Assembly (NCBI GenBank): GCA_001899085.1
Contig: MKVB01000003.1
Coordinates: 40,329-93,115 of the forward strand
Length of the DNA stretch: 52,787 nt
Direction of reading: 5' to 3'
Source: Devosia sp. 66-14
Lineage (GTDB): Bacteria > Pseudomonadota > Alphaproteobacteria > Rhizobiales > Devosiaceae
Both the position numbers and the translations under genes were made by a program. The notes beneath the pieces were generated by a model. That model made no database searches, was not told the DNA's origin, and saw nothing but the letters and a program-made list of their open reading frames with translations. Positions 1 through 52,787 of this stretch are shown here, one piece after another (position 1 is the first letter of the stretch; each line of letters opens with the position of its first letter).

Positions 1-213
1 AATTTCGGCAAGTCGCCGATCCTCAGCCATGCCGATATCGTGCTCAACACGCTGGCCCGGGAAACCCAGTTCCGCACCGAGGCGATGACCAGCCGCATCG
101 CCCAGCTCGCCATCATCGACGCCCTGATCGCCGCGCTGGCACTGGCCGACTACGACCGCGCCGTGGCGACGATCGAGCGGACCTTCGATGTGCTGTCAAC
201 CAAGCGGGTGTAG
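1..213 (+). CDS. RpiR/MurR-type transcriptional regulator, C-terminal fragment (SIS domain)
   Basis: The window opens inside this gene; frame 1 is open from the first base to a TAG at 211-213, giving the last 70 residues. The stretch reading EAMTSRIAQLAIIDAL followed by an alanine- and leucine-rich helix is typical of the end of the SIS domain in RpiR/MurR-family regulators, which bind DNA through an N-terminal helix-turn-helix and sense phosphosugars through the SIS domain. The N-terminal part lies outside, so a stand-alone sugar isomerase cannot be excluded. It converges on the GH32 gene with only 8 bases between the stops. An RpiR regulator next to a fructan locus would suit sensing of a sugar phosphate, but that link is inferred from position only. 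Confidence 0.7.
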   Translation, partial: NFGKSPILSHADIVLNTLARETQFRTEAMTSRIAQLAIIDALIAALALADYDRAVATIERTFDVLSTKRV

Positions 214-221
214 CAGCCCGC

Positions 222-1901
222 TCATCCGGCTGCTGCCGCTCGTCGCGCGGCCATGCCGAAGCGCGCGGCGGAAGTGACGACGACTTTGTCGGGCGCGACG
301 TTGGTGTAGTTGCGCCGCGTCCCGCAGATTGCCCCATGGCCGGCAAACACCTCGATGATGCCGCGGTCATGCAAGATGCGGAGGTCCGCCGCCGAGGTAA
401 GCGGCGCTTCGTAGACGATCGCGCCATCATCCTGGGGCAACCGAACCGCGAGGCGGCCGTCGGTAACCAGCAGCTCGAAGGCGGGCGCGCCCTTTTGCGT
501 GGCGACGATGCGCGTGCCGTCGAGGTCGCCGGCCAGTGCGAGTTCGAATGGCAGATCGGCGAGCGCAAAGCTTCCGTCCGGCATGCCGGGCACGGCCGTG
601 GTGGGCCAGGCAGCATCCAGTTCGGCGACCGGCAGCATGCAAAGCCGTCCCGTGTGATCCAGCCGGAGCTCGCGCGGCAGCGACATCTCGCCCGAATAGG
701 GCGAGCCGGCGGGTTTGCGGTCTTCCCAATTGAACAGCCACGCCACGGCAAGCCGGCGCCCCGCGGCGGCAAAGCTCTGCATGGCATAGAAGTCGGTGCC
801 GAAATCCAATAGCTGCAGGTCACCCGTTTCGGGGATGAACCTGTCGTCCCTGAACTCTCCGATCAACGCGAACAGCAGGTTGTGGCGGCCGCTTGCCGGC
901 TCGGTGTAGCCGACGAAGCTCATCACCATCACCCACTTGCCGCCGAGCTGGAAAAAGTCGGGACATTCGACCGCCCGGGCGCCACGCTCCCGGTATTGCG
1001 CCGGCGCCCGAAAGATCGGGCCCAGATAGGTCCAGCGGCGAAGATCAACCGAGCCGTAGAGCAGCACGGCCGGGTCGCCGTGGAGCGCCGCGCCGAGCAC
1101 CATGCGATAGGCCCCGGCTGCTTCATCCCACCACACCTTGGGATCGCGAAAATCATGCGCCACCCCGTCACCTTCCGGGCGCGTGTCGATGACCGTTTCA
1201 GTGCTGGCGGCATGGAGGAGACCCGGATCGGGTCGCGCCAGTTTCTGGATCTCGGTATAGCCGCTGAACAGGTCATAGGCCGGCAAGCGCTCGGTGTAAA
1301 AGAACATGCGACTGCCGTCGCGGTCTTCGAAGGCGCTGCCCGAGAAGGCGCCGCCGGTGGCGCCCAGCCGCCAGCGGTTCTGGTCCGGGTGCAGAAAGAC
1401 CGGCTGGTGGACCCAGGTGAACAGGTCGGTGCTGGTGGCATGGCCCCAGTGCATCGGCCCCCATTCGGTGCCGGCAGGGTGGAACTGGTAGAACATGTGC
1501 CAGGTGGCGCCGATTTTGCAGAGCCCGTTGGGATCGTTCATCCACTGCCGGATCGGCGAGAAATGCATCACCGGCCGCGCCGGATCGGCCCTCATCCAGG
1601 CATCGATCTCCGGCCCGGTGGCAAGCGTCAGGCCGTCGGCGCTGAACTCCCAGATGGTGATGCCGGTCTCCGCCACTGTCGCCGGATCGTAGCCATAGGC
1701 GAACAGCATGGCCTCGGAGTTGTCCCACTCCACCGCGATGTCGCCGGGCTGCGCCTGTCGATAGGTGAAGAAATCGACGTGATCGGAAAGCGCCGGAACC
1801 TGCCAGAGCAGTGCGCCGCCCTGCGTGATGCGGAGGAAGCCCGGCCCGCGCGCCCAGAACTCGAGCACATAGCCGGCGGCAAGGTTGACGGTCCCGATCA
1901 A
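222..1901 (-). CDS. Glycoside hydrolase family 32 fructosidase (beta-fructofuranosidase/levanase-like), cytoplasmic
   Basis: Predicted to split beta-fructosidic bonds in sucrose, inulin-type or levan-type oligosaccharides. All three GH32 signatures are present: WMNDPNG (nucleophile Asp123), RDP (transition-state Asp253) and EC (acid/base Glu312), followed by a C-terminal beta-sandwich. About 110 residues precede the catalytic propeller. There is no signal peptide, so it should act on imported sugar. The frame stays open far upstream, but that part is the shadow of the GH91 gene. The most plausible start is a TTG at 1901-1899 that overlaps the TGA of the GH91 gene, a coupled arrangement; no ATG lies near it, so the exact start is uncertain. 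It is the last gene of the leftward operon. Family assignment is firm; the exact substrate is inferred from the GH91 neighbour. Confidence 0.88.
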   Translation of the reverse strand: MIGTVNLAAGYVLEFWARGPGFLRITQGGALLWQVPALSDHVDFFTYRQAQPGDIAVEWDNSEAMLFAYGYDPATVAETGITIWEFSADGLTLATGPEIDAWMRADPARPVMHFSPIRQWMNDPNGLCKIGATWHMFYQFHPAGTEWGPMHWGHATSTDLFTWVHQPVFLHPDQNRWRLGATGGAFSGSAFEDRDGSRMFFYTERLPAYDLFSGYTEIQKLARPDPGLLHAASTETVIDTRPEGDGVAHDFRDPKVWWDEAAGAYRMVLGAALHGDPAVLLYGSVDLRRWTYLGPIFRAPAQYRERGARAVECPDFFQLGGKWVMVMSFVGYTEPASGRHNLLFALIGEFRDDRFIPETGDLQLLDFGTDFYAMQSFAAAGRRLAVAWLFNWEDRKPAGSPYSGEMSLPRELRLDHTGRLCMLPVAELDAAWPTTAVPGMPDGSFALADLPFELALAGDLDGTRIVATQKGAPAFELLVTDGRLAVRLPQDDGAIVYEAPLTSAADLRILHDRGIIEVFAGHGAICGTRRNYTNVAPDKVVVTSAARFGMAARRAAAAG

Positions 1902-3301
1902 GACGCCATCTGCCCCGGCACCGGCGTACCGCGAAAGGCGTTCACCGACCGGTCCATCAGCACCTCGGCATCGCTGCCCGAGTCCAGCACCGTGTTGTGA
2001 CTGGCGCCCGCCTCGACCTTGACCGCAATCACCTCGAGCGCCGTCAGGTTCCTCGTGGCGAGGATCGCCTCGACCTGCGTGGCGAAACAGTCGCTGCTCG
2101 GCGCGTCGCTCGCCTGTGAACTCTCGGTCGTCGCGACGATGTGGTTGTTGGCCACGTAGTTGCCCCTGCCCGAGACGATGCGGATGATGACCGGCTTCTC
2201 GTCGGCGGGCTTGAGGTAGCGGGTATCGATCGACTCCGAGATGTGGTTCGCCATCACCGAGTTGTTGTCGCCGTTGAGGTGCAAGAGCCCGAACTGGTCG
2301 TCGAGCCCGTTGTCGTAGCGGGTCATCGGCGCCCATGGCTCGCGGTCGCGGAAGAAATGATTGGAGGCCACGAGGTTCTCCGAGCAATTGCCGGAGAACA
2401 CCAGCATTCCGGGATAGAACGAGTGCAGCCGGTTGCCCGAGATCGATGACCTGACGACGCCGGAGAGGGCGATGCTGCTCTTGCCGCGAGGGAAGACGTT
2501 GTTCCCCGACACCAGCAGGCCGCCGAAATTCTCGGCATAGATCGAATGCCCGTCGTAACCCGCCCCGATCAGGTTGTTGGCGATACGCGACGCCTGACCC
2601 ATGCCCCGGAGCTCGATGCAGTTGCCGCATTCGGCGATGAAGTTGCCTTCGATGGCGGAGGCGTCGGCATGATGCGAAACGATGCCGTGCTCGAGATAGA
2701 CCAGCCCCATGCCGGTGATGCGAAGCGAGTCGTTGGCGCTCGCGACATGGATGCCGGTCTTCCCGTTCCGGTAGGTGTTCTCGGCGTCGTCATCCGGCGC
2801 GCCGGAAAAGTGCAGCCCGTCGATGCAGAAATCGGCGAACTCGACCGAGCTGATGCGCGGGTTGCCCGATCGCTTTACCAGAAATGCGGCGCCCGCCTCG
2901 GCGGTTGCGCCGGCCGGCGCAGCAAGCTCGACCAGCACCCGGCTGCCGCCGGGCCAGACTTCGTGCCACTGCCGCAGCTCTTGCGGCGGCGTGTTGAAGC
3001 GGATGCTCGATGAGGTGAAGCCGTGCCCGGATCCGGCGATCCGGAGAAAGCTGATGTCGATTGCCACCTGCGTCTTCAGCCGGTAATCGCCCGGCGGGAT
3101 GTAGATCAGCGCGCCGGGCTTGCCGCCATCGTTGACGTCGGCGACCCGTTGTCGATGCTTGATATCGGCAATGATGTCGTTGATCACCGCACCGATATCG
3201 TCGTGCGGATTGCCGGCCGGCCATGCGGTGACGTCGTAGACATTGGAGCTGGGCATAGCGGCCTCTGGTTCGGACAATTCAGTACTGATGGGAGCACGCA
3301 T
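1898..3301 (-). CDS. Glycoside hydrolase family 91 (inulin fructotransferase / difructose anhydride hydrolase family), cytoplasmic
   Basis: A right-handed beta-helix protein of 467 residues resembling inulin fructotransferases and DFA III hydrolases. Family-like blocks, recognised from memory of Arthrobacter enzymes, are: DIGAVIN near residue 35, IYIPPGDY (66-73), GHGFTSSSIR (92-101), IAECGNCIEL (222-231), FPRG, FYPGML and NGLDD. The two acidic residues reported as catalytic in the family are 11 apart; Asp213 and Glu224 here have that spacing and context. Secreted inulin fructotransferases carry a signal peptide, but none is visible here. Together with the ABC importer upstream this favours an intracellular role, such as opening difructose anhydride to inulobiose for the GH32 enzyme. 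The first ATG (3301) has a weak ribosome site; an in-frame ATG at 3256 follows AGAGG and could be the true start. Confidence 0.87.
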   Translation of the reverse strand: MRAPISTELSEPEAAMPSSNVYDVTAWPAGNPHDDIGAVINDIIADIKHRQRVADVNDGGKPGALIYIPPGDYRLKTQVAIDISFLRIAGSGHGFTSSSIRFNTPPQELRQWHEVWPGGSRVLVELAAPAGATAEAGAAFLVKRSGNPRISSVEFADFCIDGLHFSGAPDDDAENTYRNGKTGIHVASANDSLRITGMGLVYLEHGIVSHHADASAIEGNFIAECGNCIELRGMGQASRIANNLIGAGYDGHSIYAENFGGLLVSGNNVFPRGKSSIALSGVVRSSISGNRLHSFYPGMLVFSGNCSENLVASNHFFRDREPWAPMTRYDNGLDDQFGLLHLNGDNNSVMANHISESIDTRYLKPADEKPVIIRIVSGRGNYVANNHIVATTESSQASDAPSSDCFATQVEAILATRNLTALEVIAVKVEAGASHNTVLDSGSDAEVLMDRSVNAFRGTPVPGQMAS

Positions 3302-3305
3302 CGCT

Positions 3306-4142
3306 TCAGCCTTTGACGGCGCCGAAGGTCAGCCCGCCGACGATCTGCCTCTGCAGGATCAGGGTGACGAGAATGACCGGCAGCGAGTAGAGCACCGCCG
3401 CCGCGGTCATCGGGCCCCAGGCGAGGCCATAGACCGAGTTGAACTCGGCAATGAAGATCGGCGCCGTCTTGCTGTTCTCGGAGGTCAGCAGCAGGGCGAA
3501 CAGGAACTCGTTCCAGCTGGCGATGAAACTGAACAGCGCCGTGACGGCGAGGCCGCCAGGCGCCAGGGGCAGCATGATGCGCCAGAACGCCCCGAAGCGG
3601 CTGCAGCCATCGATACGCGCCGCTTCCTCCAGCTCTTTCGGCATGCCTTCGAAGAAGGCCGCCATCAACAGCAGCGCCAGCGGCACGGCGGTTGATGTGT
3701 GCGCCAGCACCAGCCCGATCGTGGTGTCGAGCAGCCCCAGTGATTTGAGGATCTGAAACAGCGGCACGCCCAGCGACACCGCCGGCACCATGCGGGTGAT
3801 GAGCGCGAACAGCAGGAACAGGACGGTGATGCGCCGGCGATAGAGCGCCGAGACATATGCCGCCGGAACCGCGATCAGCAGTGACAGCAGCGTCGTCAGG
3901 ATGGCGACGATCGCCGAATTCATGAAGGCCTGCGGCAGGCCCGCCGTGCTGATCACCATGCCGAAATTCTCGAACGAAACCCGGTTGGGGAAGAACGAGG
4001 GCGGGATCTGCTGCACATCGACCGCTGGCTTCAACGCAGTCGAGACCAGGTAGACGTAAGGCAGCGCGTAGGACAGCACCAGCAGCAGGGCGACCGCGTT
4101 GATCACCAGCTTGCCGGCATCCTGTGGGGTGCGGTCAGCCAC
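3306..4142 (-). CDS. CUT1-type sugar ABC transporter permease (MalG-like)
   Basis: Inner-membrane half of a carbohydrate importer, about 278 residues with six predicted helices. The cytoplasmic EAA loop, which docks on the ATPase, is visible as EEAARIDGCSRFGAFWRIMLP. The reading frame is open to 4187, but I place the start at a GTG (4142-4140) because a strong GGAGG ribosome site sits just ahead of it. The longer form has no such site and would overlap the upstream gene by 53 bases. The chosen start overlaps the MalF-like gene by 8 bases, a usual spacing for coupled permeases. No ATP-binding subunit is encoded in this operon. Confidence 0.9.
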   Translation of the reverse strand: MADRTPQDAGKLVINAVALLLVLSYALPYVYLVSTALKPAVDVQQIPPSFFPNRVSFENFGMVISTAGLPQAFMNSAIVAILTTLLSLLIAVPAAYVSALYRRRITVLFLLFALITRMVPAVSLGVPLFQILKSLGLLDTTIGLVLAHTSTAVPLALLLMAAFFEGMPKELEEAARIDGCSRFGAFWRIMLPLAPGGLAVTALFSFIASWNEFLFALLLTSENSKTAPIFIAEFNSVYGLAWGPMTAAAVLYSLPVILVTLILQRQIVGGLTFGAVKG

Positions 4143-5013
4143 GATCGGTCCTCCAGATCTTCCAGTAGGCGAGGCCCGCGAGGGCAATCATGAAGACGAG
4201 AAACAGCGTCGCCGAGGCTGACGCCTGGCCGAGATCGCCATAGCGCACCATGCGCTGGTAGATGTTCATCGACAGCACTTCGCTGGACTGGCGCGGGCCG
4301 CCCTGGGTCTGGATCCAGATCAGGTCGAAGGTCTTGAGCGCATCGATGCCGCGCACGATCACCACCACCGCCAGCACCGGTCGCATCATCGGCAGGGTGA
4401 CATACCAGAACCGCTTGATGGCGCTGGCGCCATCAATGCGCGCCGCCTCGAACAGGTCCTTGGGGATGTTCATCAGGCCGGCATAGCTGACCAGCGCAAC
4501 GAACGAGGTGGTCAGCCAGATATCGGCGACGGCGACCGAGTAGATGACGATATCGGTGTCGCTGAGCCACTTGATGGCGCCCGGGTCATGGATGATGCCG
4601 AGCGCCGCCAGCCCGTAGTTGAGGATGCCGATATTGCCGACCAGCAGGAACCGCCACAACAGGCCCGCGACAATCGGGGAGATCATCAGCGGCAAGGCGA
4701 AAATGGTGCGGTGCCAGTGCGAGTGCTTGGCGATGGCCGAAAACAGCAGCGCCGCGCCGAAGCCGAACAGCAGCTCGAAGCTGAGGGCGAAGGCCGAGTA
4801 TTTCAGCGTCCGGATGGCGGACTCGAGCATCCGCTTTGAGGTGAGCACCTCGGCATAGTTCGCCAGCCCCACCCAGACGCGGCTCGCCGGATCGATCAGT
4901 TTGACGTCGAAGAACGAGTTGTAGACGAGCAGTGCGACCGGGTAGGCAACCATGAACCCCAGGAACAGCACGGCAGGCAGCAGCATAAGCAGCACGAACC
5001 TGCGTTCGGTCAT
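4135..5013 (-). CDS. CUT1-type sugar ABC transporter permease (MalF-like)
   Basis: First permease of the fructan/difructose importer, 292 residues. It has an N-terminal membrane helix after MTERR and an EAA loop reading FEAARIDGASAIKRFWYVTLP, the contact site for the ATPase. A GGAGGAA ribosome site precedes the ATG. It sits between the binding-protein gene (66-base gap holding a hairpin) and the MalG-like gene (8-base overlap). The substrate is inferred from the GH91 and GH32 genes downstream: a fructo-oligosaccharide or a difructose dianhydride. Confidence 0.9.
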   Translation of the reverse strand: MTERRFVLLMLLPAVLFLGFMVAYPVALLVYNSFFDVKLIDPASRVWVGLANYAEVLTSKRMLESAIRTLKYSAFALSFELLFGFGAALLFSAIAKHSHWHRTIFALPLMISPIVAGLLWRFLLVGNIGILNYGLAALGIIHDPGAIKWLSDTDIVIYSVAVADIWLTTSFVALVSYAGLMNIPKDLFEAARIDGASAIKRFWYVTLPMMRPVLAVVVIVRGIDALKTFDLIWIQTQGGPRQSSEVLSMNIYQRMVRYGDLGQASASATLFLVFMIALAGLAYWKIWRTDRG

Positions 5014-5042
5014 GGCTTCCTCCCCGGTTATGCACGTGAACG

Positions 5043-5067
5043 CCGAGGCGGCGTACCGCCGCCCCGG
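5043..5067 (-). other. GC-rich stem-loop between binding-protein and permease genes
   Basis: GGCGGCG at 5047-5053 pairs with CGCCGCC at 5057-5063 around a three-base loop; three more pairs beyond one mismatch extend the stem to 5043 and 5067. It lies just after the binding-protein stop codon with no T-run. In many ABC operons such hairpins protect the upstream message so that the binding protein is made in excess. That role is inferred here. Confidence 0.5.
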
Positions 5068-5079
5068 ACTTCAGCGGGC

Positions 5080-6321
5080 TTACTGACCCAGGATGTCCCG
5101 GGCCGTGGCGGCCGCATCCTGCAGCAGGCTGGCCACGTTGTCTTCGCACTCCAGCGCGCCCTGGAAGGCCGGCATCACCGCCTCGTCGACGATCTCCTGA
5201 TAGTGCTCGTTGAGCGGCCGACCCCTTGTGGCCGGCGCCGACAGCGTCTCCAGCAGCGGGCCGAAATGCTCGTAGCCGGGCTTGCCCATGTAGCTCGCAT
5301 AGGCCGAGTTGGTGGCGGCGAGCCCCAGCGGGGCCTCGATGCCGAGAGCATTATGCGCAATCTGGTAGGCAATGAACTGCCGCGCCGCGTCCTTGTGCTG
5401 CGAGGTCGAGGGGATCACGTTGTACCAGGGGCCCGGAATCCCGGCGACGCCGGCACTGCCGCCGATCATCGGCGCCACCCCGACCTTGCCGGCGACCTTG
5501 CTGTCCTCCGGCGTCATCTTGTAGGCGTGGGCCCAGAACTTCATCATCGCCGTCTGGCCCTGGTAGAACAGGTTCTGCGCCTCGCCCCAGTTGATCTCGA
5601 GCGCATTGTCCGGCACGGACTTGTCCTCGCAGAGCGGCGCCCGGTAGAACTCCAGCGCGTCGATATGGGCCTGGTTGTCGAGGATCACCTTGCCATCGGC
5701 ATCGAGGATCACGCCGGGCGAGCCGGCCTGCAGCACTTCGGCCATCCACTCTTCCGAGGTCGCGCCGATGACGTCGGTGCCGAACATGCCGTCCTTGGTG
5801 AAGAACTTGGCCATGTCGCGCCACTGCTGCCAGGTGGCCGGCGGGGCGAGGTCGTAGCCATATTGCTGCTTGAAGGCGGCTTGGTTGGCCGGATCTTCCC
5901 ACAGGTCCTTGCGGTAGAAGACGATCTCGGCATTGGCCCAGGCCGGCATGCCCATCATCTTGCCGCCGACATTGGCGTCCGCGACCAGGGCCGGCGGGAT
6001 GTCGGCCTTCACCGCATCGGTGAACAGGTCGCTGAGGTCCTCGACATGCGACGCGAAGGCCGCATTCCAGACCACGTCGATGGTCACCACGTCGTAGTTC
6101 GAGCTGCCCGAAGCGATCTCGGCCGTCAGCTTGTCGTAGACGCCCTGATACGGCACCTCGACGAAGTTGACCTCGATGCCGGTCTCCTTGGTGAACGCGT
6201 CGGCAGCCGCCTGCTGCAGCGAATGGCCCCCGCCTTCGACCAGCACCGTAATGGCTTCTGCATTGGCAGCGGACGTGGCCAGGCAAAGCGCGGCCACCGT
6301 GCACAACAGCGTCTTGTTCAT
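5080..6321 (-). CDS. Extracellular sugar-binding protein of a CUT1 ABC transporter
   Basis: A 413-residue periplasmic solute-binding protein. The N-terminus (MNKTLLCTVAALCLATSAANA) is a clear signal peptide with an ANA cleavage motif, followed by EAITVLVEGGGHS, a start typical of family 1 sugar-binding proteins. A perfect AGGAGGAGAC ribosome site precedes the ATG. It is the promoter-proximal gene of the leftward operon, ahead of the two permeases, the GH91 enzyme and the GH32 enzyme. Expression is probably controlled from the three-site region at 6385-6438 by the divergent LacI regulator. Ligand inferred: inulin-type oligosaccharide or difructose anhydride. Confidence 0.92.
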   Translation of the reverse strand: MNKTLLCTVAALCLATSAANAEAITVLVEGGGHSLQQAAADAFTKETGIEVNFVEVPYQGVYDKLTAEIASGSSNYDVVTIDVVWNAAFASHVEDLSDLFTDAVKADIPPALVADANVGGKMMGMPAWANAEIVFYRKDLWEDPANQAAFKQQYGYDLAPPATWQQWRDMAKFFTKDGMFGTDVIGATSEEWMAEVLQAGSPGVILDADGKVILDNQAHIDALEFYRAPLCEDKSVPDNALEINWGEAQNLFYQGQTAMMKFWAHAYKMTPEDSKVAGKVGVAPMIGGSAGVAGIPGPWYNVIPSTSQHKDAARQFIAYQIAHNALGIEAPLGLAATNSAYASYMGKPGYEHFGPLLETLSAPATRGRPLNEHYQEIVDEAVMPAFQGALECEDNVASLLQDAAATARDILGQ

Positions 6322-6384
6322 GTCTCCTCCTCATGTCGTTGGCGGCGGGAACTCGGCCCGCTGCAAGTCGGACCATACTTTTGG

Positions 6385-6438
6385 ATGTCGACGTCGTCAA
6401 TCAAAATGTCGACGTCGACATTGCATATGTCGACGTCG
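6385..6438. promoter_or_regulatory. Triple operator-like repeat, three ATGTCGACGTCG copies at exact 21-bp spacing
   Basis: The 12-mer ATGTCGACGTCG occurs at 6385-6396, 6406-6417 and 6427-6438, each start exactly 21 bp after the previous one, which is two helical turns. The middle copy lies in a perfect 18-bp palindrome, AATGTCGACGTCGACATT (6405-6422), centred on CpG as in most LacI-family operators. The block lies between the sugar-binding-protein gene (start 6321) and the lacI-type gene (start 6499). I take it as the operator cluster of that regulator, controlling both directions. Confidence 0.75.
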
Positions 6439-6498
6439 TCGGTTGCGGCAGCGAACTTGTCTCGCTAGTGTCCGCGAGGTGAGCGGCAAGGAGAGCGA

Positions 6499-7527
6499 AT
6501 GGTCAGCATCAAGGATGTCGCGCGTGTGGCCGGCGTGTCCGACAAGACCGTCTCGCGGGTGGTCAATGGCGAGCCCAATGTCACGGCCGATACGATCGAG
6601 AAGGTGAAGCTGGCGATCGCCGACCTGGGATACATCCCCAACCTGGCCGCCCGCAGCATCCGCTCCAACCGCTCCAACACCATCGGCATCGTCACCGACT
6701 TCATTTCGACCACGCCCTATTCCGGCGACATCGTCAGGGGCGTGCAGGATTGGGCCAGCGCCAATGGCCGCACGGTGCTCTTAGCCAACACCGACGGCGA
6801 CCCGGAGCGCGAGGCCAATGTGTGGCGCACCTTCAAGGCGCATCGCATCGATGGCGTCCTGCACGTCGCGATGTACCACCGCGTCGTCGCGCCCGCGGCA
6901 GGTGACGTCTCGATACCCACCGTGCTGGTCAACTCGCATGCCGCAGACGGCTACACCTATCCATCGATCGAGCCCGACGATTATGGCGGCTCCCGCGACC
7001 TCACCGAGCACCTGCTCGCGCTCGGCCATCGCCGGATCGGCTATATCAGGCTGAACCCGCTGCTGCTGGGGGCCAATCAACGGCTCGATGCATTCCTCGC
7101 GGCAACGCAGGCGGCCGGCATAGCGGAGGCCGACCTCGTCATCCGCCTCGGAATGGAAGGGCCGATCGGTCGCGAGACCAACTATGTCTACCGGGAGGCA
7201 CTGGACATCCTCTCCTCGCCCAGCCGGCCGACGGCGCTGGTCTGCGGCAATGATGAAATGGCGCTGCAGGCCTATCTCGCCGCCCTCTCCCTCGGCCTGC
7301 GCGTGCCCGATGACATCACCATTGTCGGCTTCGACGATTTCAGGACGGTGTCGCTCGGGCTCAAGCCCGAACTGACGACCGTAGCTCTGCCCTACTATGA
7401 TCTGGGATGGCAAGGCGCCGACATGCTGGATCAGCTGGTGCAGGCAAAGGGCAGCGCGGACGAGCGCCGGGTGCTCAGATGCCTGGTGGTCGCCCGCGGT
7501 TCCAGTGCCGAGGCGACCCGCCGCTGA
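6499..7527 (+). CDS. LacI-family transcriptional regulator of the fructan/difructose locus
   Basis: A 342-residue repressor with an N-terminal helix-turn-helix (IKDVARVAGVSDKTVSRVVNG, residues 4-24) and a periplasmic-binding-protein-like sensor domain. It includes the family block ALVCGNDEMALQAYLAALSLGLRVPDDI and GFDDF. An AAGGAG ribosome site precedes the ATG. It is divergent from the ABC/GH91/GH32 operon, with the three 21-bp-spaced palindromic sites between them, so it is the likely local regulator of that operon and of itself. The effector is unknown; a fructose-containing sugar is the natural guess. Confidence 0.9.
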   Translation: MVSIKDVARVAGVSDKTVSRVVNGEPNVTADTIEKVKLAIADLGYIPNLAARSIRSNRSNTIGIVTDFISTTPYSGDIVRGVQDWASANGRTVLLANTDGDPEREANVWRTFKAHRIDGVLHVAMYHRVVAPAAGDVSIPTVLVNSHAADGYTYPSIEPDDYGGSRDLTEHLLALGHRRIGYIRLNPLLLGANQRLDAFLAATQAAGIAEADLVIRLGMEGPIGRETNYVYREALDILSSPSRPTALVCGNDEMALQAYLAALSLGLRVPDDITIVGFDDFRTVSLGLKPELTTVALPYYDLGWQGADMLDQLVQAKGSADERRVLRCLVVARGSSAEATRR

Positions 7528-7672
7528 GGCCCGGACGGTGCCGTAAACATCCCGTTAAGCCTAGTTTGCTTGGGGGACGCCGCATTTACCAAGCGGTATC
7601 CCTGTCGCGCCTAGCTTTGCGCCACATAGACAAGGTTCGCAGAAGCGGACCTCTCGATGGGGGCATTGAGGC

Positions 7673-8221
7673 ATGAATCGCCGGTTGGGCAGGTTGTTTC
7701 GTCAGCGGTTCCATTTGGGGCTGCCGGTTCGTCATGGCCTGCTGGCACTGGCCATCGTGGCGCTGCCGCTGAGCGGCTGCAGCTCGGCCGGGATGAGCGC
7801 CTTCGGCAGCAACAAGCTGGCGGTCGCCGAGATCTCCAACATCGAGACCTATACGGCGGACGGCGCGCTGACCGAGGCGCGGGCGCATTTCCGCAACGAC
7901 AATTTCGGCTACTCGGCGGCGTTCTACAAACGCGCCGTCGAACTGGCACCGAACCGGGCCGAGGGGTATGTCGGGCTCAGCGCCTCCTATGACCGGCTGG
8001 GCCGGTTCGACCTGTCCGACCGGGTCTACGCCTCGCTCTACCAGATGACCGGCGGCACGGCGCAGTACTTCAACAATGTGGGCTATTCCTACATGCTGCG
8101 CGGCAACCTGACCGAGGCACTGAAGAACTTCCGCAAGGCGCAGAAGCTCGAGCCGGACAACCTGGTGGTCGCCAACAACATCCAGATCCTGCAGCGCGCT
8201 GCGGCCGATTCCCGCGCCTGA
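7673..8221 (+). CDS. TPR-repeat lipoprotein, TadD-like
   Basis: A 182-residue protein with a lipoprotein signal (lipobox LSGC near residue 38) and tetratricopeptide repeats. The last repeat region reads NNVGYSYMLRGNLTEALKNFRKAQKLEPDN. TadD-type TPR lipoproteins assist assembly of the Tad/Cpa pilus secretin at the outer membrane. The neighbouring cpaC and cpaB genes, on the opposite strand, support that reading. The ribosome site is weak, and an earlier start is not obvious. A general TPR lipoprotein is the alternative. Confidence 0.72.
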   Translation: MNRRLGRLFRQRFHLGLPVRHGLLALAIVALPLSGCSSAGMSAFGSNKLAVAEISNIETYTADGALTEARAHFRNDNFGYSAAFYKRAVELAPNRAEGYVGLSASYDRLGRFDLSDRVYASLYQMTGGTAQYFNNVGYSYMLRGNLTEALKNFRKAQKLEPDNLVVANNIQILQRAAADSRA

Positions 8222-8307
8222 GGCGAACGCCGGAACATCAATGGCGGGGGCCTTACAAGCTTCCCACGGCGCGTATTGTGAACAGTGACTACTGCAGCAC
8301 CGTGGCT

Positions 8308-8466
8308 CACCCCTCATCCGGCGCTACGCGCCACCTTCTCCCCGACGGGGAGAAGAATACGGAGCGCGCGGCGGCCACCTCTATTCCCACGGTGAAGGCC
8401 GTTGGGCCTTCACCGGACCCCGTCGGGGAGAGGGTGGATCGCGCGAAGCGCGAGACGGGTGAGGGG
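8308..8466. repeat. Large imperfect inverted-repeat intergenic element
   Basis: This 312-base gap (8222-8533) has no gene. Its left arm (8308-8350, CACCCCTCATCCGG to CCCCGACGGGG) is an imperfect inverse of the right arm (8418-8466, CCCCGTCGGGGAG to GGGTGAGGGGG). Between them a perfect 11-bp stem with a four-base loop lies at 8390-8415. It resembles the dispersed palindromic elements of Rhizobiales genomes. It separates the TadD-like gene from the leftward cpa genes and could end transcription from both sides. Confidence 0.7.
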
Positions 8467-8533
8467 GTTGGCCACCGAGCCATCGGCTCAACCGTGGGTG
8501 AGGTAAGTCTGGTACCCCCGGTGAAGCGTATGG

Positions 8534-8779
8534 CTACGGCGCCGGGGCGGCGCCGCCGCCGGTGACCGGGCCGTTCTGCCCGAGGCCGCCAGTCGAGTAC
8601 ATCGAGCCGCGGCTCGGGTTGGTGGTCTCGCGCGCGAGGTTGGCCCTCACTGCGTCACCAGCGCTATAGCCGACCCGATCGGTGCGCTGCCGATAATCGT
8701 AGGCACAGCCGCTGAGCGCCAGAGCGACGGCGACGAGAGCCGCGGCCCGGCCGGCCGTCAGCATGAGGCGCGCGCTCAA
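8534..8779 (-). CDS. Small lipoprotein downstream of cpaC
   Basis: An 81-residue protein with a clear lipoprotein signal (hydrophobic run, lipobox LSGC) and a Gly/Asn-rich mature part. Its GDAVRANLARETTNP stretch resembles a block I associate with CpaD-type pilus lipoproteins and their short relatives. Its ATG overlaps the cpaC stop (ATGA), so the two are translationally coupled. In Tad/Cpa loci a CpaD lipoprotein follows cpaC; this protein is far shorter than CpaD and may be a reduced partner of the secretin. Function is otherwise unknown. Confidence 0.7.
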   Translation of the reverse strand: MSARLMLTAGRAAALVAVALALSGCAYDYRQRTDRVGYSAGDAVRANLARETTNPSRGSMYSTGGLGQNGPVTGGGAAPAP

Positions 8780-10257
8780 CTGCCGCTCCTGAGGTCGATG
8801 ATGTAGCCATAGGGACCAATGACGCCGTTGCCGGTTTCGAAGCGCTTGAGCATCTTGGGCGTCACTTCCATCTGGCCGAGCGCGAAGAACTCGAGATCGT
8901 TGGCGGGTTGGGTGGCATCGAGCGGGGTGGCGGCGACCTGACCGGGAACGCTCGGCTGCACCAGGCGCGGGGTGACGATCACCACCAGTTCGGTGTCATG
9001 CTTCTGGAAGCCGGAGGATTTGAACAGCGAGCCCAGGATCGGTACGTCGCCGAGCCAGGGCAGCTGGTTCTGGTTGAGGTTGGTGTTGCTCTGCAGCAAG
9101 CCCGCCACCGAGAAGCTCTGGCCATCGCGCAGTTCCACCGTCGCGTCGAGGTTGCGGGTGTTGAACACCGGGTCGCCGGAGGTGGTGAAGCCATTGATGC
9201 CGCTGACCTCCGGGGTCAGGTGAATCTGGATGCGGTCGCCATCGAGCACCACCGGCTGGAACACCAGACGCACGCCGAAATCGCGATAGCTGAGCGTGGC
9301 GTTGCCGTTCTGGTCGTTGGTACGGATCGGCACCTGGCCGCCGGCGAGGAAACTGGCGCTGACGCCCGACAGCGTGGTGAGGTTCGGCTCGGCCAGGGTG
9401 CGCACCAGGTGCTTGCCCTCGAGCGCGTTGATGGTGGCGCTGAGATTGATGCCGCCGCCGGTCGAAATGATGTTGGTGACGAAGGTGGCGAACGAGCTGC
9501 TCACCGGGTTCGACGGGCCGCCCTTGATCGAGGTGCTGACGCCGCCGATGCTGCCGCCCCACTGCACGCCAAGCTCGCGACCGGCGTCGCGCTGCGCTTC
9601 GAGGATGCGGACCTCGAGATTGACCTGCTGGCCGCCGCTCAACGTCATGGTGTTGATGACGGCGGGACTGCCATATTGGGCGACGATATCGAGCACCTTC
9701 TGCATGGTGACGGCGTCGCTGACGCTGCCGCCCAGCTTCACCCGGCCGTTGACGGTGCTGACCTTGACGTTCGAGTTGGGAACCGCGGCGCGGATCGAAC
9801 GGGCGATATCGGCGGTATCGGCCCCGACCTCGACCGCAAGCAGGCCGACCGGCGCGCCGTCGGCGGAAAACAGGTTCACCGTGGTGGTGCCGAAGGCCTT
9901 GCCCACCAGATAGAGCGACTTGTCGGTGATCGGTTGGGCGTCGGCGATCAGCGGGTCGGCCGAAACGATCTTGCCCACGGCGTCGGAGATGACGACGGTG
10001 ACCGCCTGCGACACGGGCAGCTTGATGCGCATCACCGAGGTGGTTTTCAGGTCGTAGTTCACCGTCTGGGCCAGCGCCGGCGCGAGCCCCGCGCCGAGCA
10101 GCGTGACACCGAACAGCATCGCTGCCAGCAGCGTCCTGAACAGGCTGAGATTCGGCCGCGCCCTGGAGGCGGAGCCTGCAGCGCTTCCGGTGAGCGCTCT
10201 AAGTGACTGGGACAGCAGCATTCTGCCAAAGCCCCGGTTCGCGGACATCTTGTACAT
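8776..10257 (-). CDS. cpaC: CpaC/RcpA-type outer-membrane secretin of the Tad/Cpa pilus
   Basis: About 493 residues. A signal peptide ends at ALAQ, followed by the N-terminal domain typical of CpaC (LKTTSVMRIKLPVSQAVTVVISD), a BON-like segment (VSTVNGRVKLGGSVSDAVTMQKVLDI) and the secretin domain with VNLEVRILEAQRD and RDGQSFSVAGLL. The C-terminus reads LVVIVTPRLVQP, the usual secretin end. The protein forms the outer-membrane ring through which the Flp pilus passes. The frame extends to a TTG at 10275; I prefer the ATG at 10257, although no start has a strong ribosome site. It lies downstream of cpaB and overlaps a small lipoprotein gene by four bases. No cpaA, cpaD, cpaE, cpaF or flp gene is present in this window. 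Confidence 0.88.
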   Translation of the reverse strand: MYKMSANRGFGRMLLSQSLRALTGSAAGSASRARPNLSLFRTLLAAMLFGVTLLGAGLAPALAQTVNYDLKTTSVMRIKLPVSQAVTVVISDAVGKIVSADPLIADAQPITDKSLYLVGKAFGTTTVNLFSADGAPVGLLAVEVGADTADIARSIRAAVPNSNVKVSTVNGRVKLGGSVSDAVTMQKVLDIVAQYGSPAVINTMTLSGGQQVNLEVRILEAQRDAGRELGVQWGGSIGGVSTSIKGGPSNPVSSSFATFVTNIISTGGGINLSATINALEGKHLVRTLAEPNLTTLSGVSASFLAGGQVPIRTNDQNGNATLSYRDFGVRLVFQPVVLDGDRIQIHLTPEVSGINGFTTSGDPVFNTRNLDATVELRDGQSFSVAGLLQSNTNLNQNQLPWLGDVPILGSLFKSSGFQKHDTELVVIVTPRLVQPSVPGQVAATPLDATQPANDLEFFALGQMEVTPKMLKRFETGNGVIGPYGYIIDLRSGS

Positions 10258-10362
10258 GTGTGCTAACGTTCTCAAGCAACCGGGAAAGTTCTAGCAGGAC
10301 CGGGTCAACGGCGATTTAACGGCAGTGCGGATCGGGCGCCGGATCGGCAGGTGCCCGGCCGG

Positions 10363-11448
10363 CTATTTGGCCCAGAACGGGCTGGAAATGCGGATCGCCT
10401 GGTTGGCGCTGCGCGTCTCCGCCGACGCCGTTTCGGCGCTGTCGACGAAGGGCCGCAGCACCAGGGTCAGCCGGCCCAGGATCGCCGCATTGATGATCAC
10501 CTCGGACTGGCCGGGATCGAGCTGCAGCGTGGCGATGGCTTCGTTGGCGAAGATCTCGGCGCGCGGATTTTCGGGGTCGGCGGCGGCGCCGGTGGTGCCG
10601 GTCTCGCCCAGCCGGGTATTGATGGCCAGCACCCGGACATTGCGAAGGATGGTGTCGGACACCTGCTGGCCGCCTTCGCCGCCGGGACTGCGGGTCAGCA
10701 CCACATCGACGCGATCGTTGGGGACGATGAAGCCGCCTGAGGCCGAGGACGCGGAGACCGTCACCGAGACGCCGCGCGTGCCGCTGTCGAGCACTGCCGA
10801 CAGATAGCCATCGGCGCCGAGCGCCAGCTTGTCGGCGCGGATCGGCTCGCCGGGGAAGAACTCGAAACGGGCCACCGCACCGTTCATCTCGGTGATGGCA
10901 TCAGGCTTGGCAGTGGTGGTGATATATTCGGGGCGCACTGCGCCCTCGGGCCAATCGACCCATTCAACCGATTCCGGCGTCAGTCGCTGCCCAAGGCCGA
11001 TACTGGCCTTGGCGGCGAGCACCTGCACCCGGGCTTCCTGCACCACCTGGGTCACCGTCTCGGTGACGGGCTGCGCCACCGGCTGATTGGTCTGGGTGGT
11101 CAGGTAGGCGGCAAGGCCGCCGGCGACGAGCGCCACGGCCAGCAGCGCCAGGCGGGACGGCGGAATCTTCCAGCGCCAGCCGAGCCGGGGCGGCGGCGGC
11201 GCGGGCTGACGGCGATCGCCCTTGCGGCGATCATGGGTCACCACGGTCTGCAGGGCCTCGTTGCGCCAGGCATCGAGATTGCGACGTTCGGTGCGGGTCG
11301 GCGGCGGTGTCCAGGTGACCTCGGCCAGCACCTTGTCGAGCACTTCCGGGTCGGCCTTCAGCGCCGCGGTGCGCGGCAGCTCGGGACGAAGGGCTTCGTT
11401 GGTCTCGCTGTCATCCTTGAGAGCGATCTTTTGAGTACGCCGGAGCAC
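10363..11448 (-). CDS. cpaB: CpaB/RcpC-type Flp pilus assembly protein with a cytoplasmic N-terminal extension
   Basis: The family core is clear: a membrane helix (RLALLAVALVAGGLAAYL), then a periplasmic SAF-like domain (LAAKASIGLGQRLTPESVEW, RADKLALG) and the RcpC block GVSVTVSASSASGGFIVPNDRVDVVLTR. Usual CpaB proteins begin with the membrane helix, but here about 95 charged, proline-rich residues precede it (KALKADP-type and TWTPPPTRTERR stretches). I see no better start near the helix. The start is a GTG at 11448 behind GAGGA; the frame continues to an ATG at 11490 that lacks a ribosome site. The 105-base gap to cpaC is compatible with one operon. Confidence 0.85.
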   Translation of the reverse strand: MLRRTQKIALKDDSETNEALRPELPRTAALKADPEVLDKVLAEVTWTPPPTRTERRNLDAWRNEALQTVVTHDRRKGDRRQPAPPPPRLGWRWKIPPSRLALLAVALVAGGLAAYLTTQTNQPVAQPVTETVTQVVQEARVQVLAAKASIGLGQRLTPESVEWVDWPEGAVRPEYITTTAKPDAITEMNGAVARFEFFPGEPIRADKLALGADGYLSAVLDSGTRGVSVTVSASSASGGFIVPNDRVDVVLTRSPGGEGGQQVSDTILRNVRVLAINTRLGETGTTGAAADPENPRAEIFANEAIATLQLDPGQSEVIINAAILGRLTLVLRPFVDSAETASAETRSANQAIRISSPFWAK

Positions 11449-11618
11449 GAATTCCTCGCTGTGCGGCCAGACTGGTGGCGAAGCCGGCATTCGGCCGGCC
11501 GGTATCGATGTACGCGAAAAGGCTCACGGCTTCGTTCCAAAGCTCGGCGACTTCGAAGGAGATGGGAAAGACAGGGTTAACCCTGATCGCCGGAGCGGGC
11601 TGTTGCGCGCCCAGCCCG

Positions 11619-12974
11619 TCAGGCCAGCGGCAAGCGGACCGTGGCGGCGAGGCCACCTTCGGCGGCACGGGCGAAATGGACGGTGCCGGCGTTGAGGGCC
11701 ACCACTTCGAGGGCGATGGCGAGGCCGAGGCCCGAACCGCGGCGGCTCTCGTCATGGCGCTGGCCGCGCACCCCGAGCCGGGCGATCTGCTCTTCGGTGA
11801 GCCCCGGACCATCGTCGGAGATGGTGATCTCGGCAAAGCCGCCATCGGCGCGACCGACGACGCGCACCTGCGACTTGCCCCATTTGGCGGCGTTCTCGAG
11901 AATGACGCCGACCAGCTCCATCAGGTCGTGCCGGTCGATATCGACCATCAGTCCGGGAGCCAGGTCGACCTGCCAGTCGAGTTCCTCGCCCTCCTGGGTG
12001 CGGCTCAGCACCGCGATGGTCCGGTCCACGGTTTCGTTGAGCGAGGCGCTGAGCTGGTGCGCCCGGGTGCGCATGCGCAGCCGCGACAGGCGCAACTGGT
12101 ATTCGACGCGGTCGTCCATTTCGCCGACGATCTGGTCGACCTGCTCGCCCGCTTCGGCATCACCTTTGGTCTGCATATGGGCGGCCAGGTTGCGCAGCAC
12201 CGAGAGCGGGGTCTTCAGCCCATGCGCCAGGTCGGCGGCGCGGGCCCGGGCGAACTCCATGGATTTCTGCTGCTGGCTCAGCAGTTCATTGACCTCGCCC
12301 ACCAGCGGCAACACTTCGGCGGGATAGCGCGGCGGCAGCTTCTGCGCCTCGCCGCGGCGGACGGCGCCGATGCCTTCGCGCAGGTGCTCGAGGGGTTTCA
12401 AGCCAAGCTGCACCTGCAGCCATGCCGCCAGGATCAGCGCCAGCCCGAGCACCGCCAGGGCCAGCATCAGGTCGCCGCCGAAGCGGCGGATCGACTCGTC
12501 GAGCAGGGCCCGATCCTCGGCCAGGGTGACCCGGAACACGCGGGGGCCGGCATCGGACGAGAAACTCACCTCGCGGACCATGGCGGAGAGCGGTTGCGCG
12601 CCCGGTCCGGCGAGCGTGCCGAAACGCTCGGCGCCACCCGGCGCGACGGCCGCGCCGGTATCGAGGACGTGGTCGCCCAGCGAGCGGGAGCGCCAGGAAT
12701 CATCGGTGGCTGCCGTCTCGACCTGCCAGTACATGCCCGATAGCGGGATGGCATAGCGCGGGTCGGGCAGCGCGTCGCCAGGCACCGGTTCTTCCGCCAA
12801 GGGATCGATCTGCGCCACCAGCCGGTTCAGGCTGGCGCTCAGCCCGTCGCGCATCGAGCGCTCGACATTGCCGGTGAACATCCAGCCGATGGCGAAGCCG
12901 GCGATCAGCAGTGCGAGGATGATCCACAGCGCCGCGCCACCCAGGAGGCGCAGGCGCAGCGAGCGCGGATTCAT
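11619..12974 (-). CDS. Membrane sensor histidine kinase (FeuQ/PhoQ-like)
   Basis: A 451-residue kinase with an N-terminal membrane helix (residues 12-34), a periplasmic sensor, a second helix near 170-190 and a HAMP-like linker. The H-box is DLAHGLKTPLSVL, the arrangement of FeuQ/PhoQ kinases. The ATP-binding domain shows the N-box (NAAKWG), ISDDGPGL and GSGLGLAIA. Its ATG overlaps the response-regulator stop by four bases. With the PepSY-protein gene this makes a three-gene operon. In Rhizobiales, FeuPQ controls osmoadaptation and cyclic glucan export; whether that holds here is inference. Confidence 0.88.
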   Translation of the reverse strand: MNPRSLRLRLLGGAALWIILALLIAGFAIGWMFTGNVERSMRDGLSASLNRLVAQIDPLAEEPVPGDALPDPRYAIPLSGMYWQVETAATDDSWRSRSLGDHVLDTGAAVAPGGAERFGTLAGPGAQPLSAMVREVSFSSDAGPRVFRVTLAEDRALLDESIRRFGGDLMLALAVLGLALILAAWLQVQLGLKPLEHLREGIGAVRRGEAQKLPPRYPAEVLPLVGEVNELLSQQQKSMEFARARAADLAHGLKTPLSVLRNLAAHMQTKGDAEAGEQVDQIVGEMDDRVEYQLRLSRLRMRTRAHQLSASLNETVDRTIAVLSRTQEGEELDWQVDLAPGLMVDIDRHDLMELVGVILENAAKWGKSQVRVVGRADGGFAEITISDDGPGLTEEQIARLGVRGQRHDESRRGSGLGLAIALEVVALNAGTVHFARAAEGGLAATVRLPLA

Positions 12975-13636
12975 TCCTCGAGCGTCCCCATGTAGTAACC
13001 GAAGCCGCGACGGGTCTTGATGATGTCGGTGCCGAGGCGCCGGCGGACCCGGCCGACCAGCACTTCGATGGAATTGGACTCGCGCTCGAAATCCTGCGCG
13101 TAGAGATGCTCGGTGATCTCCATCTGCGACACCACGCGGCCGCGCTGGTGCGCCAGATAGGCGAACAAGCGGTATTCCTGCGGGCTGAGGCTGATCGGGA
13201 TGCCGTCGCGCGTCACCTGCATGGCGCGGGTATCGAGCACCAGATCGTCGATCTCCACCCGCGACGAGGCAAAGCCACCGGAACGGCGCACGATGGCGCG
13301 GATGCGGGCCACCACCTCCTCGACCCGGAAGGGCTTGACCACGTAGTCGTCGGCGCCGGCCTCGATGCCTTCGACGCGCTCTTCCCAGTGGCCGCGCGCC
13401 GTCAGGATCAGCACCGGCCCGGTGCGGCCGGCCTTGCGCCAGCGCTTGAGCACGGTGAGACCATCGAGGGTCGGCAGGCCCAGGTCAAGGATGATGGCGT
13501 CGAACTCTTCGGTGTCACCGCGGTACCAGGCCTCTTCGCCGTCGGACTCGACCTCGGCCACGAAGCCAGCCGCCTGCAAGGCCGCGGCGAGGGCTTCGGC
13601 GATCCGGCGATCGTCTTCGGCAACCAGTACCCGCAT
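12971..13636 (-). CDS. OmpR-family response regulator (FeuP/PhoP-like)
   Basis: A 221-residue regulator. The receiver domain has the acidic pair (EDD, residues 7-9), the phospho-acceptor Asp in ILDLGLP, the Thr in LTARG and the Lys in VVKPF. A winged-helix domain follows with QEYRLFAYLAHQRGRVVS and NSIEVLVGRVRRRL. The GDTEEFDAIILDLGLPT and WEERVEGIEAGADDYV stretches resemble FeuP. It lies between the PepSY-protein gene (7 bases away) and the kinase gene (four-base overlap). Spaced CCTGAC boxes upstream of the operon (14159-14199) may be its own targets. Confidence 0.9.
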   Translation of the reverse strand: MRVLVAEDDRRIAEALAAALQAAGFVAEVESDGEEAWYRGDTEEFDAIILDLGLPTLDGLTVLKRWRKAGRTGPVLILTARGHWEERVEGIEAGADDYVVKPFRVEEVVARIRAIVRRSGGFASSRVEIDDLVLDTRAMQVTRDGIPISLSPQEYRLFAYLAHQRGRVVSQMEITEHLYAQDFERESNSIEVLVGRVRRRLGTDIIKTRRGFGYYMGTLEE

Positions 13637-13643
13637 GTGAAAC

Positions 13644-14135
13644 TCAGTTCAGATCGAGATATTCACCCGTCTGGGCCAGGAAATACAGTTCGCTCACGTC
13701 GCCGGATTTACCCAGCGCCTTGATCTCATACAGCAGCACATCTTGCAGCGACACTAACTGGGCGTCGATGATCTCGCCGTCCGTCAGCAGCTTGGCGCGC
13801 AGCATGATCTCTTCCATCGGCAGCGCTTTGCCGCTGCGCACCGCCTGCAGCGCCGCCTTCTGACCGAGCGGCTTGCCGGCGGTCTCGAGGCCAAGCCCGC
13901 CATTACCGCCGCCAGAGCCGCCGATATCGAGATCGACGCCGAGCCCGCCCTGGTCGCCCCCGAGGTCGACATCGACGCCCACGCCCTGGTCGCCGCCAAT
14001 GCCGACATCGACACTGCCCAGACCACCCAGATCGAGGCCAAGCCCGACCTGCGCCATGGCAGCCGACGGGCTCAACAACCCCGCAAGGCAGGTGAGGGCG
14101 AGCCAGAAACGGTGATTCGGTGTGATGGGGAGCAT
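13644..14135 (-). CDS. Secreted glycine-rich protein with C-terminal PepSY-like domain
   Basis: A 163-residue exported protein. The signal peptide ends at AMAQ; the mature start VGLGLDLGG opens a Gly/Asp-rich region of about 60 residues with repeated D-L-G-G units. The last ~65 residues (ALPMEEIMLRAKLLTDGEII to LAQTGEYLDLN) fit the PepSY fold, a periplasmic inhibitor-like domain. PepSY proteins often accompany FeuPQ/PhoPQ pairs, and this gene is first in the operon. It may act as a periplasmic modulator of the sensor kinase. The frame is open further upstream, but the ATG at 14135 gives the signal peptide. Confidence 0.78.
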   Translation of the reverse strand: MLPITPNHRFWLALTCLAGLLSPSAAMAQVGLGLDLGGLGSVDVGIGGDQGVGVDVDLGGDQGGLGVDLDIGGSGGGNGGLGLETAGKPLGQKAALQAVRSGKALPMEEIMLRAKLLTDGEIIDAQLVSLQDVLLYEIKALGKSGDVSELYFLAQTGEYLDLN

Positions 14136-14158
14136 GCGCCGCAGATTACATTCCCGAC

Positions 14159-14199
14159 CCTGACCATTGCCTGACAACGATCTCATGAACGTGTCAGGC
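14159..14199. promoter_or_regulatory. CCTGAC boxes in the divergent PepSY/secreted-protein promoter region
   Basis: CCTGAC occurs at 14159-14164 and 14170-14175, an 11-bp repeat (one helical turn), and inverted as GTCAGG at 14193-14198. Direct hexamers one turn apart are the usual form of sites for OmpR-family regulators. The block lies between the leftward PepSY-regulator-kinase operon and the rightward gene at 14245. Assignment to the neighbouring response regulator is inferred. Confidence 0.45.
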
Positions 14200-14244
14200 C
14201 GAATCTCCCAGGCTCTTCGACGCAACTGCAACGGAGCCATCAGC

Positions 14245-14802
14245 ATGAAAACTCTAACCCTTGCCGCAGCTTTCGCCGGTCTGTGCATTCTCAGCGCGCC
14301 TGCCCTGGCGCTCGACATCGGCCTAGGCGTCTCACTCGGCGGCAACGCATCGGCAACATCCGGCGAAGGCGGCCTGTCGGTCGGCGTTGCCACCGGGGTC
14401 GACGCTACGGCCAGTCTCGGACAGGACCACCTGAGCGCCATTGATAGCACGGAGGCCGGCCTCTCCGCCAATGGCTCTGCCGCTCTGTCCTTAACATCCA
14501 GTGATGAACTGGGCGCGGTGATCGGACTGATCGAAACCAGCCACTGGAGCGAAACCAGCCTTTCCAACCTGACCGAGATCGACGGGACCACCTATGACGT
14601 GGGCGGCTGGATCAATGCCGAGAACGCCACGGCGTTCGACCTGGCGCTCAGCAGCAATGCCGACGAGATCAACGACCTGCAGGTGGCGCTGGCCTCCAAT
14701 GTGGCGCTCAGCGCCTGGCTCGAAGCCAACAACACGGCAGCCGAGAATGTGATTGCGGTCGGCGTCGCGGCCGACGGTTCGCTGGCGGTGTTCACCAACT
14801 AG
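14245..14802 (+). CDS. Secreted protein of unknown function, divergent from the PepSY/two-component operon
   Basis: A 185-residue protein. The N-terminus (MKTLTLAAAFAGLCILSAPALA) is a signal peptide, and ACGGAG lies upstream of the ATG. The mature protein begins DIGLGVSLGG, strikingly like the VGLGLDLGG start of the PepSY protein across the shared promoter region. The rest is rich in Ala, Ser, Asn and Asp, without cysteine and without a family I recognise. The C-terminal part (NVIAVGVAADGSLAVF) could be a small beta-domain. Co-regulation with the two-component operon is likely from position. A terminator follows. Confidence 0.75.
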   Translation: MKTLTLAAAFAGLCILSAPALALDIGLGVSLGGNASATSGEGGLSVGVATGVDATASLGQDHLSAIDSTEAGLSANGSAALSLTSSDELGAVIGLIETSHWSETSLSNLTEIDGTTYDVGGWINAENATAFDLALSSNADEINDLQVALASNVALSAWLEANNTAAENVIAVGVAADGSLAVFTN

Positions 14803-14868
14803 GCCGACCGTGATGCGGCCCTTGCACCGGAAGGCGCGGCGATAGCGCCAGTCCGGCGCCCCAAAAAG

Positions 14869-14896
14869 AAAGGGCCGGTCAATCGACCGGCCCTTT
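14869..14896. terminator. Intrinsic terminator between convergent genes (mainly for bioY)
   Basis: A perfect 12-bp stem (AAAGGGCCGGTC at 14869-14880 with GACCGGCCCTTT at 14885-14896) has a four-base loop. On the minus strand it is followed by a T-rich stretch (CTTTTTGG), so it should end bioY transcription; it may work both ways. Confidence 0.85.
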
Positions 14897-14914
14897 GCCA
14901 ATTTCAGGGAAGGA

Positions 14915-15553
14915 TCAGCCGCGCTTGGGCAGCAGCTTCCAGATCCCCACCACGCTGAGCGCCGCGAAGGCCATTTTCAGCACGTCCCACACGATGAACG
15001 GAGCGACGGCGCCGTTCCAGGCCGTGCCGATGAGGTTGGCGGCGTCGAGCCAGCCCGGCAGCGTCGCGCCCGACTGGACGATGACGTTGGCCACCACCAG
15101 CAGCCAGGTGAAGCCGAAAGCAAACAGCACGGCGTCGGCCAGCAGCATGGCGCCGAACAGCAGCACGATGCGGCGCGACGCGCCCAGATCGGCGGCCCGG
15201 CCGATGATGTAGGCCATCGGCAGGTAGCCGAGGATGAAGCCGAACGACGGGCGCATGATGTAGTCGAGGCCGCCGCCGGTGGCGAAGACCGGCAAGCCGG
15301 AGAGGCCCTGGATGATGTAGAGCGCCACGGTGGCGACGCCGATGCGCCAGCCGAAGCCGGCGGCGAGGGCCGCAACCGCCATGGTCTGCAGCGTCACCGG
15401 GATCGGCATCACCGGCACGGAGATCCTGGCCGACAGCGCCAGCACCAGCGAGCCGAGCACCACCGTGAGCAGATTTGTGACGAGGCGCGCCGACTGCGAC
15501 TTGGGCGAGAGCACGCCGAGAACGGTATTCGGCGTGGTGAGCGTCAAGGCCAT
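14915..15553 (-). CDS. bioY: Biotin transporter S component BioY
   Basis: A 212-residue integral membrane protein with about six helices. Diagnostic BioY blocks are present: VPVMPIPVTLQTMAVAALAAG near residue 45, ALYIIQGLSGLPVFA and a GG-containing loop, then PSFGFILGYLPMAYIIG. BioY binds biotin and works alone or with the ECF module BioMN; neither bioM nor bioN is nearby. The frame is open far upstream, but the ATG at 15553 follows AAGGAT and matches the family start. I see no BioR-type palindrome in the short gap to the divergent gene. Confidence 0.92.
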   Translation of the reverse strand: MALTLTTPNTVLGVLSPKSQSARLVTNLLTVVLGSLVLALSARISVPVMPIPVTLQTMAVAALAAGFGWRIGVATVALYIIQGLSGLPVFATGGGLDYIMRPSFGFILGYLPMAYIIGRAADLGASRRIVLLFGAMLLADAVLFAFGFTWLLVVANVIVQSGATLPGWLDAANLIGTAWNGAVAPFIVWDVLKMAFAALSVVGIWKLLPKRG

Positions 15554-15619
15554 TGCCAATCCTTCAATTTGAGGAGCATTGCTAGCGCCGATTACTAGTC
15601 GCTCGCCTGGGAGAGCGCA

Positions 15620-16543
15620 ATGGCTGGCCAGATGCCGGCGCTGAGCTTCAACACGACGTTCGACGCACAAACCGGACGGCCGGTGGCCGTTACAGACGGG
15701 CTTGTCCGCGTCACCGCCCCCAATGCCGGCCCCTATACCTTCAAGGGCACCAACAGCTTCATCGTCGGCCATGATCGGGTGGCGGTGATCGACCCCGGCC
15801 CCGACGACGGCGCGCATCTCGCCGCGCTGCTGGATGCCATTGCCGGACGCGAGGTGGAGGCGATCATCCTCAGCCACACCCATCTCGACCACTCCGCCCT
15901 GGTGCCCAGGCTGAAGGCGGCGACCGGCGCCCCGGTCTGGTCGGGCGGCAAGCATCGGCTGAGCCGGCAGCGCCGGCTGTTCGAGATCAACGCGGTGGGC
16001 CGCGAGAGCGACTGGCACCTGGTGCCGGACCGGGTGCTGAAGGACGGCGAGCACCTGAGGATCGACGGCGTGATGCTCGAGGTGATCGCGACGCCGGGCC
16101 ATTGCGCCAACCACCTCTGCTTCGGGCTCGCCGGCACGCCCTGGCTGCTGACCGGCGACCATATCATGGGCTGGAACTCGACCCTGGTGTCGGTGCCGGA
16201 TGGCTCGATGGCGGATTACCTCACCTCGCTCGAGAAGGTGATCGGCCTCGGCTACGCCCATTATGTACCGGCGCATGGCGGCAGCATCGAGGATGGTCCC
16301 GACTATGCACGGGCGCTGCTGGCGCACCGGCAGGAGCGCAATCGCCAGGTGGTCGCGGCGGTCGAAGCCGGCGCCCGGAAGATCCGGCAACTCCTGGCGC
16401 CGATCTACCCGCAATTGCCGCTGGCGCTGCAGGCAGCGGCGCTGATGACGCTCAAGGCGCATGTCGAGTACCTGGCCAACCGCGGCCTGATCGGGGTGAC
16501 CAACGGTCCGTTCGGGACCACGATGTTCCCGTTGCGGGCCTAG
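15620..16543 (+). CDS. Metallo-beta-lactamase-fold hydrolase (LACTB2-like)
   Basis: A 307-residue hydrolase with the dinuclear zinc motif HTHLDH (His86, His88, Asp90, His91), a further His in TPGHCANH, the bridging Asp in LLTGDHIMG and the last His in VPAHGG. A C-terminal winged-helix-like region (LPLALQAAALMTLKAHVEYLANRGLI) is typical of LACTB2-type proteins, whose characterised members include RNases. The substrate in bacteria is not established. GGGAGAG precedes the ATG. It is divergent from bioY. Confidence 0.86.
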   Translation: MAGQMPALSFNTTFDAQTGRPVAVTDGLVRVTAPNAGPYTFKGTNSFIVGHDRVAVIDPGPDDGAHLAALLDAIAGREVEAIILSHTHLDHSALVPRLKAATGAPVWSGGKHRLSRQRRLFEINAVGRESDWHLVPDRVLKDGEHLRIDGVMLEVIATPGHCANHLCFGLAGTPWLLTGDHIMGWNSTLVSVPDGSMADYLTSLEKVIGLGYAHYVPAHGGSIEDGPDYARALLAHRQERNRQVVAAVEAGARKIRQLLAPIYPQLPLALQAAALMTLKAHVEYLANRGLIGVTNGPFGTTMFPLRA

Positions 16544-16576
16544 CGCGCAGGGCGCTGCCGGCGCCCCGCCCCAGCC

Positions 16577-17386
16577 CTACTCGGCGTCGTCGGCGGGCGG
16601 TGGCGGGGCCTCGGTGTCGGCGGCTGCGGCCGCCTGCGGAGCGTCGCGCAGGGTCAGGGTGATCTTCTGGTCGAGCGCCAGGAGGAATTCCTCGACCCGT
16701 TTGCCGTTCTCGCCGAAATCGTGGAAGCCGCTGAGCGGTACCGAGCGCATGTCGATGGTCGCGCCCTGAGCCGTGCCGGTGACCCGCACCGCCACCTCGT
16801 CGCGCCAGCCGAACAGGGTCACGGCGATGGCGTTGATCTGGCCGGTATCGAGCGCCGTCGGCGGCGCCCGGCGGGTGCGCACGTCCCAGCCGCGTGCATC
16901 CACCAGATCCTCGACGATGCTGAACATCTCGGTGGCATCGATCGGGTAGCTGCGGGTCTGGGCGTTGGGAAAGATCGTCTCGATCTCGGCCCGCAACGCG
17001 GCGCTGGTGGGGGCCACGCGGACCGGCGAGATCAGCGGCAGCGGGTCGGCGACATCCGTCGTCACCTCGTTGAGCATCGGGTACTGCGTCGCCTGGTAGC
17101 CGAGATAGGCGAACGGCAAGAGGCAGACGATGCCGAAGAACAGGCCCCAGCCGGCCTTGCTCCAGCCCTGGTCGCCAGTCATCCACAAGCGGCCGAAGGC
17201 GCCGAGCGCCAGGAACACCGCCAGCGCCGCCACGGCGGCCGCCACCGCCTCGACAACGACGAAATCGGCACTGGTGATCAGCTGCTCGCGGTGCAGCAGC
17301 ACCGGGATGATGGTGAGCGGTAGCGCCAGGCTACCGAAGCGCCGGGCCCAGATTGCCCATTTCGAGGTGCGGATGAGAATGCGCAT
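16577..17386 (-). CDS. DUF1499 family membrane protein
   Basis: A 269-residue protein with three predicted membrane helices in the first ~105 residues and a soluble DUF1499-type domain after them. The domain shows YPIDATEMFSIVEDLVDARGWDV and the later stretch DEVAVRVTGTAQGATIDMRSVPL. The C-terminus is Ala/Pro/Asp-rich and looks disordered. The biochemical role of the family is unknown. It converges on the MBL hydrolase gene, 33 bases apart, and stands alone. Confidence 0.78.
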   Translation of the reverse strand: MRILIRTSKWAIWARRFGSLALPLTIIPVLLHREQLITSADFVVVEAVAAAVAALAVFLALGAFGRLWMTGDQGWSKAGWGLFFGIVCLLPFAYLGYQATQYPMLNEVTTDVADPLPLISPVRVAPTSAALRAEIETIFPNAQTRSYPIDATEMFSIVEDLVDARGWDVRTRRAPPTALDTGQINAIAVTLFGWRDEVAVRVTGTAQGATIDMRSVPLSGFHDFGENGKRVEEFLLALDQKITLTLRDAPQAAAAADTEAPPPPADDAE

Positions 17387-17501
17387 CGTGCCGGCCGGAA
17401 CTGCAGTAACGCTTAGGGATAAGCACGGCGCGCCGCTTCGTGCAAAGCCCCGCGGAAGAAAGTTGTTGAGGGCGCCAAGCTAACCCATCACGTGGATGTG
17501 C

Positions 17502-18608
17502 CTAGCACATCGACTTGATCGCCTGCCATTCGGCCGCCGAGAAGGCGGGACGCATGGTGGCGGGCGCAACCTCGACGGCCTCGAGCGCAGCGCGGCGCTC
17601 GTCGGTCAGCGGATGGGTGTTGAGCAGCGCCAGCGTGCGGGTCATGGTGTCGTCGGCCGCGACCCGTTCGAGCAGATCGGCCAGCGCCAGCGGCGAGAAG
17701 CCGAGACGGTTGCCGGCGGCGGCGGCGAACTCGTCAGCCTCGCGCTCGGCATCGCGGGAAAAGCGGCTGTCGATCAGCGTGGCGCCGGCCGCGGCGGCGA
17801 CCGACAGGTTGGTCATGTCGCCGAGCACGAAGCCGACCAGCAGGCCGGTGGCCGAGCTCTCGATCAGCATCTCCATGCCGTGCCGGTGGACGACATGGCC
17901 GAGCTCATGGGCGAGCACGCCGGCGAACTCGTCGGCGGTCTCGGTCCGCTCGAGCAGGCCGGAGAAATAGTACACTTGGCCACCCGGCAGGGCGAAGGCA
18001 TTGGTGAGCGGCGAGCGCACCACCATCACCCTGGGGGCGAAAGGCGAGCCGGTCTCGGCCATCACGTCGGCGGCGAAACGCTCGATGGCAATATTGCCGG
18101 CAGCGAACTGGTCCTGGCAGGAGCGGAAGCCGAGGCCGTTGCTCAGCATGCCCTCGATCTGCAGGCGCGCGCCGTCGCCGAGGCGCGTCTCCCATGCCGG
18201 CGGCACCAGGCGGGTCACCCCGTCGGCCAGCAGCGGAACGCCGAACACATAAGCGGCGATCACCGAAGCGAGCGCCGCCACCGCACCGCCGAGGATACGG
18301 CGCTGCTGCCCGCGCTGGAGTTGCGAGCGCCGGCCGAGGCCGGGGAGCGCATCGCGCAATGCCACGCTCCACTCGCCGGCCGGCACCCTGAGCCGCGCGC
18401 CATAGGGGCGGTCGGCAGCGCCCAGCCGCAATTCGTCGCCCAGCCCCGTCACCTCGAACAGGGTGTCGACCGGCCAGCGATCGATCTCTTCGCGGGTGTC
18501 GCGATCGGCGATGACGAGTTCGGCCGGTGTGGCATCGCGCGTCAGCGCGAAGGTGACGAAGCGGCGAGCCGCAACGACGCCGTCATAGTAGCGCCCGACC
18601 GGCTCCAT
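17502..18608 (-). CDS. M48-family zinc metallopeptidase, membrane anchored
   Basis: A 368-residue protein. The active-site motif is HELGH (residues 234-238) within VLAHELGHVVHRHGME; the third zinc ligand is the Glu in READEFA. A single membrane helix lies at about 104-126, which leaves the first ~100 residues on the cytoplasmic side and the peptidase domain outside. M48 peptidases of this kind take part in envelope protein quality control. The ATG at 18608 overlaps the stop of the DUF898 gene (ATGA). The frame is open upstream, but that is overlap shadow. Pairing with a DUF898 gene is recurrent in proteobacteria. Confidence 0.87.
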   Translation of the reverse strand: MEPVGRYYDGVVAARRFVTFALTRDATPAELVIADRDTREEIDRWPVDTLFEVTGLGDELRLGAADRPYGARLRVPAGEWSVALRDALPGLGRRSQLQRGQQRRILGGAVAALASVIAAYVFGVPLLADGVTRLVPPAWETRLGDGARLQIEGMLSNGLGFRSCQDQFAAGNIAIERFAADVMAETGSPFAPRVMVVRSPLTNAFALPGGQVYYFSGLLERTETADEFAGVLAHELGHVVHRHGMEMLIESSATGLLVGFVLGDMTNLSVAAAAGATLIDSRFSRDAEREADEFAAAAGNRLGFSPLALADLLERVAADDTMTRTLALLNTHPLTDERRAALEAVEVAPATMRPAFSAAEWQAIKSMC

Positions 18609-19795
18609 CAGAACGACCCCACATTGAGCGCATCGGCGAGGCCCTCGCCCGCCAACGCCTTGTCCTCTTCGCCGGCCCGGACACTGGTGAGGCTCTCGAT
18701 GCCGGTGATGGTGGCGCCGCGAGCGACCAGCATCCAGTAGCCGCAGTCGAGATACACCTCGGCCATCAGCCCCAGCGTTGCGAGGCTCACCAGGTAGCCG
18801 CCGAGCGCCAGCGCCACGCCGATCCAACCGGCCCGGGCGATACCGGCCAGAGAGGAGAAATCGAACTGGCCCTGCACCACCAGGCTAACGAGGAAGCCGA
18901 CGAGGCCGACGATGATGAACCCCACCAGCAGCATACCGGAATAGGCGGCGAACTGGATGGCCAGAGCCCGCGCCTTGATTTCGACGCGGAGGCCCGCGGT
19001 GCCCAGGCGGACCTCGGAGAACATGCGGCTGGCCTCGCGGGCGCGATAGTAGAAGAAGCCACCGAAACCCAGGATGATAGCGAGGAGCGGCACCAGTGCC
19101 AGCGCCCGCCCCTCGGTGAGGAACCCGACGCCCAGCGCGGCGCCGACGAGGATCGCGACCGTGGCGTAGGCGCGGTAGAACGGGCCGGCGATGGTGCGCC
19201 AGCTTCCGGTGAAGCTGAACTGGCGGTCGCCGTACCAGGTGTTGGTGTAGCGGTAGCGCCAGAGATCGGCCGACATGAACGGGTATGCCAGCCCGGCAGT
19301 GACGACGACCAGCAGCGACCAGAGAAATTGCCGGGTCGCGTAGGCCCAGGCATTGCCCTTCTGGTCGAAGCGAATGCCGCGCCACAGGGTGCGCGACAAC
19401 CGAAAATCGCGCCCGCGATAGCTGGCATAGCCGAACAGGAACCAGAACAGGGCGGCGACGACGCCGTAGCCGACCACCACCACGGTCCCGACCTGGGTCG
19501 AGAGATAGAAGAAGGCGATGTAGAGCGGCAGGAAGACCGCCAGCGCGATCAGAAAGCCGATCAGCAGCTGTACCGGCGTGCCGGTATATTCCAGAGCGTC
19601 GCCGTCAATGCTGGTGTGGTGCCAGTAGAACTGGCGCTTCATCGTCGTCACCCAGAAGCGATAGAGCCCCAGGGTGGGGACCATCAGCAGATAGCCGCCG
19701 ACCAGCCGCCAGAACAGTTCGGCGCGCGTACCGCTGAACTTGGCCGGGACGCGACTGAGCCGCACGTCACCGAACATTGTCGTAATGCTTGCCAC
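18608..19795 (-). CDS. DUF898 (YjgN-like) multi-spanning membrane protein
   Basis: About 395 residues with eight or more hydrophobic helices. Diagnostic DUF898 stretches include FSGTRAELFWRLVGGYLLMVPTLGLYRFW near the N-terminus and RGIRFDQKGNAWAYA in the middle. Function is unknown. I choose a GTG at 19795, preceded by a G-rich GGGGGGAT sequence, over a TTG at 19849 further out; the ATG at 19774 has no ribosome site. The stop overlaps the M48 peptidase start, so the two products probably work together. Confidence 0.82.
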   Translation of the reverse strand: MASITTMFGDVRLSRVPAKFSGTRAELFWRLVGGYLLMVPTLGLYRFWVTTMKRQFYWHHTSIDGDALEYTGTPVQLLIGFLIALAVFLPLYIAFFYLSTQVGTVVVVGYGVVAALFWFLFGYASYRGRDFRLSRTLWRGIRFDQKGNAWAYATRQFLWSLLVVVTAGLAYPFMSADLWRYRYTNTWYGDRQFSFTGSWRTIAGPFYRAYATVAILVGAALGVGFLTEGRALALVPLLAIILGFGGFFYYRAREASRMFSEVRLGTAGLRVEIKARALAIQFAAYSGMLLVGFIIVGLVGFLVSLVVQGQFDFSSLAGIARAGWIGVALALGGYLVSLATLGLMAEVYLDCGYWMLVARGATITGIESLTSVRAGEEDKALAGEGLADALNVGSF

Positions 19796-19876
19796 GCCAC
19801 CATCCCCCCGGGCAGCGGCATGTTGCGATGACGGCGATGTTATTGGCAAGCGCCAGACCGTCGCCCGCCTCAGGAT

Positions 19877-20512
19877 TTACGGATAGAGCCGCTGCCGGGT
19901 CCACGCGCCATCGGGCAGAGTGCGGGTAAAGCGGACGCGATCGTGCAGCCGATTGGCGCCGTCCTTCCAGAACTCCATGGCCTGGGGAATGATCCGGAAC
20001 CCTGACCAGTAGGTCGGCCGGTTCACCGGCTCGTCTTCGCCAAAACTCTTCTTCAGGGTTTCGACGCGCTCGAGCAGGGTATAGCGGTTGGCCAGCGGCC
20101 GCGACTGCTTGCTGGCATGGGCGCCGATCTGGCTGACCCAGGCGCGGGTCGCGAAATAGGCGTCGGCTTCCTTGTCGGCGACCACTTCCACCGGGCCACG
20201 GACCCGGATCTGCCGGCGCAGCGTCTTCCAGTGCATGACGAAGGCGGCCTTGGGGTGGGCCAGCAACTCGCGGCCCTTGTCGCTCTCGAAATTGGTGAAG
20301 AAGCAGAAGCCGCGCGCGTCGCGCTGGTTGAGCAGCACCATGCGCACATCCGGCATGCCATCGGCATCGACGCTGGCCAGCGCCATGGCGTGCGGGTCGT
20401 TCGGCTCACTTTCCTGCGCCGCGGTGAACCACTCCTCGAACAGCGAGCAGGGATCGATCGGCGCGGTGTCGGAGTCGTCGAACAGCCGCTCGGTAAGTGT
20501 GGTTGCCGGCAT
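19877..20512 (-). CDS. pdxH: Pyridoxamine 5'-phosphate oxidase
   Basis: A 211-residue FMN enzyme that oxidises pyridoxine or pyridoxamine 5'-phosphate to pyridoxal 5'-phosphate, the last step of vitamin B6 synthesis and salvage. Family blocks are visible: DPHAMALASVDADGMPDVRMVLL, FFTNFESDKGRELLAHP, RQIRVRGPVE, and the C-terminal signature RIIPQAMEFWKDGANRLHDR. The length matches the family. The ATG at 20512 follows GAGGGT; the open frame upstream is not needed. It is divergent from the DnaJ-type gene. Confidence 0.95.
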   Translation of the reverse strand: MPATTLTERLFDDSDTAPIDPCSLFEEWFTAAQESEPNDPHAMALASVDADGMPDVRMVLLNQRDARGFCFFTNFESDKGRELLAHPKAAFVMHWKTLRRQIRVRGPVEVVADKEADAYFATRAWVSQIGAHASKQSRPLANRYTLLERVETLKKSFGEDEPVNRPTYWSGFRIIPQAMEFWKDGANRLHDRVRFTRTLPDGAWTRQRLYP

Positions 20513-20621
20513 GGTTTTACCCTCGTGACGCGCCAGTCTGGACAAGCCCGGAGCGCATGGCCATATAGGATGGCGCGGGCCGCGAAAGCAAATCCCAACC
20601 CGCCCCGAATTGAAGGAACCC

Positions 20622-21578
20622 ATGCGCGACCCGTATACCGTGCTCGGGGTGCCGAGGTCCGTCACTGAAAAAGACCTCAAGTCCGCCTATCGCAAGCTCG
20701 CCAAGGCGCATCACCCCGACCAGAACCAGGACGATCCGAAGGCCCACGCGAAGTTCGCCGAGGTGTCGTCGGCCTATGACTTCCTGTCCGACAAGGAAAA
20801 GCGGGCCAGCTATGACCGCGGCGAAATCGACGCCGACGGCAGCCCCCGCTTTGCCGGCTTCGGCCGCGGCGCCGGCGGCGGTGCGCGCCCGGGTGCCGGC
20901 GCGGGCGCCGGCGGTTTTTCGGCCGAGGACATCCTCAAGGAGTTCATGTCCGGCTTTGGCGGCCAGCAACGCGGCCCGACCCGCGGCGCCGGCGGCAGCC
21001 AGAGCTGGGACCCATTCACGGGCGCATCGAGCGGCGGCTTTCAGGGCGGTCGCGCCAGCGGCATGGGTGGTGAAGACATCAACGCCACCGTCACGGTAAC
21101 GCTCGAGGAAGCCCATGCCGCCCAGAGCGTGCCGCTGCGCATGCCGACCGGCAAGGTGCTGAACGTCAAGCTTCCCGAAAAGGTCGAGGAAGGCCAGCAG
21201 ATCCGGCTCAAGGGCCAGGGCCATCCCTCGCCGATGGGCGGCCCGCCGGGCGATGCCATCGTCACGGTGAAGTTCGAGCGCCACAAGCAGTTCCGGCGCG
21301 ACGGCGCGGACCTGCGGGTCGATGTGCCGATCACGCTCTATGAGGCGGTGCTGGGCGGCAAGGTGCGTGTCCCCACCCTCGACGGCTCGGCCGAGCTGAA
21401 CCTGCCCGCCTCGGTCAACACCGCCAAGGCGCTGCGTCTCAAGGGCAAGGGCCTCCATGGCGCGGGAGATCTCTATGCCACGCTGCGGGTGGTTCTGCCC
21501 GAACAGGCCGATCCGGACCTCGAAAGCCTGATGCGGTTCTGGCGCGACCAGAAGCCGTACAAGGTGCGGGACAACTAG
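20622..21578 (+). CDS. DnaJ-class co-chaperone without zinc finger (CbpA-like)
   Basis: A 318-residue type II J-protein. The J domain occupies about residues 1-66 with the HPD motif (His31-Asp33), which stimulates DnaK. A Gly/Ala-rich linker follows, then two beta-rich substrate-binding domains (about 145-305) with VTVTLEEAHAAQSVPLRMPTGK. No CxxCxGxG zinc repeats are present, so it is not DnaJ itself. GAAGGA lies ahead of the ATG at 20622. It is divergent from pdxH. Confidence 0.9.
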   Translation: MRDPYTVLGVPRSVTEKDLKSAYRKLAKAHHPDQNQDDPKAHAKFAEVSSAYDFLSDKEKRASYDRGEIDADGSPRFAGFGRGAGGGARPGAGAGAGGFSAEDILKEFMSGFGGQQRGPTRGAGGSQSWDPFTGASSGGFQGGRASGMGGEDINATVTVTLEEAHAAQSVPLRMPTGKVLNVKLPEKVEEGQQIRLKGQGHPSPMGGPPGDAIVTVKFERHKQFRRDGADLRVDVPITLYEAVLGGKVRVPTLDGSAELNLPASVNTAKALRLKGKGLHGAGDLYATLRVVLPEQADPDLESLMRFWRDQKPYKVRDN

Positions 21579-21610
21579 GGCGCTGCGACCGCAGGCTTCC
21601 CCGAAGCGCG

Positions 21611-22984
21611 CTAGGCCGCGACGGCCTCGACTTCCAGCATGGCGCGCTTGAGAGCCGCGAGACAACCGGGATCGATCGCGGTGCCGGCATCGGCATCCAT
21701 GATGGCGAAGGCCTGCGACACCGACATGGCGGCGCGATAGGGGCGTTCGGCGGTCAGTGCGTCGAAGACGTCGGCGGTGGTGACGATGCGCGTTTCGAGG
21801 TCGATCGCGGCGGCATCCAGCCCGCGTGGATAGCCCTTGCCATCCAGCCGCTCATGATGGGCGCCGGCGACGCGTGCCAGTTCGGCGAACGAGGTGATCC
21901 GCCCGAGGATGGTCTCGCCGAGGGCCGGGTGGCGGCGTATCGCCTCCCATTCGTCGGCGTCGGGTTTGCCCGGCTTGTCGAGGATCTGGTTCGAGACGCC
22001 CAGCTTGCCGATATCGTGCAGCAGCGCGGCCCGTTTCAGCCAGCGTCGACGCTCGTCCGAAAAGCCGAACTGCTCCGCGATCAGGTCGGCGAACAGCGCC
22101 ACCCGGTCGCTGTGACCGCTGGTATAGGGGCTCTTGGCATCCACGACTTTGGCGAAGGCCGCGGCGATGTCGTCGAGATAGTCGTCATCGACCTCGATCG
22201 AGCGCTTCTGCGGTTCGAGCGCGATCACCCACTGTTCGAGATCCGGGGCCGCCAGCGTGGTCCAGAACTGCGCGTCGCGTGCAATATCGAGAAACGCTGC
22301 GGCAGAGGCCGGATCGAACCAGATCCCGCTCCGGCGCTCCACCTCACGCATCGCCGCCTCGGGCCCCGAGCTCATGAAGAACACGTCGACCACCTGCGCC
22401 AAGAGCGCGATGCGGGCCAGCGGCGAGATCTCGCTGCCCTGCCTCCCCAGGGGTTTGCCGTTGCCGTCCCAGTGCTCATCGAGGTCGAGGATGGCTTCGG
22501 CGACCGCTTCCGAGAACCGCATCTGCCGGGCGATCTCCGCGCCGCGGGTGCAGCGGGTTTCGATCAGTTCGCGCGCGATCTCGCCGCCATGCATGGCGAT
22601 GTGGACGATCGAGCGGAACCGCGCGGCAAGCCCGGCCTTGAGGCCGGTATGGGCGAAGACGAAACGCAGGATCTCCGGCAACGCCGAGTCGACCTGCTTG
22701 AAGCCATGCTTGAAGCTCAGATCGTCCGCCAGGTAGAGCTGACAGATGCGGGCGGCGTTCGAGCTGCAGCCGACATCCTTGAGCAGCAGCGCATAGTAGA
22801 GATCGCCGAGTGTCGCCGTGTCGAAGCCGAGCGCTTTGCCCAGTTGCATGCCGATCCAGCAGCAGCGCACCCCGTGTCCAACCGGCTGGCCCTCGGTAAT
22901 GTCGAGCGCATGACTCAGGGCACTGACCAGTTCGGCCAGTCCGATCTCGTCGCGGGCAGATGGGGGAGCGGGATCGCGGCGCAT
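21611..22984 (-). CDS. Tandem HD-GYP domain protein, second domain intact (cyclic-di-GMP phosphodiesterase-like)
   Basis: A 457-residue protein with two related halves. The second (about 275-450) has a full set of HD-GYP residues: HSDRV (291-295), LLHDIGK (HD at 323-324), HPALG, HHERLDGKGYP (GYP 384-386). The first half (about 20-240) is degenerate: the HD position reads KD (69-70, KDVGC) and the GYP position reads WDGNGKP. The first domain probably senses or regulates and the second hydrolyses cyclic-di-GMP. No signal peptide or membrane helix is evident. It stands alone between convergent and tandem genes. Confidence 0.88.
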   Translation of the reverse strand: MRRDPAPPSARDEIGLAELVSALSHALDITEGQPVGHGVRCCWIGMQLGKALGFDTATLGDLYYALLLKDVGCSSNAARICQLYLADDLSFKHGFKQVDSALPEILRFVFAHTGLKAGLAARFRSIVHIAMHGGEIARELIETRCTRGAEIARQMRFSEAVAEAILDLDEHWDGNGKPLGRQGSEISPLARIALLAQVVDVFFMSSGPEAAMREVERRSGIWFDPASAAAFLDIARDAQFWTTLAAPDLEQWVIALEPQKRSIEVDDDYLDDIAAAFAKVVDAKSPYTSGHSDRVALFADLIAEQFGFSDERRRWLKRAALLHDIGKLGVSNQILDKPGKPDADEWEAIRRHPALGETILGRITSFAELARVAGAHHERLDGKGYPRGLDAAAIDLETRIVTTADVFDALTAERPYRAAMSVSQAFAIMDADAGTAIDPGCLAALKRAMLEVEAVAA

Positions 22985-23052
22985 GGCAGCATTCCGCCCA
23001 GATAGGCATTAACACTTAGTTGGTATGATAACAGGACTCAGCCGAGCACCGA

Positions 23053-23988
23053 TCACGATTGCGGGCGCGGCGCGGCGGCCCGTTTCAGCCGATCGTTGAT
23101 CGCCTCGCCGAGGCCCTGGCGCGGGATCGGCGCCACGGCAATCCGCGTCGCCCCTTCGTCCAGCCGGTGCAGCATCGCGAACAGGTTGCGCGCGGCCTCG
23201 CGCAGGTCGCCGCTGGGCGACAGGTTGGCGCCATCGGGACCCGGACCGAAGCCGAGCCAGGTTTCGCCCGGCTCGGCGTGCTCGGCATCGAGCCGCAGGG
23301 TGGCGTTGGGCGCATAGTGGCTCGCCAGCATGCCGGGCGCGGCGATGGCCGCATCGTGTTTTGCCACCACCACGGGCCGGCCGAGCTTGGCCTCGATCTC
23401 GTCGCGCGGCAGGGCGCCGGCACGCAGCTGCGTCACCAGGTCGCCCTCCACCGCCAGAATGGTCGACTCGACTCCCGCCTCGGAAGCACCGCCTTCGAGC
23501 ACCGGCACGGCACCGTTGAAGGAGCGTTCGACCTGCGCGGCCGTCGTCGGCGACAGTTTGCCGGACCGATTGGCCGAGGGCGCCGCCAGCGGCCGGCCGG
23601 TCTCGCGGATCAGGGCGAGGGCCAGCGGATGAGCCGGAATGCGGATCCCGACCGTATCGAGACCTGCGGTCACCAGGTCCGACAGCCCGGCTTCCGGGCG
23701 CCTGGGCAGTACCAGGGTCAGGGGGCCGGGCCAGAATTCCGCCAACCTGCGGGCCATTGGGGTGAAGCTCACGAAGCGCTCGGCCATGGCGAGGTCGGCA
23801 ACGTGGACGATCAACGGGTTGAAGCGCGGCCGCCCCTTGGTCTCGTAGATCTTCAGCACCGCATCCGAACTGGTGGCGTCGGCACCGAGGCCATAGACGG
23901 TCTCGGTGGGGAAGGCGACGAGCTCGCCGGCACGCAATCGCGCCGCGAGTTCGAGCAGATCGGCTGAAGAATGAACGGCGCTGGCCAT
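23053..23988 (-). CDS. L-threonylcarbamoyladenylate synthase (Sua5/YrdC family)
   Basis: A 311-residue enzyme that makes threonylcarbamoyl-AMP from threonine, bicarbonate and ATP for the t6A37 modification of ANN-decoding tRNAs. The YrdC domain fills the first ~205 residues, with FPTETVYGLGADAT, the KGRPRFNPLIVHV loop and APSANRSGKLSPTT. The additional C-terminal ~100 residues (GMLASHYAPNATLRL onward) are the Sua5 domain, which separates it from the shorter TsaC form. It is divergent from the HDAC-family gene. Confidence 0.93.
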   Translation of the reverse strand: MASAVHSSADLLELAARLRAGELVAFPTETVYGLGADATSSDAVLKIYETKGRPRFNPLIVHVADLAMAERFVSFTPMARRLAEFWPGPLTLVLPRRPEAGLSDLVTAGLDTVGIRIPAHPLALALIRETGRPLAAPSANRSGKLSPTTAAQVERSFNGAVPVLEGGASEAGVESTILAVEGDLVTQLRAGALPRDEIEAKLGRPVVVAKHDAAIAAPGMLASHYAPNATLRLDAEHAEPGETWLGFGPGPDGANLSPSGDLREAARNLFAMLHRLDEGATRIAVAPIPRQGLGEAINDRLKRAAAPRPQS

Positions 23989-24055
23989 GCCGCGAGGTTT
24001 GACAAGCTCGTGAGCACAACGTCAAGCTATCCGGGCAGCGACAACTCCCGAGCCC

Positions 24056-24985
24056 ATGGCCACTCTCCTCGTCTCACAACCCAATTTTGCCAGCCACGCC
24101 ACCCCGACCGGACACCCCGAACGGCCCGACCGGATCCGGGCGGTCGAGGAGGCACTGAGTGCCGACCGTTTTGACCGGCTGATCCGGCGTGAGGCGCCGT
24201 CGGCCGACCTGACGCTGGCCGAACTGGTGCATGACGCCAATTATCTGGGCATCCTCACCCGGGCCCGCCCGGCCGAGGGGATCGGCCAGATCGACGAGGA
24301 CACCTTCATCTCCTCGCACTCGCTGGAGGCAGCCGCTACGGCGCTGGGCGGCGGGCTTGCGGCGCTCGAGGCGGTGGCGCTGGGCGAAGTGCGCAACGCC
24401 TTCTGTGCCGTACGCCCGCCCGGTCACCACGCGGAGATCGACCGGCCGATGGGGTTCTGCCTGATCAATTCGATCGCCGTGGTGGCGCGCGAGGCGCAGC
24501 GCAAGTTCGGCGCCGAGCGCGTGGCGATCGTCGATTTCGACGTGCACCATGGCAACGGCACCGAGGATATCTTCAAGGACGATCCGACGGTGTTCTACGC
24601 CTCGAGCCACCAGATGCCGCTCTATCCGGGCACCGGCGCGCCGAGCTTCACCGGCGTGGGCAATATCTGCAATGCAGCGCTCGCCGCCGGCAGCGGCGGG
24701 GCCGAGATGCGCGCCGCCTACAGCGATCGCATCCTGCCGGCGCTGGCAGCATTCCGGCCGGATTTCCTCATGGTCTCGGCCGGCTTCGATGCCGACTATC
24801 GCGACCCGCTGGCCGGGCTCAACTGGCACCCCGAGGATTTTGCCTGGGTCACCGAGAGGCTGGTGGAGGTGGCCGAGCGGGTGTGCGAAGGGCGGCTGGT
24901 TTCGATGCTGGAAGGTGGCTACGACCGGCACGGCCTCGCCACCGGCGCTGCCGCGCATGTTGAAATGTTGATGGCCGCAAGCTAG
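24056..24985 (+). CDS. Histone-deacetylase-family (AcuC/APAH-like) amidohydrolase
   Basis: A 309-residue zinc enzyme of the arginase/deacetylase fold. Seen are the HPERPDRI start block (20-27), the catalytic His pair RPPGHH (123-125), the zinc ligands in [10 protein letters not shown] (Asp162, His164) and GFDADY, and the closing GGY near the end. Bacterial members remove acetyl groups from small amines, polyamines or proteins; the substrate here is unknown. It lies 25 bases ahead of xseB, a common Rhizobiales arrangement. Confidence 0.92.
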
Positions 24986-25010
24986 CAACGAACCTCATCG
25001 AGGAACTGAC

Positions 25011-25265
25011 ATGGCCGATTCCCCCGCTCCCGCCGACGACATCAAGCTGATGAGCTTCGAGGCGGCGCTGCGTGAACTCGAGGGCATTGTCGGCAAGCTC
25101 GAAAGCGGCCAGGCGCCTCTAGCCGAGTCTATCGCCATCTATGAGCGCGGCGAGGCGCTGAAGGCGCATTGCGAAGCGCTGCTGAAGCAGGCCGAGATGC
25201 GGATCGAAAAGATCACCCTGCGCAATGGCCAACCCACCGGCACCGAGCCGCTCGACCCGCAGTAA
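25011..25265 (+). CDS. xseB: Exodeoxyribonuclease VII small subunit
   Basis: An 84-residue protein with the typical core [33 protein letters not shown] followed by a helical C-terminal half. It pairs with XseA to degrade single-stranded DNA. GAGGAAC precedes the ATG. The gene follows the HDAC-family gene. In most Rhizobiales dxs comes next, but here a SCO-family gene does. Confidence 0.95.
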
Positions 25266-25372
25266 GGTCGAGCGCTTCAAACATCGGTGAGCGCGCGACA
25301 ATGCCGCGCGCCAGAATTGTTCGCCCGGCGCTATAAGGCGCAACTCAAGACGCCAACTATCTGGGCAAGGGC

Positions 25373-25975
25373 ATGGCCGAAACCAACTCCGTGGCGCTGT
25401 CGCGCTTTCGCATCATCCTGTGGACGCTGGTCGTCGTGGCGGCGCTCGGCGCCACGGTGCTGTTCTTCTTCCGGCCGCCGACCGCGCCACTGGCGGTGAC
25501 GGGCAAGCCGTTCGCGCTGCAATCGACGCTGGGCGGCACCTTCACCGAGGCCAATCTCAAGGGCACGCCCAGCCTGGTATTCTTCGGCTACACCCACTGC
25601 CCCGATGTCTGCCCGACGACGCTGGCGGAATCGGCGGCGTGGAAACAGCAGCTGGGGCTCAACGCCGATCAGTTGCGCACCATCTTCGTCACCGTCGATC
25701 CCAAGCGCGACACCAAGGAAGTGCTCGCCGACTATCTGAGCGCGTTTCCCGGCACCATCGGCCTCGTCGGCGACGACGCCGAGACCACGGCAGCCAAGGC
25801 CTCGTTCGGCGCCGCATCGGAAACCACCGAGCCGGATGCCGACGGGTTCTATCTGGTCAACCACACCGCCTCGGTGTTCCTGATCAACAAGAACGGCAGC
25901 TTCGAAGGCACCATCGCCTATGGCGAGCCCACCGACGCGGCGGTCGGCAAGATCCGGAAGCTCATGGGCTCGTGA
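25373..25975 (+). CDS. SCO1/SenC-family copper chaperone, membrane anchored
   Basis: A 200-residue thioredoxin-fold protein with an N-terminal membrane helix (about 12-33) and a periplasmic domain. The copper ligands are in place: CPDVC (Cys76, Cys80) and a distal His (His164, in NHTASVF). Such proteins deliver copper to the CuA centre of cytochrome c oxidase. No oxidase genes are nearby. Its stop overlaps the GTG start of tlyA by three bases (GTGA). Confidence 0.92.
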   Translation: MAETNSVALSRFRIILWTLVVVAALGATVLFFFRPPTAPLAVTGKPFALQSTLGGTFTEANLKGTPSLVFFGYTHCPDVCPTTLAESAAWKQQLGLNADQLRTIFVTVDPKRDTKEVLADYLSAFPGTIGLVGDDAETTAAKASFGAASETTEPDADGFYLVNHTASVFLINKNGSFEGTIAYGEPTDAAVGKIRKLMGS

Positions 25976-26712
25976 GCGAACGCATCCGTCTCGACCAGGC
26001 GCTGGAGCAGCGCGGCCTGCTGCCGAGCCGGGCCAGGGCGCGGGACGCCGTGCTGCGCGGCACGGTGGTGGTGAATGGCGCCGTGGCGCGCAAACCCAAT
26101 CAGCAGGTCGGCCCCGACGACGTGATCGGCCTCGACGATCCGGCCGCCAGCTATGTGTCGCGCGCGGCGCTGAAGCTGCTGGCGGGCCTCGATGCCGGGG
26201 CCATCGATCCGGCCGGGCGGACCTGCCTCGATCTCGGGGCCTCGACCGGCGGCTTCACCCAGGTGCTGCTGGAACGCGGCGCGAAGCGGGTCTACGCCGT
26301 CGATGTCGGCCACGACCAGTTGCATGAGCGGGTGAAGGCCGATCCGCGGGTGATCTCGCTCGAGGGCGTCAACGGGCGCGACCTGACGGTGGAGCTGATC
26401 CCCGAGCCGATCGAACTGATCGTCTCCGATGTCAGTTTCGTCTCGATCCTCAAGGTGATCGATCCGGCCCTGGCGCTGGCAACTCCGACGGCCGAGGCCG
26501 TAATCCTGATCAAGCCGCAGTTCGAAGTCGGACGCGAGAAGATCGGGAAAGGCGGCATCGTCACCGACGATGCCGCCGTGGCCGAGGCGGTGTTGCGGGT
26601 CACCGCCCATCTGGCGGAAGCGGGGTGGGCCCAGCGCTTCGCCATCGGCTCGCCGATTGCCGGGGGCGACGGCAATCGGGAGATCGTCGCGGGCTTCCGG
26701 CGCAGTAGCTAG
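25972..26712 (+). CDS. tlyA: TlyA-family rRNA 2'-O-methyltransferase
   Basis: A 246-residue protein with an N-terminal S4 RNA-binding domain (SERIRLDQALEQRGLLPSRARA onward) and a FtsJ-like methyltransferase domain with the SAM motif LDLGASTGGFTQVLLERGA. Later blocks are SDVSFVSI and IKPQFEVGR. TlyA methylates cytidines in rRNA and is also described as a hemolysin. The frame is open for longer, but the GTG at 25972 is the first codon of the S4 domain and overlaps the SCO stop. It converges on the next gene with a four-base overlap. Confidence 0.92.
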   Translation: MSERIRLDQALEQRGLLPSRARARDAVLRGTVVVNGAVARKPNQQVGPDDVIGLDDPAASYVSRAALKLLAGLDAGAIDPAGRTCLDLGASTGGFTQVLLERGAKRVYAVDVGHDQLHERVKADPRVISLEGVNGRDLTVELIPEPIELIVSDVSFVSILKVIDPALALATPTAEAVILIKPQFEVGREKIGKGGIVTDDAAVAEAVLRVTAHLAEAGWAQRFAIGSPIAGGDGNREIVAGFRRSS

Positions 26713-27314
26713 ACCGCGCGGTGGCCGAACAGTTTCGGCATGAAATGCGTGCCGGGATCGGGCCGCGCGCGGAAGCGATGGCCGCGCTCTTCGCGCCGCA
26801 GCACCCTGATGCCGTGCCGCGCGTCGCGCACAAAGGTCACGCGGGTATGCGACGAGATGCCGACCCTGAGTTCGGCCCCGGAGTCCAGGCGGCGGCGGTC
26901 CGGGCCCAGATAGTCCTTGGCCTCGACATAGACCAGCTCGCTGTCCAGCTGTTCCGCCAGCCGCTCGGCCAGCACGTCGCGGCTCTGCGGCAGGCCGACC
27001 ACATCGTCGAAGCCGAAGCGGACATATTTCAGCATGGTCGAGTAGGGACAGTCGTCGGTGAACAGGATCACCGGCGAATAGCAGAGGCGCGCGCTGCGCT
27101 CCTCGCGCACCGCGTCGATGACATCGAGCAGCTCGTCGTCAGCCAGCCGATAGTCGACGAAAAAATAGGTGATGACGGCGCGCGACAGCGTCGCGCCCGA
27201 ACCGCCCAGTCGGCTGGCCACCTCGCCAAAGCCGAGACTGTGCGCGGTCAGTTCCAGGGCGCGCGTTTCGACGGCGTTGGCGGCAATCACAAAGGCGCGG
27301 CAATGCTCGAACAT
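26709..27314 (-). CDS. Degenerate CheY-like receiver-domain protein
   Basis: A 201-residue soluble protein. The first ~125 residues look like a receiver domain: FVIAAN strand, Asp54 in FFVDYRL at the usual phospho-acceptor position, VILFTDD in the fourth strand and GFDDVVGLP near the fifth. The acidic pair normally near residues 10-12 reads AN, and the conserved Lys before Pro is missing, so it may not be phosphorylated normally. The C-terminal ~80 residues contain YLGPDRRR and no DNA-binding domain I can name. The start is the ATG at 27314 with GAGGGAT before it. The 222-base region upstream, to the aroC stop, holds no gene. Confidence 0.65.
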   Translation of the reverse strand: MFEHCRAFVIAANAVETRALELTAHSLGFGEVASRLGGSGATLSRAVITYFFVDYRLADDELLDVIDAVREERSARLCYSPVILFTDDCPYSTMLKYVRFGFDDVVGLPQSRDVLAERLAEQLDSELVYVEAKDYLGPDRRRLDSGAELRVGISSHTRVTFVRDARHGIRVLRREERGHRFRARPDPGTHFMPKLFGHRAV

Positions 27315-27536
27315 CGGACGATCCCTCGGCTGTCTCAGTGCGACCGCGTAGTCGTCCAGCACTTACCCTTACGAAAATCCGTGCACTGGCAATGACTTAC
27401 GGCTTGTTGCAGCAGAAAGCCAAAGTGCCGGGCGACCGTCAATGCGCACAAGCGCGTGCTTGCCGCCGACAATTTTCTCGATTGTAAGCAGCGTCCGCAG
27501 AAGGCTGCGGCCGATACGGATCGGCGGCGAGAGGCG

Positions 27537-28643
27537 TCAGTAGCCGATGCCGCCTTCGCGTCCGGTCTGGCCGCGGTGGCGCAGGAAATGGTCGGCCAGC
27601 ACCACCGCCATCATCGCCTCGCCGATCGGCACGGCGCGGATGCCGACACAGGGGTCGTGCCGCCCCTTGGTGATGACTTCGGTGTTTTCGTTATGCGTGG
27701 TCACCGTCTGGCGCGGCGTGATGATCGACGAGGTCGGCTTGACCGCGAAGCGGCAGACGATCGGATCGCCATTGGAGATGCCGCCCAGGATACCGCCCGC
27801 CTTGTTCGAGGTGAAGTACGGCCCGGCATTGCCGGCCCGCATCTCGTCGGCATTTTCGGTACCGGTGAGTTCGGCCGCCTCGAAGCCGGCGCCGATCTCC
27901 ACCGCCTTCACCGCATTGATCGACATCATCGCCGAGGCAAGGTCGGCGCTGAGCTTGCCGTAGATCGGCGCGCCCCAGCCGGGCGGCACGCCTTCGGCCA
28001 CCACTTCGATCACCGCACCGACCGAGTTGCCGGCCTTGCGGATACCGTCGAGATAGACTTCCCACTCCTTGGCAGCGACCGGATCGGCGCAGAAGAAGGG
28101 GTTCTGATCCACCTGGGCCCAGTCGAAGCGCGCATAATCGATCTTGTGCGGACCGATCTGCACCAGGCTGGCGCGCACCGTGACATCCGGGATCACCAGG
28201 CGCGCCACCGCCCCGGCGGCGACCCGCGCCGCGGTTTCGCGCGCCGACGCACGACCCGAGCCCTTGTAGTCGCGGATGCCGTATTTCTGATGGTAGGTGA
28301 AATCGGCGTGGCCGGGACGGTACTTGTCCTTGATCTCGGAATAGTCCTTGGAGCGCTGGTCGGTGTTCTCGATCATCAGCGAGATCGGCGTGCCGGTGGT
28401 CTTCAGCTGCCCGTCGCGCTCATCCTCGAAGGCGCCCGAGAGAATGCGTACCTGGTCGTCCTCGCGGCGTTGCGTGGTGAAGCGCGACTGGCCGGGCTTG
28501 CGGCGATCGAGATCGCGCTGGATCGCCTCGGCCGAGATCGGCAGCCCGGGCGGGCAGCCATCGACCACCACGCCCAATGCCGGCCCATGGCTTTCGCCCC
28601 AGGTGGTGAAACGGAACAGGTGACCGAAGGTATTGAAGCTCAT
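27537..28643 (-). CDS. aroC: Chorismate synthase
   Basis: A 368-residue enzyme that turns 5-enolpyruvylshikimate 3-phosphate into chorismate, last step of the shikimate pathway, using reduced FMN. Signatures are complete: GESHGPALG near residue 16, [31 protein letters not shown] and, towards the end, [17 protein letters not shown]. The length matches bacterial AroC. A dispersed palindromic repeat lies upstream (28674-28771). Confidence 0.97.
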
Positions 28644-28673
28644 GAGGGTGCCCCGAGGACTGCGGCGGTTCTA

Positions 28674-28771
28674 GAGCATTTCACCGTTTCATTGAAACGG
28701 CGAAACGCTCCAGATCTTTGATTTTGTCGCGCTTTCGAACCGGAAAAGTCGGCAACTTTTCCTGAAAGCGC
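28674..28771. repeat. Pair of intergenic palindromes upstream of aroC
   Basis: Two imperfect hairpins: 28674-28710 (GAGC ... CCGTTTCATTGAAACGG ... GCTC) and 28729-28771 (GCGCTTTC ... GAAAAGTCGGCAACTTTTC ... GAAAGCGC). The same kind of element, with CTAGAGCATTT at its edge, is dispersed between genes in Rhizobiales genomes. It fills most of the 151-base gap between vapC and aroC. Confidence 0.65.
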
Positions 28772-28794
28772 TCCAGGGGCACTCGGCGAGACGG

Positions 28795-29199
28795 TCAATC
28801 GAGCCAGTTCTCGACCTTCAGTCCCGGCACCCGCGAGAACTCACCAGTGTTGGCGGTGACCAGGGTCAGGCCGAGCGATAGCGCGTGGGCGGCGATGAAG
28901 TAATCGACCGGACCGATCGGCGTGCCGGCCGACGTCAGTGTGTGACGTATCTGACCGTAGAAGGCGTCGGCGGGAGGCTCGAATGGAAGGATGTCCAGCG
29001 TTGCCAGAACGGCCTCGATGTCTCTCTCCAGTTTCACCGAGCCCTTCTTCCGTATCCCATAGCGCAGTTCGGCGGCCGCGATGGCACTGACGCAGATCCG
29101 GTTCTCACCAACGCTGGCGATCTGCTCCAGCAACCTGCCGTGAGGGTTTCTGACAAGCCCCGACACGGTGTTGGTGTCGAGCATCACCAGGTGGCTCAC
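28795..29199 (-). CDS. vapC: VapC-type PIN-domain toxin ribonuclease
   Basis: A 134-residue PIN protein. The acidic metal-binding residues are in LDTNTVSGLV (Asp8), AAELRYGI and DYFIAAHALSLG, followed by VTANTGEFSRVPGL, a typical VapC end. VapC toxins cleave tRNA or rRNA when their antitoxin is lost. It overlaps the upstream vapB by four bases (ATGA), so translation is coupled. A palindrome upstream of vapB probably mediates autoregulation. Confidence 0.93.
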   Translation of the reverse strand: MSHLVMLDTNTVSGLVRNPHGRLLEQIASVGENRICVSAIAAAELRYGIRKKGSVKLERDIEAVLATLDILPFEPPADAFYGQIRHTLTSAGTPIGPVDYFIAAHALSLGLTLVTANTGEFSRVPGLKVENWLD

Positions 29200-29444
29200 A
29201 GATCGACTTCCCGCGCGGGAAGGTGGTCGTCGTCAATTTCAGGGAATGCATCTTCCGGTGCCTGGGGCTGCATCTCGTGCAAGACTTCCAGCAAGCCTCG
29301 TTTCTTCGCCTTGGCCTCGATGATCAGCAGGTTACCTTCCTTGCGGATCGTCGCTTCGTCGCCGGGGAGCTCAAACTCAACCGGTATCCGGACCGCCTGG
29401 TTTCGGCCGTTCCGGAACAGGCTGACCGTGCGGGATTGAGACAT
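29196..29444 (-). CDS. vapB: VapB-type antitoxin (AbrB/MazE-like DNA-binding domain)
   Basis: An 82-residue antitoxin. The N-terminal swapped-hairpin domain (SRTVSLFRNGRNQAVRIP) binds DNA and the C-terminal acidic part (DAFPEIDDD) is expected to neutralise VapC. The ATG at 29444 has GGAGG seven bases upstream; the frame continues further but without need. The 14-bp palindrome at 29455-29468 lies just ahead of this ribosome site. Confidence 0.9.
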   Translation of the reverse strand: MSQSRTVSLFRNGRNQAVRIPVEFELPGDEATIRKEGNLLIIEAKAKKRGLLEVLHEMQPQAPEDAFPEIDDDHLPAREVDL

Positions 29445-29454
29445 TGGCGCCTCC

Positions 29455-29468
29455 TTGGCATATGCCAA
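29455..29468. promoter_or_regulatory. Perfect 14-bp palindrome upstream of vapB (putative VapBC operator)
   Basis: TTGGCATATGCCAA reads the same on both strands. It lies directly upstream of the vapB ribosome site, where type II antitoxins usually bind to repress their own operon. The role is inferred from position and symmetry. Confidence 0.6.
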
Positions 29469-29514
29469 GACATAGGCCATCTGCTCGGGAGTTACAATCG
29501 GACAGGAGCTCGCG

Positions 29515-30036
29515 TCACTCAGCCGGGCGGGAGCCAAGCGTCTTGCTCAGCACGATGCTGCGATAGTTGGTGTGTTGCCACTGGGCGTGTTCGATGAAGC
29601 GGTAGCCGAGGCGGGTGTACCACTCGATGAGATGCGTCGCCGGCTCCGCGGTATCTAGCGCTAGTTCCCGCGCGCCTGAGGCGGCGGCGCGCGCTTCGAC
29701 ATGCGCGACGAGCCGGCGACCGAGGCCGTGGCTCTGCAAGCCAGGCTCGACCGCGAACTGGCCGAACGAGGCGACATCCGGCCGATCATACCAGGGGCTG
29801 CCGCTGGTGCGGGACGCATTGCGGAACAGGATGGTGCCGCAGATCGCTCCGTCTGCAACGGCGACGAAGCACTCGCCCGATGCGATACGCTGCTCGGTCA
29901 CCTCGGCACTCTGGTGCGTCGCCCAGAAGCGCAGGTTCATCGCGGCAAGGCGGGCATAGGCGCGGTGCAGCAACTCGGTCAGCTCGACGGCAGAGTCCGT
30001 TTCCAGCCACGGACGGATCGAAATGTCGTCCATCAT
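29515..30036 (-). CDS. GNAT-family N-acetyltransferase
   Basis: A 173-residue protein with the acetyl-CoA-binding block GQFAVEPGLQSHGLGRRLVAHVEARA, in which QSHGLG is motif A, followed by AEPATHLIEWYTRLGYRFIE, the usual motif B end. The acceptor is unknown. It overlaps the upstream unknown gene by four bases (ATGA), so the two form an operon and probably act together. Confidence 0.87.
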   Translation of the reverse strand: MMDDISIRPWLETDSAVELTELLHRAYARLAAMNLRFWATHQSAEVTEQRIASGECFVAVADGAICGTILFRNASRTSGSPWYDRPDVASFGQFAVEPGLQSHGLGRRLVAHVEARAAASGARELALDTAEPATHLIEWYTRLGYRFIEHAQWQHTNYRSIVLSKTLGSRPAE

Positions 30037-30788
30037 CGCTCATCCGACGGACGCAGGTAGGGCCGCATCGCCCGTGCCATGTCGCCGGCCATCTCGATGC
30101 GGCGAATCCACTGCAGCGGATCATGGTCGTAGCTGTCGGCAGCCGCCCCGTATTGGTCGATGGTCCGGTAGGTGAGCCCGTGCGCCGCCGCATAGCCGAC
30201 GCGATGGCCGCGTTGCTCGGCGAGGAGCGGCCATTCGACATCGTTGGCGATAGTGTCGACGCGGCTATGGGTAACGATGTCGCCGGCCGCTGCCCGGTCG
30301 ATACGGCGGACCGCGAACAGCAGGTCGGCGGCGCGTCCGGTCAACAGCTCGTAGGCGCGGTTAACCGGTGTCTCGGTATCGCGCAGCCGCCGCGGCACCG
30401 CCGCCATCGCTTCCGCGGTGCGGCCGATAATGAGGAGCTGGGCTTCCGGCTGCGCCGCGAGCACCGCATGCATCTCGGCCGGCTCGGCATCGATCCAGCG
30501 CAGCACGTGATCCATGTCGGAATAGAGCACGCGGTCCGCGTCGCCTTCGAGCGCCAGCGCCACGGCGTTACGCCGTGCCAGCCCGATGATCGCTTCGCCG
30601 GTTGGATGCGAGGCGACGCGGGCGCCGAGCGTCTCGCGCAGCACGGTGGCGATGCGTGGCTCGGTGGCTTCGGTCAGGCTGGCGGCAAAGCCGGAGAAGA
30701 TCCGCCGCAGCGCCGGCGCGGCAGCACGGATCGGCGCGACGAGCTTGCCTTCGGTATCGTGGATGATGGTGGCGAATGCAGTCGACAT
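30033..30788 (-). CDS. Conserved protein of unknown function, possibly GT-A-like
   Basis: A 251-residue soluble protein that I do not recognise. A stretch VALALEGDADRVLYSDMDHVLRWID looks like the strand and DxD-type motif (Asp-Met-Asp) of nucleotide-sugar-dependent enzymes, preceded by ASHPTGEAIIGLARRNAV. The C-terminal half has GRAADLLFAVRRIDR and VEWPLL, unlike the families I know. A glycosyltransferase-like fold is a guess. It is first in a two-gene operon with the GNAT gene, and a histidine-phosphatase gene lies 10 bases upstream in the same direction. Confidence 0.6.
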   Translation of the reverse strand: MSTAFATIIHDTEGKLVAPIRAAAPALRRIFSGFAASLTEATEPRIATVLRETLGARVASHPTGEAIIGLARRNAVALALEGDADRVLYSDMDHVLRWIDAEPAEMHAVLAAQPEAQLLIIGRTAEAMAAVPRRLRDTETPVNRAYELLTGRAADLLFAVRRIDRAAAGDIVTHSRVDTIANDVEWPLLAEQRGHRVGYAAAHGLTYRTIDQYGAAADSYDHDPLQWIRRIEMAGDMARAMRPYLRPSDER

Positions 30789-30798
30789 CCGCCCGCTC

Positions 30799-31428
30799 TC
30801 AATCGTCCCAGCTATGACCGGCAGGGTAGACGACGCTCTTGCCGTCGATGAAATGCACCACCGAATCCTGCGGCGGGAACCAGTTCACCGCGCGCTCGGC
30901 CGGAAAATCCTCGATCAGGCGGCGGAGGATCCTCAGAATCCCTCCATGCGCCACGATGATGGCGGGCCCCCTGAGCGTGTCGGAGGCAAAGCTCTGCACG
31001 CGCTGCGCCACATCCTCATAACTCTCGCCCGAGGGCGGACGGAAATCCCAGAAGCTGGCATCGCGCTCGCCGGCGATCGCCATCTCGCCCGAGCTCAGCT
31101 CGGTATGCAGCCGGCCCTCGTAGATGCCGAACGACACTTCGACCAGCCGCTGGTCGAAGGCTACCTCGGGCAGGGGCGCGGCAAAGGCCGAGCGCACCCG
31201 CTGCATGGTTTCGCGGGTGCGGCCGAGCGGCGAGGCATGCCAGCTGAAATCGGTCGGGCTGCGTCGGGCGCGCTCGAGGATCTGGACCAGCAGCTTGCCG
31301 TTGAGATCGGCCTGGCCGCGACCGATGTCGTTGAGCGGGATATCCTTCGACCCCTGGTACCGCCCCTCGGCGTTCCAGTCGGTTTCGCCGTGCCGGATGA
31401 AATAAAGTTCGGGCCAGTCGATGGTCAT
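30799..31428 (-). CDS. Histidine phosphatase family protein (phosphoglycerate-mutase-like)
   Basis: A 209-residue enzyme with the catalytic RHGETDWN motif near residue 12, followed by ASPLGRTRETM and VAHGGILR, which supplies the second catalytic His. It probably dephosphorylates a small metabolite; true mutase activity is unlikely to be inferable. It follows fabI on the same strand with an intrinsic terminator between them, and precedes the unknown/GNAT pair. Confidence 0.9.
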   Translation of the reverse strand: MTIDWPELYFIRHGETDWNAEGRYQGSKDIPLNDIGRGQADLNGKLLVQILERARRSPTDFSWHASPLGRTRETMQRVRSAFAAPLPEVAFDQRLVEVSFGIYEGRLHTELSSGEMAIAGERDASFWDFRPPSGESYEDVAQRVQSFASDTLRGPAIIVAHGGILRILRRLIEDFPAERAVNWFPPQDSVVHFIDGKSVVYPAGHSWDD

Positions 31429-31449
31429 GTCTCGAGCTCGGAAACAGAA

Positions 31450-31471
31450 AGGGCTGCCTCGCGGCAGCCCT
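31450..31471 (-). terminator. Intrinsic terminator after fabI
   Basis: AGGGCTGCC at 31450-31458 pairs perfectly with GGCAGCCCT at 31463-31471 around a four-base loop. On the minus strand the stem is followed by TTTCTGTTT. It lies just behind the fabI stop. Confidence 0.8.
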
Positions 31472-31478
31472 GGACAGA

Positions 31479-32288
31479 TCAGGCGGTGGGCGTCGCTGCT
31501 GCTTCGTCATCGACATGCATGCCGATGATGTTGAAGCCGCAATCGACATACTGCACCTGGCCGGTGACGCCGGAGGCGAGGTCGCTGAGCAGGTACAGCG
31601 CGGCCGAACCGACTTCTTCCTGGGTGACGTTGCGCTTCAGCGGCGCCGCCTTCTCCTGGAAATGCAGCATGGTGCGAAGGCCCGAAATACCGGAGGCGGC
31701 GAGCGTCTTGATGGCGCCGGCCGAGATGGCGTTGACGCGGATGTTCTGCGGGCCGAGGTCATGTGCCAGGTAGCGCACCGAGGCCTCGAGCGCCGCCTTG
31801 GCGACGCCCATGACGTTGTAGTTCGGCACGTATTTCTCGGCGCCGTAATAGGTCAGGGTCAGCAGCGAACCACCGGGGTTCAGCATCGCCTCGGCGCGCT
31901 TGGCCACGGCGGTGAACGAGTAGACCGAGATGTTCATGGTCAGCGCGAAATTCTCGGCACTGGTGTTGATGTAGCGGCCCTCGAGCTCTTCCTTGTTGGA
32001 GAAGCCGATGGCGTGGACGAGGAAATCCATCGTCCCCCACTTGTCCTTGAGCACCCGGAAGGTCTCGTCCATCGCAGCATCGTTCGACACGTCGCACTCG
32101 ACCAGCGTGGTGACGCCGATTTCGGCGGCGAGCGGCTCGACGCGCTTCTTCAGCGCCTCGCCCTGGTAGGAAAAGGCGATCTCGGCACCCTGGTCGGCAA
32201 GGGCCTTGGCGATGCCCCAGGCGATCGAACGGTTGTTCGCCACGCCCATGATCAGGCCCTTCTTGCCGGCCATCAGACCCTGCGCCAT
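31479..32288 (-). CDS. fabI: Enoyl-[acyl-carrier-protein] reductase (NADH)
   Basis: A 269-residue short-chain reductase that completes each cycle of fatty-acid elongation. The nucleotide-binding start GVANNRSIAWGIAK (15-28) is typical of FabI, and the active-site pair Tyr157 and Lys164 sits in YNVMGVAK, the Tyr-x6-Lys spacing of FabI. A second Tyr (147) is close by in LTYYGAEK. The frame extends upstream, but the ATG at 32288 matches the family and has GGGAG ahead of it. It is divergent from the FAD oxidase gene. Confidence 0.95.
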   Translation of the reverse strand: MAQGLMAGKKGLIMGVANNRSIAWGIAKALADQGAEIAFSYQGEALKKRVEPLAAEIGVTTLVECDVSNDAAMDETFRVLKDKWGTMDFLVHAIGFSNKEELEGRYINTSAENFALTMNISVYSFTAVAKRAEAMLNPGGSLLTLTYYGAEKYVPNYNVMGVAKAALEASVRYLAHDLGPQNIRVNAISAGAIKTLAASGISGLRTMLHFQEKAAPLKRNVTQEEVGSAALYLLSDLASGVTGQVQYVDCGFNIIGMHVDDEAAATPTA

Positions 32289-32397
32289 CGTCTTGCTCCC
32301 GTATGGAATGTCTCGTTGGCGCCGCTTGTCGCATAGGGGCTTGGCGCGGGCAAGTTCGCCCTTGCGCCAAGCCCGCCCGGGGCTATCTTCCCCCGCC

Positions 32398-33813
32398 ATG
32401 ACCACGCTCACACCCAAAGACATCGTCCGTGCCCTGAAGCCCTTGGTCGGCGATGACGGCGCGCTGCTCACCGATATCCGGGAGATGACGAGCTACCTCA
32501 CCGAGCCGCGCAAACGCTTCCATGCACCGGCAGTGGCGGTGGCGCTGCCGGGGAGCGTGGGAGCCCTGCAGGCGATCTGCCGCTGGGCCAACCAGCACCG
32601 GGTGCCGCTGGTGCCGCAGAGCGGCAATACCGGACTGGTCGGCGGGCAGGTGCCGCTCAGCGGCAACGAAGTGATCGTCAACCTCTCCCGCATCAACCGG
32701 GTGCGCGAGGTGAACGCGGCGGCCGGGCACATGACGGTGGAAGCCGGACTGATCCTCGAAGAGGCGCACCAGGTGGCGGAAGCGGCCGGTGCGATCTTCC
32801 CGCTGTGGCTCGCCTCACAGGGTTCGGCGCGGATCGGCGGCGTCCTCAGCTCCAATGCCGGCGGCGTGCAGGTGCTGGCCTATGGCAATGCCAGGGAGTT
32901 GACGCTGGGGGTCGAGGCCGTGCTGGCGGATGGTCGGCTCTATAACGGGCTCAACGCGCTGAAGAAGGACAATACCGGCTACGACCTGAAGGACCTGCTG
33001 GTGGGCGCCGAAGGCACGCTCGGGTTCATCACCGCGGCGACGGTCAAGCTGTTCCCGATCCCTGAAGCGCAGGAGACGGCGCTGATCAATGTGGCCGATC
33101 CCGGCGTGGCGCTCAAACTGTTCTACCTGCTGCGCGAACGGGCCGGTTCGCGGCTCACCGCGTTCGAGCTGATGAACCGGTTCGGCATCGAGCTGCAGCT
33201 GAAATACGGGCTGCTGCCGCGCGACCCGACGGCCAGCCTCTCGCCCTGGTATGTGCTTGCCGAAGTGAACCGGATGAAGGGTGGCGCGCCCGGGGCGCTG
33301 CAGGCGGCGCTCGAAGAAGCGCTGGGTTCGGGCCTCGTCGCCGATGCCGTGGTCGCCGAGTCGGAGGCCGATCGCGGCCTGATGTGGGCGGCGCGCGAAC
33401 AGATGAGCGAGGTGCAATCGAAGGAAGGCGCCTCGATCAAGCACGATGTCTCGGTGCCGATCGGTGCTGTGCCGGAGCTGATCGCCGAGGGCAGCGCCGC
33501 GGTGGAGCGCGCCATTCCCGGCGTGCGCCCCTGCCCGTTCGGCCACATGGGCGACGGCAATATCCATTTCAACTTCAGCCAGCCTGCCGGCGCCGACCCG
33601 AAGGCGTTCATGGCGCGTGAGGCCGATGCCAACGCGGCAATCTACGCCGTGGTGCGGAAGCTCGGCGGGTCGGTGTCGGCCGAGCACGGCATCGGGCAGC
33701 TGAAGTCGGGGTTGCTGCGGCAGGTGAAGGATCCGGTGGCGCTCGAGATGATGCAGGCGATCAAGGCAGCCCTCGACCCCAACGGCATCCTCAACCCCGG
33801 CAAGGTGCTGTGA
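32398..33813 (+). CDS. FAD-binding oxidase, D-2-hydroxyglutarate/D-lactate dehydrogenase type
   Basis: A 471-residue flavoprotein of the vanillyl-alcohol-oxidase fold. The FAD domain shows VPQSGNTGLVGGQVP and SNAGGVQVLAYGNARELTLG; the C-terminal domain has CPFGHMGDGNIHFNF and SAEHGIGQLK, the blocks of D-2-hydroxy-acid dehydrogenases. It would oxidise a D-2-hydroxyacid; D-2-hydroxyglutarate is one likely substrate, D-lactate another. I start at the ATG at 32398; the frame is open upstream but enters fabI shadow. No clear ribosome site. An inverted repeat at 32339-32372 lies in the shared promoter region with fabI. Confidence 0.9.
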   Translation: MTTLTPKDIVRALKPLVGDDGALLTDIREMTSYLTEPRKRFHAPAVAVALPGSVGALQAICRWANQHRVPLVPQSGNTGLVGGQVPLSGNEVIVNLSRINRVREVNAAAGHMTVEAGLILEEAHQVAEAAGAIFPLWLASQGSARIGGVLSSNAGGVQVLAYGNARELTLGVEAVLADGRLYNGLNALKKDNTGYDLKDLLVGAEGTLGFITAATVKLFPIPEAQETALINVADPGVALKLFYLLRERAGSRLTAFELMNRFGIELQLKYGLLPRDPTASLSPWYVLAEVNRMKGGAPGALQAALEEALGSGLVADAVVAESEADRGLMWAAREQMSEVQSKEGASIKHDVSVPIGAVPELIAEGSAAVERAIPGVRPCPFGHMGDGNIHFNFSQPAGADPKAFMAREADANAAIYAVVRKLGGSVSAEHGIGQLKSGLLRQVKDPVALEMMQAIKAALDPNGILNPGKVL

Positions 33814-33870
33814 GCGGTCACTCCGAGGTGCCTTGTTGACGGGTCGACTTCATCGTCCCATCTGACGGGG

Positions 33871-34428
33871 ATGCTGCTCGATATCGGATTTCTCGACGAC
33901 GCCACCCGGCCCGCGCCCATCAAGCTCGAAGGCCTGACCGAGGCGCAGCGCGCCCCCGGGTTGCACCTCAGGGAGGTGCACGATCACCTGCGCGCCAACA
34001 TGAAGACGCTTGCCGTGCTGATCGAACGGGCCGCGGCCGGCGAGGTCGGCGCCAAAGCCGCCACCGACGAGGCCGCCGGCCTCGCCATGGTGGCCAACTA
34101 CCGGCGCTTCGGGAACCTCTGCGGCCAGCACTGCAATATCGTCAACGTGCACCATTCGATCGAGGACGAAGCGATCTTTCCGGCTATCGCCGCGCAGGGC
34201 GCCGGCTTCAAGGCGATCGCCGACCGGCTGCGCGCCGAGCATGTGGTGGTGCACGAACTGCTGATCCGCCTGATCGATGCGCTCGGCGAGCTGGCACTGG
34301 AGCCCGGCCCCAGCCGCTTTGCCGATACGCTCGAAATCTACCGCGCCCTCGAACGCGTGCTGCTCAGCCATCTCGGCTACGAGGAGGAAGCGATCGGCGA
34401 CGCACTGGGCTATTTCGAGCTGTTCTAG
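33871..34428 (+). CDS. Hemerythrin-like (HHE) cation-binding protein
   Basis: A 185-residue helical protein. The His/Glu residues expected to bind a di-iron centre are in HLREVHDHLRAN, VHHSIEDEAIFPAI, EHVVVHELLIRL and LLSHLGYEEEAIG, four helices of a bundle. Such proteins bind oxygen, nitric oxide or iron. No partner gene shows its role; it lies in the same direction as the FAD oxidase, 57 bases downstream. Confidence 0.85.
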   Translation: MLLDIGFLDDATRPAPIKLEGLTEAQRAPGLHLREVHDHLRANMKTLAVLIERAAAGEVGAKAATDEAAGLAMVANYRRFGNLCGQHCNIVNVHHSIEDEAIFPAIAAQGAGFKAIADRLRAEHVVVHELLIRLIDALGELALEPGPSRFADTLEIYRALERVLLSHLGYEEEAIGDALGYFELF

Positions 34429-34535
34429 CGCCGGTCACGCCTTGATCCGCAGATCCGTCCGCAGCGGCAAAGCCCGGCATTTTCCTGCAAGCGCCGCAGC
34501 ACCGGCATGAGTTAGAATAGATCGAGGAAGCTCAC

Positions 34536-34566
34536 TTGACATCGCCACATTAAACGTTTCACTAAT
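34536..34566 (+). promoter_or_regulatory. Promoter with LacI-type operator (left arm of the ARH/nucleosidase regulon)
   Basis: A -35-like TTGACA (34536-34541) is followed by ACATTAAACGTTTCACTAAT at 34547-34566, with the perfect AAACGTTT core at 34552-34559. The operator covers the spacer and the likely -10. It lies upstream of the first permease gene. An 18-of-20 match in the same orientation to the promoter occurs at the far binding-protein gene (48536-48565). Confidence 0.75.
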
Positions 34567-34588
34567 TGACAACGGAGGGTCGCGGACA

Positions 34589-35458
34589 TTGAAGCCGTTG
34601 TCACAGAGAGCCTATCACGTGCTGTTCGTCACGCCGGCCTTGCTGCTCAGTGTGGCCATCGTGCTGCTGCCGGCGCTGCTGACCTTCGGCGCGTCGTTCT
34701 CGCGCTGGGACGGCGTCTCCGCTCCTGCGTTCGTCGGGCTCGACAACTTTGAGGCGCTATTCGCCGACAACGTGTTCTGGGCGGCGATCACCAACAATAT
34801 CCAGTGGGCGCTGATCTTTCTGACCATCCCGATGGCCATTGCGCTCGTTGCGGCATCGCTGCTGCTGAGCCGGCGCAAATCCGGTGCTGTCTACCAGGTA
34901 ATCTTCCTCCTGCCCTATGTGCTCGCCCCGGTGGCGAACGCGGTGATCTGGCAGAACATCATCCTGTCGCCGGTCTCGGGGCTCCTGGGGTTCGTCTCCA
35001 AGAACTTCATCCCGCTGTCGAGCCCGCTGACCGAGCCCTCGACCGCCCTCTATGCGGTGGCCGGCGTCGATATCTGGCACTTCTGGGGCTACCTGACGGT
35101 GGTGTTCTTCGCCGCCATGCGGCAGACGCCGGAAGAGCAACTCGAAGCGGCGTTTCTCGAGGGCGCCAATGGCTGGCAGGTGTTCTGGAACGTGACGCTG
35201 CCGAACATCCTGCCCACGCTGGGGCTGATGCTGGTGCTGGTCACGATCTTCTCGTTCCTCACCTTCGACTACATCTACCTGATCACCCAGGGCGGGCCGG
35301 CGCGCGCCACCGAGATGCTCTCGACCTATGCCTACAAGTTCGCCTTCACCAGCTTCCAGGTCGGCAAGGCCGCGGCGGTGGCCCTGGTGATGAGCTTTTT
35401 CGGGCTCATCGCATCGATCGTCTATGTGCGCATGAGCCGCGCGAGCCTCGAGGCCTGA
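34589..35458 (+). CDS. CUT1-type ABC transporter permease (MalF-like)
   Basis: A 289-residue inner-membrane subunit with about six helices and an EAA loop (LEAAFLEGANGWQVFWNVTLP) for the ATPase. It starts at a TTG (34589) behind GGAGGG. It opens the rightward operon: the second permease begins one base past its stop. The promoter carries the AAACGTTT operator. Its binding protein is encoded 12 kb away at 47139-48455 under a matching operator. Substrate unknown; nucleoside- or N-glycoside-like from neighbours. Confidence 0.92.
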   Translation: MKPLSQRAYHVLFVTPALLLSVAIVLLPALLTFGASFSRWDGVSAPAFVGLDNFEALFADNVFWAAITNNIQWALIFLTIPMAIALVAASLLLSRRKSGAVYQVIFLLPYVLAPVANAVIWQNIILSPVSGLLGFVSKNFIPLSSPLTEPSTALYAVAGVDIWHFWGYLTVVFFAAMRQTPEEQLEAAFLEGANGWQVFWNVTLPNILPTLGLMLVLVTIFSFLTFDYIYLITQGGPARATEMLSTYAYKFAFTSFQVGKAAAVALVMSFFGLIASIVYVRMSRASLEA

Positions 35459-35459
35459 C

Positions 35460-36293
35460 ATGCAGACCAGCGCATCCCCCCTCTCCCGTACGCTCGCCAA
35501 CGTTTTCCTCATCGGCGCGGTGCTGGTGGCGCTGCTGCCGCTGGCGCTGGTGGCGCTCAACGCCTTCAAGCCGCATACGGCGATCGTCGCCAACCCGCTG
35601 AGCCTGCCCGAGAGCCTCAGCCTCGACAACTTCGCCCGAGCCTGGAACGGCGGCAAGTTCTCGATCGGCATCGTCAACTCCCTGCTGCTGAGCGGCACCA
35701 CGACGCTGATCACGCTCGCCTTTGCATCGCTCGCCGCCTTCGCCCTGGCGCGGCGCAAGATCCCCGGCTGGCAACTGATCACCATCTACTTCTTGTGCGC
35801 GACGACGGTGCCGATCCAGCTGTTCCTGTTCCCGCTCTACTTCGTCTACGCCAAGCTGGGGATCGTGGGGAATTTCGCTGCGACGTCGCTGATCCTCGCC
35901 GCCATCAACCTGCCGATCTCGATCTTCCTGTTGCGTGCCTACGTCATTTCGATCCCGCAGGATGTCGACGATGCCGCGTTCATGGATGGGGCCAATCCGC
36001 TGCAGACGTTTCTGCACGTGATCCTGCCGCTGATGCGCCCGGGCCTGATCACCGTGGCGATCATCGTGTTCCTCAACTCCTGGAACGAGTTCCTGATCAC
36101 CTCGACCTTCCAGAAGGGGCGATCCAACATCACCATGACGCTGGGCTACCTGTCGATGAACGGCACCTACGCCACCGACCAGGGCGCGCTGATGGCCGGC
36201 GCCTTCATCCTGGTCGCCCCGATCATCGTCTTCTTCCTGCTGCTGCAGCGCTTCTTCATCTCCGGCATGACCTCCGGCGCCGTCAAAGGATAG
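35460..36293 (+). CDS. CUT1-type ABC transporter permease (MalG-like)
   Basis: A 277-residue membrane subunit with the EAA loop DDAAFMDGANPLQTFLHVILPLMRPG. The ATG lies one base after the stop of the first permease, and the ARH gene follows after a three-base gap with AAAGGA inside the end of this gene. Together with the MalF-like subunit it forms the channel, powered by the ATPase encoded at 38447-39526. Confidence 0.92.
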   Translation: MQTSASPLSRTLANVFLIGAVLVALLPLALVALNAFKPHTAIVANPLSLPESLSLDNFARAWNGGKFSIGIVNSLLLSGTTTLITLAFASLAAFALARRKIPGWQLITIYFLCATTVPIQLFLFPLYFVYAKLGIVGNFAATSLILAAINLPISIFLLRAYVISIPQDVDDAAFMDGANPLQTFLHVILPLMRPGLITVAIIVFLNSWNEFLITSTFQKGRSNITMTLGYLSMNGTYATDQGALMAGAFILVAPIIVFFLLLQRFFISGMTSGAVKG

Positions 36294-36296
36294 TCC

Positions 36297-38444
36297 ATGA
36301 ACGTCCGTGTCTCCCCCACCCCGCTCACCGCCGTCGCCGAAAGGACCTATGCCGGCGTCCTCGGCAAGCTGATCGGCGTCTATCTCGGGCGTGCCGTCGA
36401 AGGCTGGACCTACGAGGCCATCCGCGACACCTTCGGTGAAGTCGAAGACTATGTGAACCACCGGGTGAACTGGCCGCTGATCGTCCCCGACGACGATATC
36501 TCGGGCACGTTCCTGTTCTATCGGGCGCTCGAGGATAACGGCTTTCCCGCCGACATCTCCGCCAAGGCGATCGGCGACACCTGGCTCAACTACATCGTCG
36601 AAGACAAGACGGTGCTCTGGTGGGGCGGTCTCGGCCGCTCGACCGAGCACACCGCCTATCTCCGGCTCAAGCACGGCATCGCGGCCCCGGCCAGCGGTTC
36701 GATCGCCATGAACGGCAAGGGCATGGCCGAGCAGATCGGCGCCGAGATCTTCATCGACACCTGGTCGATGGTGAACCCGTCCGATCCCGACCGGGCAGCA
36801 GCCATGGCCCGCGCCGCCGGCTCGGTCAGCCATGACGGCGTGGCGGTGGAAGCGGCCTGCCTGCTCGCAGCCATGCAGGCGGCGGCCTATGACGAGCGCG
36901 ATATCGACAAGCTGCTCGACCTCGGCCTTCGCTACTCGCGGAGCAACGAACTCAACGGTGTCATCGCCGACGTGCGCGAACAATGCGCCAAGGCAGGCGA
37001 CGACTGGCGCGCCGTGCGGCACTGGTTGGGCGCCAACCACGGCTATGAACGCTACCCGGGCAATTGTCCGATGGTGCCCAACCATGCGCTGCTGATCGCC
37101 TCGTTCCTCCTGGGTGGCGACGACTTCCAGAAGGGGCTGAAGATTGCCGTCTCCTCGGGCTGGGACACCGATTGCAACGCCGGCAACCTCGGCGCCTTGA
37201 ACGGCATCCGCCTCGGGCTCGCGGGCCTCGAGACCGGCCCGGACTTTCGCGGACCGGTGGCGGACCTGATGTATGTGGTGGGCGCCGATGGCGGCGAATG
37301 CGTCACCGATGCGGTGATCGAGACCCGCCGCGTGCTGCGCAGCGCTGCGCAGCTCAGGGGCGAAAGCTACGCCGCCCCGGCAAGCCGCTTCGCCTTCGAG
37401 TTTCCGGGCGCCGTGCAGGGCTTTGCCCGCTGTCCGCTGCACCAGGGACGCCAGGCGATCACCAGTGTCGGCAACCTCAATACGTCAAGTGCGGCCAACG
37501 GGCTGGAGCTCAGCTTCGAGGGCTTGGCAGCGGGGGTGACCGGGGCGGTTTCGGTGCCCACCTTCATCGATCCCAAGCCGCGCGGCGTGTCGGACACCTC
37601 GTATTTCGAGGTGATCGCCAGCCCGACGCTCTATGCCACGCAGACCGTCACCGGCACCATCCGCGGCTTCGAAGCGGTCAACCCGAAGGCGCGCTTCTTC
37701 ATCCACTATTTCGACGAGACCGATCAGCTGGCCCGGCTCGACGGCGCGTGGATCGAGATCGCGCAGGGCGACAACCCGGTCGCCTTCAAGGTGCCCGATA
37801 CGGGTGGGCGGCCGATCCATCGGCTTGGTCTCGAACTCTCGGCCGAACACCGCCTGTCGGGCCGGATCGCCATCATCTCGCTCGACTGGACCGGCGCTCC
37901 GGAAAACCTGACCTTCGGAAGCTCGAAGGAGCTGACGCCGCGGCTCACGCCCTGGGATACCACGACGTTCTGGACCAAGCAGTTCGTGTCGTCGGCCAAG
38001 CACTGGGCGACCGACATCTACAACACCTTCACCCTGTCGCATCCGGACAGTAACGGCGTGATCACCTTCGGCACGCGCGACTGGAGCGACTATGCCATCG
38101 CCTCCGAACTGGTGATCGAGCTGCACGAGATGACGGGACTTGTGGTGCGCGCCCGCGGCCACCGCCGCTACTATGCGGGTGTGGTGCATGACGGCAAGGC
38201 GTCGATCGTGCGCCGCCGGGACGACCAGCTCGACATCCTCGCCTCGGTGCCGTTCGACTTTGTGCCGAACAGCCGGCAGCGGTTCGAGGTCAGCGCCGTG
38301 GGCGACCGGATCAGCCTCACGATCAATGGCAAGCCGATCGTCGAGGCGGTCGATGCGTCCTACCCATCTGGCGGCGCCGGCTTCCTGATCGAGGGCGGCA
38401 CGGTGCCGGCACTCGGGCTCAGCGTTCGCCGGATCGGAGACTGA
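36297..38444 (+). CDS. ADP-ribosylglycohydrolase-fold (ARH/DraG) protein with C-terminal beta-sandwich region, copy 1
   Basis: A 715-residue protein. The first ~340 residues are ARH-like: the metal sites read PDDD at 64-67 (in place of the usual TDDT) and GWDTDCNAGN with Asp290 and Asp292. ARH enzymes use two Mg ions to cut N- or O-ribosidic bonds of ADP-ribose. The C-terminal half appears to contain concanavalin/LamG-like beta-sandwich modules; RDWSDYAIASELVIE and GHRRYYAGVVHD are shared with copy 2. No signal peptide is visible. It sits between the permeases and the ATPase. The true substrate may be another N-glycoside, since relatives occur in sugar-transport operons. Confidence 0.85.
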   Translation: MNVRVSPTPLTAVAERTYAGVLGKLIGVYLGRAVEGWTYEAIRDTFGEVEDYVNHRVNWPLIVPDDDISGTFLFYRALEDNGFPADISAKAIGDTWLNYIVEDKTVLWWGGLGRSTEHTAYLRLKHGIAAPASGSIAMNGKGMAEQIGAEIFIDTWSMVNPSDPDRAAAMARAAGSVSHDGVAVEAACLLAAMQAAAYDERDIDKLLDLGLRYSRSNELNGVIADVREQCAKAGDDWRAVRHWLGANHGYERYPGNCPMVPNHALLIASFLLGGDDFQKGLKIAVSSGWDTDCNAGNLGALNGIRLGLAGLETGPDFRGPVADLMYVVGADGGECVTDAVIETRRVLRSAAQLRGESYAAPASRFAFEFPGAVQGFARCPLHQGRQAITSVGNLNTSSAANGLELSFEGLAAGVTGAVSVPTFIDPKPRGVSDTSYFEVIASPTLYATQTVTGTIRGFEAVNPKARFFIHYFDETDQLARLDGAWIEIAQGDNPVAFKVPDTGGRPIHRLGLELSAEHRLSGRIAIISLDWTGAPENLTFGSSKELTPRLTPWDTTTFWTKQFVSSAKHWATDIYNTFTLSHPDSNGVITFGTRDWSDYAIASELVIELHEMTGLVVRARGHRRYYAGVVHDGKASIVRRRDDQLDILASVPFDFVPNSRQRFEVSAVGDRISLTINGKPIVEAVDASYPSGGAGFLIEGGTVPALGLSVRRIGD

Positions 38445-38446
38445 CC

Positions 38447-39526
<1,080 letters not shown>

Positions 39527-39545
39527 GACTGGCTGGGGGCAGGAA

Positions 39546-40580
39546 ATGGGGCGCCCGCCGACAATGAGAAAGTCCGCGACGATCCGTGACGTGGCGCGGG
39601 AGGCCAAGGTCTCCATCGCGGCGGTGTCGTATGCGCTCAACGGCGGCGGCACGATCGGCGAGGAAGTGCGCGCCCGGGTGCGCGAAGTGGCGCAGCAGCT
39701 CGGCTACCGCCCGAACCGCTCGGCGCAGGCGGTGCGCACCGGCAAGAGCATGACGCTGGGCCTGGTGCTTCCCGACCTCAACAACCCCTATTACCCGGCC
39801 CTGGCGCAGAGCTTCGAGCGCGCCGCGCGGCAGGCCGGCTATACCGTGGTGCTGATCGACACCTCGGGCCATGTCGACGAGGAGGTGCAGGGCATCCGGC
39901 GCCTCGAACAGCATGGCGTCGAGGGCGTGGTCTGGTGTCAGACGGCGGGGCCCGACGAGGTCGTCAGCTCGGACTATTCGGTGCCCATCGTGGTGATCGG
40001 CACACCCAGCCTCAGCGTCGACAACGTCACCACCAAGGACTACGAGGGCGGCCAGTACCTGGCGCGGCACCTGGTGGAAATGGGGCATACCCGTATCGGC
40101 ATGCTGACGGCGGCGAGCGTGCTCCCCAGCAAGGACGACCGGCGGCTCGGTTTCATCGAGGCGCTGGCAGGGCATGCCACGGTGATGTGGGAGGAAAAGG
40201 CGCCGTTCGCCATCGACCTGCCCGAACGCATCCGCGCTGCCCTCGAGCGCCGGGACGTCAGCGCGGTGATGTGCGGCAACGACCTGATCGCGGTCGGCGT
40301 GCTGCGCGCCGCCCGCCAGCTCGGCATCCAGGTCCCGACCGAGCTGTCGGTCGTCGGCTTCGACGACATCCCCTGGGCCTCGATCGTCGAGCCGGAACTG
40401 ACGACAGTGCGCCAGCCGGTCTCGGAGATGGCGGCCGTGGCGCTCACCCTGCTGCTCGACCGGATCGCCGAGCCGAGCCGCGCGGTGCGCCACTTCAAGG
40501 TCGGGGTCGAGCTGATCAAGCGCCAGAGCGTCGCCGAAGCACCGGTTTCCTGGGGCTGGCGCAAGATCGGCCGCAGCTAG
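39546..40580 (+). CDS. LacI-family transcriptional regulator of the split ARH/nucleosidase regulon
   Basis: A 344-residue repressor. The helix-turn-helix (TIRDVAREAKVSIAAVSYALNG) follows a short basic N-terminus; the sensor domain contains LVLPDLNNPYYPALAQSFERAA and VVGFDDIPWASIVEPELTTV. It is the last gene of the rightward operon and lies beside the convergent end of the leftward operon. Its probable operators, the AAACGTTT sites at 34547-34566 and 48536-48555, flank both arms, so one regulator would coordinate them. The effector is probably the transported compound or its product. Confidence 0.92.
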   Translation: MGRPPTMRKSATIRDVAREAKVSIAAVSYALNGGGTIGEEVRARVREVAQQLGYRPNRSAQAVRTGKSMTLGLVLPDLNNPYYPALAQSFERAARQAGYTVVLIDTSGHVDEEVQGIRRLEQHGVEGVVWCQTAGPDEVVSSDYSVPIVVIGTPSLSVDNVTTKDYEGGQYLARHLVEMGHTRIGMLTAASVLPSKDDRRLGFIEALAGHATVMWEEKAPFAIDLPERIRAALERRDVSAVMCGNDLIAVGVLRAARQLGIQVPTELSVVGFDDIPWASIVEPELTTVRQPVSEMAAVALTLLLDRIAEPSRAVRHFKVGVELIKRQSVAEAPVSWGWRKIGRS

Positions 40581-40587
40581 AGCGCGC

Positions 40588-41505
40588 TCAGCACCCCATC
40601 GAAGGCAGCCAGTATTTCTTGCCGGCGGCAGCGCGCTTCTTGTCCATGCGGTCGAGCAGGGCGCAGCCCTTGAGCGCCACGTCGATCGCCTTGGCGTGCC
40701 CCGCGCCGTGGCTGAACTCGGCATTGGTGATGACATTGTCGGCCACCGAACACACCGAACCGCCGCGGAAGCCGTAGAGCGCGGCGAGCGTCACCACCGC
40801 CGCCGATTCCCGGTCGCCGTTGAGCACGCCGGCGCGGTTATAGGTCGCCAGCATTTCGATGTTCCAGGGCTGCAGGTAGCCGCCGACGCCGGGCCGGCCG
40901 ACGCCGGCGAAATCGCTGTCGACCGACAGGGTGACGCCGACATGGTAGTCGGCGCCGAGCTCGTCGGCTGCCTGCGCCATGGCGGCCACCACTTCATAAT
41001 GGCTGGTGGCCGGGAAGGCGCGATCGACATAGGCGCGGGTCATGCCTTCCTCGCGCACTACACCCGAGGACACCACGATGTCGCCCGGCTTCACATCGGT
41101 GCCGACGCCGCCCGAGCCGCCGACGCGCAGATAGGTGTGGGCGTTGGAGAACTCCATGAAATCATAGAGCAGCAGTTCGGCCTCGGACGAGCCGCTGCCA
41201 CCCGAAACGACGGTGATCTTCGCGCCCTCATAGGTGCCCGATATCGAGGTGAACATGCCGGATTCCCCGATCAGTTCGGCTCCCTCGAGGTACTGTCCGA
41301 TATGGGCGGTCGGATCGCCGGCATAGGCGATCAGTGGGTCGCGCACCGTCACCAGCACGAAGTCGCCGACCTTGTCGGGGTCGATGCGGGTCATCGCCGG
41401 GCGACCTTCCACCATCAGGCCGCGATGCGGGACGTTGTTCCAGTAGGCGTAGCGCTCGTGGATCTGCTTTAGGGCGGCGCGGCGCGCCACCTCGTCGCGG
41501 GACAT
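40588..41505 (-). CDS. Nucleoside phosphorylase/nucleosidase superfamily protein (PNP_UDP-like)
   Basis: A 305-residue protein of the phosphorylase fold. Visible blocks are ITVVSGGSGSSEAELLLYDFME, LRVGGSGGVGTDVKPGDIVVSSGVVRE and, near the end, the acidic motif followed by GFRGGSVCSVADN. This resembles uridine phosphorylase rather than purine phosphorylase. It would split an N-glycosidic bond in a nucleoside, with or without phosphate. AGGAG precedes the ATG. It is the last gene of the leftward operon, meeting the LacI gene seven bases away. Confidence 0.82.
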   Translation of the reverse strand: MSRDEVARRAALKQIHERYAYWNNVPHRGLMVEGRPAMTRIDPDKVGDFVLVTVRDPLIAYAGDPTAHIGQYLEGAELIGESGMFTSISGTYEGAKITVVSGGSGSSEAELLLYDFMEFSNAHTYLRVGGSGGVGTDVKPGDIVVSSGVVREEGMTRAYVDRAFPATSHYEVVAAMAQAADELGADYHVGVTLSVDSDFAGVGRPGVGGYLQPWNIEMLATYNRAGVLNGDRESAAVVTLAALYGFRGGSVCSVADNVITNAEFSHGAGHAKAIDVALKGCALLDRMDKKRAAAGKKYWLPSMGC

Positions 41506-41573
41506 GGGGTAACTCCTCGGAACAGGGGAAGCCGGCGCCAGGCGTCGGCTCCAGGGATACTGGCGCGCCCTGA

Positions 41574-43634
41574 CTAGTGCACGGCGTGGACGAGGAAACC
41601 ATCGGCGACGATGGTCCCCTTCTCGACGATGAAGCCGGCGCTGCCGCTGCTGAAGGTGGCGTCGGTGGCCTCGCCGGCCGGGCGGCCATCGACCACGAGG
41701 CTCAGCCGGTCACCTGATACGGTCAGCTTGAGGTCGCGCTTGCCTTCGGCGCCGACCTCTACCGGAACGCGCGACAGCACCTCAACCTCATCGTCATAAC
41801 GCCTTATGATCAGCGCCTCGCGGCCGCGCAGCATGCCGGCATAATAGCGGCGGTGACCACGAGCCCGGGCCACCAGGCCAGCGCCGTCATTGATCGAGTA
41901 GTCGAGGGAGCTGGCAACCGAGTAATTGTCCCAGTCGCGGCTGCCGGTGGTGGCGACACCGTTCTCATGCGGGTGCGAAAAGCACAGCGTGTATTTGAAA
42001 TCCGGCGCGAAGTGCCTGGCCGAGCTCACCCAGGCGCGAGTCCAGAACGGGGTGAGGTTCCAGATCGATTTGACCAGCATGCCCTTGGTTTCAAAGGCGA
42101 CCGGCGCGCCCGACCAGTCGACCGATTTCACCGTCACGGAGCCGTCGAAGCGGCCGTCCGAGCCGAACTCGATTCCCAGCCGGTAGAGCGGCAGACCGTT
42201 GGTGTCGGGCACCAGCCAGGTCAGCGTCCCCGCATCGGACCATTCGCCCTCGATGCGCTGGATGGCATCGTCGCGGTCGTAGATCAGGGCGTAGAGACGC
42301 GCCTTGACCCCGGCCGGCCGATCGATGACAGCCGTCACGGTCTGCCCCGGATAGAGCGTCGGGCTCGCCACCATGGCGAAGCTCGACTGCGCCGCAAACG
42401 GCTCGACGAACACCGGGGTCGACACCGAGCCGGTGACGCCGAGCGACAGCCCGCTGAGCTCGACCGCCAGCCCGGCGCCGGCATTGCCGAGCCGCAGCGC
42501 CGCCTGCCGGCCGACATGGCGCGGGCAGAGCGCAAAGCCCTGCGTCGCACCGGGGTAGTCGAAACCGTATTTCGGACGGGCCGCAGGAGCCGGCTCATCG
42601 TTGAGCGCATTGGCCGCCGCGACGATGCCGCGGGTCTGCTGCACCGCGTCGGTGATGCCGGCGGCGCCGTCGGCGGTGACCACATACATGAAGTCGCTGA
42701 CCGGGCCGCGCAGGTCGGGGCCCTGGTCGAGGGCGGCAAGCCCGAGCCGCACGCCGTTGAGGCAGCCGACATTGCCGGCATTGCAGTCGGTGTCCCAACC
42801 GGCAGTGGTGGCGATCTTCAGCGAGCGGCCGAAATCATCGCCGGCCATCATCAGGGCCATCAGCACGATGGCGTGGTTGGGGATCATGTGGCACGGCCCG
42901 TCATAATGGGCGTAGCCGTGGTTGCCGGCGATCCAGGCGCGCACCTCATGCCAGTCGTCGGTCTTGGCGCACTGGTTGCGGAGCTGGTCAACGACGCTCA
43001 GCAGCTGGTTGTTGCTGACATATCCGAGGCCGGCATCGAGCAGCTTGTCGACGTTCCGCTCCGAGAACGCCATCGCCTCCATGGTGCCGAGCAGCACGGC
43101 CGCATCGAGCGCCACGCCGTCATGGCTGACGGAGGCGGCGGCGCGCACCATCTGCGCCGCCCGATCCGGATCGTCGGGGTTGGCCAGCGCAAAGGCGTCC
43201 ATGAAGATCTGGGCGCCGATCTGCGCCGGAATCCACGGACCGTTGAGCTGGTGCGAACCGGTGAGCGGTGCCTTGATGCCGTTCTTGAGATGCAGGAATG
43301 CCGTGTGCTCGGTGGAGCGCCCGAGGCCGCCCCACCACAGGATGGTCTTTTCCTCGATGATGTAGTTGAGCCAGGTCTTGCCGACGGTGTGCGGGTCGAG
43401 GTGCTTGGGGTAGCCATTGTCCTCGAGCGCCCGGAAGAAGGCGAAGGTGCCCGAGATGTCGTCGTCGGGCAGCATGATCGGCAGGTTCATCTTGCCATTG
43501 ACGAAGTAATCCACCTCGCCATGCGTCTCGATGATCCGCTCATACGACCAGCCCTCGACCGGCCTGCCATGATAGACGCCGAGGATCTTGCCCAGGACGC
43601 CGGCATAGATCTTTTCTTCGGTCGCGCGGTCCAT
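41574..43634 (-). CDS. ADP-ribosylglycohydrolase-fold (ARH/DraG) protein with C-terminal beta-sandwich region, copy 2
   Basis: A 686-residue paralogue of the protein at 36297-38444, collinear over its length. The metal motifs are PDDD at 56-59 and GWDTDCNAGN (Asp281, Asp283). The two copies share GRSTEHTA, SVSHDGVA, the carboxy-terminal RARGHRRYYAG and more, but differ throughout, so duplication is old. It lies in the leftward operon, three bases after the nucleoside hydrolase stop. Two different substrates or a two-step breakdown would explain keeping both; neither is shown. Confidence 0.85.
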   Translation of the reverse strand: MDRATEEKIYAGVLGKILGVYHGRPVEGWSYERIIETHGEVDYFVNGKMNLPIMLPDDDISGTFAFFRALEDNGYPKHLDPHTVGKTWLNYIIEEKTILWWGGLGRSTEHTAFLHLKNGIKAPLTGSHQLNGPWIPAQIGAQIFMDAFALANPDDPDRAAQMVRAAASVSHDGVALDAAVLLGTMEAMAFSERNVDKLLDAGLGYVSNNQLLSVVDQLRNQCAKTDDWHEVRAWIAGNHGYAHYDGPCHMIPNHAIVLMALMMAGDDFGRSLKIATTAGWDTDCNAGNVGCLNGVRLGLAALDQGPDLRGPVSDFMYVVTADGAAGITDAVQQTRGIVAAANALNDEPAPAARPKYGFDYPGATQGFALCPRHVGRQAALRLGNAGAGLAVELSGLSLGVTGSVSTPVFVEPFAAQSSFAMVASPTLYPGQTVTAVIDRPAGVKARLYALIYDRDDAIQRIEGEWSDAGTLTWLVPDTNGLPLYRLGIEFGSDGRFDGSVTVKSVDWSGAPVAFETKGMLVKSIWNLTPFWTRAWVSSARHFAPDFKYTLCFSHPHENGVATTGSRDWDNYSVASSLDYSINDGAGLVARARGHRRYYAGMLRGREALIIRRYDDEVEVLSRVPVEVGAEGKRDLKLTVSGDRLSLVVDGRPAGEATDATFSSGSAGFIVEKGTIVADGFLVHAVH

Positions 43635-43637
43635 CGC

Positions 43638-44585
43638 TTACTCCAGCACCAGGGTCATCACCAGGTCGAGGAAGCGCCGATAGTCGGCGCTCGAGGCGAC
43701 CTCGATCTCGGGCAGGTGGGCCCAGCCGTGATGGTGGCGGAAATCGGCCACCGTCTGCCCCAGGGTCAGCTCGCCCTTGGTCTCGACCCCGACCCGCGCC
43801 CGGGTGGTGCCGATCAGGCTCTCGTCGATCACCGCTGCAACGGCCATCGAGTCGATCAGCACGCAATAGGATTCGAACCCCCGGCCCTGGACGAACCGCA
43901 CCATCTTCTCGACGATATTGGCTTCGGGACGGGCCGAGGCCTTCAGCGTCGCCAGCTGCTCCTCGGTGAAGTTGATGTCGAAATGCGTTGCGACATCGAG
44001 CCCGACGGCCCGCACCGGCACACCGGACTCGAACACCAGCCGCGCCGCCTCGGGATCGACGAAGACGTTCCATTCGCTCTGCGGCGTGTCGCCGGTGGCG
44101 TTGGCGAAAGCATATTTGTTGAGCCCGAAGGAGCCGGCGATCGCCACCACCTCCTTGACCAGGGGAACGATGTCCGGCTCCTTCATGAAGGCCATCGCGA
44201 GGTTGGTCAGCGGCCCCAGGGTAATGACCGTCACCTCGCCGGGATTGGCCCGCACCATGTCGATGATCTGATCGACGCCGTGCTTGCCGCTCGGCTTCGT
44301 CGTCGGCTCGGGCAGGTGGGTTTCGGCCTGGCCGTCGGAGCCGTGCGAGAACGGATCCTTGGCCAAAGGCCGCGCCAGCGGCTTCTGCATGCCGCGCGCC
44401 ACCGGAATGTCGGTCCGCTTGAGCAGTTCGACGGTCTTGAGCGCGTTCCTCGTCGTCACCTCGATGGGGTAGTTTCCCGCCACCGAGGAAATGCCGAGCA
44501 GTTGCACCGCCCTGGATTTGATCGCCAGGATGATCGCCAGGGTGTCGTCCATCCCCGGGTCGGTATCGATCAGGATCTTCTTCAT
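43638..44585 (-). CDS. Inosine-uridine-type nucleoside hydrolase
   Basis: A 315-residue calcium-dependent hydrolase. The diagnostic N-terminal motif DTDPGMDD (residues 7-14) is complete, and ITLGPLTNLAMAF follows. It hydrolyses ribonucleosides to base and ribose. The frame is open much further upstream, but that is the shadow of the PfkB gene; the ATG at 44585 overlaps the PfkB stop (ATGA). Together with the phosphorylase-family gene downstream it shows that the operon handles nucleoside-like compounds. Confidence 0.92.
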   Translation of the reverse strand: MKKILIDTDPGMDDTLAIILAIKSRAVQLLGISSVAGNYPIEVTTRNALKTVELLKRTDIPVARGMQKPLARPLAKDPFSHGSDGQAETHLPEPTTKPSGKHGVDQIIDMVRANPGEVTVITLGPLTNLAMAFMKEPDIVPLVKEVVAIAGSFGLNKYAFANATGDTPQSEWNVFVDPEAARLVFESGVPVRAVGLDVATHFDINFTEEQLATLKASARPEANIVEKMVRFVQGRGFESYCVLIDSMAVAAVIDESLIGTTRARVGVETKGELTLGQTVADFRHHHGWAHLPEIEVASSADYRRFLDLVMTLVLE

Positions 44586-45505
44586 GCGGTCTGCTCCAGC
44601 ATAGTCGTGAGTTCGGCGACGAGGGCCGCAGCCGCGGCGCGCGTCGTCGCGGATCCCGCTTCGGGCGGTCCGTATTGCGAAATGGCAAGGCGTGCGGCGA
44701 CGGTGCCCATGGTGCCGGCCCGCACCGGGTCGAGGCCCTGCGCCAGCCCCACGAGGGCGGCGCCGCCATAGGCATTGCCGCCGCCGGTGACGTCGATCGG
44801 CGCAACCGGCAGGCTGGGCACGAAGCGGGTCGCCCCGCGGGTGATGACGAAGCTGCCACGCGCCCCGGCTCGGAGGAACACCGTGCCGGTGCCGATGGCA
44901 GCGAGCCGGGCGATCAGCATCGCTTCCTCGGCAGCCCCATAGATCAGCGCCGCCTCCTCGAGGTTGATCGACAGCGCATCGAGCTGGCGGGCCAGTTGCT
45001 CGATCCGAGCGAGGTTCTCGGGCAGGCACGCGTCGAGCGCGATTTCCCACATGGTCAGCGGGCGATGGGCGGCGAGCAGCGGCAGGGTTTCGGCCCAGAA
45101 CGCCGGGTCGAGATTGCGGAAGATGAAGAGGCTGCGGGCGCCCGCGATCACCCTGGCGATGTCGGCGGCCGTCGGCTCGATCCGGCGGAAATGGTCGGCG
45201 CCATAGACCGGCGCCTCGGTGCGGGTGCGCTCGTCGATGTAGCGCATGATGTTGCGCGGCGCGTGGTCGTCGGCGAAGCGCAGGCCACGTGTCGTCAGGC
45301 CATTGCGATCGAGCCAGGGGCCGAAAGTCTGCGGCAGGTCGCGGCCGGTGCCGGTAACCAGTACCGCATCGTCGCCGAACAGCGCCGCCCCGGCCAGCGC
45401 ATAAAGGCCGGCGCCGCCCGGGATGTCGTCGCGGCGGCTGCCGTCGGCATAGACGATATTGTCCATGAGGACCGCGCCGACGATGATGTCGGCAGCTTCA
45501 GCCAT
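44582..45505 (-). CDS. PfkB-family carbohydrate kinase with Asp-to-Asn change in the active site
   Basis: A 307-residue ribokinase-fold protein. N-terminal substrate-side features (DNIVYADG, PGGAGLYALAGAALFG) are typical. The usual GAGD motif, whose Asp is the catalytic base, reads GGGN here (Asn244, in DVTGGGNAYGG); the codon is AAT. So it may be a slow, altered or inactive kinase, or may use another base. It overlaps the YjbQ-family gene by eight bases and the nucleoside hydrolase gene by four. In fructosamine pathways a PfkB kinase (FrlD) partners a SIS deglycase (FrlB), as with the SIS gene here. Confidence 0.85.
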   Translation of the reverse strand: MAEAADIIVGAVLMDNIVYADGSRRDDIPGGAGLYALAGAALFGDDAVLVTGTGRDLPQTFGPWLDRNGLTTRGLRFADDHAPRNIMRYIDERTRTEAPVYGADHFRRIEPTAADIARVIAGARSLFIFRNLDPAFWAETLPLLAAHRPLTMWEIALDACLPENLARIEQLARQLDALSINLEEAALIYGAAEEAMLIARLAAIGTGTVFLRAGARGSFVITRGATRFVPSLPVAPIDVTGGGNAYGGAALVGLAQGLDPVRAGTMGTVAARLAISQYGPPEAGSATTRAAAAALVAELTTMLEQTA

Positions 45506-45902
45506 GGCACTTCACGAAGAACTGGCGCTGCCGCGGCCCGTCGAACTCGTTGAAGAAGATGCCCTGCGAGTGGCCGAGCAGGGGCGCCCCGTCGACGATG
45601 ATCAGGGTCAGGCTGACCCCGACAAGCACCGATTTGACGTGCCCGGCAGCATCCTGCGGGGTGTCGAACTGGTGCTTGAAGTCGATGCGCGTCGGCACCA
45701 GGCGGTTGATGTCGTCGTGCACGTCTTCGAGCCCCTTGGGGTCCCAGAACGAGCTGATCGACAGGCCGGCCGTGGTGTGCGGGACGAACACCACGCACAG
45801 CCCGTCGCGGATGCCGGAAGCGGCAACCGCCTCGCGCACGGTGGCGGTGATCTCATAGGCCGCGTTCGCCACGGTCGAGAGCTTGTGGTTGGAAAGGCTC
45901 AT
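45498..45902 (-). CDS. YjbQ-family protein (UPF0047)
   Basis: A 134-residue single-domain protein. The family core is visible: CVVFVPHTTAGLSISSFWDP, HVKSVLVGVSLTLIIVDGAPLLGHSQGIFFNEFDGPRQRQFFV. An E. coli relative has weak thiamine-phosphate-synthase activity; true roles are unknown. Its ATG overlaps the SIS stop (ATGA), so it is coupled to that gene. A small-molecule or metal-binding accessory role in the pathway is possible. Confidence 0.88.
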   Translation of the reverse strand: MSLSNHKLSTVANAAYEITATVREAVAASGIRDGLCVVFVPHTTAGLSISSFWDPKGLEDVHDDINRLVPTRIDFKHQFDTPQDAAGHVKSVLVGVSLTLIIVDGAPLLGHSQGIFFNEFDGPRQRQFFVKCHG

Positions 45903-47059
45903 TTGCCCGGCTCCCAGATGGCGCTCTGCTGCACGGTGGCGGCGGTCCGGCTGTCGTCCCATGGCGGGTTGCCGCCGCGGCCGTACTCGGCGCCGTCAAG
46001 CGCGCTGAGATGGGCGGCGAGCAGCGCCGGGGCGATGCTGGTGAAAAGCGGCGACCAGCGTTCGGCGATCGCCGGAACGGCGAGGACGGCATGGCCGAGG
46101 CGCTGCGCCAGGTCGGCCGCCTCGCCGCCGCCAACCACCACGAGGCTGCGCCCGAGCTTATGCATATAGGCGATCAGCTCGACCGCCCGACCCTGCGTCG
46201 GGCTGTTGGCCGGCACTACCAGCACCGTGCCGATCTTGGAGGGCGCGTTGTCGAAGTAATTGAGGTGTGTCCACTCCTCGAGGTCGCGCGCCAGCGCGTG
46301 GCGCCCCGCGGCTTCGAGCAGTTTGGCGGCGCCGTACTCGGCGACGGCAAAGCTGGGCCCGCCGCCGACGAATTCCACCAGCTGCCTGCCGGAGATGGTG
46401 GCGGCCACCTCAAGCGCCGGCGCGTCGAGGTCGGCGACCACATTCTCCAGCCTTGCCAGCAGCGACTTGAGTTCGGCGCGCAAGGCCTGCGCCTCGTCCA
46501 TGGTGATCGCCAGCTTCACTTCGCCGAACCGGATGGCGAGCAGTTCAAGCGCGAGGACGGCGAACAGATACGGCCCGACTCCAGGCGCGTTCGGCAGCTC
46601 GGGCACCGGCAGCAGCAGCTTGCGATCGGCAATGCCGGCGAGCCGGCCAGCCTCGTTTTTGGTGACGGCCAGCACTTTGGCGCCGGCGCCGCGCCACAGC
46701 GTCGCCGCTTCGGCGACGCGCGCCGCAGCACCGGAATTGGAGAGCGCCACCAGCAAGGTGTTTTCGAGCTCGCGGCGCGGAAAATGCTGCGACTGGTAGC
46801 GCCCCGCCTCGAGCGGCGGGCGCACCTCGGCGGCAACCTCGGCGTCGATCCAGAAGGACAGCTCGGCGGCCTTGGCGGCGAACCAGGAATCGCCGCTGCC
46901 GGTGAGCACCACGCGCCGGGTGCGATAGATATCGGGCGTTTCGACGGCGAGCCGGGCATTCAGCTCCAGCGCGTCAAAGCCCTTGAGCAGCGCGCCAGGC
47001 GTGGCAAGCACCTGCTCGCGCATCGGATTGGACAGTTCCACAACAGACCTCTTGATCAT
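45899..47059 (-). CDS. Double-SIS-domain protein (sugar isomerase/deglycase-like, FrlB/AgaS type)
   Basis: A 386-residue protein with two SIS domains. The first contains VVLTGSGDSWFAAKAAELSFW and LVALSNSGAAARVAEAA, the second FVGGGPSFAVAEYGAAKLLEA followed by HALARDLEEWTHL, which holds the usual C-terminal catalytic Glu/His neighbourhood. No glutaminase domain is present, so it is not GlmS. Related proteins isomerise or deaminate amino-sugar phosphates, or cleave fructosamine 6-phosphates. GGGAG precedes the ATG. It follows the binding-protein gene after a hairpin. Confidence 0.85.
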   Translation of the reverse strand: MIKRSVVELSNPMREQVLATPGALLKGFDALELNARLAVETPDIYRTRRVVLTGSGDSWFAAKAAELSFWIDAEVAAEVRPPLEAGRYQSQHFPRRELENTLLVALSNSGAAARVAEAATLWRGAGAKVLAVTKNEAGRLAGIADRKLLLPVPELPNAPGVGPYLFAVLALELLAIRFGEVKLAITMDEAQALRAELKSLLARLENVVADLDAPALEVAATISGRQLVEFVGGGPSFAVAEYGAAKLLEAAGRHALARDLEEWTHLNYFDNAPSKIGTVLVVPANSPTQGRAVELIAYMHKLGRSLVVVGGGEAADLAQRLGHAVLAVPAIAERWSPLFTSIAPALLAAHLSALDGAEYGRGGNPPWDDSRTAATVQQSAIWEPGK

Positions 47060-47090
47060 CGATCTCCCGGCGCCGCAGGCCGGAAGGGGG

Positions 47091-47125
47091 GACGCGGACG
47101 ACCTGGGAGGATGGCCGTCCGCGTC
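47091..47125 (-). other. Stem-loop between binding-protein gene and SIS gene
   Basis: GACGCGGACG (47091-47100) pairs perfectly with CGTCCGCGTC (47116-47125) around a 15-base loop, with no T-run. It lies just past the binding-protein stop, as in the fructan operon (5043-5067). It probably stabilises the upstream message. Confidence 0.5.
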
Positions 47126-47138
47126 TGAGCCAAGCCAA

Positions 47139-48455
47139 CTAGAGGGACGGCTTGGGGAGTTCCTGCACCAGGCCCTGCGCCTTCTCGTCGGCGTAGGTGG
47201 TCTCGGCCTTCTTCAGCATGTCGGCGGCGCTCATCTTGTCGAGCCAGACGCTCTCGATGTCCTCGAACATCACCTGGCTGGTGGCGGGCGGGAAGAAGGT
47301 GCCGATCTTGAAGCCGAAGGTGCCCTTGTCGACGGCCGAGGTCATGTCGGCCATGGCCTCGAGGAAGGACTTGGTGAGACCGGTCGCCTCTGGATCGGTC
47401 GGGAACTGCTTGAGCGGAATGCCCCAGTAGCCCGGCCAGACCTTGGCCATCTCGGCGGCGAACTCAGGCGAGAAGATGCGGTCGAGCACCATGGCCGCGC
47501 CGTCCTTCACCTTCGACTTGGCGTTGATCGACAGGGTGAAGGCCACGCCCATATCGTAAATCGGGTAGGGCTGGCTGGCATCGAGCTGCGGGATCGGCGC
47601 GAAGCCGAAATCATCGGCCGTGGCATCCTTGAAGTAGTTGGTGGCCCACTGGAAGCCGATCGAAGGGGCGAAGAAGAAGGGCGACTTCTTCTGGCTCACC
47701 AGCGAAATCGACTCGTCGAAGTTGAGCGAGAAATAGTCCTTGCCGCCGAGATAGCCGGCCTTGAACCAGCGCGCCGACTCCTCGATGGCCTTCTGCATCT
47801 CGGGCGAGTCCCAGCCCTTGCCGGTCGACAGGATGTCGTAGAACTTCGTCGGTCCGACGATGTTGTTGATGAAGATCGAGGCGTAGTTCTCGTTGACCGG
47901 CTGCCAGCCCTTGTTGCCGGTGACCGAGGCGTAGAGCCCGTCGGCCTGGGCCGCCTTCATGATGGTCTCGACTTCCTCGAGGGTCTTGGGCACGGCCCAG
48001 CCTTTTTCGGCGAGCAGCGCCTTATTGTAGAACATGCCGTCCGAGATCAGCGACGGCGGCATGCAGTAGAGGTGGCCGAGCTGCTGGCAGGTATCGAGCA
48101 CCGGCTTCAGCAGCTTGTCGTTCCAGCCGAACTTTTCGGCATAGCCCTCGAGCGGCTCGAGCACGCCGGCTTTGGCGAGCGGCGCGATATAGGACGGACC
48201 GGAGGTGTAGACGAGGTCCGGCCCCTCGCCGGCCAGCACCGAGACGCGGACGTTGTTGTCCACGTCGTTATTGTAGTCCATCTGCAGTTCGTACTGGTCC
48301 TGCGATGCATTGAACGGCTCGACCAGTACCTTCTGAAAGGCTTCCTGCAGGTTGGGCGGCGCGCCCCAGAACCACAGCGTGACCGGTTCCCTGGCCAAGG
48401 CGTTGGACGATACAGCGATCAGAACAGACGCTGCGGCGACGGCAACTTTCCACAT
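47139..48455 (-). CDS. ABC transporter substrate-binding protein (CUT1-type)
   Basis: A 438-residue periplasmic protein with a signal peptide ending at ALA and a mature start REPVTLWFWGAPPN. It heads the leftward operon. The matching permeases and ATPase are in the other arm, 34.6-39.5 kb, and share its operator, so I assign the two parts to one transporter. The ligand is unknown; ARH, nucleoside hydrolase and phosphorylase neighbours suggest a ribosylated compound. Confidence 0.92.
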   Translation of the reverse strand: MWKVAVAAASVLIAVSSNALAREPVTLWFWGAPPNLQEAFQKVLVEPFNASQDQYELQMDYNNDVDNNVRVSVLAGEGPDLVYTSGPSYIAPLAKAGVLEPLEGYAEKFGWNDKLLKPVLDTCQQLGHLYCMPPSLISDGMFYNKALLAEKGWAVPKTLEEVETIMKAAQADGLYASVTGNKGWQPVNENYASIFINNIVGPTKFYDILSTGKGWDSPEMQKAIEESARWFKAGYLGGKDYFSLNFDESISLVSQKKSPFFFAPSIGFQWATNYFKDATADDFGFAPIPQLDASQPYPIYDMGVAFTLSINAKSKVKDGAAMVLDRIFSPEFAAEMAKVWPGYWGIPLKQFPTDPEATGLTKSFLEAMADMTSAVDKGTFGFKIGTFFPPATSQVMFEDIESVWLDKMSAADMLKKAETTYADEKAQGLVQELPKPSL

Positions 48456-48535
48456 GACGTATTCCCCTGTTGATGCCGGCGGGCCGGCACTCTCCCGAGA
48501 CCTCGCTACGATCCCCGCTTGAGGTCCTGAGCGAT

Positions 48536-48565
48536 ATTAGTTAAACGTTTCATGTCGACCGTCAA
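48536..48565 (-). promoter_or_regulatory. Promoter with LacI-type operator (right arm of the ARH/nucleosidase regulon)
   Basis: On the minus strand a TTGACG (48565-48560) is followed by ACATGAAACGTTTAACTAAT (48555-48536). This 20-mer matches the left-arm operator at 18 of 20 positions and has the AAACGTTT core. It drives the binding-protein gene; the divergent gene at 48611 may also respond. Confidence 0.75.
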
Positions 48566-48610
48566 GCGGGAATCGAACGCGGCCCGAGCTGGCGCAGGAG
48601 GAGGTGTCTG

Positions 48611-49480
48611 GTGGGAAAACTCGTCATCCAGCAGTCGTGGATCAACGATTCCGAGTTCATCGGCTATTTCGTCGCGGCGGCGGAAGGCTTCTATCGCGCC
48701 GCGGGGCTGGAGGTGGTGCACCTTGCAGGGCATGCCGGCCTCACACCCGAGCGCAAGCTGCTCGACGGCACTGCCGACATTGCCCTCAGCGCGCCGGAAT
48801 CGGTGGCGGCGACGGTCCGCGACAGCGGCGCCCGCCTCTGCATCATCGGAGCACAGTTCCAGAAGAGCCCGCTCGGCATCGTCAGCCGGGCCGACGATCC
48901 GGTGCAGAGCTTAGGCGAACTCAAGGGGCGGACGCTTTCGGTGCCGGAGATGAACCGCGCCATGGTCGAGGAGCTGCTTGATCATGCCGGGCTCGAACCC
49001 GCCGACGTGACGATCGTGCCCTACACGCACGATCCGCAGCCGCTGATCGAGAGACGCATTGCCGGCCTGGTCGATTTCGTCGTCGATCCGCAATACCGCC
49101 TGCGGCTCGCCGGGGTCGAACCCCATGCAACGCTGCTCTTCGAGCATGGCGCACCGCTGCCCAACAATCTCGCCGTGGTGACCGAGGCAACCCTGATGGA
49201 GCGTCGGGGCGAGCTGATCAACTGGCTGCACGCCTCGCGGCGGGGCTGGCGCGAGAACTACCTCGACCCGGATTTCTACCCGGCACAGCTGCGCGGCAAC
49301 CCGCTGGTCGAAAGCCGGACGCTGGCCCACGAGATCTATGCCAATGCGGCGTTCCAGCCGCTGGTCGAGACACCTGACGGGATCATGTCGCTCAGCGACG
49401 GACTGATCGATGGGGTGGTGGCCTATCTCGAACGCGTCGGGCTGCCGGTGCACCGCAACCTGTTCACGCCGCTGATCTGA
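48611..49480 (+). CDS. THI5/NMT1-like protein without signal peptide
   Basis: A 289-residue protein of the periplasmic-binding fold, of the NMT1/THI5 type. Blocks include YFVAAAEGFYRAAGLEVVHLAG, ADIALSAPESVAA and GELKGRTLSVPEMNRAMVEELL. Bacterial relatives such as ThiY are exported pyrimidine-binding proteins; this one starts with a GTG at 48611 behind GGAGGAGG and goes straight into the domain, so it looks cytoplasmic. The Cys cluster of yeast Thi5 is not present. It is divergent from the binding-protein operon and may share its operator. A cytoplasmic ligand sensor or carrier is one possibility. Confidence 0.78.
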   Translation: MGKLVIQQSWINDSEFIGYFVAAAEGFYRAAGLEVVHLAGHAGLTPERKLLDGTADIALSAPESVAATVRDSGARLCIIGAQFQKSPLGIVSRADDPVQSLGELKGRTLSVPEMNRAMVEELLDHAGLEPADVTIVPYTHDPQPLIERRIAGLVDFVVDPQYRLRLAGVEPHATLLFEHGAPLPNNLAVVTEATLMERRGELINWLHASRRGWRENYLDPDFYPAQLRGNPLVESRTLAHEIYANAAFQPLVETPDGIMSLSDGLIDGVVAYLERVGLPVHRNLFTPLI

Positions 49481-49540
49481 CGCCGGTTGGAAGGCGCGGC
49501 CACCTGCAAGCTCCGGACGTACACCAGGAAACAGCCCGCT

Positions 49541-50290
49541 CTAGAACAAGTCGAGCTGCCCACCGCCGGCCGCAACCTTCTTTTTCGGCTTGGTCGGCGC
49601 GGCTTCGGCCTCCGCCTGTTCGGGAGTGATCGGGCGGATCAGTTCCGGCCCATCGGCATCGGCGCGGCCCACCGCCTTGCTCACCGGGTGATATTTCAAT
49701 TTGCCCTGCGGCAGCGGCAGAGCCAGCTGCGTTGCGGCCCTGACGTCGAAGTCGCGGGTATTGAGCCACATGTCGACGGCATCGCCGGTCAGCATGGCCG
49801 GCATCCGGTCATAGACCGAGCTGATCTCGAGGTTGGGCTCGACGGTGACAATGCAGGCGGTGTCGATCTCCTCGCCGTTCGGGCCTGCCCAGTTCGAATA
49901 GAGCCCGGCGAAGATCATGGGGGAATCGTCCTCCATGGTGATGTAGTAGGGCTGGCGCTTGCCGTCCGGCCCCTTCATCCACTCGTAGTAGCCCGAGGCC
50001 GGCACGATGCAGCGCGAGTGGCGCACCGCGTCACGGAACGAGGGCTTGTCGGCCATGGTCTCGGCCCGGGCGTTGATCAGCAGCGAGAATTCACGCGGAT
50101 CCTTCACCCAGTTCGGCACAAACCCCCAGCGCACCAGCTGGATGGTGCGGCGGCCGGACTGCTCCCACACCACCGCGATCGGCTGCGTCGGGGTGATGTT
50201 GTAGCGTGGCGGAAAGTCGATCTGGTTGAGCAGGTTGAACAGCTCGACCATCATCTCCGGCGGCAGGGTGGTGGCGAAACGTCCGCACAT
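49541..50290 (-). CDS. SRAP-domain abasic-site DNA-protein crosslink protein (YedK/HMCES family), His-to-Tyr variant
   Basis: A 249-residue protein that would form a thiazolidine link through Cys2 with abasic sites in single-stranded DNA. Seen are MCGRF, Asn73 in NARAET, Glu103 in SGYYEW and the Lys/Pro-rich tail. The His of the usual HDRMP block, which supports crosslink resolution in E. coli YedK (His160), reads Tyr (Tyr160, in VYDRMPAML; codon TAT). It stands alone between convergent and divergent genes. Family assignment is firm; the effect of the substitution is not known. Confidence 0.93.
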   Translation of the reverse strand: MCGRFATTLPPEMMVELFNLLNQIDFPPRYNITPTQPIAVVWEQSGRRTIQLVRWGFVPNWVKDPREFSLLINARAETMADKPSFRDAVRHSRCIVPASGYYEWMKGPDGKRQPYYITMEDDSPMIFAGLYSNWAGPNGEEIDTACIVTVEPNLEISSVYDRMPAMLTGDAVDMWLNTRDFDVRAATQLALPLPQGKLKYHPVSKAVGRADADGPELIRPITPEQAEAEAAPTKPKKKVAAGGGQLDLF

Positions 50291-50359
50291 TCTCGAGGCC
50301 TCTCTTCACCCCCTAGTTAGGCACTTGCCGCGGCGAGGACAAACCACAATCATCGGCTT

Positions 50360-50764
50360 ATGCCCGAACTCCGACAGCCCCCCAATGCCGCCAGCGTCGC
50401 CCTGATCGATCGCGACAAGGTGCTGCTGATCCAGCGGGCCCGAAAACCGTATTTCGGCATGTGGAGCCTGCCCGGCGGCCGGCTCGAGCCGGGCGAGACA
50501 CCCGAGCAGGCAGCCGAGCGCGAGATCAGGGAAGAGGTTGGGCTCAGCGTGTGGCGGCTGCACCCGATCCGGCGGATGTTGCTCGGCGAGGGCCGGTTCG
50601 TGCTGCAGGTCTATGCCACCGAAGCGTTCGAAGGCGAGATCGTCGCCTCCGACGAGGTCAGCGACTGGCGCTGGGTGCGCGCCGACGAGATCGGCGGCAT
50701 GCACACCACGCCGGACCTCGGCGAGGTGGTGGCCGGCGCCTTTCGGGTCTTCGATCGCAGTTGA
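50360..50764 (+). CDS. Nudix hydrolase
   Basis: A 134-residue enzyme with a complete Nudix box (residues 40-62, G-x5-E-x7-REIREE-x-GL). Such enzymes hydrolyse nucleoside diphosphates linked to another group, such as ADP-ribose, or oxidised nucleotides. The start MPELRQPPNAASVALIDRDKVLL suits an ADP-ribose/MutT-like form, but substrate is not determined. The ribosome site is weak. A TIGR02301 gene follows. Confidence 0.9.
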   Translation: MPELRQPPNAASVALIDRDKVLLIQRARKPYFGMWSLPGGRLEPGETPEQAAEREIREEVGLSVWRLHPIRRMLLGEGRFVLQVYATEAFEGEIVASDEVSDWRWVRADEIGGMHTTPDLGEVVAGAFRVFDRS

Positions 50765-50795
50765 GGCAGCAGAGCGTTTCACTTAAGGATCAGGC

Positions 50796-51167
50796 ATGCG
50801 CCTCCGCCCGCTTCGCTTCGCTCTGATTGCCCTGCTGCTCGCGGCCGGGCCGGCGCGCGCCATCGATCCGCCCTACCAGGCCGAGATGGAGCGGCTCTCC
50901 GAAATTCTCGGGAGCCTGTATTTCCTCGATCCGCTGTGCAAGCCGAACGCCGGCTCCGACTGGCGCGGCGAGATGGCCGACCTGATCGCGCTCGACGAAC
51001 CCGACGACGATCGCAAGCAGCGGCTGGCCGGCGCCTTCAACTCGGGCTACGAGGCCTATGCGCGGCTTTACCGGGTGTGCACGGTCTCGGCGGAACAGGC
51101 GATGTCGCGGCTGCTGATCGAGGCCGAGAAGACGGCGCGCGATATCCACTCGCGTTACGCCGAGTAA
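50796..51167 (+). CDS. TIGR02301-family secreted protein
   Basis: A 123-residue protein with a signal peptide (residues 1-22, ending ARA) and a helical mature part containing LGSLYFLDPLC and a later C. This is the Rhizobiales TIGR02301 family, of unknown function. AAGGAT precedes the ATG. It follows the Nudix gene after 31 bases and probably shares its transcript. Confidence 0.8.
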   Translation: MRLRPLRFALIALLLAAGPARAIDPPYQAEMERLSEILGSLYFLDPLCKPNAGSDWRGEMADLIALDEPDDDRKQRLAGAFNSGYEAYARLYRVCTVSAEQAMSRLLIEAEKTARDIHSRYAE

Positions 51168-51278
51168 GGCCGCCCGCCAGCGCGCTTTCGCCGGGTTAAC
51201 AATAATTGCAGAGTGCATATTAACCTTTTGGAGACGGATGGGGCGCGCCGCCCGTCCGACCGTGCTAGGGGCGATGGC

Positions 51279-51560
51279 ATGAAACTCTCCAAAACCCTCA
51301 AGGGCGACAACGGCAGCATCGAGCGTCTCGCCGAGGCGGAGCGCGAAGAGCGGCAGGTGGCGCTCGAGTATATTGCCGAGGCCTGGAACACCGCCGAAGA
51401 CGACGGCATCGCCACCGAGGCGCTGGCGCATGCCTCGCTGTTCGCCGCCATCACCTCGCTGGTCGAGCACCACGGGGAAACGGCGATCGCCGAGCTGATC
51501 GCCACCTTGCCCGACCGCATTCAGGCCGGCGAATACAGCCTCAGCCGCTCGCTGCAATAG
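51279..51560 (+). CDS. Small conserved soluble protein of unknown function
   Basis: A 93-residue alpha-helical, acidic protein (MKLSKTLKGDNGSIERLAEAEREERQ start, then a long helix with ALAHASLFAAITSLVEHHGE). No signal peptide or membrane helix. I do not recognise a named family; short helical proteins of this type are common in Rhizobiales. The ATG at 51279 is preceded by AGGGG. An earlier in-frame start is not supported by a ribosome site. Confidence 0.6.
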   Translation: MKLSKTLKGDNGSIERLAEAEREERQVALEYIAEAWNTAEDDGIATEALAHASLFAAITSLVEHHGETAIAELIATLPDRIQAGEYSLSRSLQ

Positions 51561-51605
51561 CGCTGTTCGGGTTGTTTGCCTCACCGGGAAAACCCAGGTC
51601 CACTG

Positions 51606-51703
51606 TCGTCATTCCCGCGAAGGCGGGAACCTAGTGGGATGCTGCGCCACCAGTTGAGGTTGATCGATCGTACTGGGTCCCCGCCTTCGCGGGGATGACG
51701 CCG
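51606..51703. repeat. Inverted repeat pair with two palindromic arms
   Basis: The left copy (51610-51631, CATTCCCGCGAAGGCGGGAACC) and right copy (51676-51700, GGTCCCCGCCTTCGCGGGGATG) are inverted and each forms its own hairpin around GCGAAGGCG or CGCCTTCGC. This resembles a dispersed alphaproteobacterial intergenic palindrome. It lies in the 205-base gap between the small protein and the dihydroorotase gene, where no gene is seen; it may mark the 3' ends of both. Confidence 0.65.
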
Positions 51704-51765
51704 GTGGGGTGGCGAGGAGTAGGCGATCTGCCAGAGTATCCTTGCCGAGCCGACGACACGCCCGC

Positions 51766-52787
51766 CTACAGCGCTTCCAGGAACCGCATCGGCTGGCCGA
51801 TGCTCGGCGTCACCAGGTCGCCCTGCCACATCACGGTGTTGCCGCGCACGATGGTGCCGACCGGCCAGCCGGTGACCGTCACCCCGTCATAGGGCGTCCA
51901 GCCGGCGCGGCTTTTCACCCAGGCGTTGGTGATGGTTTCGCGCCGCTTCAGATCCACCACCGTCAGGTCGGCATCGTAGCCCACGGCGATGCGTCCCTTG
52001 TTGGCGATGCCGAACAACCGGTTGGGGCCGTGGCTCGACATATCGACAAAGCGCTCGAGACTCATCCGCCCGGCATTGACGTGGTCGAGCATGATCGGCA
52101 CCAGCGTCTGGACGCCGGTCATCCCCGAATGCGATTGCGGATAGGGATGGTCCTTCTCCTCGCGGGTGTGCGGCGCGTGATCGGAGCCGAGCACGTCGGC
52201 GACGCCGTTGGCGACACCGGCCCAGATGCCGTCGCGGTGCGCCTTGTCGCGCACCGGCGGGTTCATCTGCGCATAGGTGCCAAGACGGGTATAGGCCGTC
52301 TCGTCCAGCGTCAGGTGGTGCGGCGTCACTTCGACACTCGCCACATCCTTGTGCGCGGCCAGAAACACCATCTCCTCGGCCGTCGAGATGTGGAGGATGT
52401 GGACGCGCTTGCCGGTCTTTCTTGCCAGCGCCACCAGCCGGCGAGTCGACAGCATCGCGGCTTCCGGGTCACGCCAGACCGGGTGAGAGGACGGGTCGCC
52501 GGGGACGCGCAAGGGCTTCCGCTCCTCCAGCCGGTACTCGTCCTCGGAATGGAAGGCAGCGCGGCGCGAGATGGCGCCGAGGATCGCCTCGACCCCATCA
52601 TCGTCGGGCACCAGCAACGAGCCGGTGGATGAGCCCATGAACACCTTCACCCCGGCACAGCCCGGCAACCGCTCGAGTTCAGGCAGTTCGGCCACGTTGT
52701 CGTGGGTGCCGCCGATATAGAAGGCGAAGTCGCAATGCATGCGGCGGGTGCCGAGGCGGATCTTTTCCTCGAAGGTGTCGCGCGTCG
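51766..52787 (-). CDS. pyrC: Dihydroorotase, 5' end outside the window
   Basis: The last 340 codons of a class I amidohydrolase; the start lies beyond the window end. Visible are the carboxylated-lysine region GVKVFMGSSTGS, the zinc His in AFHSEDEYR, another His in VHILHIST, and the Asp of GSDHAPHTREEKDHP, which is typical of dihydroorotase rather than hydantoinase. It closes carbamoyl-aspartate to dihydroorotate in pyrimidine synthesis. A closely similar Rhizobiales family is known as a validated dihydroorotase. It converges with the small-protein gene. Confidence 0.9.
   Translation of the reverse strand, partial: TRDTFEEKIRLGTRRMHCDFAFYIGGTHDNVAELPELERLPGCAGVKVFMGSSTGSLLVPDDDGVEAILGAISRRAAFHSEDEYRLEERKPLRVPGDPSSHPVWRDPEAAMLSTRRLVALARKTGKRVHILHISTAEEMVFLAAHKDVASVEVTPHHLTLDETAYTRLGTYAQMNPPVRDKAHRDGIWAGVANGVADVLGSDHAPHTREEKDHPYPQSHSGMTGVQTLVPIMLDHVNAGRMSLERFVDMSSHGPNRLFGIANKGRIAVGYDADLTVVDLKRRETITNAWVKSRAGWTPYDGVTVTGWPVGTIVRGNTVMWQGDLVTPSIGQPMRFLEAL

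What the first reader, a model, noticed from the sequence alone, without database searches (positions are those of the whole stretch)
34536..48565. Split regulon with matched outer operators: ABC transporter, two ARH proteins, nucleoside hydrolase, phosphorylase, kinase and SIS protein
Two convergent operons end seven bases apart (40580 and 40588), while their start promoters, 14 kb apart, carry operators that agree at 18 of 20 positions (ACATnAAACGTTTnACTAAT) in the same orientation to transcription. The transporter is divided: permeases and ATPase in one arm, binding protein in the other. Only one LacI regulator is inside. The enzymes all suit cutting N-glycosidic bonds. I infer uptake and intracellular breakdown of a ribosylated or nucleoside-like compound (ADP-ribose conjugate, N-ribosyl compound or Amadori product). 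I do not know a described pathway of this composition.
Basis: partly seen in the sequence, partly recalled or inferred. Interest (0 to 1): 0.88.

Follow-up and report, generated by a model that had tools for sequence, protein, structure and literature searches.

The report
Split sugar-nucleoside uptake and breakdown regulon
Two facing gene groups in a soil bacterium appear to share one on/off switch and together encode a complete machine that probably imports a ribose-containing compound and cuts it up inside the cell with an unusual set of enzymes; which compound is still unknown.

Summary
Both arms, the divided transporter and the two operators are real; the operator occurs only at these two places in the 5.7 Mb genome. 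Six genomes carry both arms (convergent in five; on two contigs in the sixth), and AAACGTTT follows a TTGAC in 12 of 12 arm promoters. The seven-base gap is not conserved (-28 to 167). LacI proteins of seven simpler transporter-plus-ARH loci have a different recognition helix, and 5 of the 7 loci have a different palindrome, ATACGTAT. So this is most likely one LacI regulon for import and catabolism; LacI binding was not tested. The substrate is inferred: a ribofuranosyl N-glycoside or disaccharide nucleoside. An ARH-less sister operon in three other genomes keeps PfkB-like, SIS, YjbQ and PNP-like genes, a likely core. Paper searches showed no described pathway of this composition.

The parts
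34536..34566 (+). Promoter/operator of arm 1: TTGACA (-35-like) then operator ACATTAAACGTTTCACTAAT
   Evidence: AAACGTTT present in 6 of 6 homologous arm-1 promoters
34589..35458 (+). ABC permease, MalF/UgpA type
   Evidence: PF00528; best NCBIfam match UgpA, below cut-off
35460..36293 (+). ABC permease, second (MalG-like position)
   Evidence: PF00528
36297..38444 (+). ARH1: ADP-ribosylglycohydrolase domain plus a long C-terminal part
   Evidence: PF03747 1.4e-48; 51% identical to ARH2, Glu and Asp motifs kept
38447..39526 (+). ABC ATPase, UgpC/MalK type
   Evidence: above the cut-off of NF008653 UgpC, 471.6 vs 432 bits
39546..40580 (+). LacI-family regulator; best NCBIfam match RbsR (230 bits, cut-off 382)
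   Evidence: recognition helix VSIAAVS
40588..41505 (-). PNP/UDP-superfamily protein without the Arg of GDPxR
   Evidence: PF01048; alignment A4
41574..43634 (-). ARH2: ARH fold (about residues 2-350) plus CBM66/galectin-like domain (about residues 511-686)
   Evidence: PF03747; AlphaFold model pLDDT 84; Foldseek and VIA-align
43638..44585 (-). Nucleoside hydrolase family protein; metal motif kept, HD motif changed to ID
   Evidence: PF01156 4.4e-84 (frame given to 44594); ATG at 44585
44582..45505 (-). PfkB-family protein with DVTGGGN at the GXGD motif
   Evidence: PF00294
45498..45902 (-).
   Evidence: PF01894, TIGR00149 above cut-off; found in the window and in 8 of 8 related loci searched
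45899..47059 (-). Double-SIS protein, GlmS-isomerase-like fold
   Evidence: PF01380; model pLDDT 85.7; top Foldseek hits are GlmS isomerase domains at 18-20% identity
47139..48455 (-). CUT1-type solute-binding protein
   Evidence: PF01547; PDB sequence matches are mostly sugar-binding proteins, best E 1.3e-09
48536..48565 (-). Promoter/operator of arm 2: TTGACG then ACATGAAACGTTTAACTAAT
   Evidence: AAACGTTT present in 6 of 6 homologous arm-2 promoters

Best explanation
One LacI repressor (39546-40580) binds AAACGTTT operators that overlap the promoters at the two outer ends. It keeps both convergent arms off until an intracellular inducer, probably ribose-like, is present. Together the arms encode one CUT1-type ABC importer (binding protein from arm 2; permeases and ATPase from arm 1) and a cytoplasmic pathway. 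I think the imported compound is a ribofuranosyl conjugate with more than one glycosidic bond (a disaccharide nucleoside or N-ribosyl compound). The two metal-dependent ARH enzymes (ARH2, and by homology ARH1, with a lectin-like C-terminal domain) and the nucleoside hydrolase remove ribosyl groups. The PfkB-like, SIS, YjbQ and PNP-like proteins form a conserved core that processes the released riboside or sugar. In that core the PNP-like protein probably cleaves without free phosphate, as a nucleosidase, and the PfkB-like protein binds rather than phosphorylates sugar. Shown: gene content, operator conservation, conservation of the arrangement, residue losses, predicted folds of ARH2 and SIS. 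Inferred: LacI binding, inducer, substrate, order of steps, every enzymatic activity.
Against: CUT1 importers normally take sugars and oligosaccharides, not nucleosides (established knowledge). No activity, ligand or DNA binding was measured. The nucleoside hydrolase has lost the His of its HD motif in 4 of 4 members. Loss of phosphate Arg in the PNP-like family is not complete: L015 reads GDPAR and L088 keeps an Arg at the second position. The ARH family name does not prove an ADP-ribosyl substrate, and adenine-binding residues were not tested. The SIS model is nearest to hexose-6-phosphate GlmS domains and the binding protein to sugar binders, which fits an amino-sugar substrate as well as a riboside.
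Confidence: 0.5

Rival explanations
1. Amadori (fructosamine or ribulosamine) catabolism: import, PfkB phosphorylation of the ketose, SIS deglycase splits it to sugar phosphate and amine (FrlD/FrlB-like).
For: ABC + PfkB + double-SIS is the known layout of such pathways (recalled); SIS keeps Glu262 and His265, aligned with the Glu and His of NagB-II.
Against: PfkB lacks the catalytic Asp in 9 of 9 members; PMC5931981 states that the Asp of this motif is the catalytic residue (passages seen). It does not explain two ARH, a nucleoside hydrolase and a PNP-like protein.
Confidence: 0.12
2. Hexosamine or oligosaccharide catabolism: CUT1 imports an amino-sugar oligosaccharide; SIS is a GlmS/NagB-II-like deaminase or isomerase; the ARH enzymes are glycosidases of altered specificity.
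For: Binding protein's weak matches are to chitin- and sugar-binding proteins. SIS fold nearest GlmS. An Enterobacter LacI-ARH-SBP trio lies near nag and chiP genes. Lectin-like ARH2 domain.
Against: Nucleoside hydrolase and PNP-like genes have no role in it; LacI nearest RbsR; BMP transporter link of distant SIS relatives.
Confidence: 0.2
3. Salvage of ordinary nucleosides by a redundant set of known enzymes (RihC-type hydrolase, uridine/purine phosphorylase, ribokinase).
For: Family names.
Against: NH, PNP-like, PfkB and SIS score far below every NCBIfam cut-off listed for them, and ARH1 and ARH2 match no NCBIfam model at E 0.001; catalytic residues lost in conserved fashion; it does not need ARH, SIS, YjbQ or a CUT1 importer.
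Confidence: 0.08
4. Two unrelated operons that happen to converge and are co-regulated only because a promoter was copied.
For: Arms end at different distances in different genomes.
Against: The transporter is incomplete in either arm, and both arms with both operators occur together in genomes of four genus labels.
Confidence: 0.04

Closest known systems
Simpler LacI-SBP-permease-permease-ARH(-ATPase) loci of Rhizobiales (uncharacterised here; L042-L046, L055, L056 and alike)
   Same: CUT1 importer plus a two-domain ARH 36-41% identical to ARH2; LacI next to it
   Different: No match to SIS, YjbQ, PfkB, PNP-like or NH in those seven 20-kb stretches; palindrome ATACGTAT in 5 of 7
ARH-less sister operon (L060 Rhizobium leguminosarum pRL1, L090, L091)
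   Same: CUT1 transporter with PfkB (GGGN), SIS, YjbQ and PNP-like proteins, 32-57% identical; the pRL1 region also holds NH and SBP pieces
   Different: No ARH in the operon; a 5-FTHF-cyclo-ligase-like gene nearby in L060 and L090; an RpiR-type regulator beside L090
E. coli yegTUV with regulator YegW/GgaR
   Same: Putative ARH and sugar kinase genes with a putative nucleoside transporter (PMC10819704, passages of abstract and text seen)
   Different: MFS instead of ABC, GntR instead of LacI, none of the other genes; reported effector ADP-glucose
Mesorhizobium huakuii GntR-type-PfkB-SIS-BtpA-BMP ABC cluster (L061) and alike in L121
   Same: SIS (25-30% identical), PfkB, ABC importer
   Different: PnrA/BMP-type importer and BtpA; L061 PfkB keeps the catalytic Asp; no ARH, PNP-like or YjbQ annotated or matched there

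Membership tests
LacI-family regulon | Palindromic operator with central CG at each controlled promoter, conserved with the regulator gene | tested here: met
   12 of 12 promoters in six genomes, only two sites in the own genome
LacI-family regulon | Regulator binds both sites | not testable with these tools
   Only co-variation of recognition helix and palindrome
CUT1 ABC importer | SBP_bac_1, two BPD_transp_1 permeases, MalK/UgpC ATPase with TOBE domain | tested here: met
ADP-ribosylhydrolase (ARH/DraG) | ARH fold with catalytic Glu and metal-binding Asp motifs (roles recalled) | tested here: met
ADP-ribosylhydrolase (ARH/DraG) | Acts on ADP-ribosyl or ribosyl bonds | not testable with these tools
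   No assay
PfkB/ribokinase-family kinase | GXGD motif with catalytic Asp | tested here: not met
   GGGN in 9 of 9 members; D in 3 of 3 comparators; NXXE kept in 9 of 9
PNP/UDP phosphorylase | Phosphate-binding Arg in GDPxR (role recalled) | tested here: not met
   Window reads GDPTA; absent in 8 of 9 subfamily members with this region, L015 reads GDPAR; present in L103, DeoD, Udp
Inosine-uridine nucleoside hydrolase | DTDPGxDD metal motif and family profile | tested here: met
Inosine-uridine nucleoside hydrolase | His of the HD motif near the C-terminus | tested here: not met
   ID in 4 of 4 members, HD in L103 and 6ba0
Double-SIS isomerase/deglycase (GlmS, NagB-II, FrlB) | Double-SIS fold with the active-site Glu and His | tested here: met
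Double-SIS isomerase/deglycase (GlmS, NagB-II, FrlB) | Sugar-phosphate binding loop SxSxxS/T | tested here: inconclusive
   Ser107 and Ser109 kept, Ala112 aligned with Ser of NagB-II
YjbQ/UPF0047 | TIGR00149 above cut-off | tested here: met
   109.6 vs 67.75 bits

The most novel reading that the evidence does not exclude
The locus is a dedicated catabolic route for disaccharide nucleosides such as ribosyl-adenosine (the dephosphorylated repeat of poly(ADP-ribose)). A CUT1 importer takes up the disaccharide nucleoside, ARH enzymes cut the alpha ribosyl-ribose bond, and a core of PfkB-like, SIS, YjbQ and PNP-like proteins, working without kinase or phosphorylase chemistry, cuts and handles the base-ribose part. 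It would be an ARH-based carbon-scavenging pathway and would give YjbQ/UPF0047 a pathway role.
Probability: 0.1. Interest if true: 0.85.

Novelty: new variant of a known kind. Interest (0 to 1): 0.6.

Why it matters
ARH-family enzymes are best known (recalled) for removing ADP-ribose from proteins. Here, and in the simpler loci, they belong to nutrient-import operons, which points to an unassigned catabolic use of the family. The core quartet also gives YjbQ/UPF0047 a conserved partner set, and it includes a PfkB protein with conserved loss of the catalytic Asp, a clear testable case of a repurposed sugar kinase. The locus is 14 kb with one regulator gene and two operators, so growth and binding tests are simple.

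Tried and rejected
Ordinary nucleoside salvage was set low because of the residue losses and low family scores. A thiamine link (YjbQ's model name; an NMT1/THI5-like gene beside arm 2; a 5-FTHF-cyclo-ligase-like gene in L060 and L090) was considered and left open: a frame of 289-290 aa lies at the same place in L014 and L050, but I did not test its identity there. A glycogen/ADP-glucose link by analogy to YegW was not pursued, since only two gene families are shared.

Searches that gave little: papers for ARH + nucleoside hydrolase + ABC + LacI, 0; SIS + nucleoside hydrolase + ABC + LacI, 0; ARH + LacI + regulon, 1, the YegW paper; ARH + ABC + operon + catabolism, 8, and ARH/ribokinase/nucleoside and others, 18, none on such a locus by title and start of abstract, none opened; BtpA/SIS/PfkB, 1 unrelated; YjbQ/UPF0047, 27 papers, 15 listed, none opened. 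ARH2 against PDB sequences: 0 at E 0.001. A class-wide search with the L090 PNP-like protein found the own genome only, 1 of 385, at E 1e-60. A plasmid search with LacI was too broad to use. VIA-align spans two regions of the ARH2 model; the middle part (about residues 350-510) is barely tested.

Rows dropped before counts: G588 (L053) shows only ARH1 and one permease on a 6-kb contig and is not among the six genomes. L091's PNP-like frame starts after the GDPxR region and is left out of the 9. In one search I gave LacI of seven simple loci (those with an adjacent LacI in a full stretch) and one Deinococcus LacI; the Deinococcus one is in no count and its upstream region was not scanned. In one search my TTGAC spacing test was too narrow and missed the L088 permease promoter (13 nt); the 12 of 12 rests on the contexts printed.

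I lowered the probability of the most novel reading from 0.12 to 0.10 for that.
Full report
What is in the sequence. Twelve genes lie as two convergent arms. Arm 1 (+, 34589-40580) is permease, permease, ARH1, ATPase, LacI, with gaps of 1 to 19 bases. Arm 2 (-, 48455-40588) is binding protein, SIS, YjbQ, PfkB, nucleoside hydrolase, ARH2, PNP-like; YjbQ overlaps SIS by 4 bases, PfkB overlaps YjbQ by 8, NH overlaps PfkB by 4. Families come from Pfam and NCBIfam. The nearest named relative in my results is Devosia insulae DS-56 (ARH2 94% identical).

The operators. The 20-mer pattern hits only its two sites in the window at up to 3 mismatches, 0.00 expected. In the whole genome AAACGTTTNACTAAT with up to one mismatch, and AAACGTTTNACT exactly, each hit 2 places, with 0 for the reversed pattern. 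TTGAC lies 8 to 13 nt upstream of AAACGTTT (contexts), so the operator overlaps a promoter-like region and repression by blocking polymerase is the likely mode (inference).

Conservation. Both arms occur in six genomes: the own genome, G582 (L050), G580/Devosia insulae (L014, L051, L052), G790 (L088), G768 and G676. In G580 the arms lie on two contigs that both end beside the convergent junction, so adjacency is not shown there. All 12 arm promoters carry AAACGTTT. The junction gap is 7, 167, 129, 31 and -28 bases in the five loci where it can be read. Frequency: an ARH2 match at E 1e-60 is in 8 of 199 genomes drawn from the order, 2 of 385 from the class and 14 of 19 of the genus, own genome included; these counts include other ARH types. 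A PNP-like match at E 1e-40 is in 16 of 397 genomes of the order, own genome included, of which 4 have the split locus.

Regulator and operator co-vary. Five of the six split-locus LacI proteins read VSIAA(V/A)S in the recognition helix; the sixth (L015) is cut short by my frame caller and reads VATVS. The seven LacI proteins of simpler ABC-ARH loci that I aligned read VSQ(T/A)(T/A)VS, and 5 of those 7 loci have an ATACGTAT palindrome near the LacI start; in L042 and L044 none was found.

Names that do not hold. (a) PfkB: the window protein and eight relatives (six sequences aligned, three by tblastn) read DVTGGGN where PfkB kinases have GXGD; three comparators keep D. A paper states that the Asp of this motif is the catalytic residue (PMC5931981, passages seen). 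The NXXE motif is kept. (b) PNP-like: the Arg of GDPxR is missing in 8 of 9 subfamily members that cover it; L015 reads GDPAR. A second Arg column is lost in 9 of 10, with L088 the exception; no member that covers both positions has both. The Met next to the ribose-binding Glu is Arg in 10 of 10. The Asp aligned with that of DeoD is kept in 10 of 10. Which residues bind phosphate or act as acid in DeoD and Udp is recalled. (c) NH: the metal motif is kept, but the HD motif is ID in 4 of 4. (d) SIS: Glu262 and His265 kept, model nearest GlmS isomerase domains at 18-20% identity.

The core quartet. In L090 and L091 a CUT1 operon runs binding protein, permease, permease, PfkB, SIS, YjbQ, PNP-like; in R. 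leguminosarum pRL1 (L060) the same families lie on both strands, with NH and SBP pieces. No ARH is in these operons; in pRL1 a separate ABC-ARH locus begins about 2 kb past the NH pieces (LacI at 27874, ARH at 33564 of L060). YjbQ is present in the window and in 8 of 8 related loci of both kinds searched for it. PNP-like proteins 44-49% identical sit beside permease and ATPase genes of a different ABC operon in 8 of the 11 stretches L092-L102; in L093, L100 and L102 my frame caller did not show the PNP-like frame that one search places there. More distant SIS proteins sit with PfkB, BtpA and a PnrA/BMP-type importer in L061 and L121. So the quartet looks like a unit that can be paired with different importers, and ARH plus NH look like added steps for a larger substrate (inference).

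Reading. I commit to one LacI regulon for import and breakdown of a ribofuranosyl conjugate: about 0.9 for a single import-and-catabolism regulon, about 0.5 for a ribosyl substrate, about 0.1 for a disaccharide nucleoside in particular. The amino-sugar reading stays open because of the GlmS-like SIS and the sugar-type binding protein. No described pathway with this set was seen in the searches, where I saw titles and the starts of abstracts only; the library holds few subscription journals.

Noticed in passing
window 48611-49480 (+): An NMT1/THI5-like binding protein gene lies divergently beside arm 2; frames of similar length lie in the same place in L014 and L050.
   Followed up: no
L040 and L041 (own genome, contigs C2 and C5): The own genome has two further ABC-transporter loci with ARH genes (about 41% and 35% identical to ARH2); L041 has a second ARH beside the first.
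   Followed up: partly
L092, L094-L099, L101: PNP-like proteins (those aligned, L092, L095 and L098, lack the GDPxR Arg) sit beside permease and ATPase genes of another ABC operon type.
   Followed up: partly
L060:25795-26526 and L090:2120-3115: A 5-formyltetrahydrofolate cyclo-ligase-like gene lies near the ARH-less sister operon.
   Followed up: no
L060:22935-25770: SBP-like and NH-like frames are each in two pieces in this R. leguminosarum plasmid record; decay or sequencing error cannot be told apart.
   Followed up: no
L065 (Enterobacter hormaechei plasmid record): A LacI-ARH-binding protein trio lies between chiP and the glnS/nag genes; no permease gene is annotated in the 22-kb stretch.
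   Followed up: no
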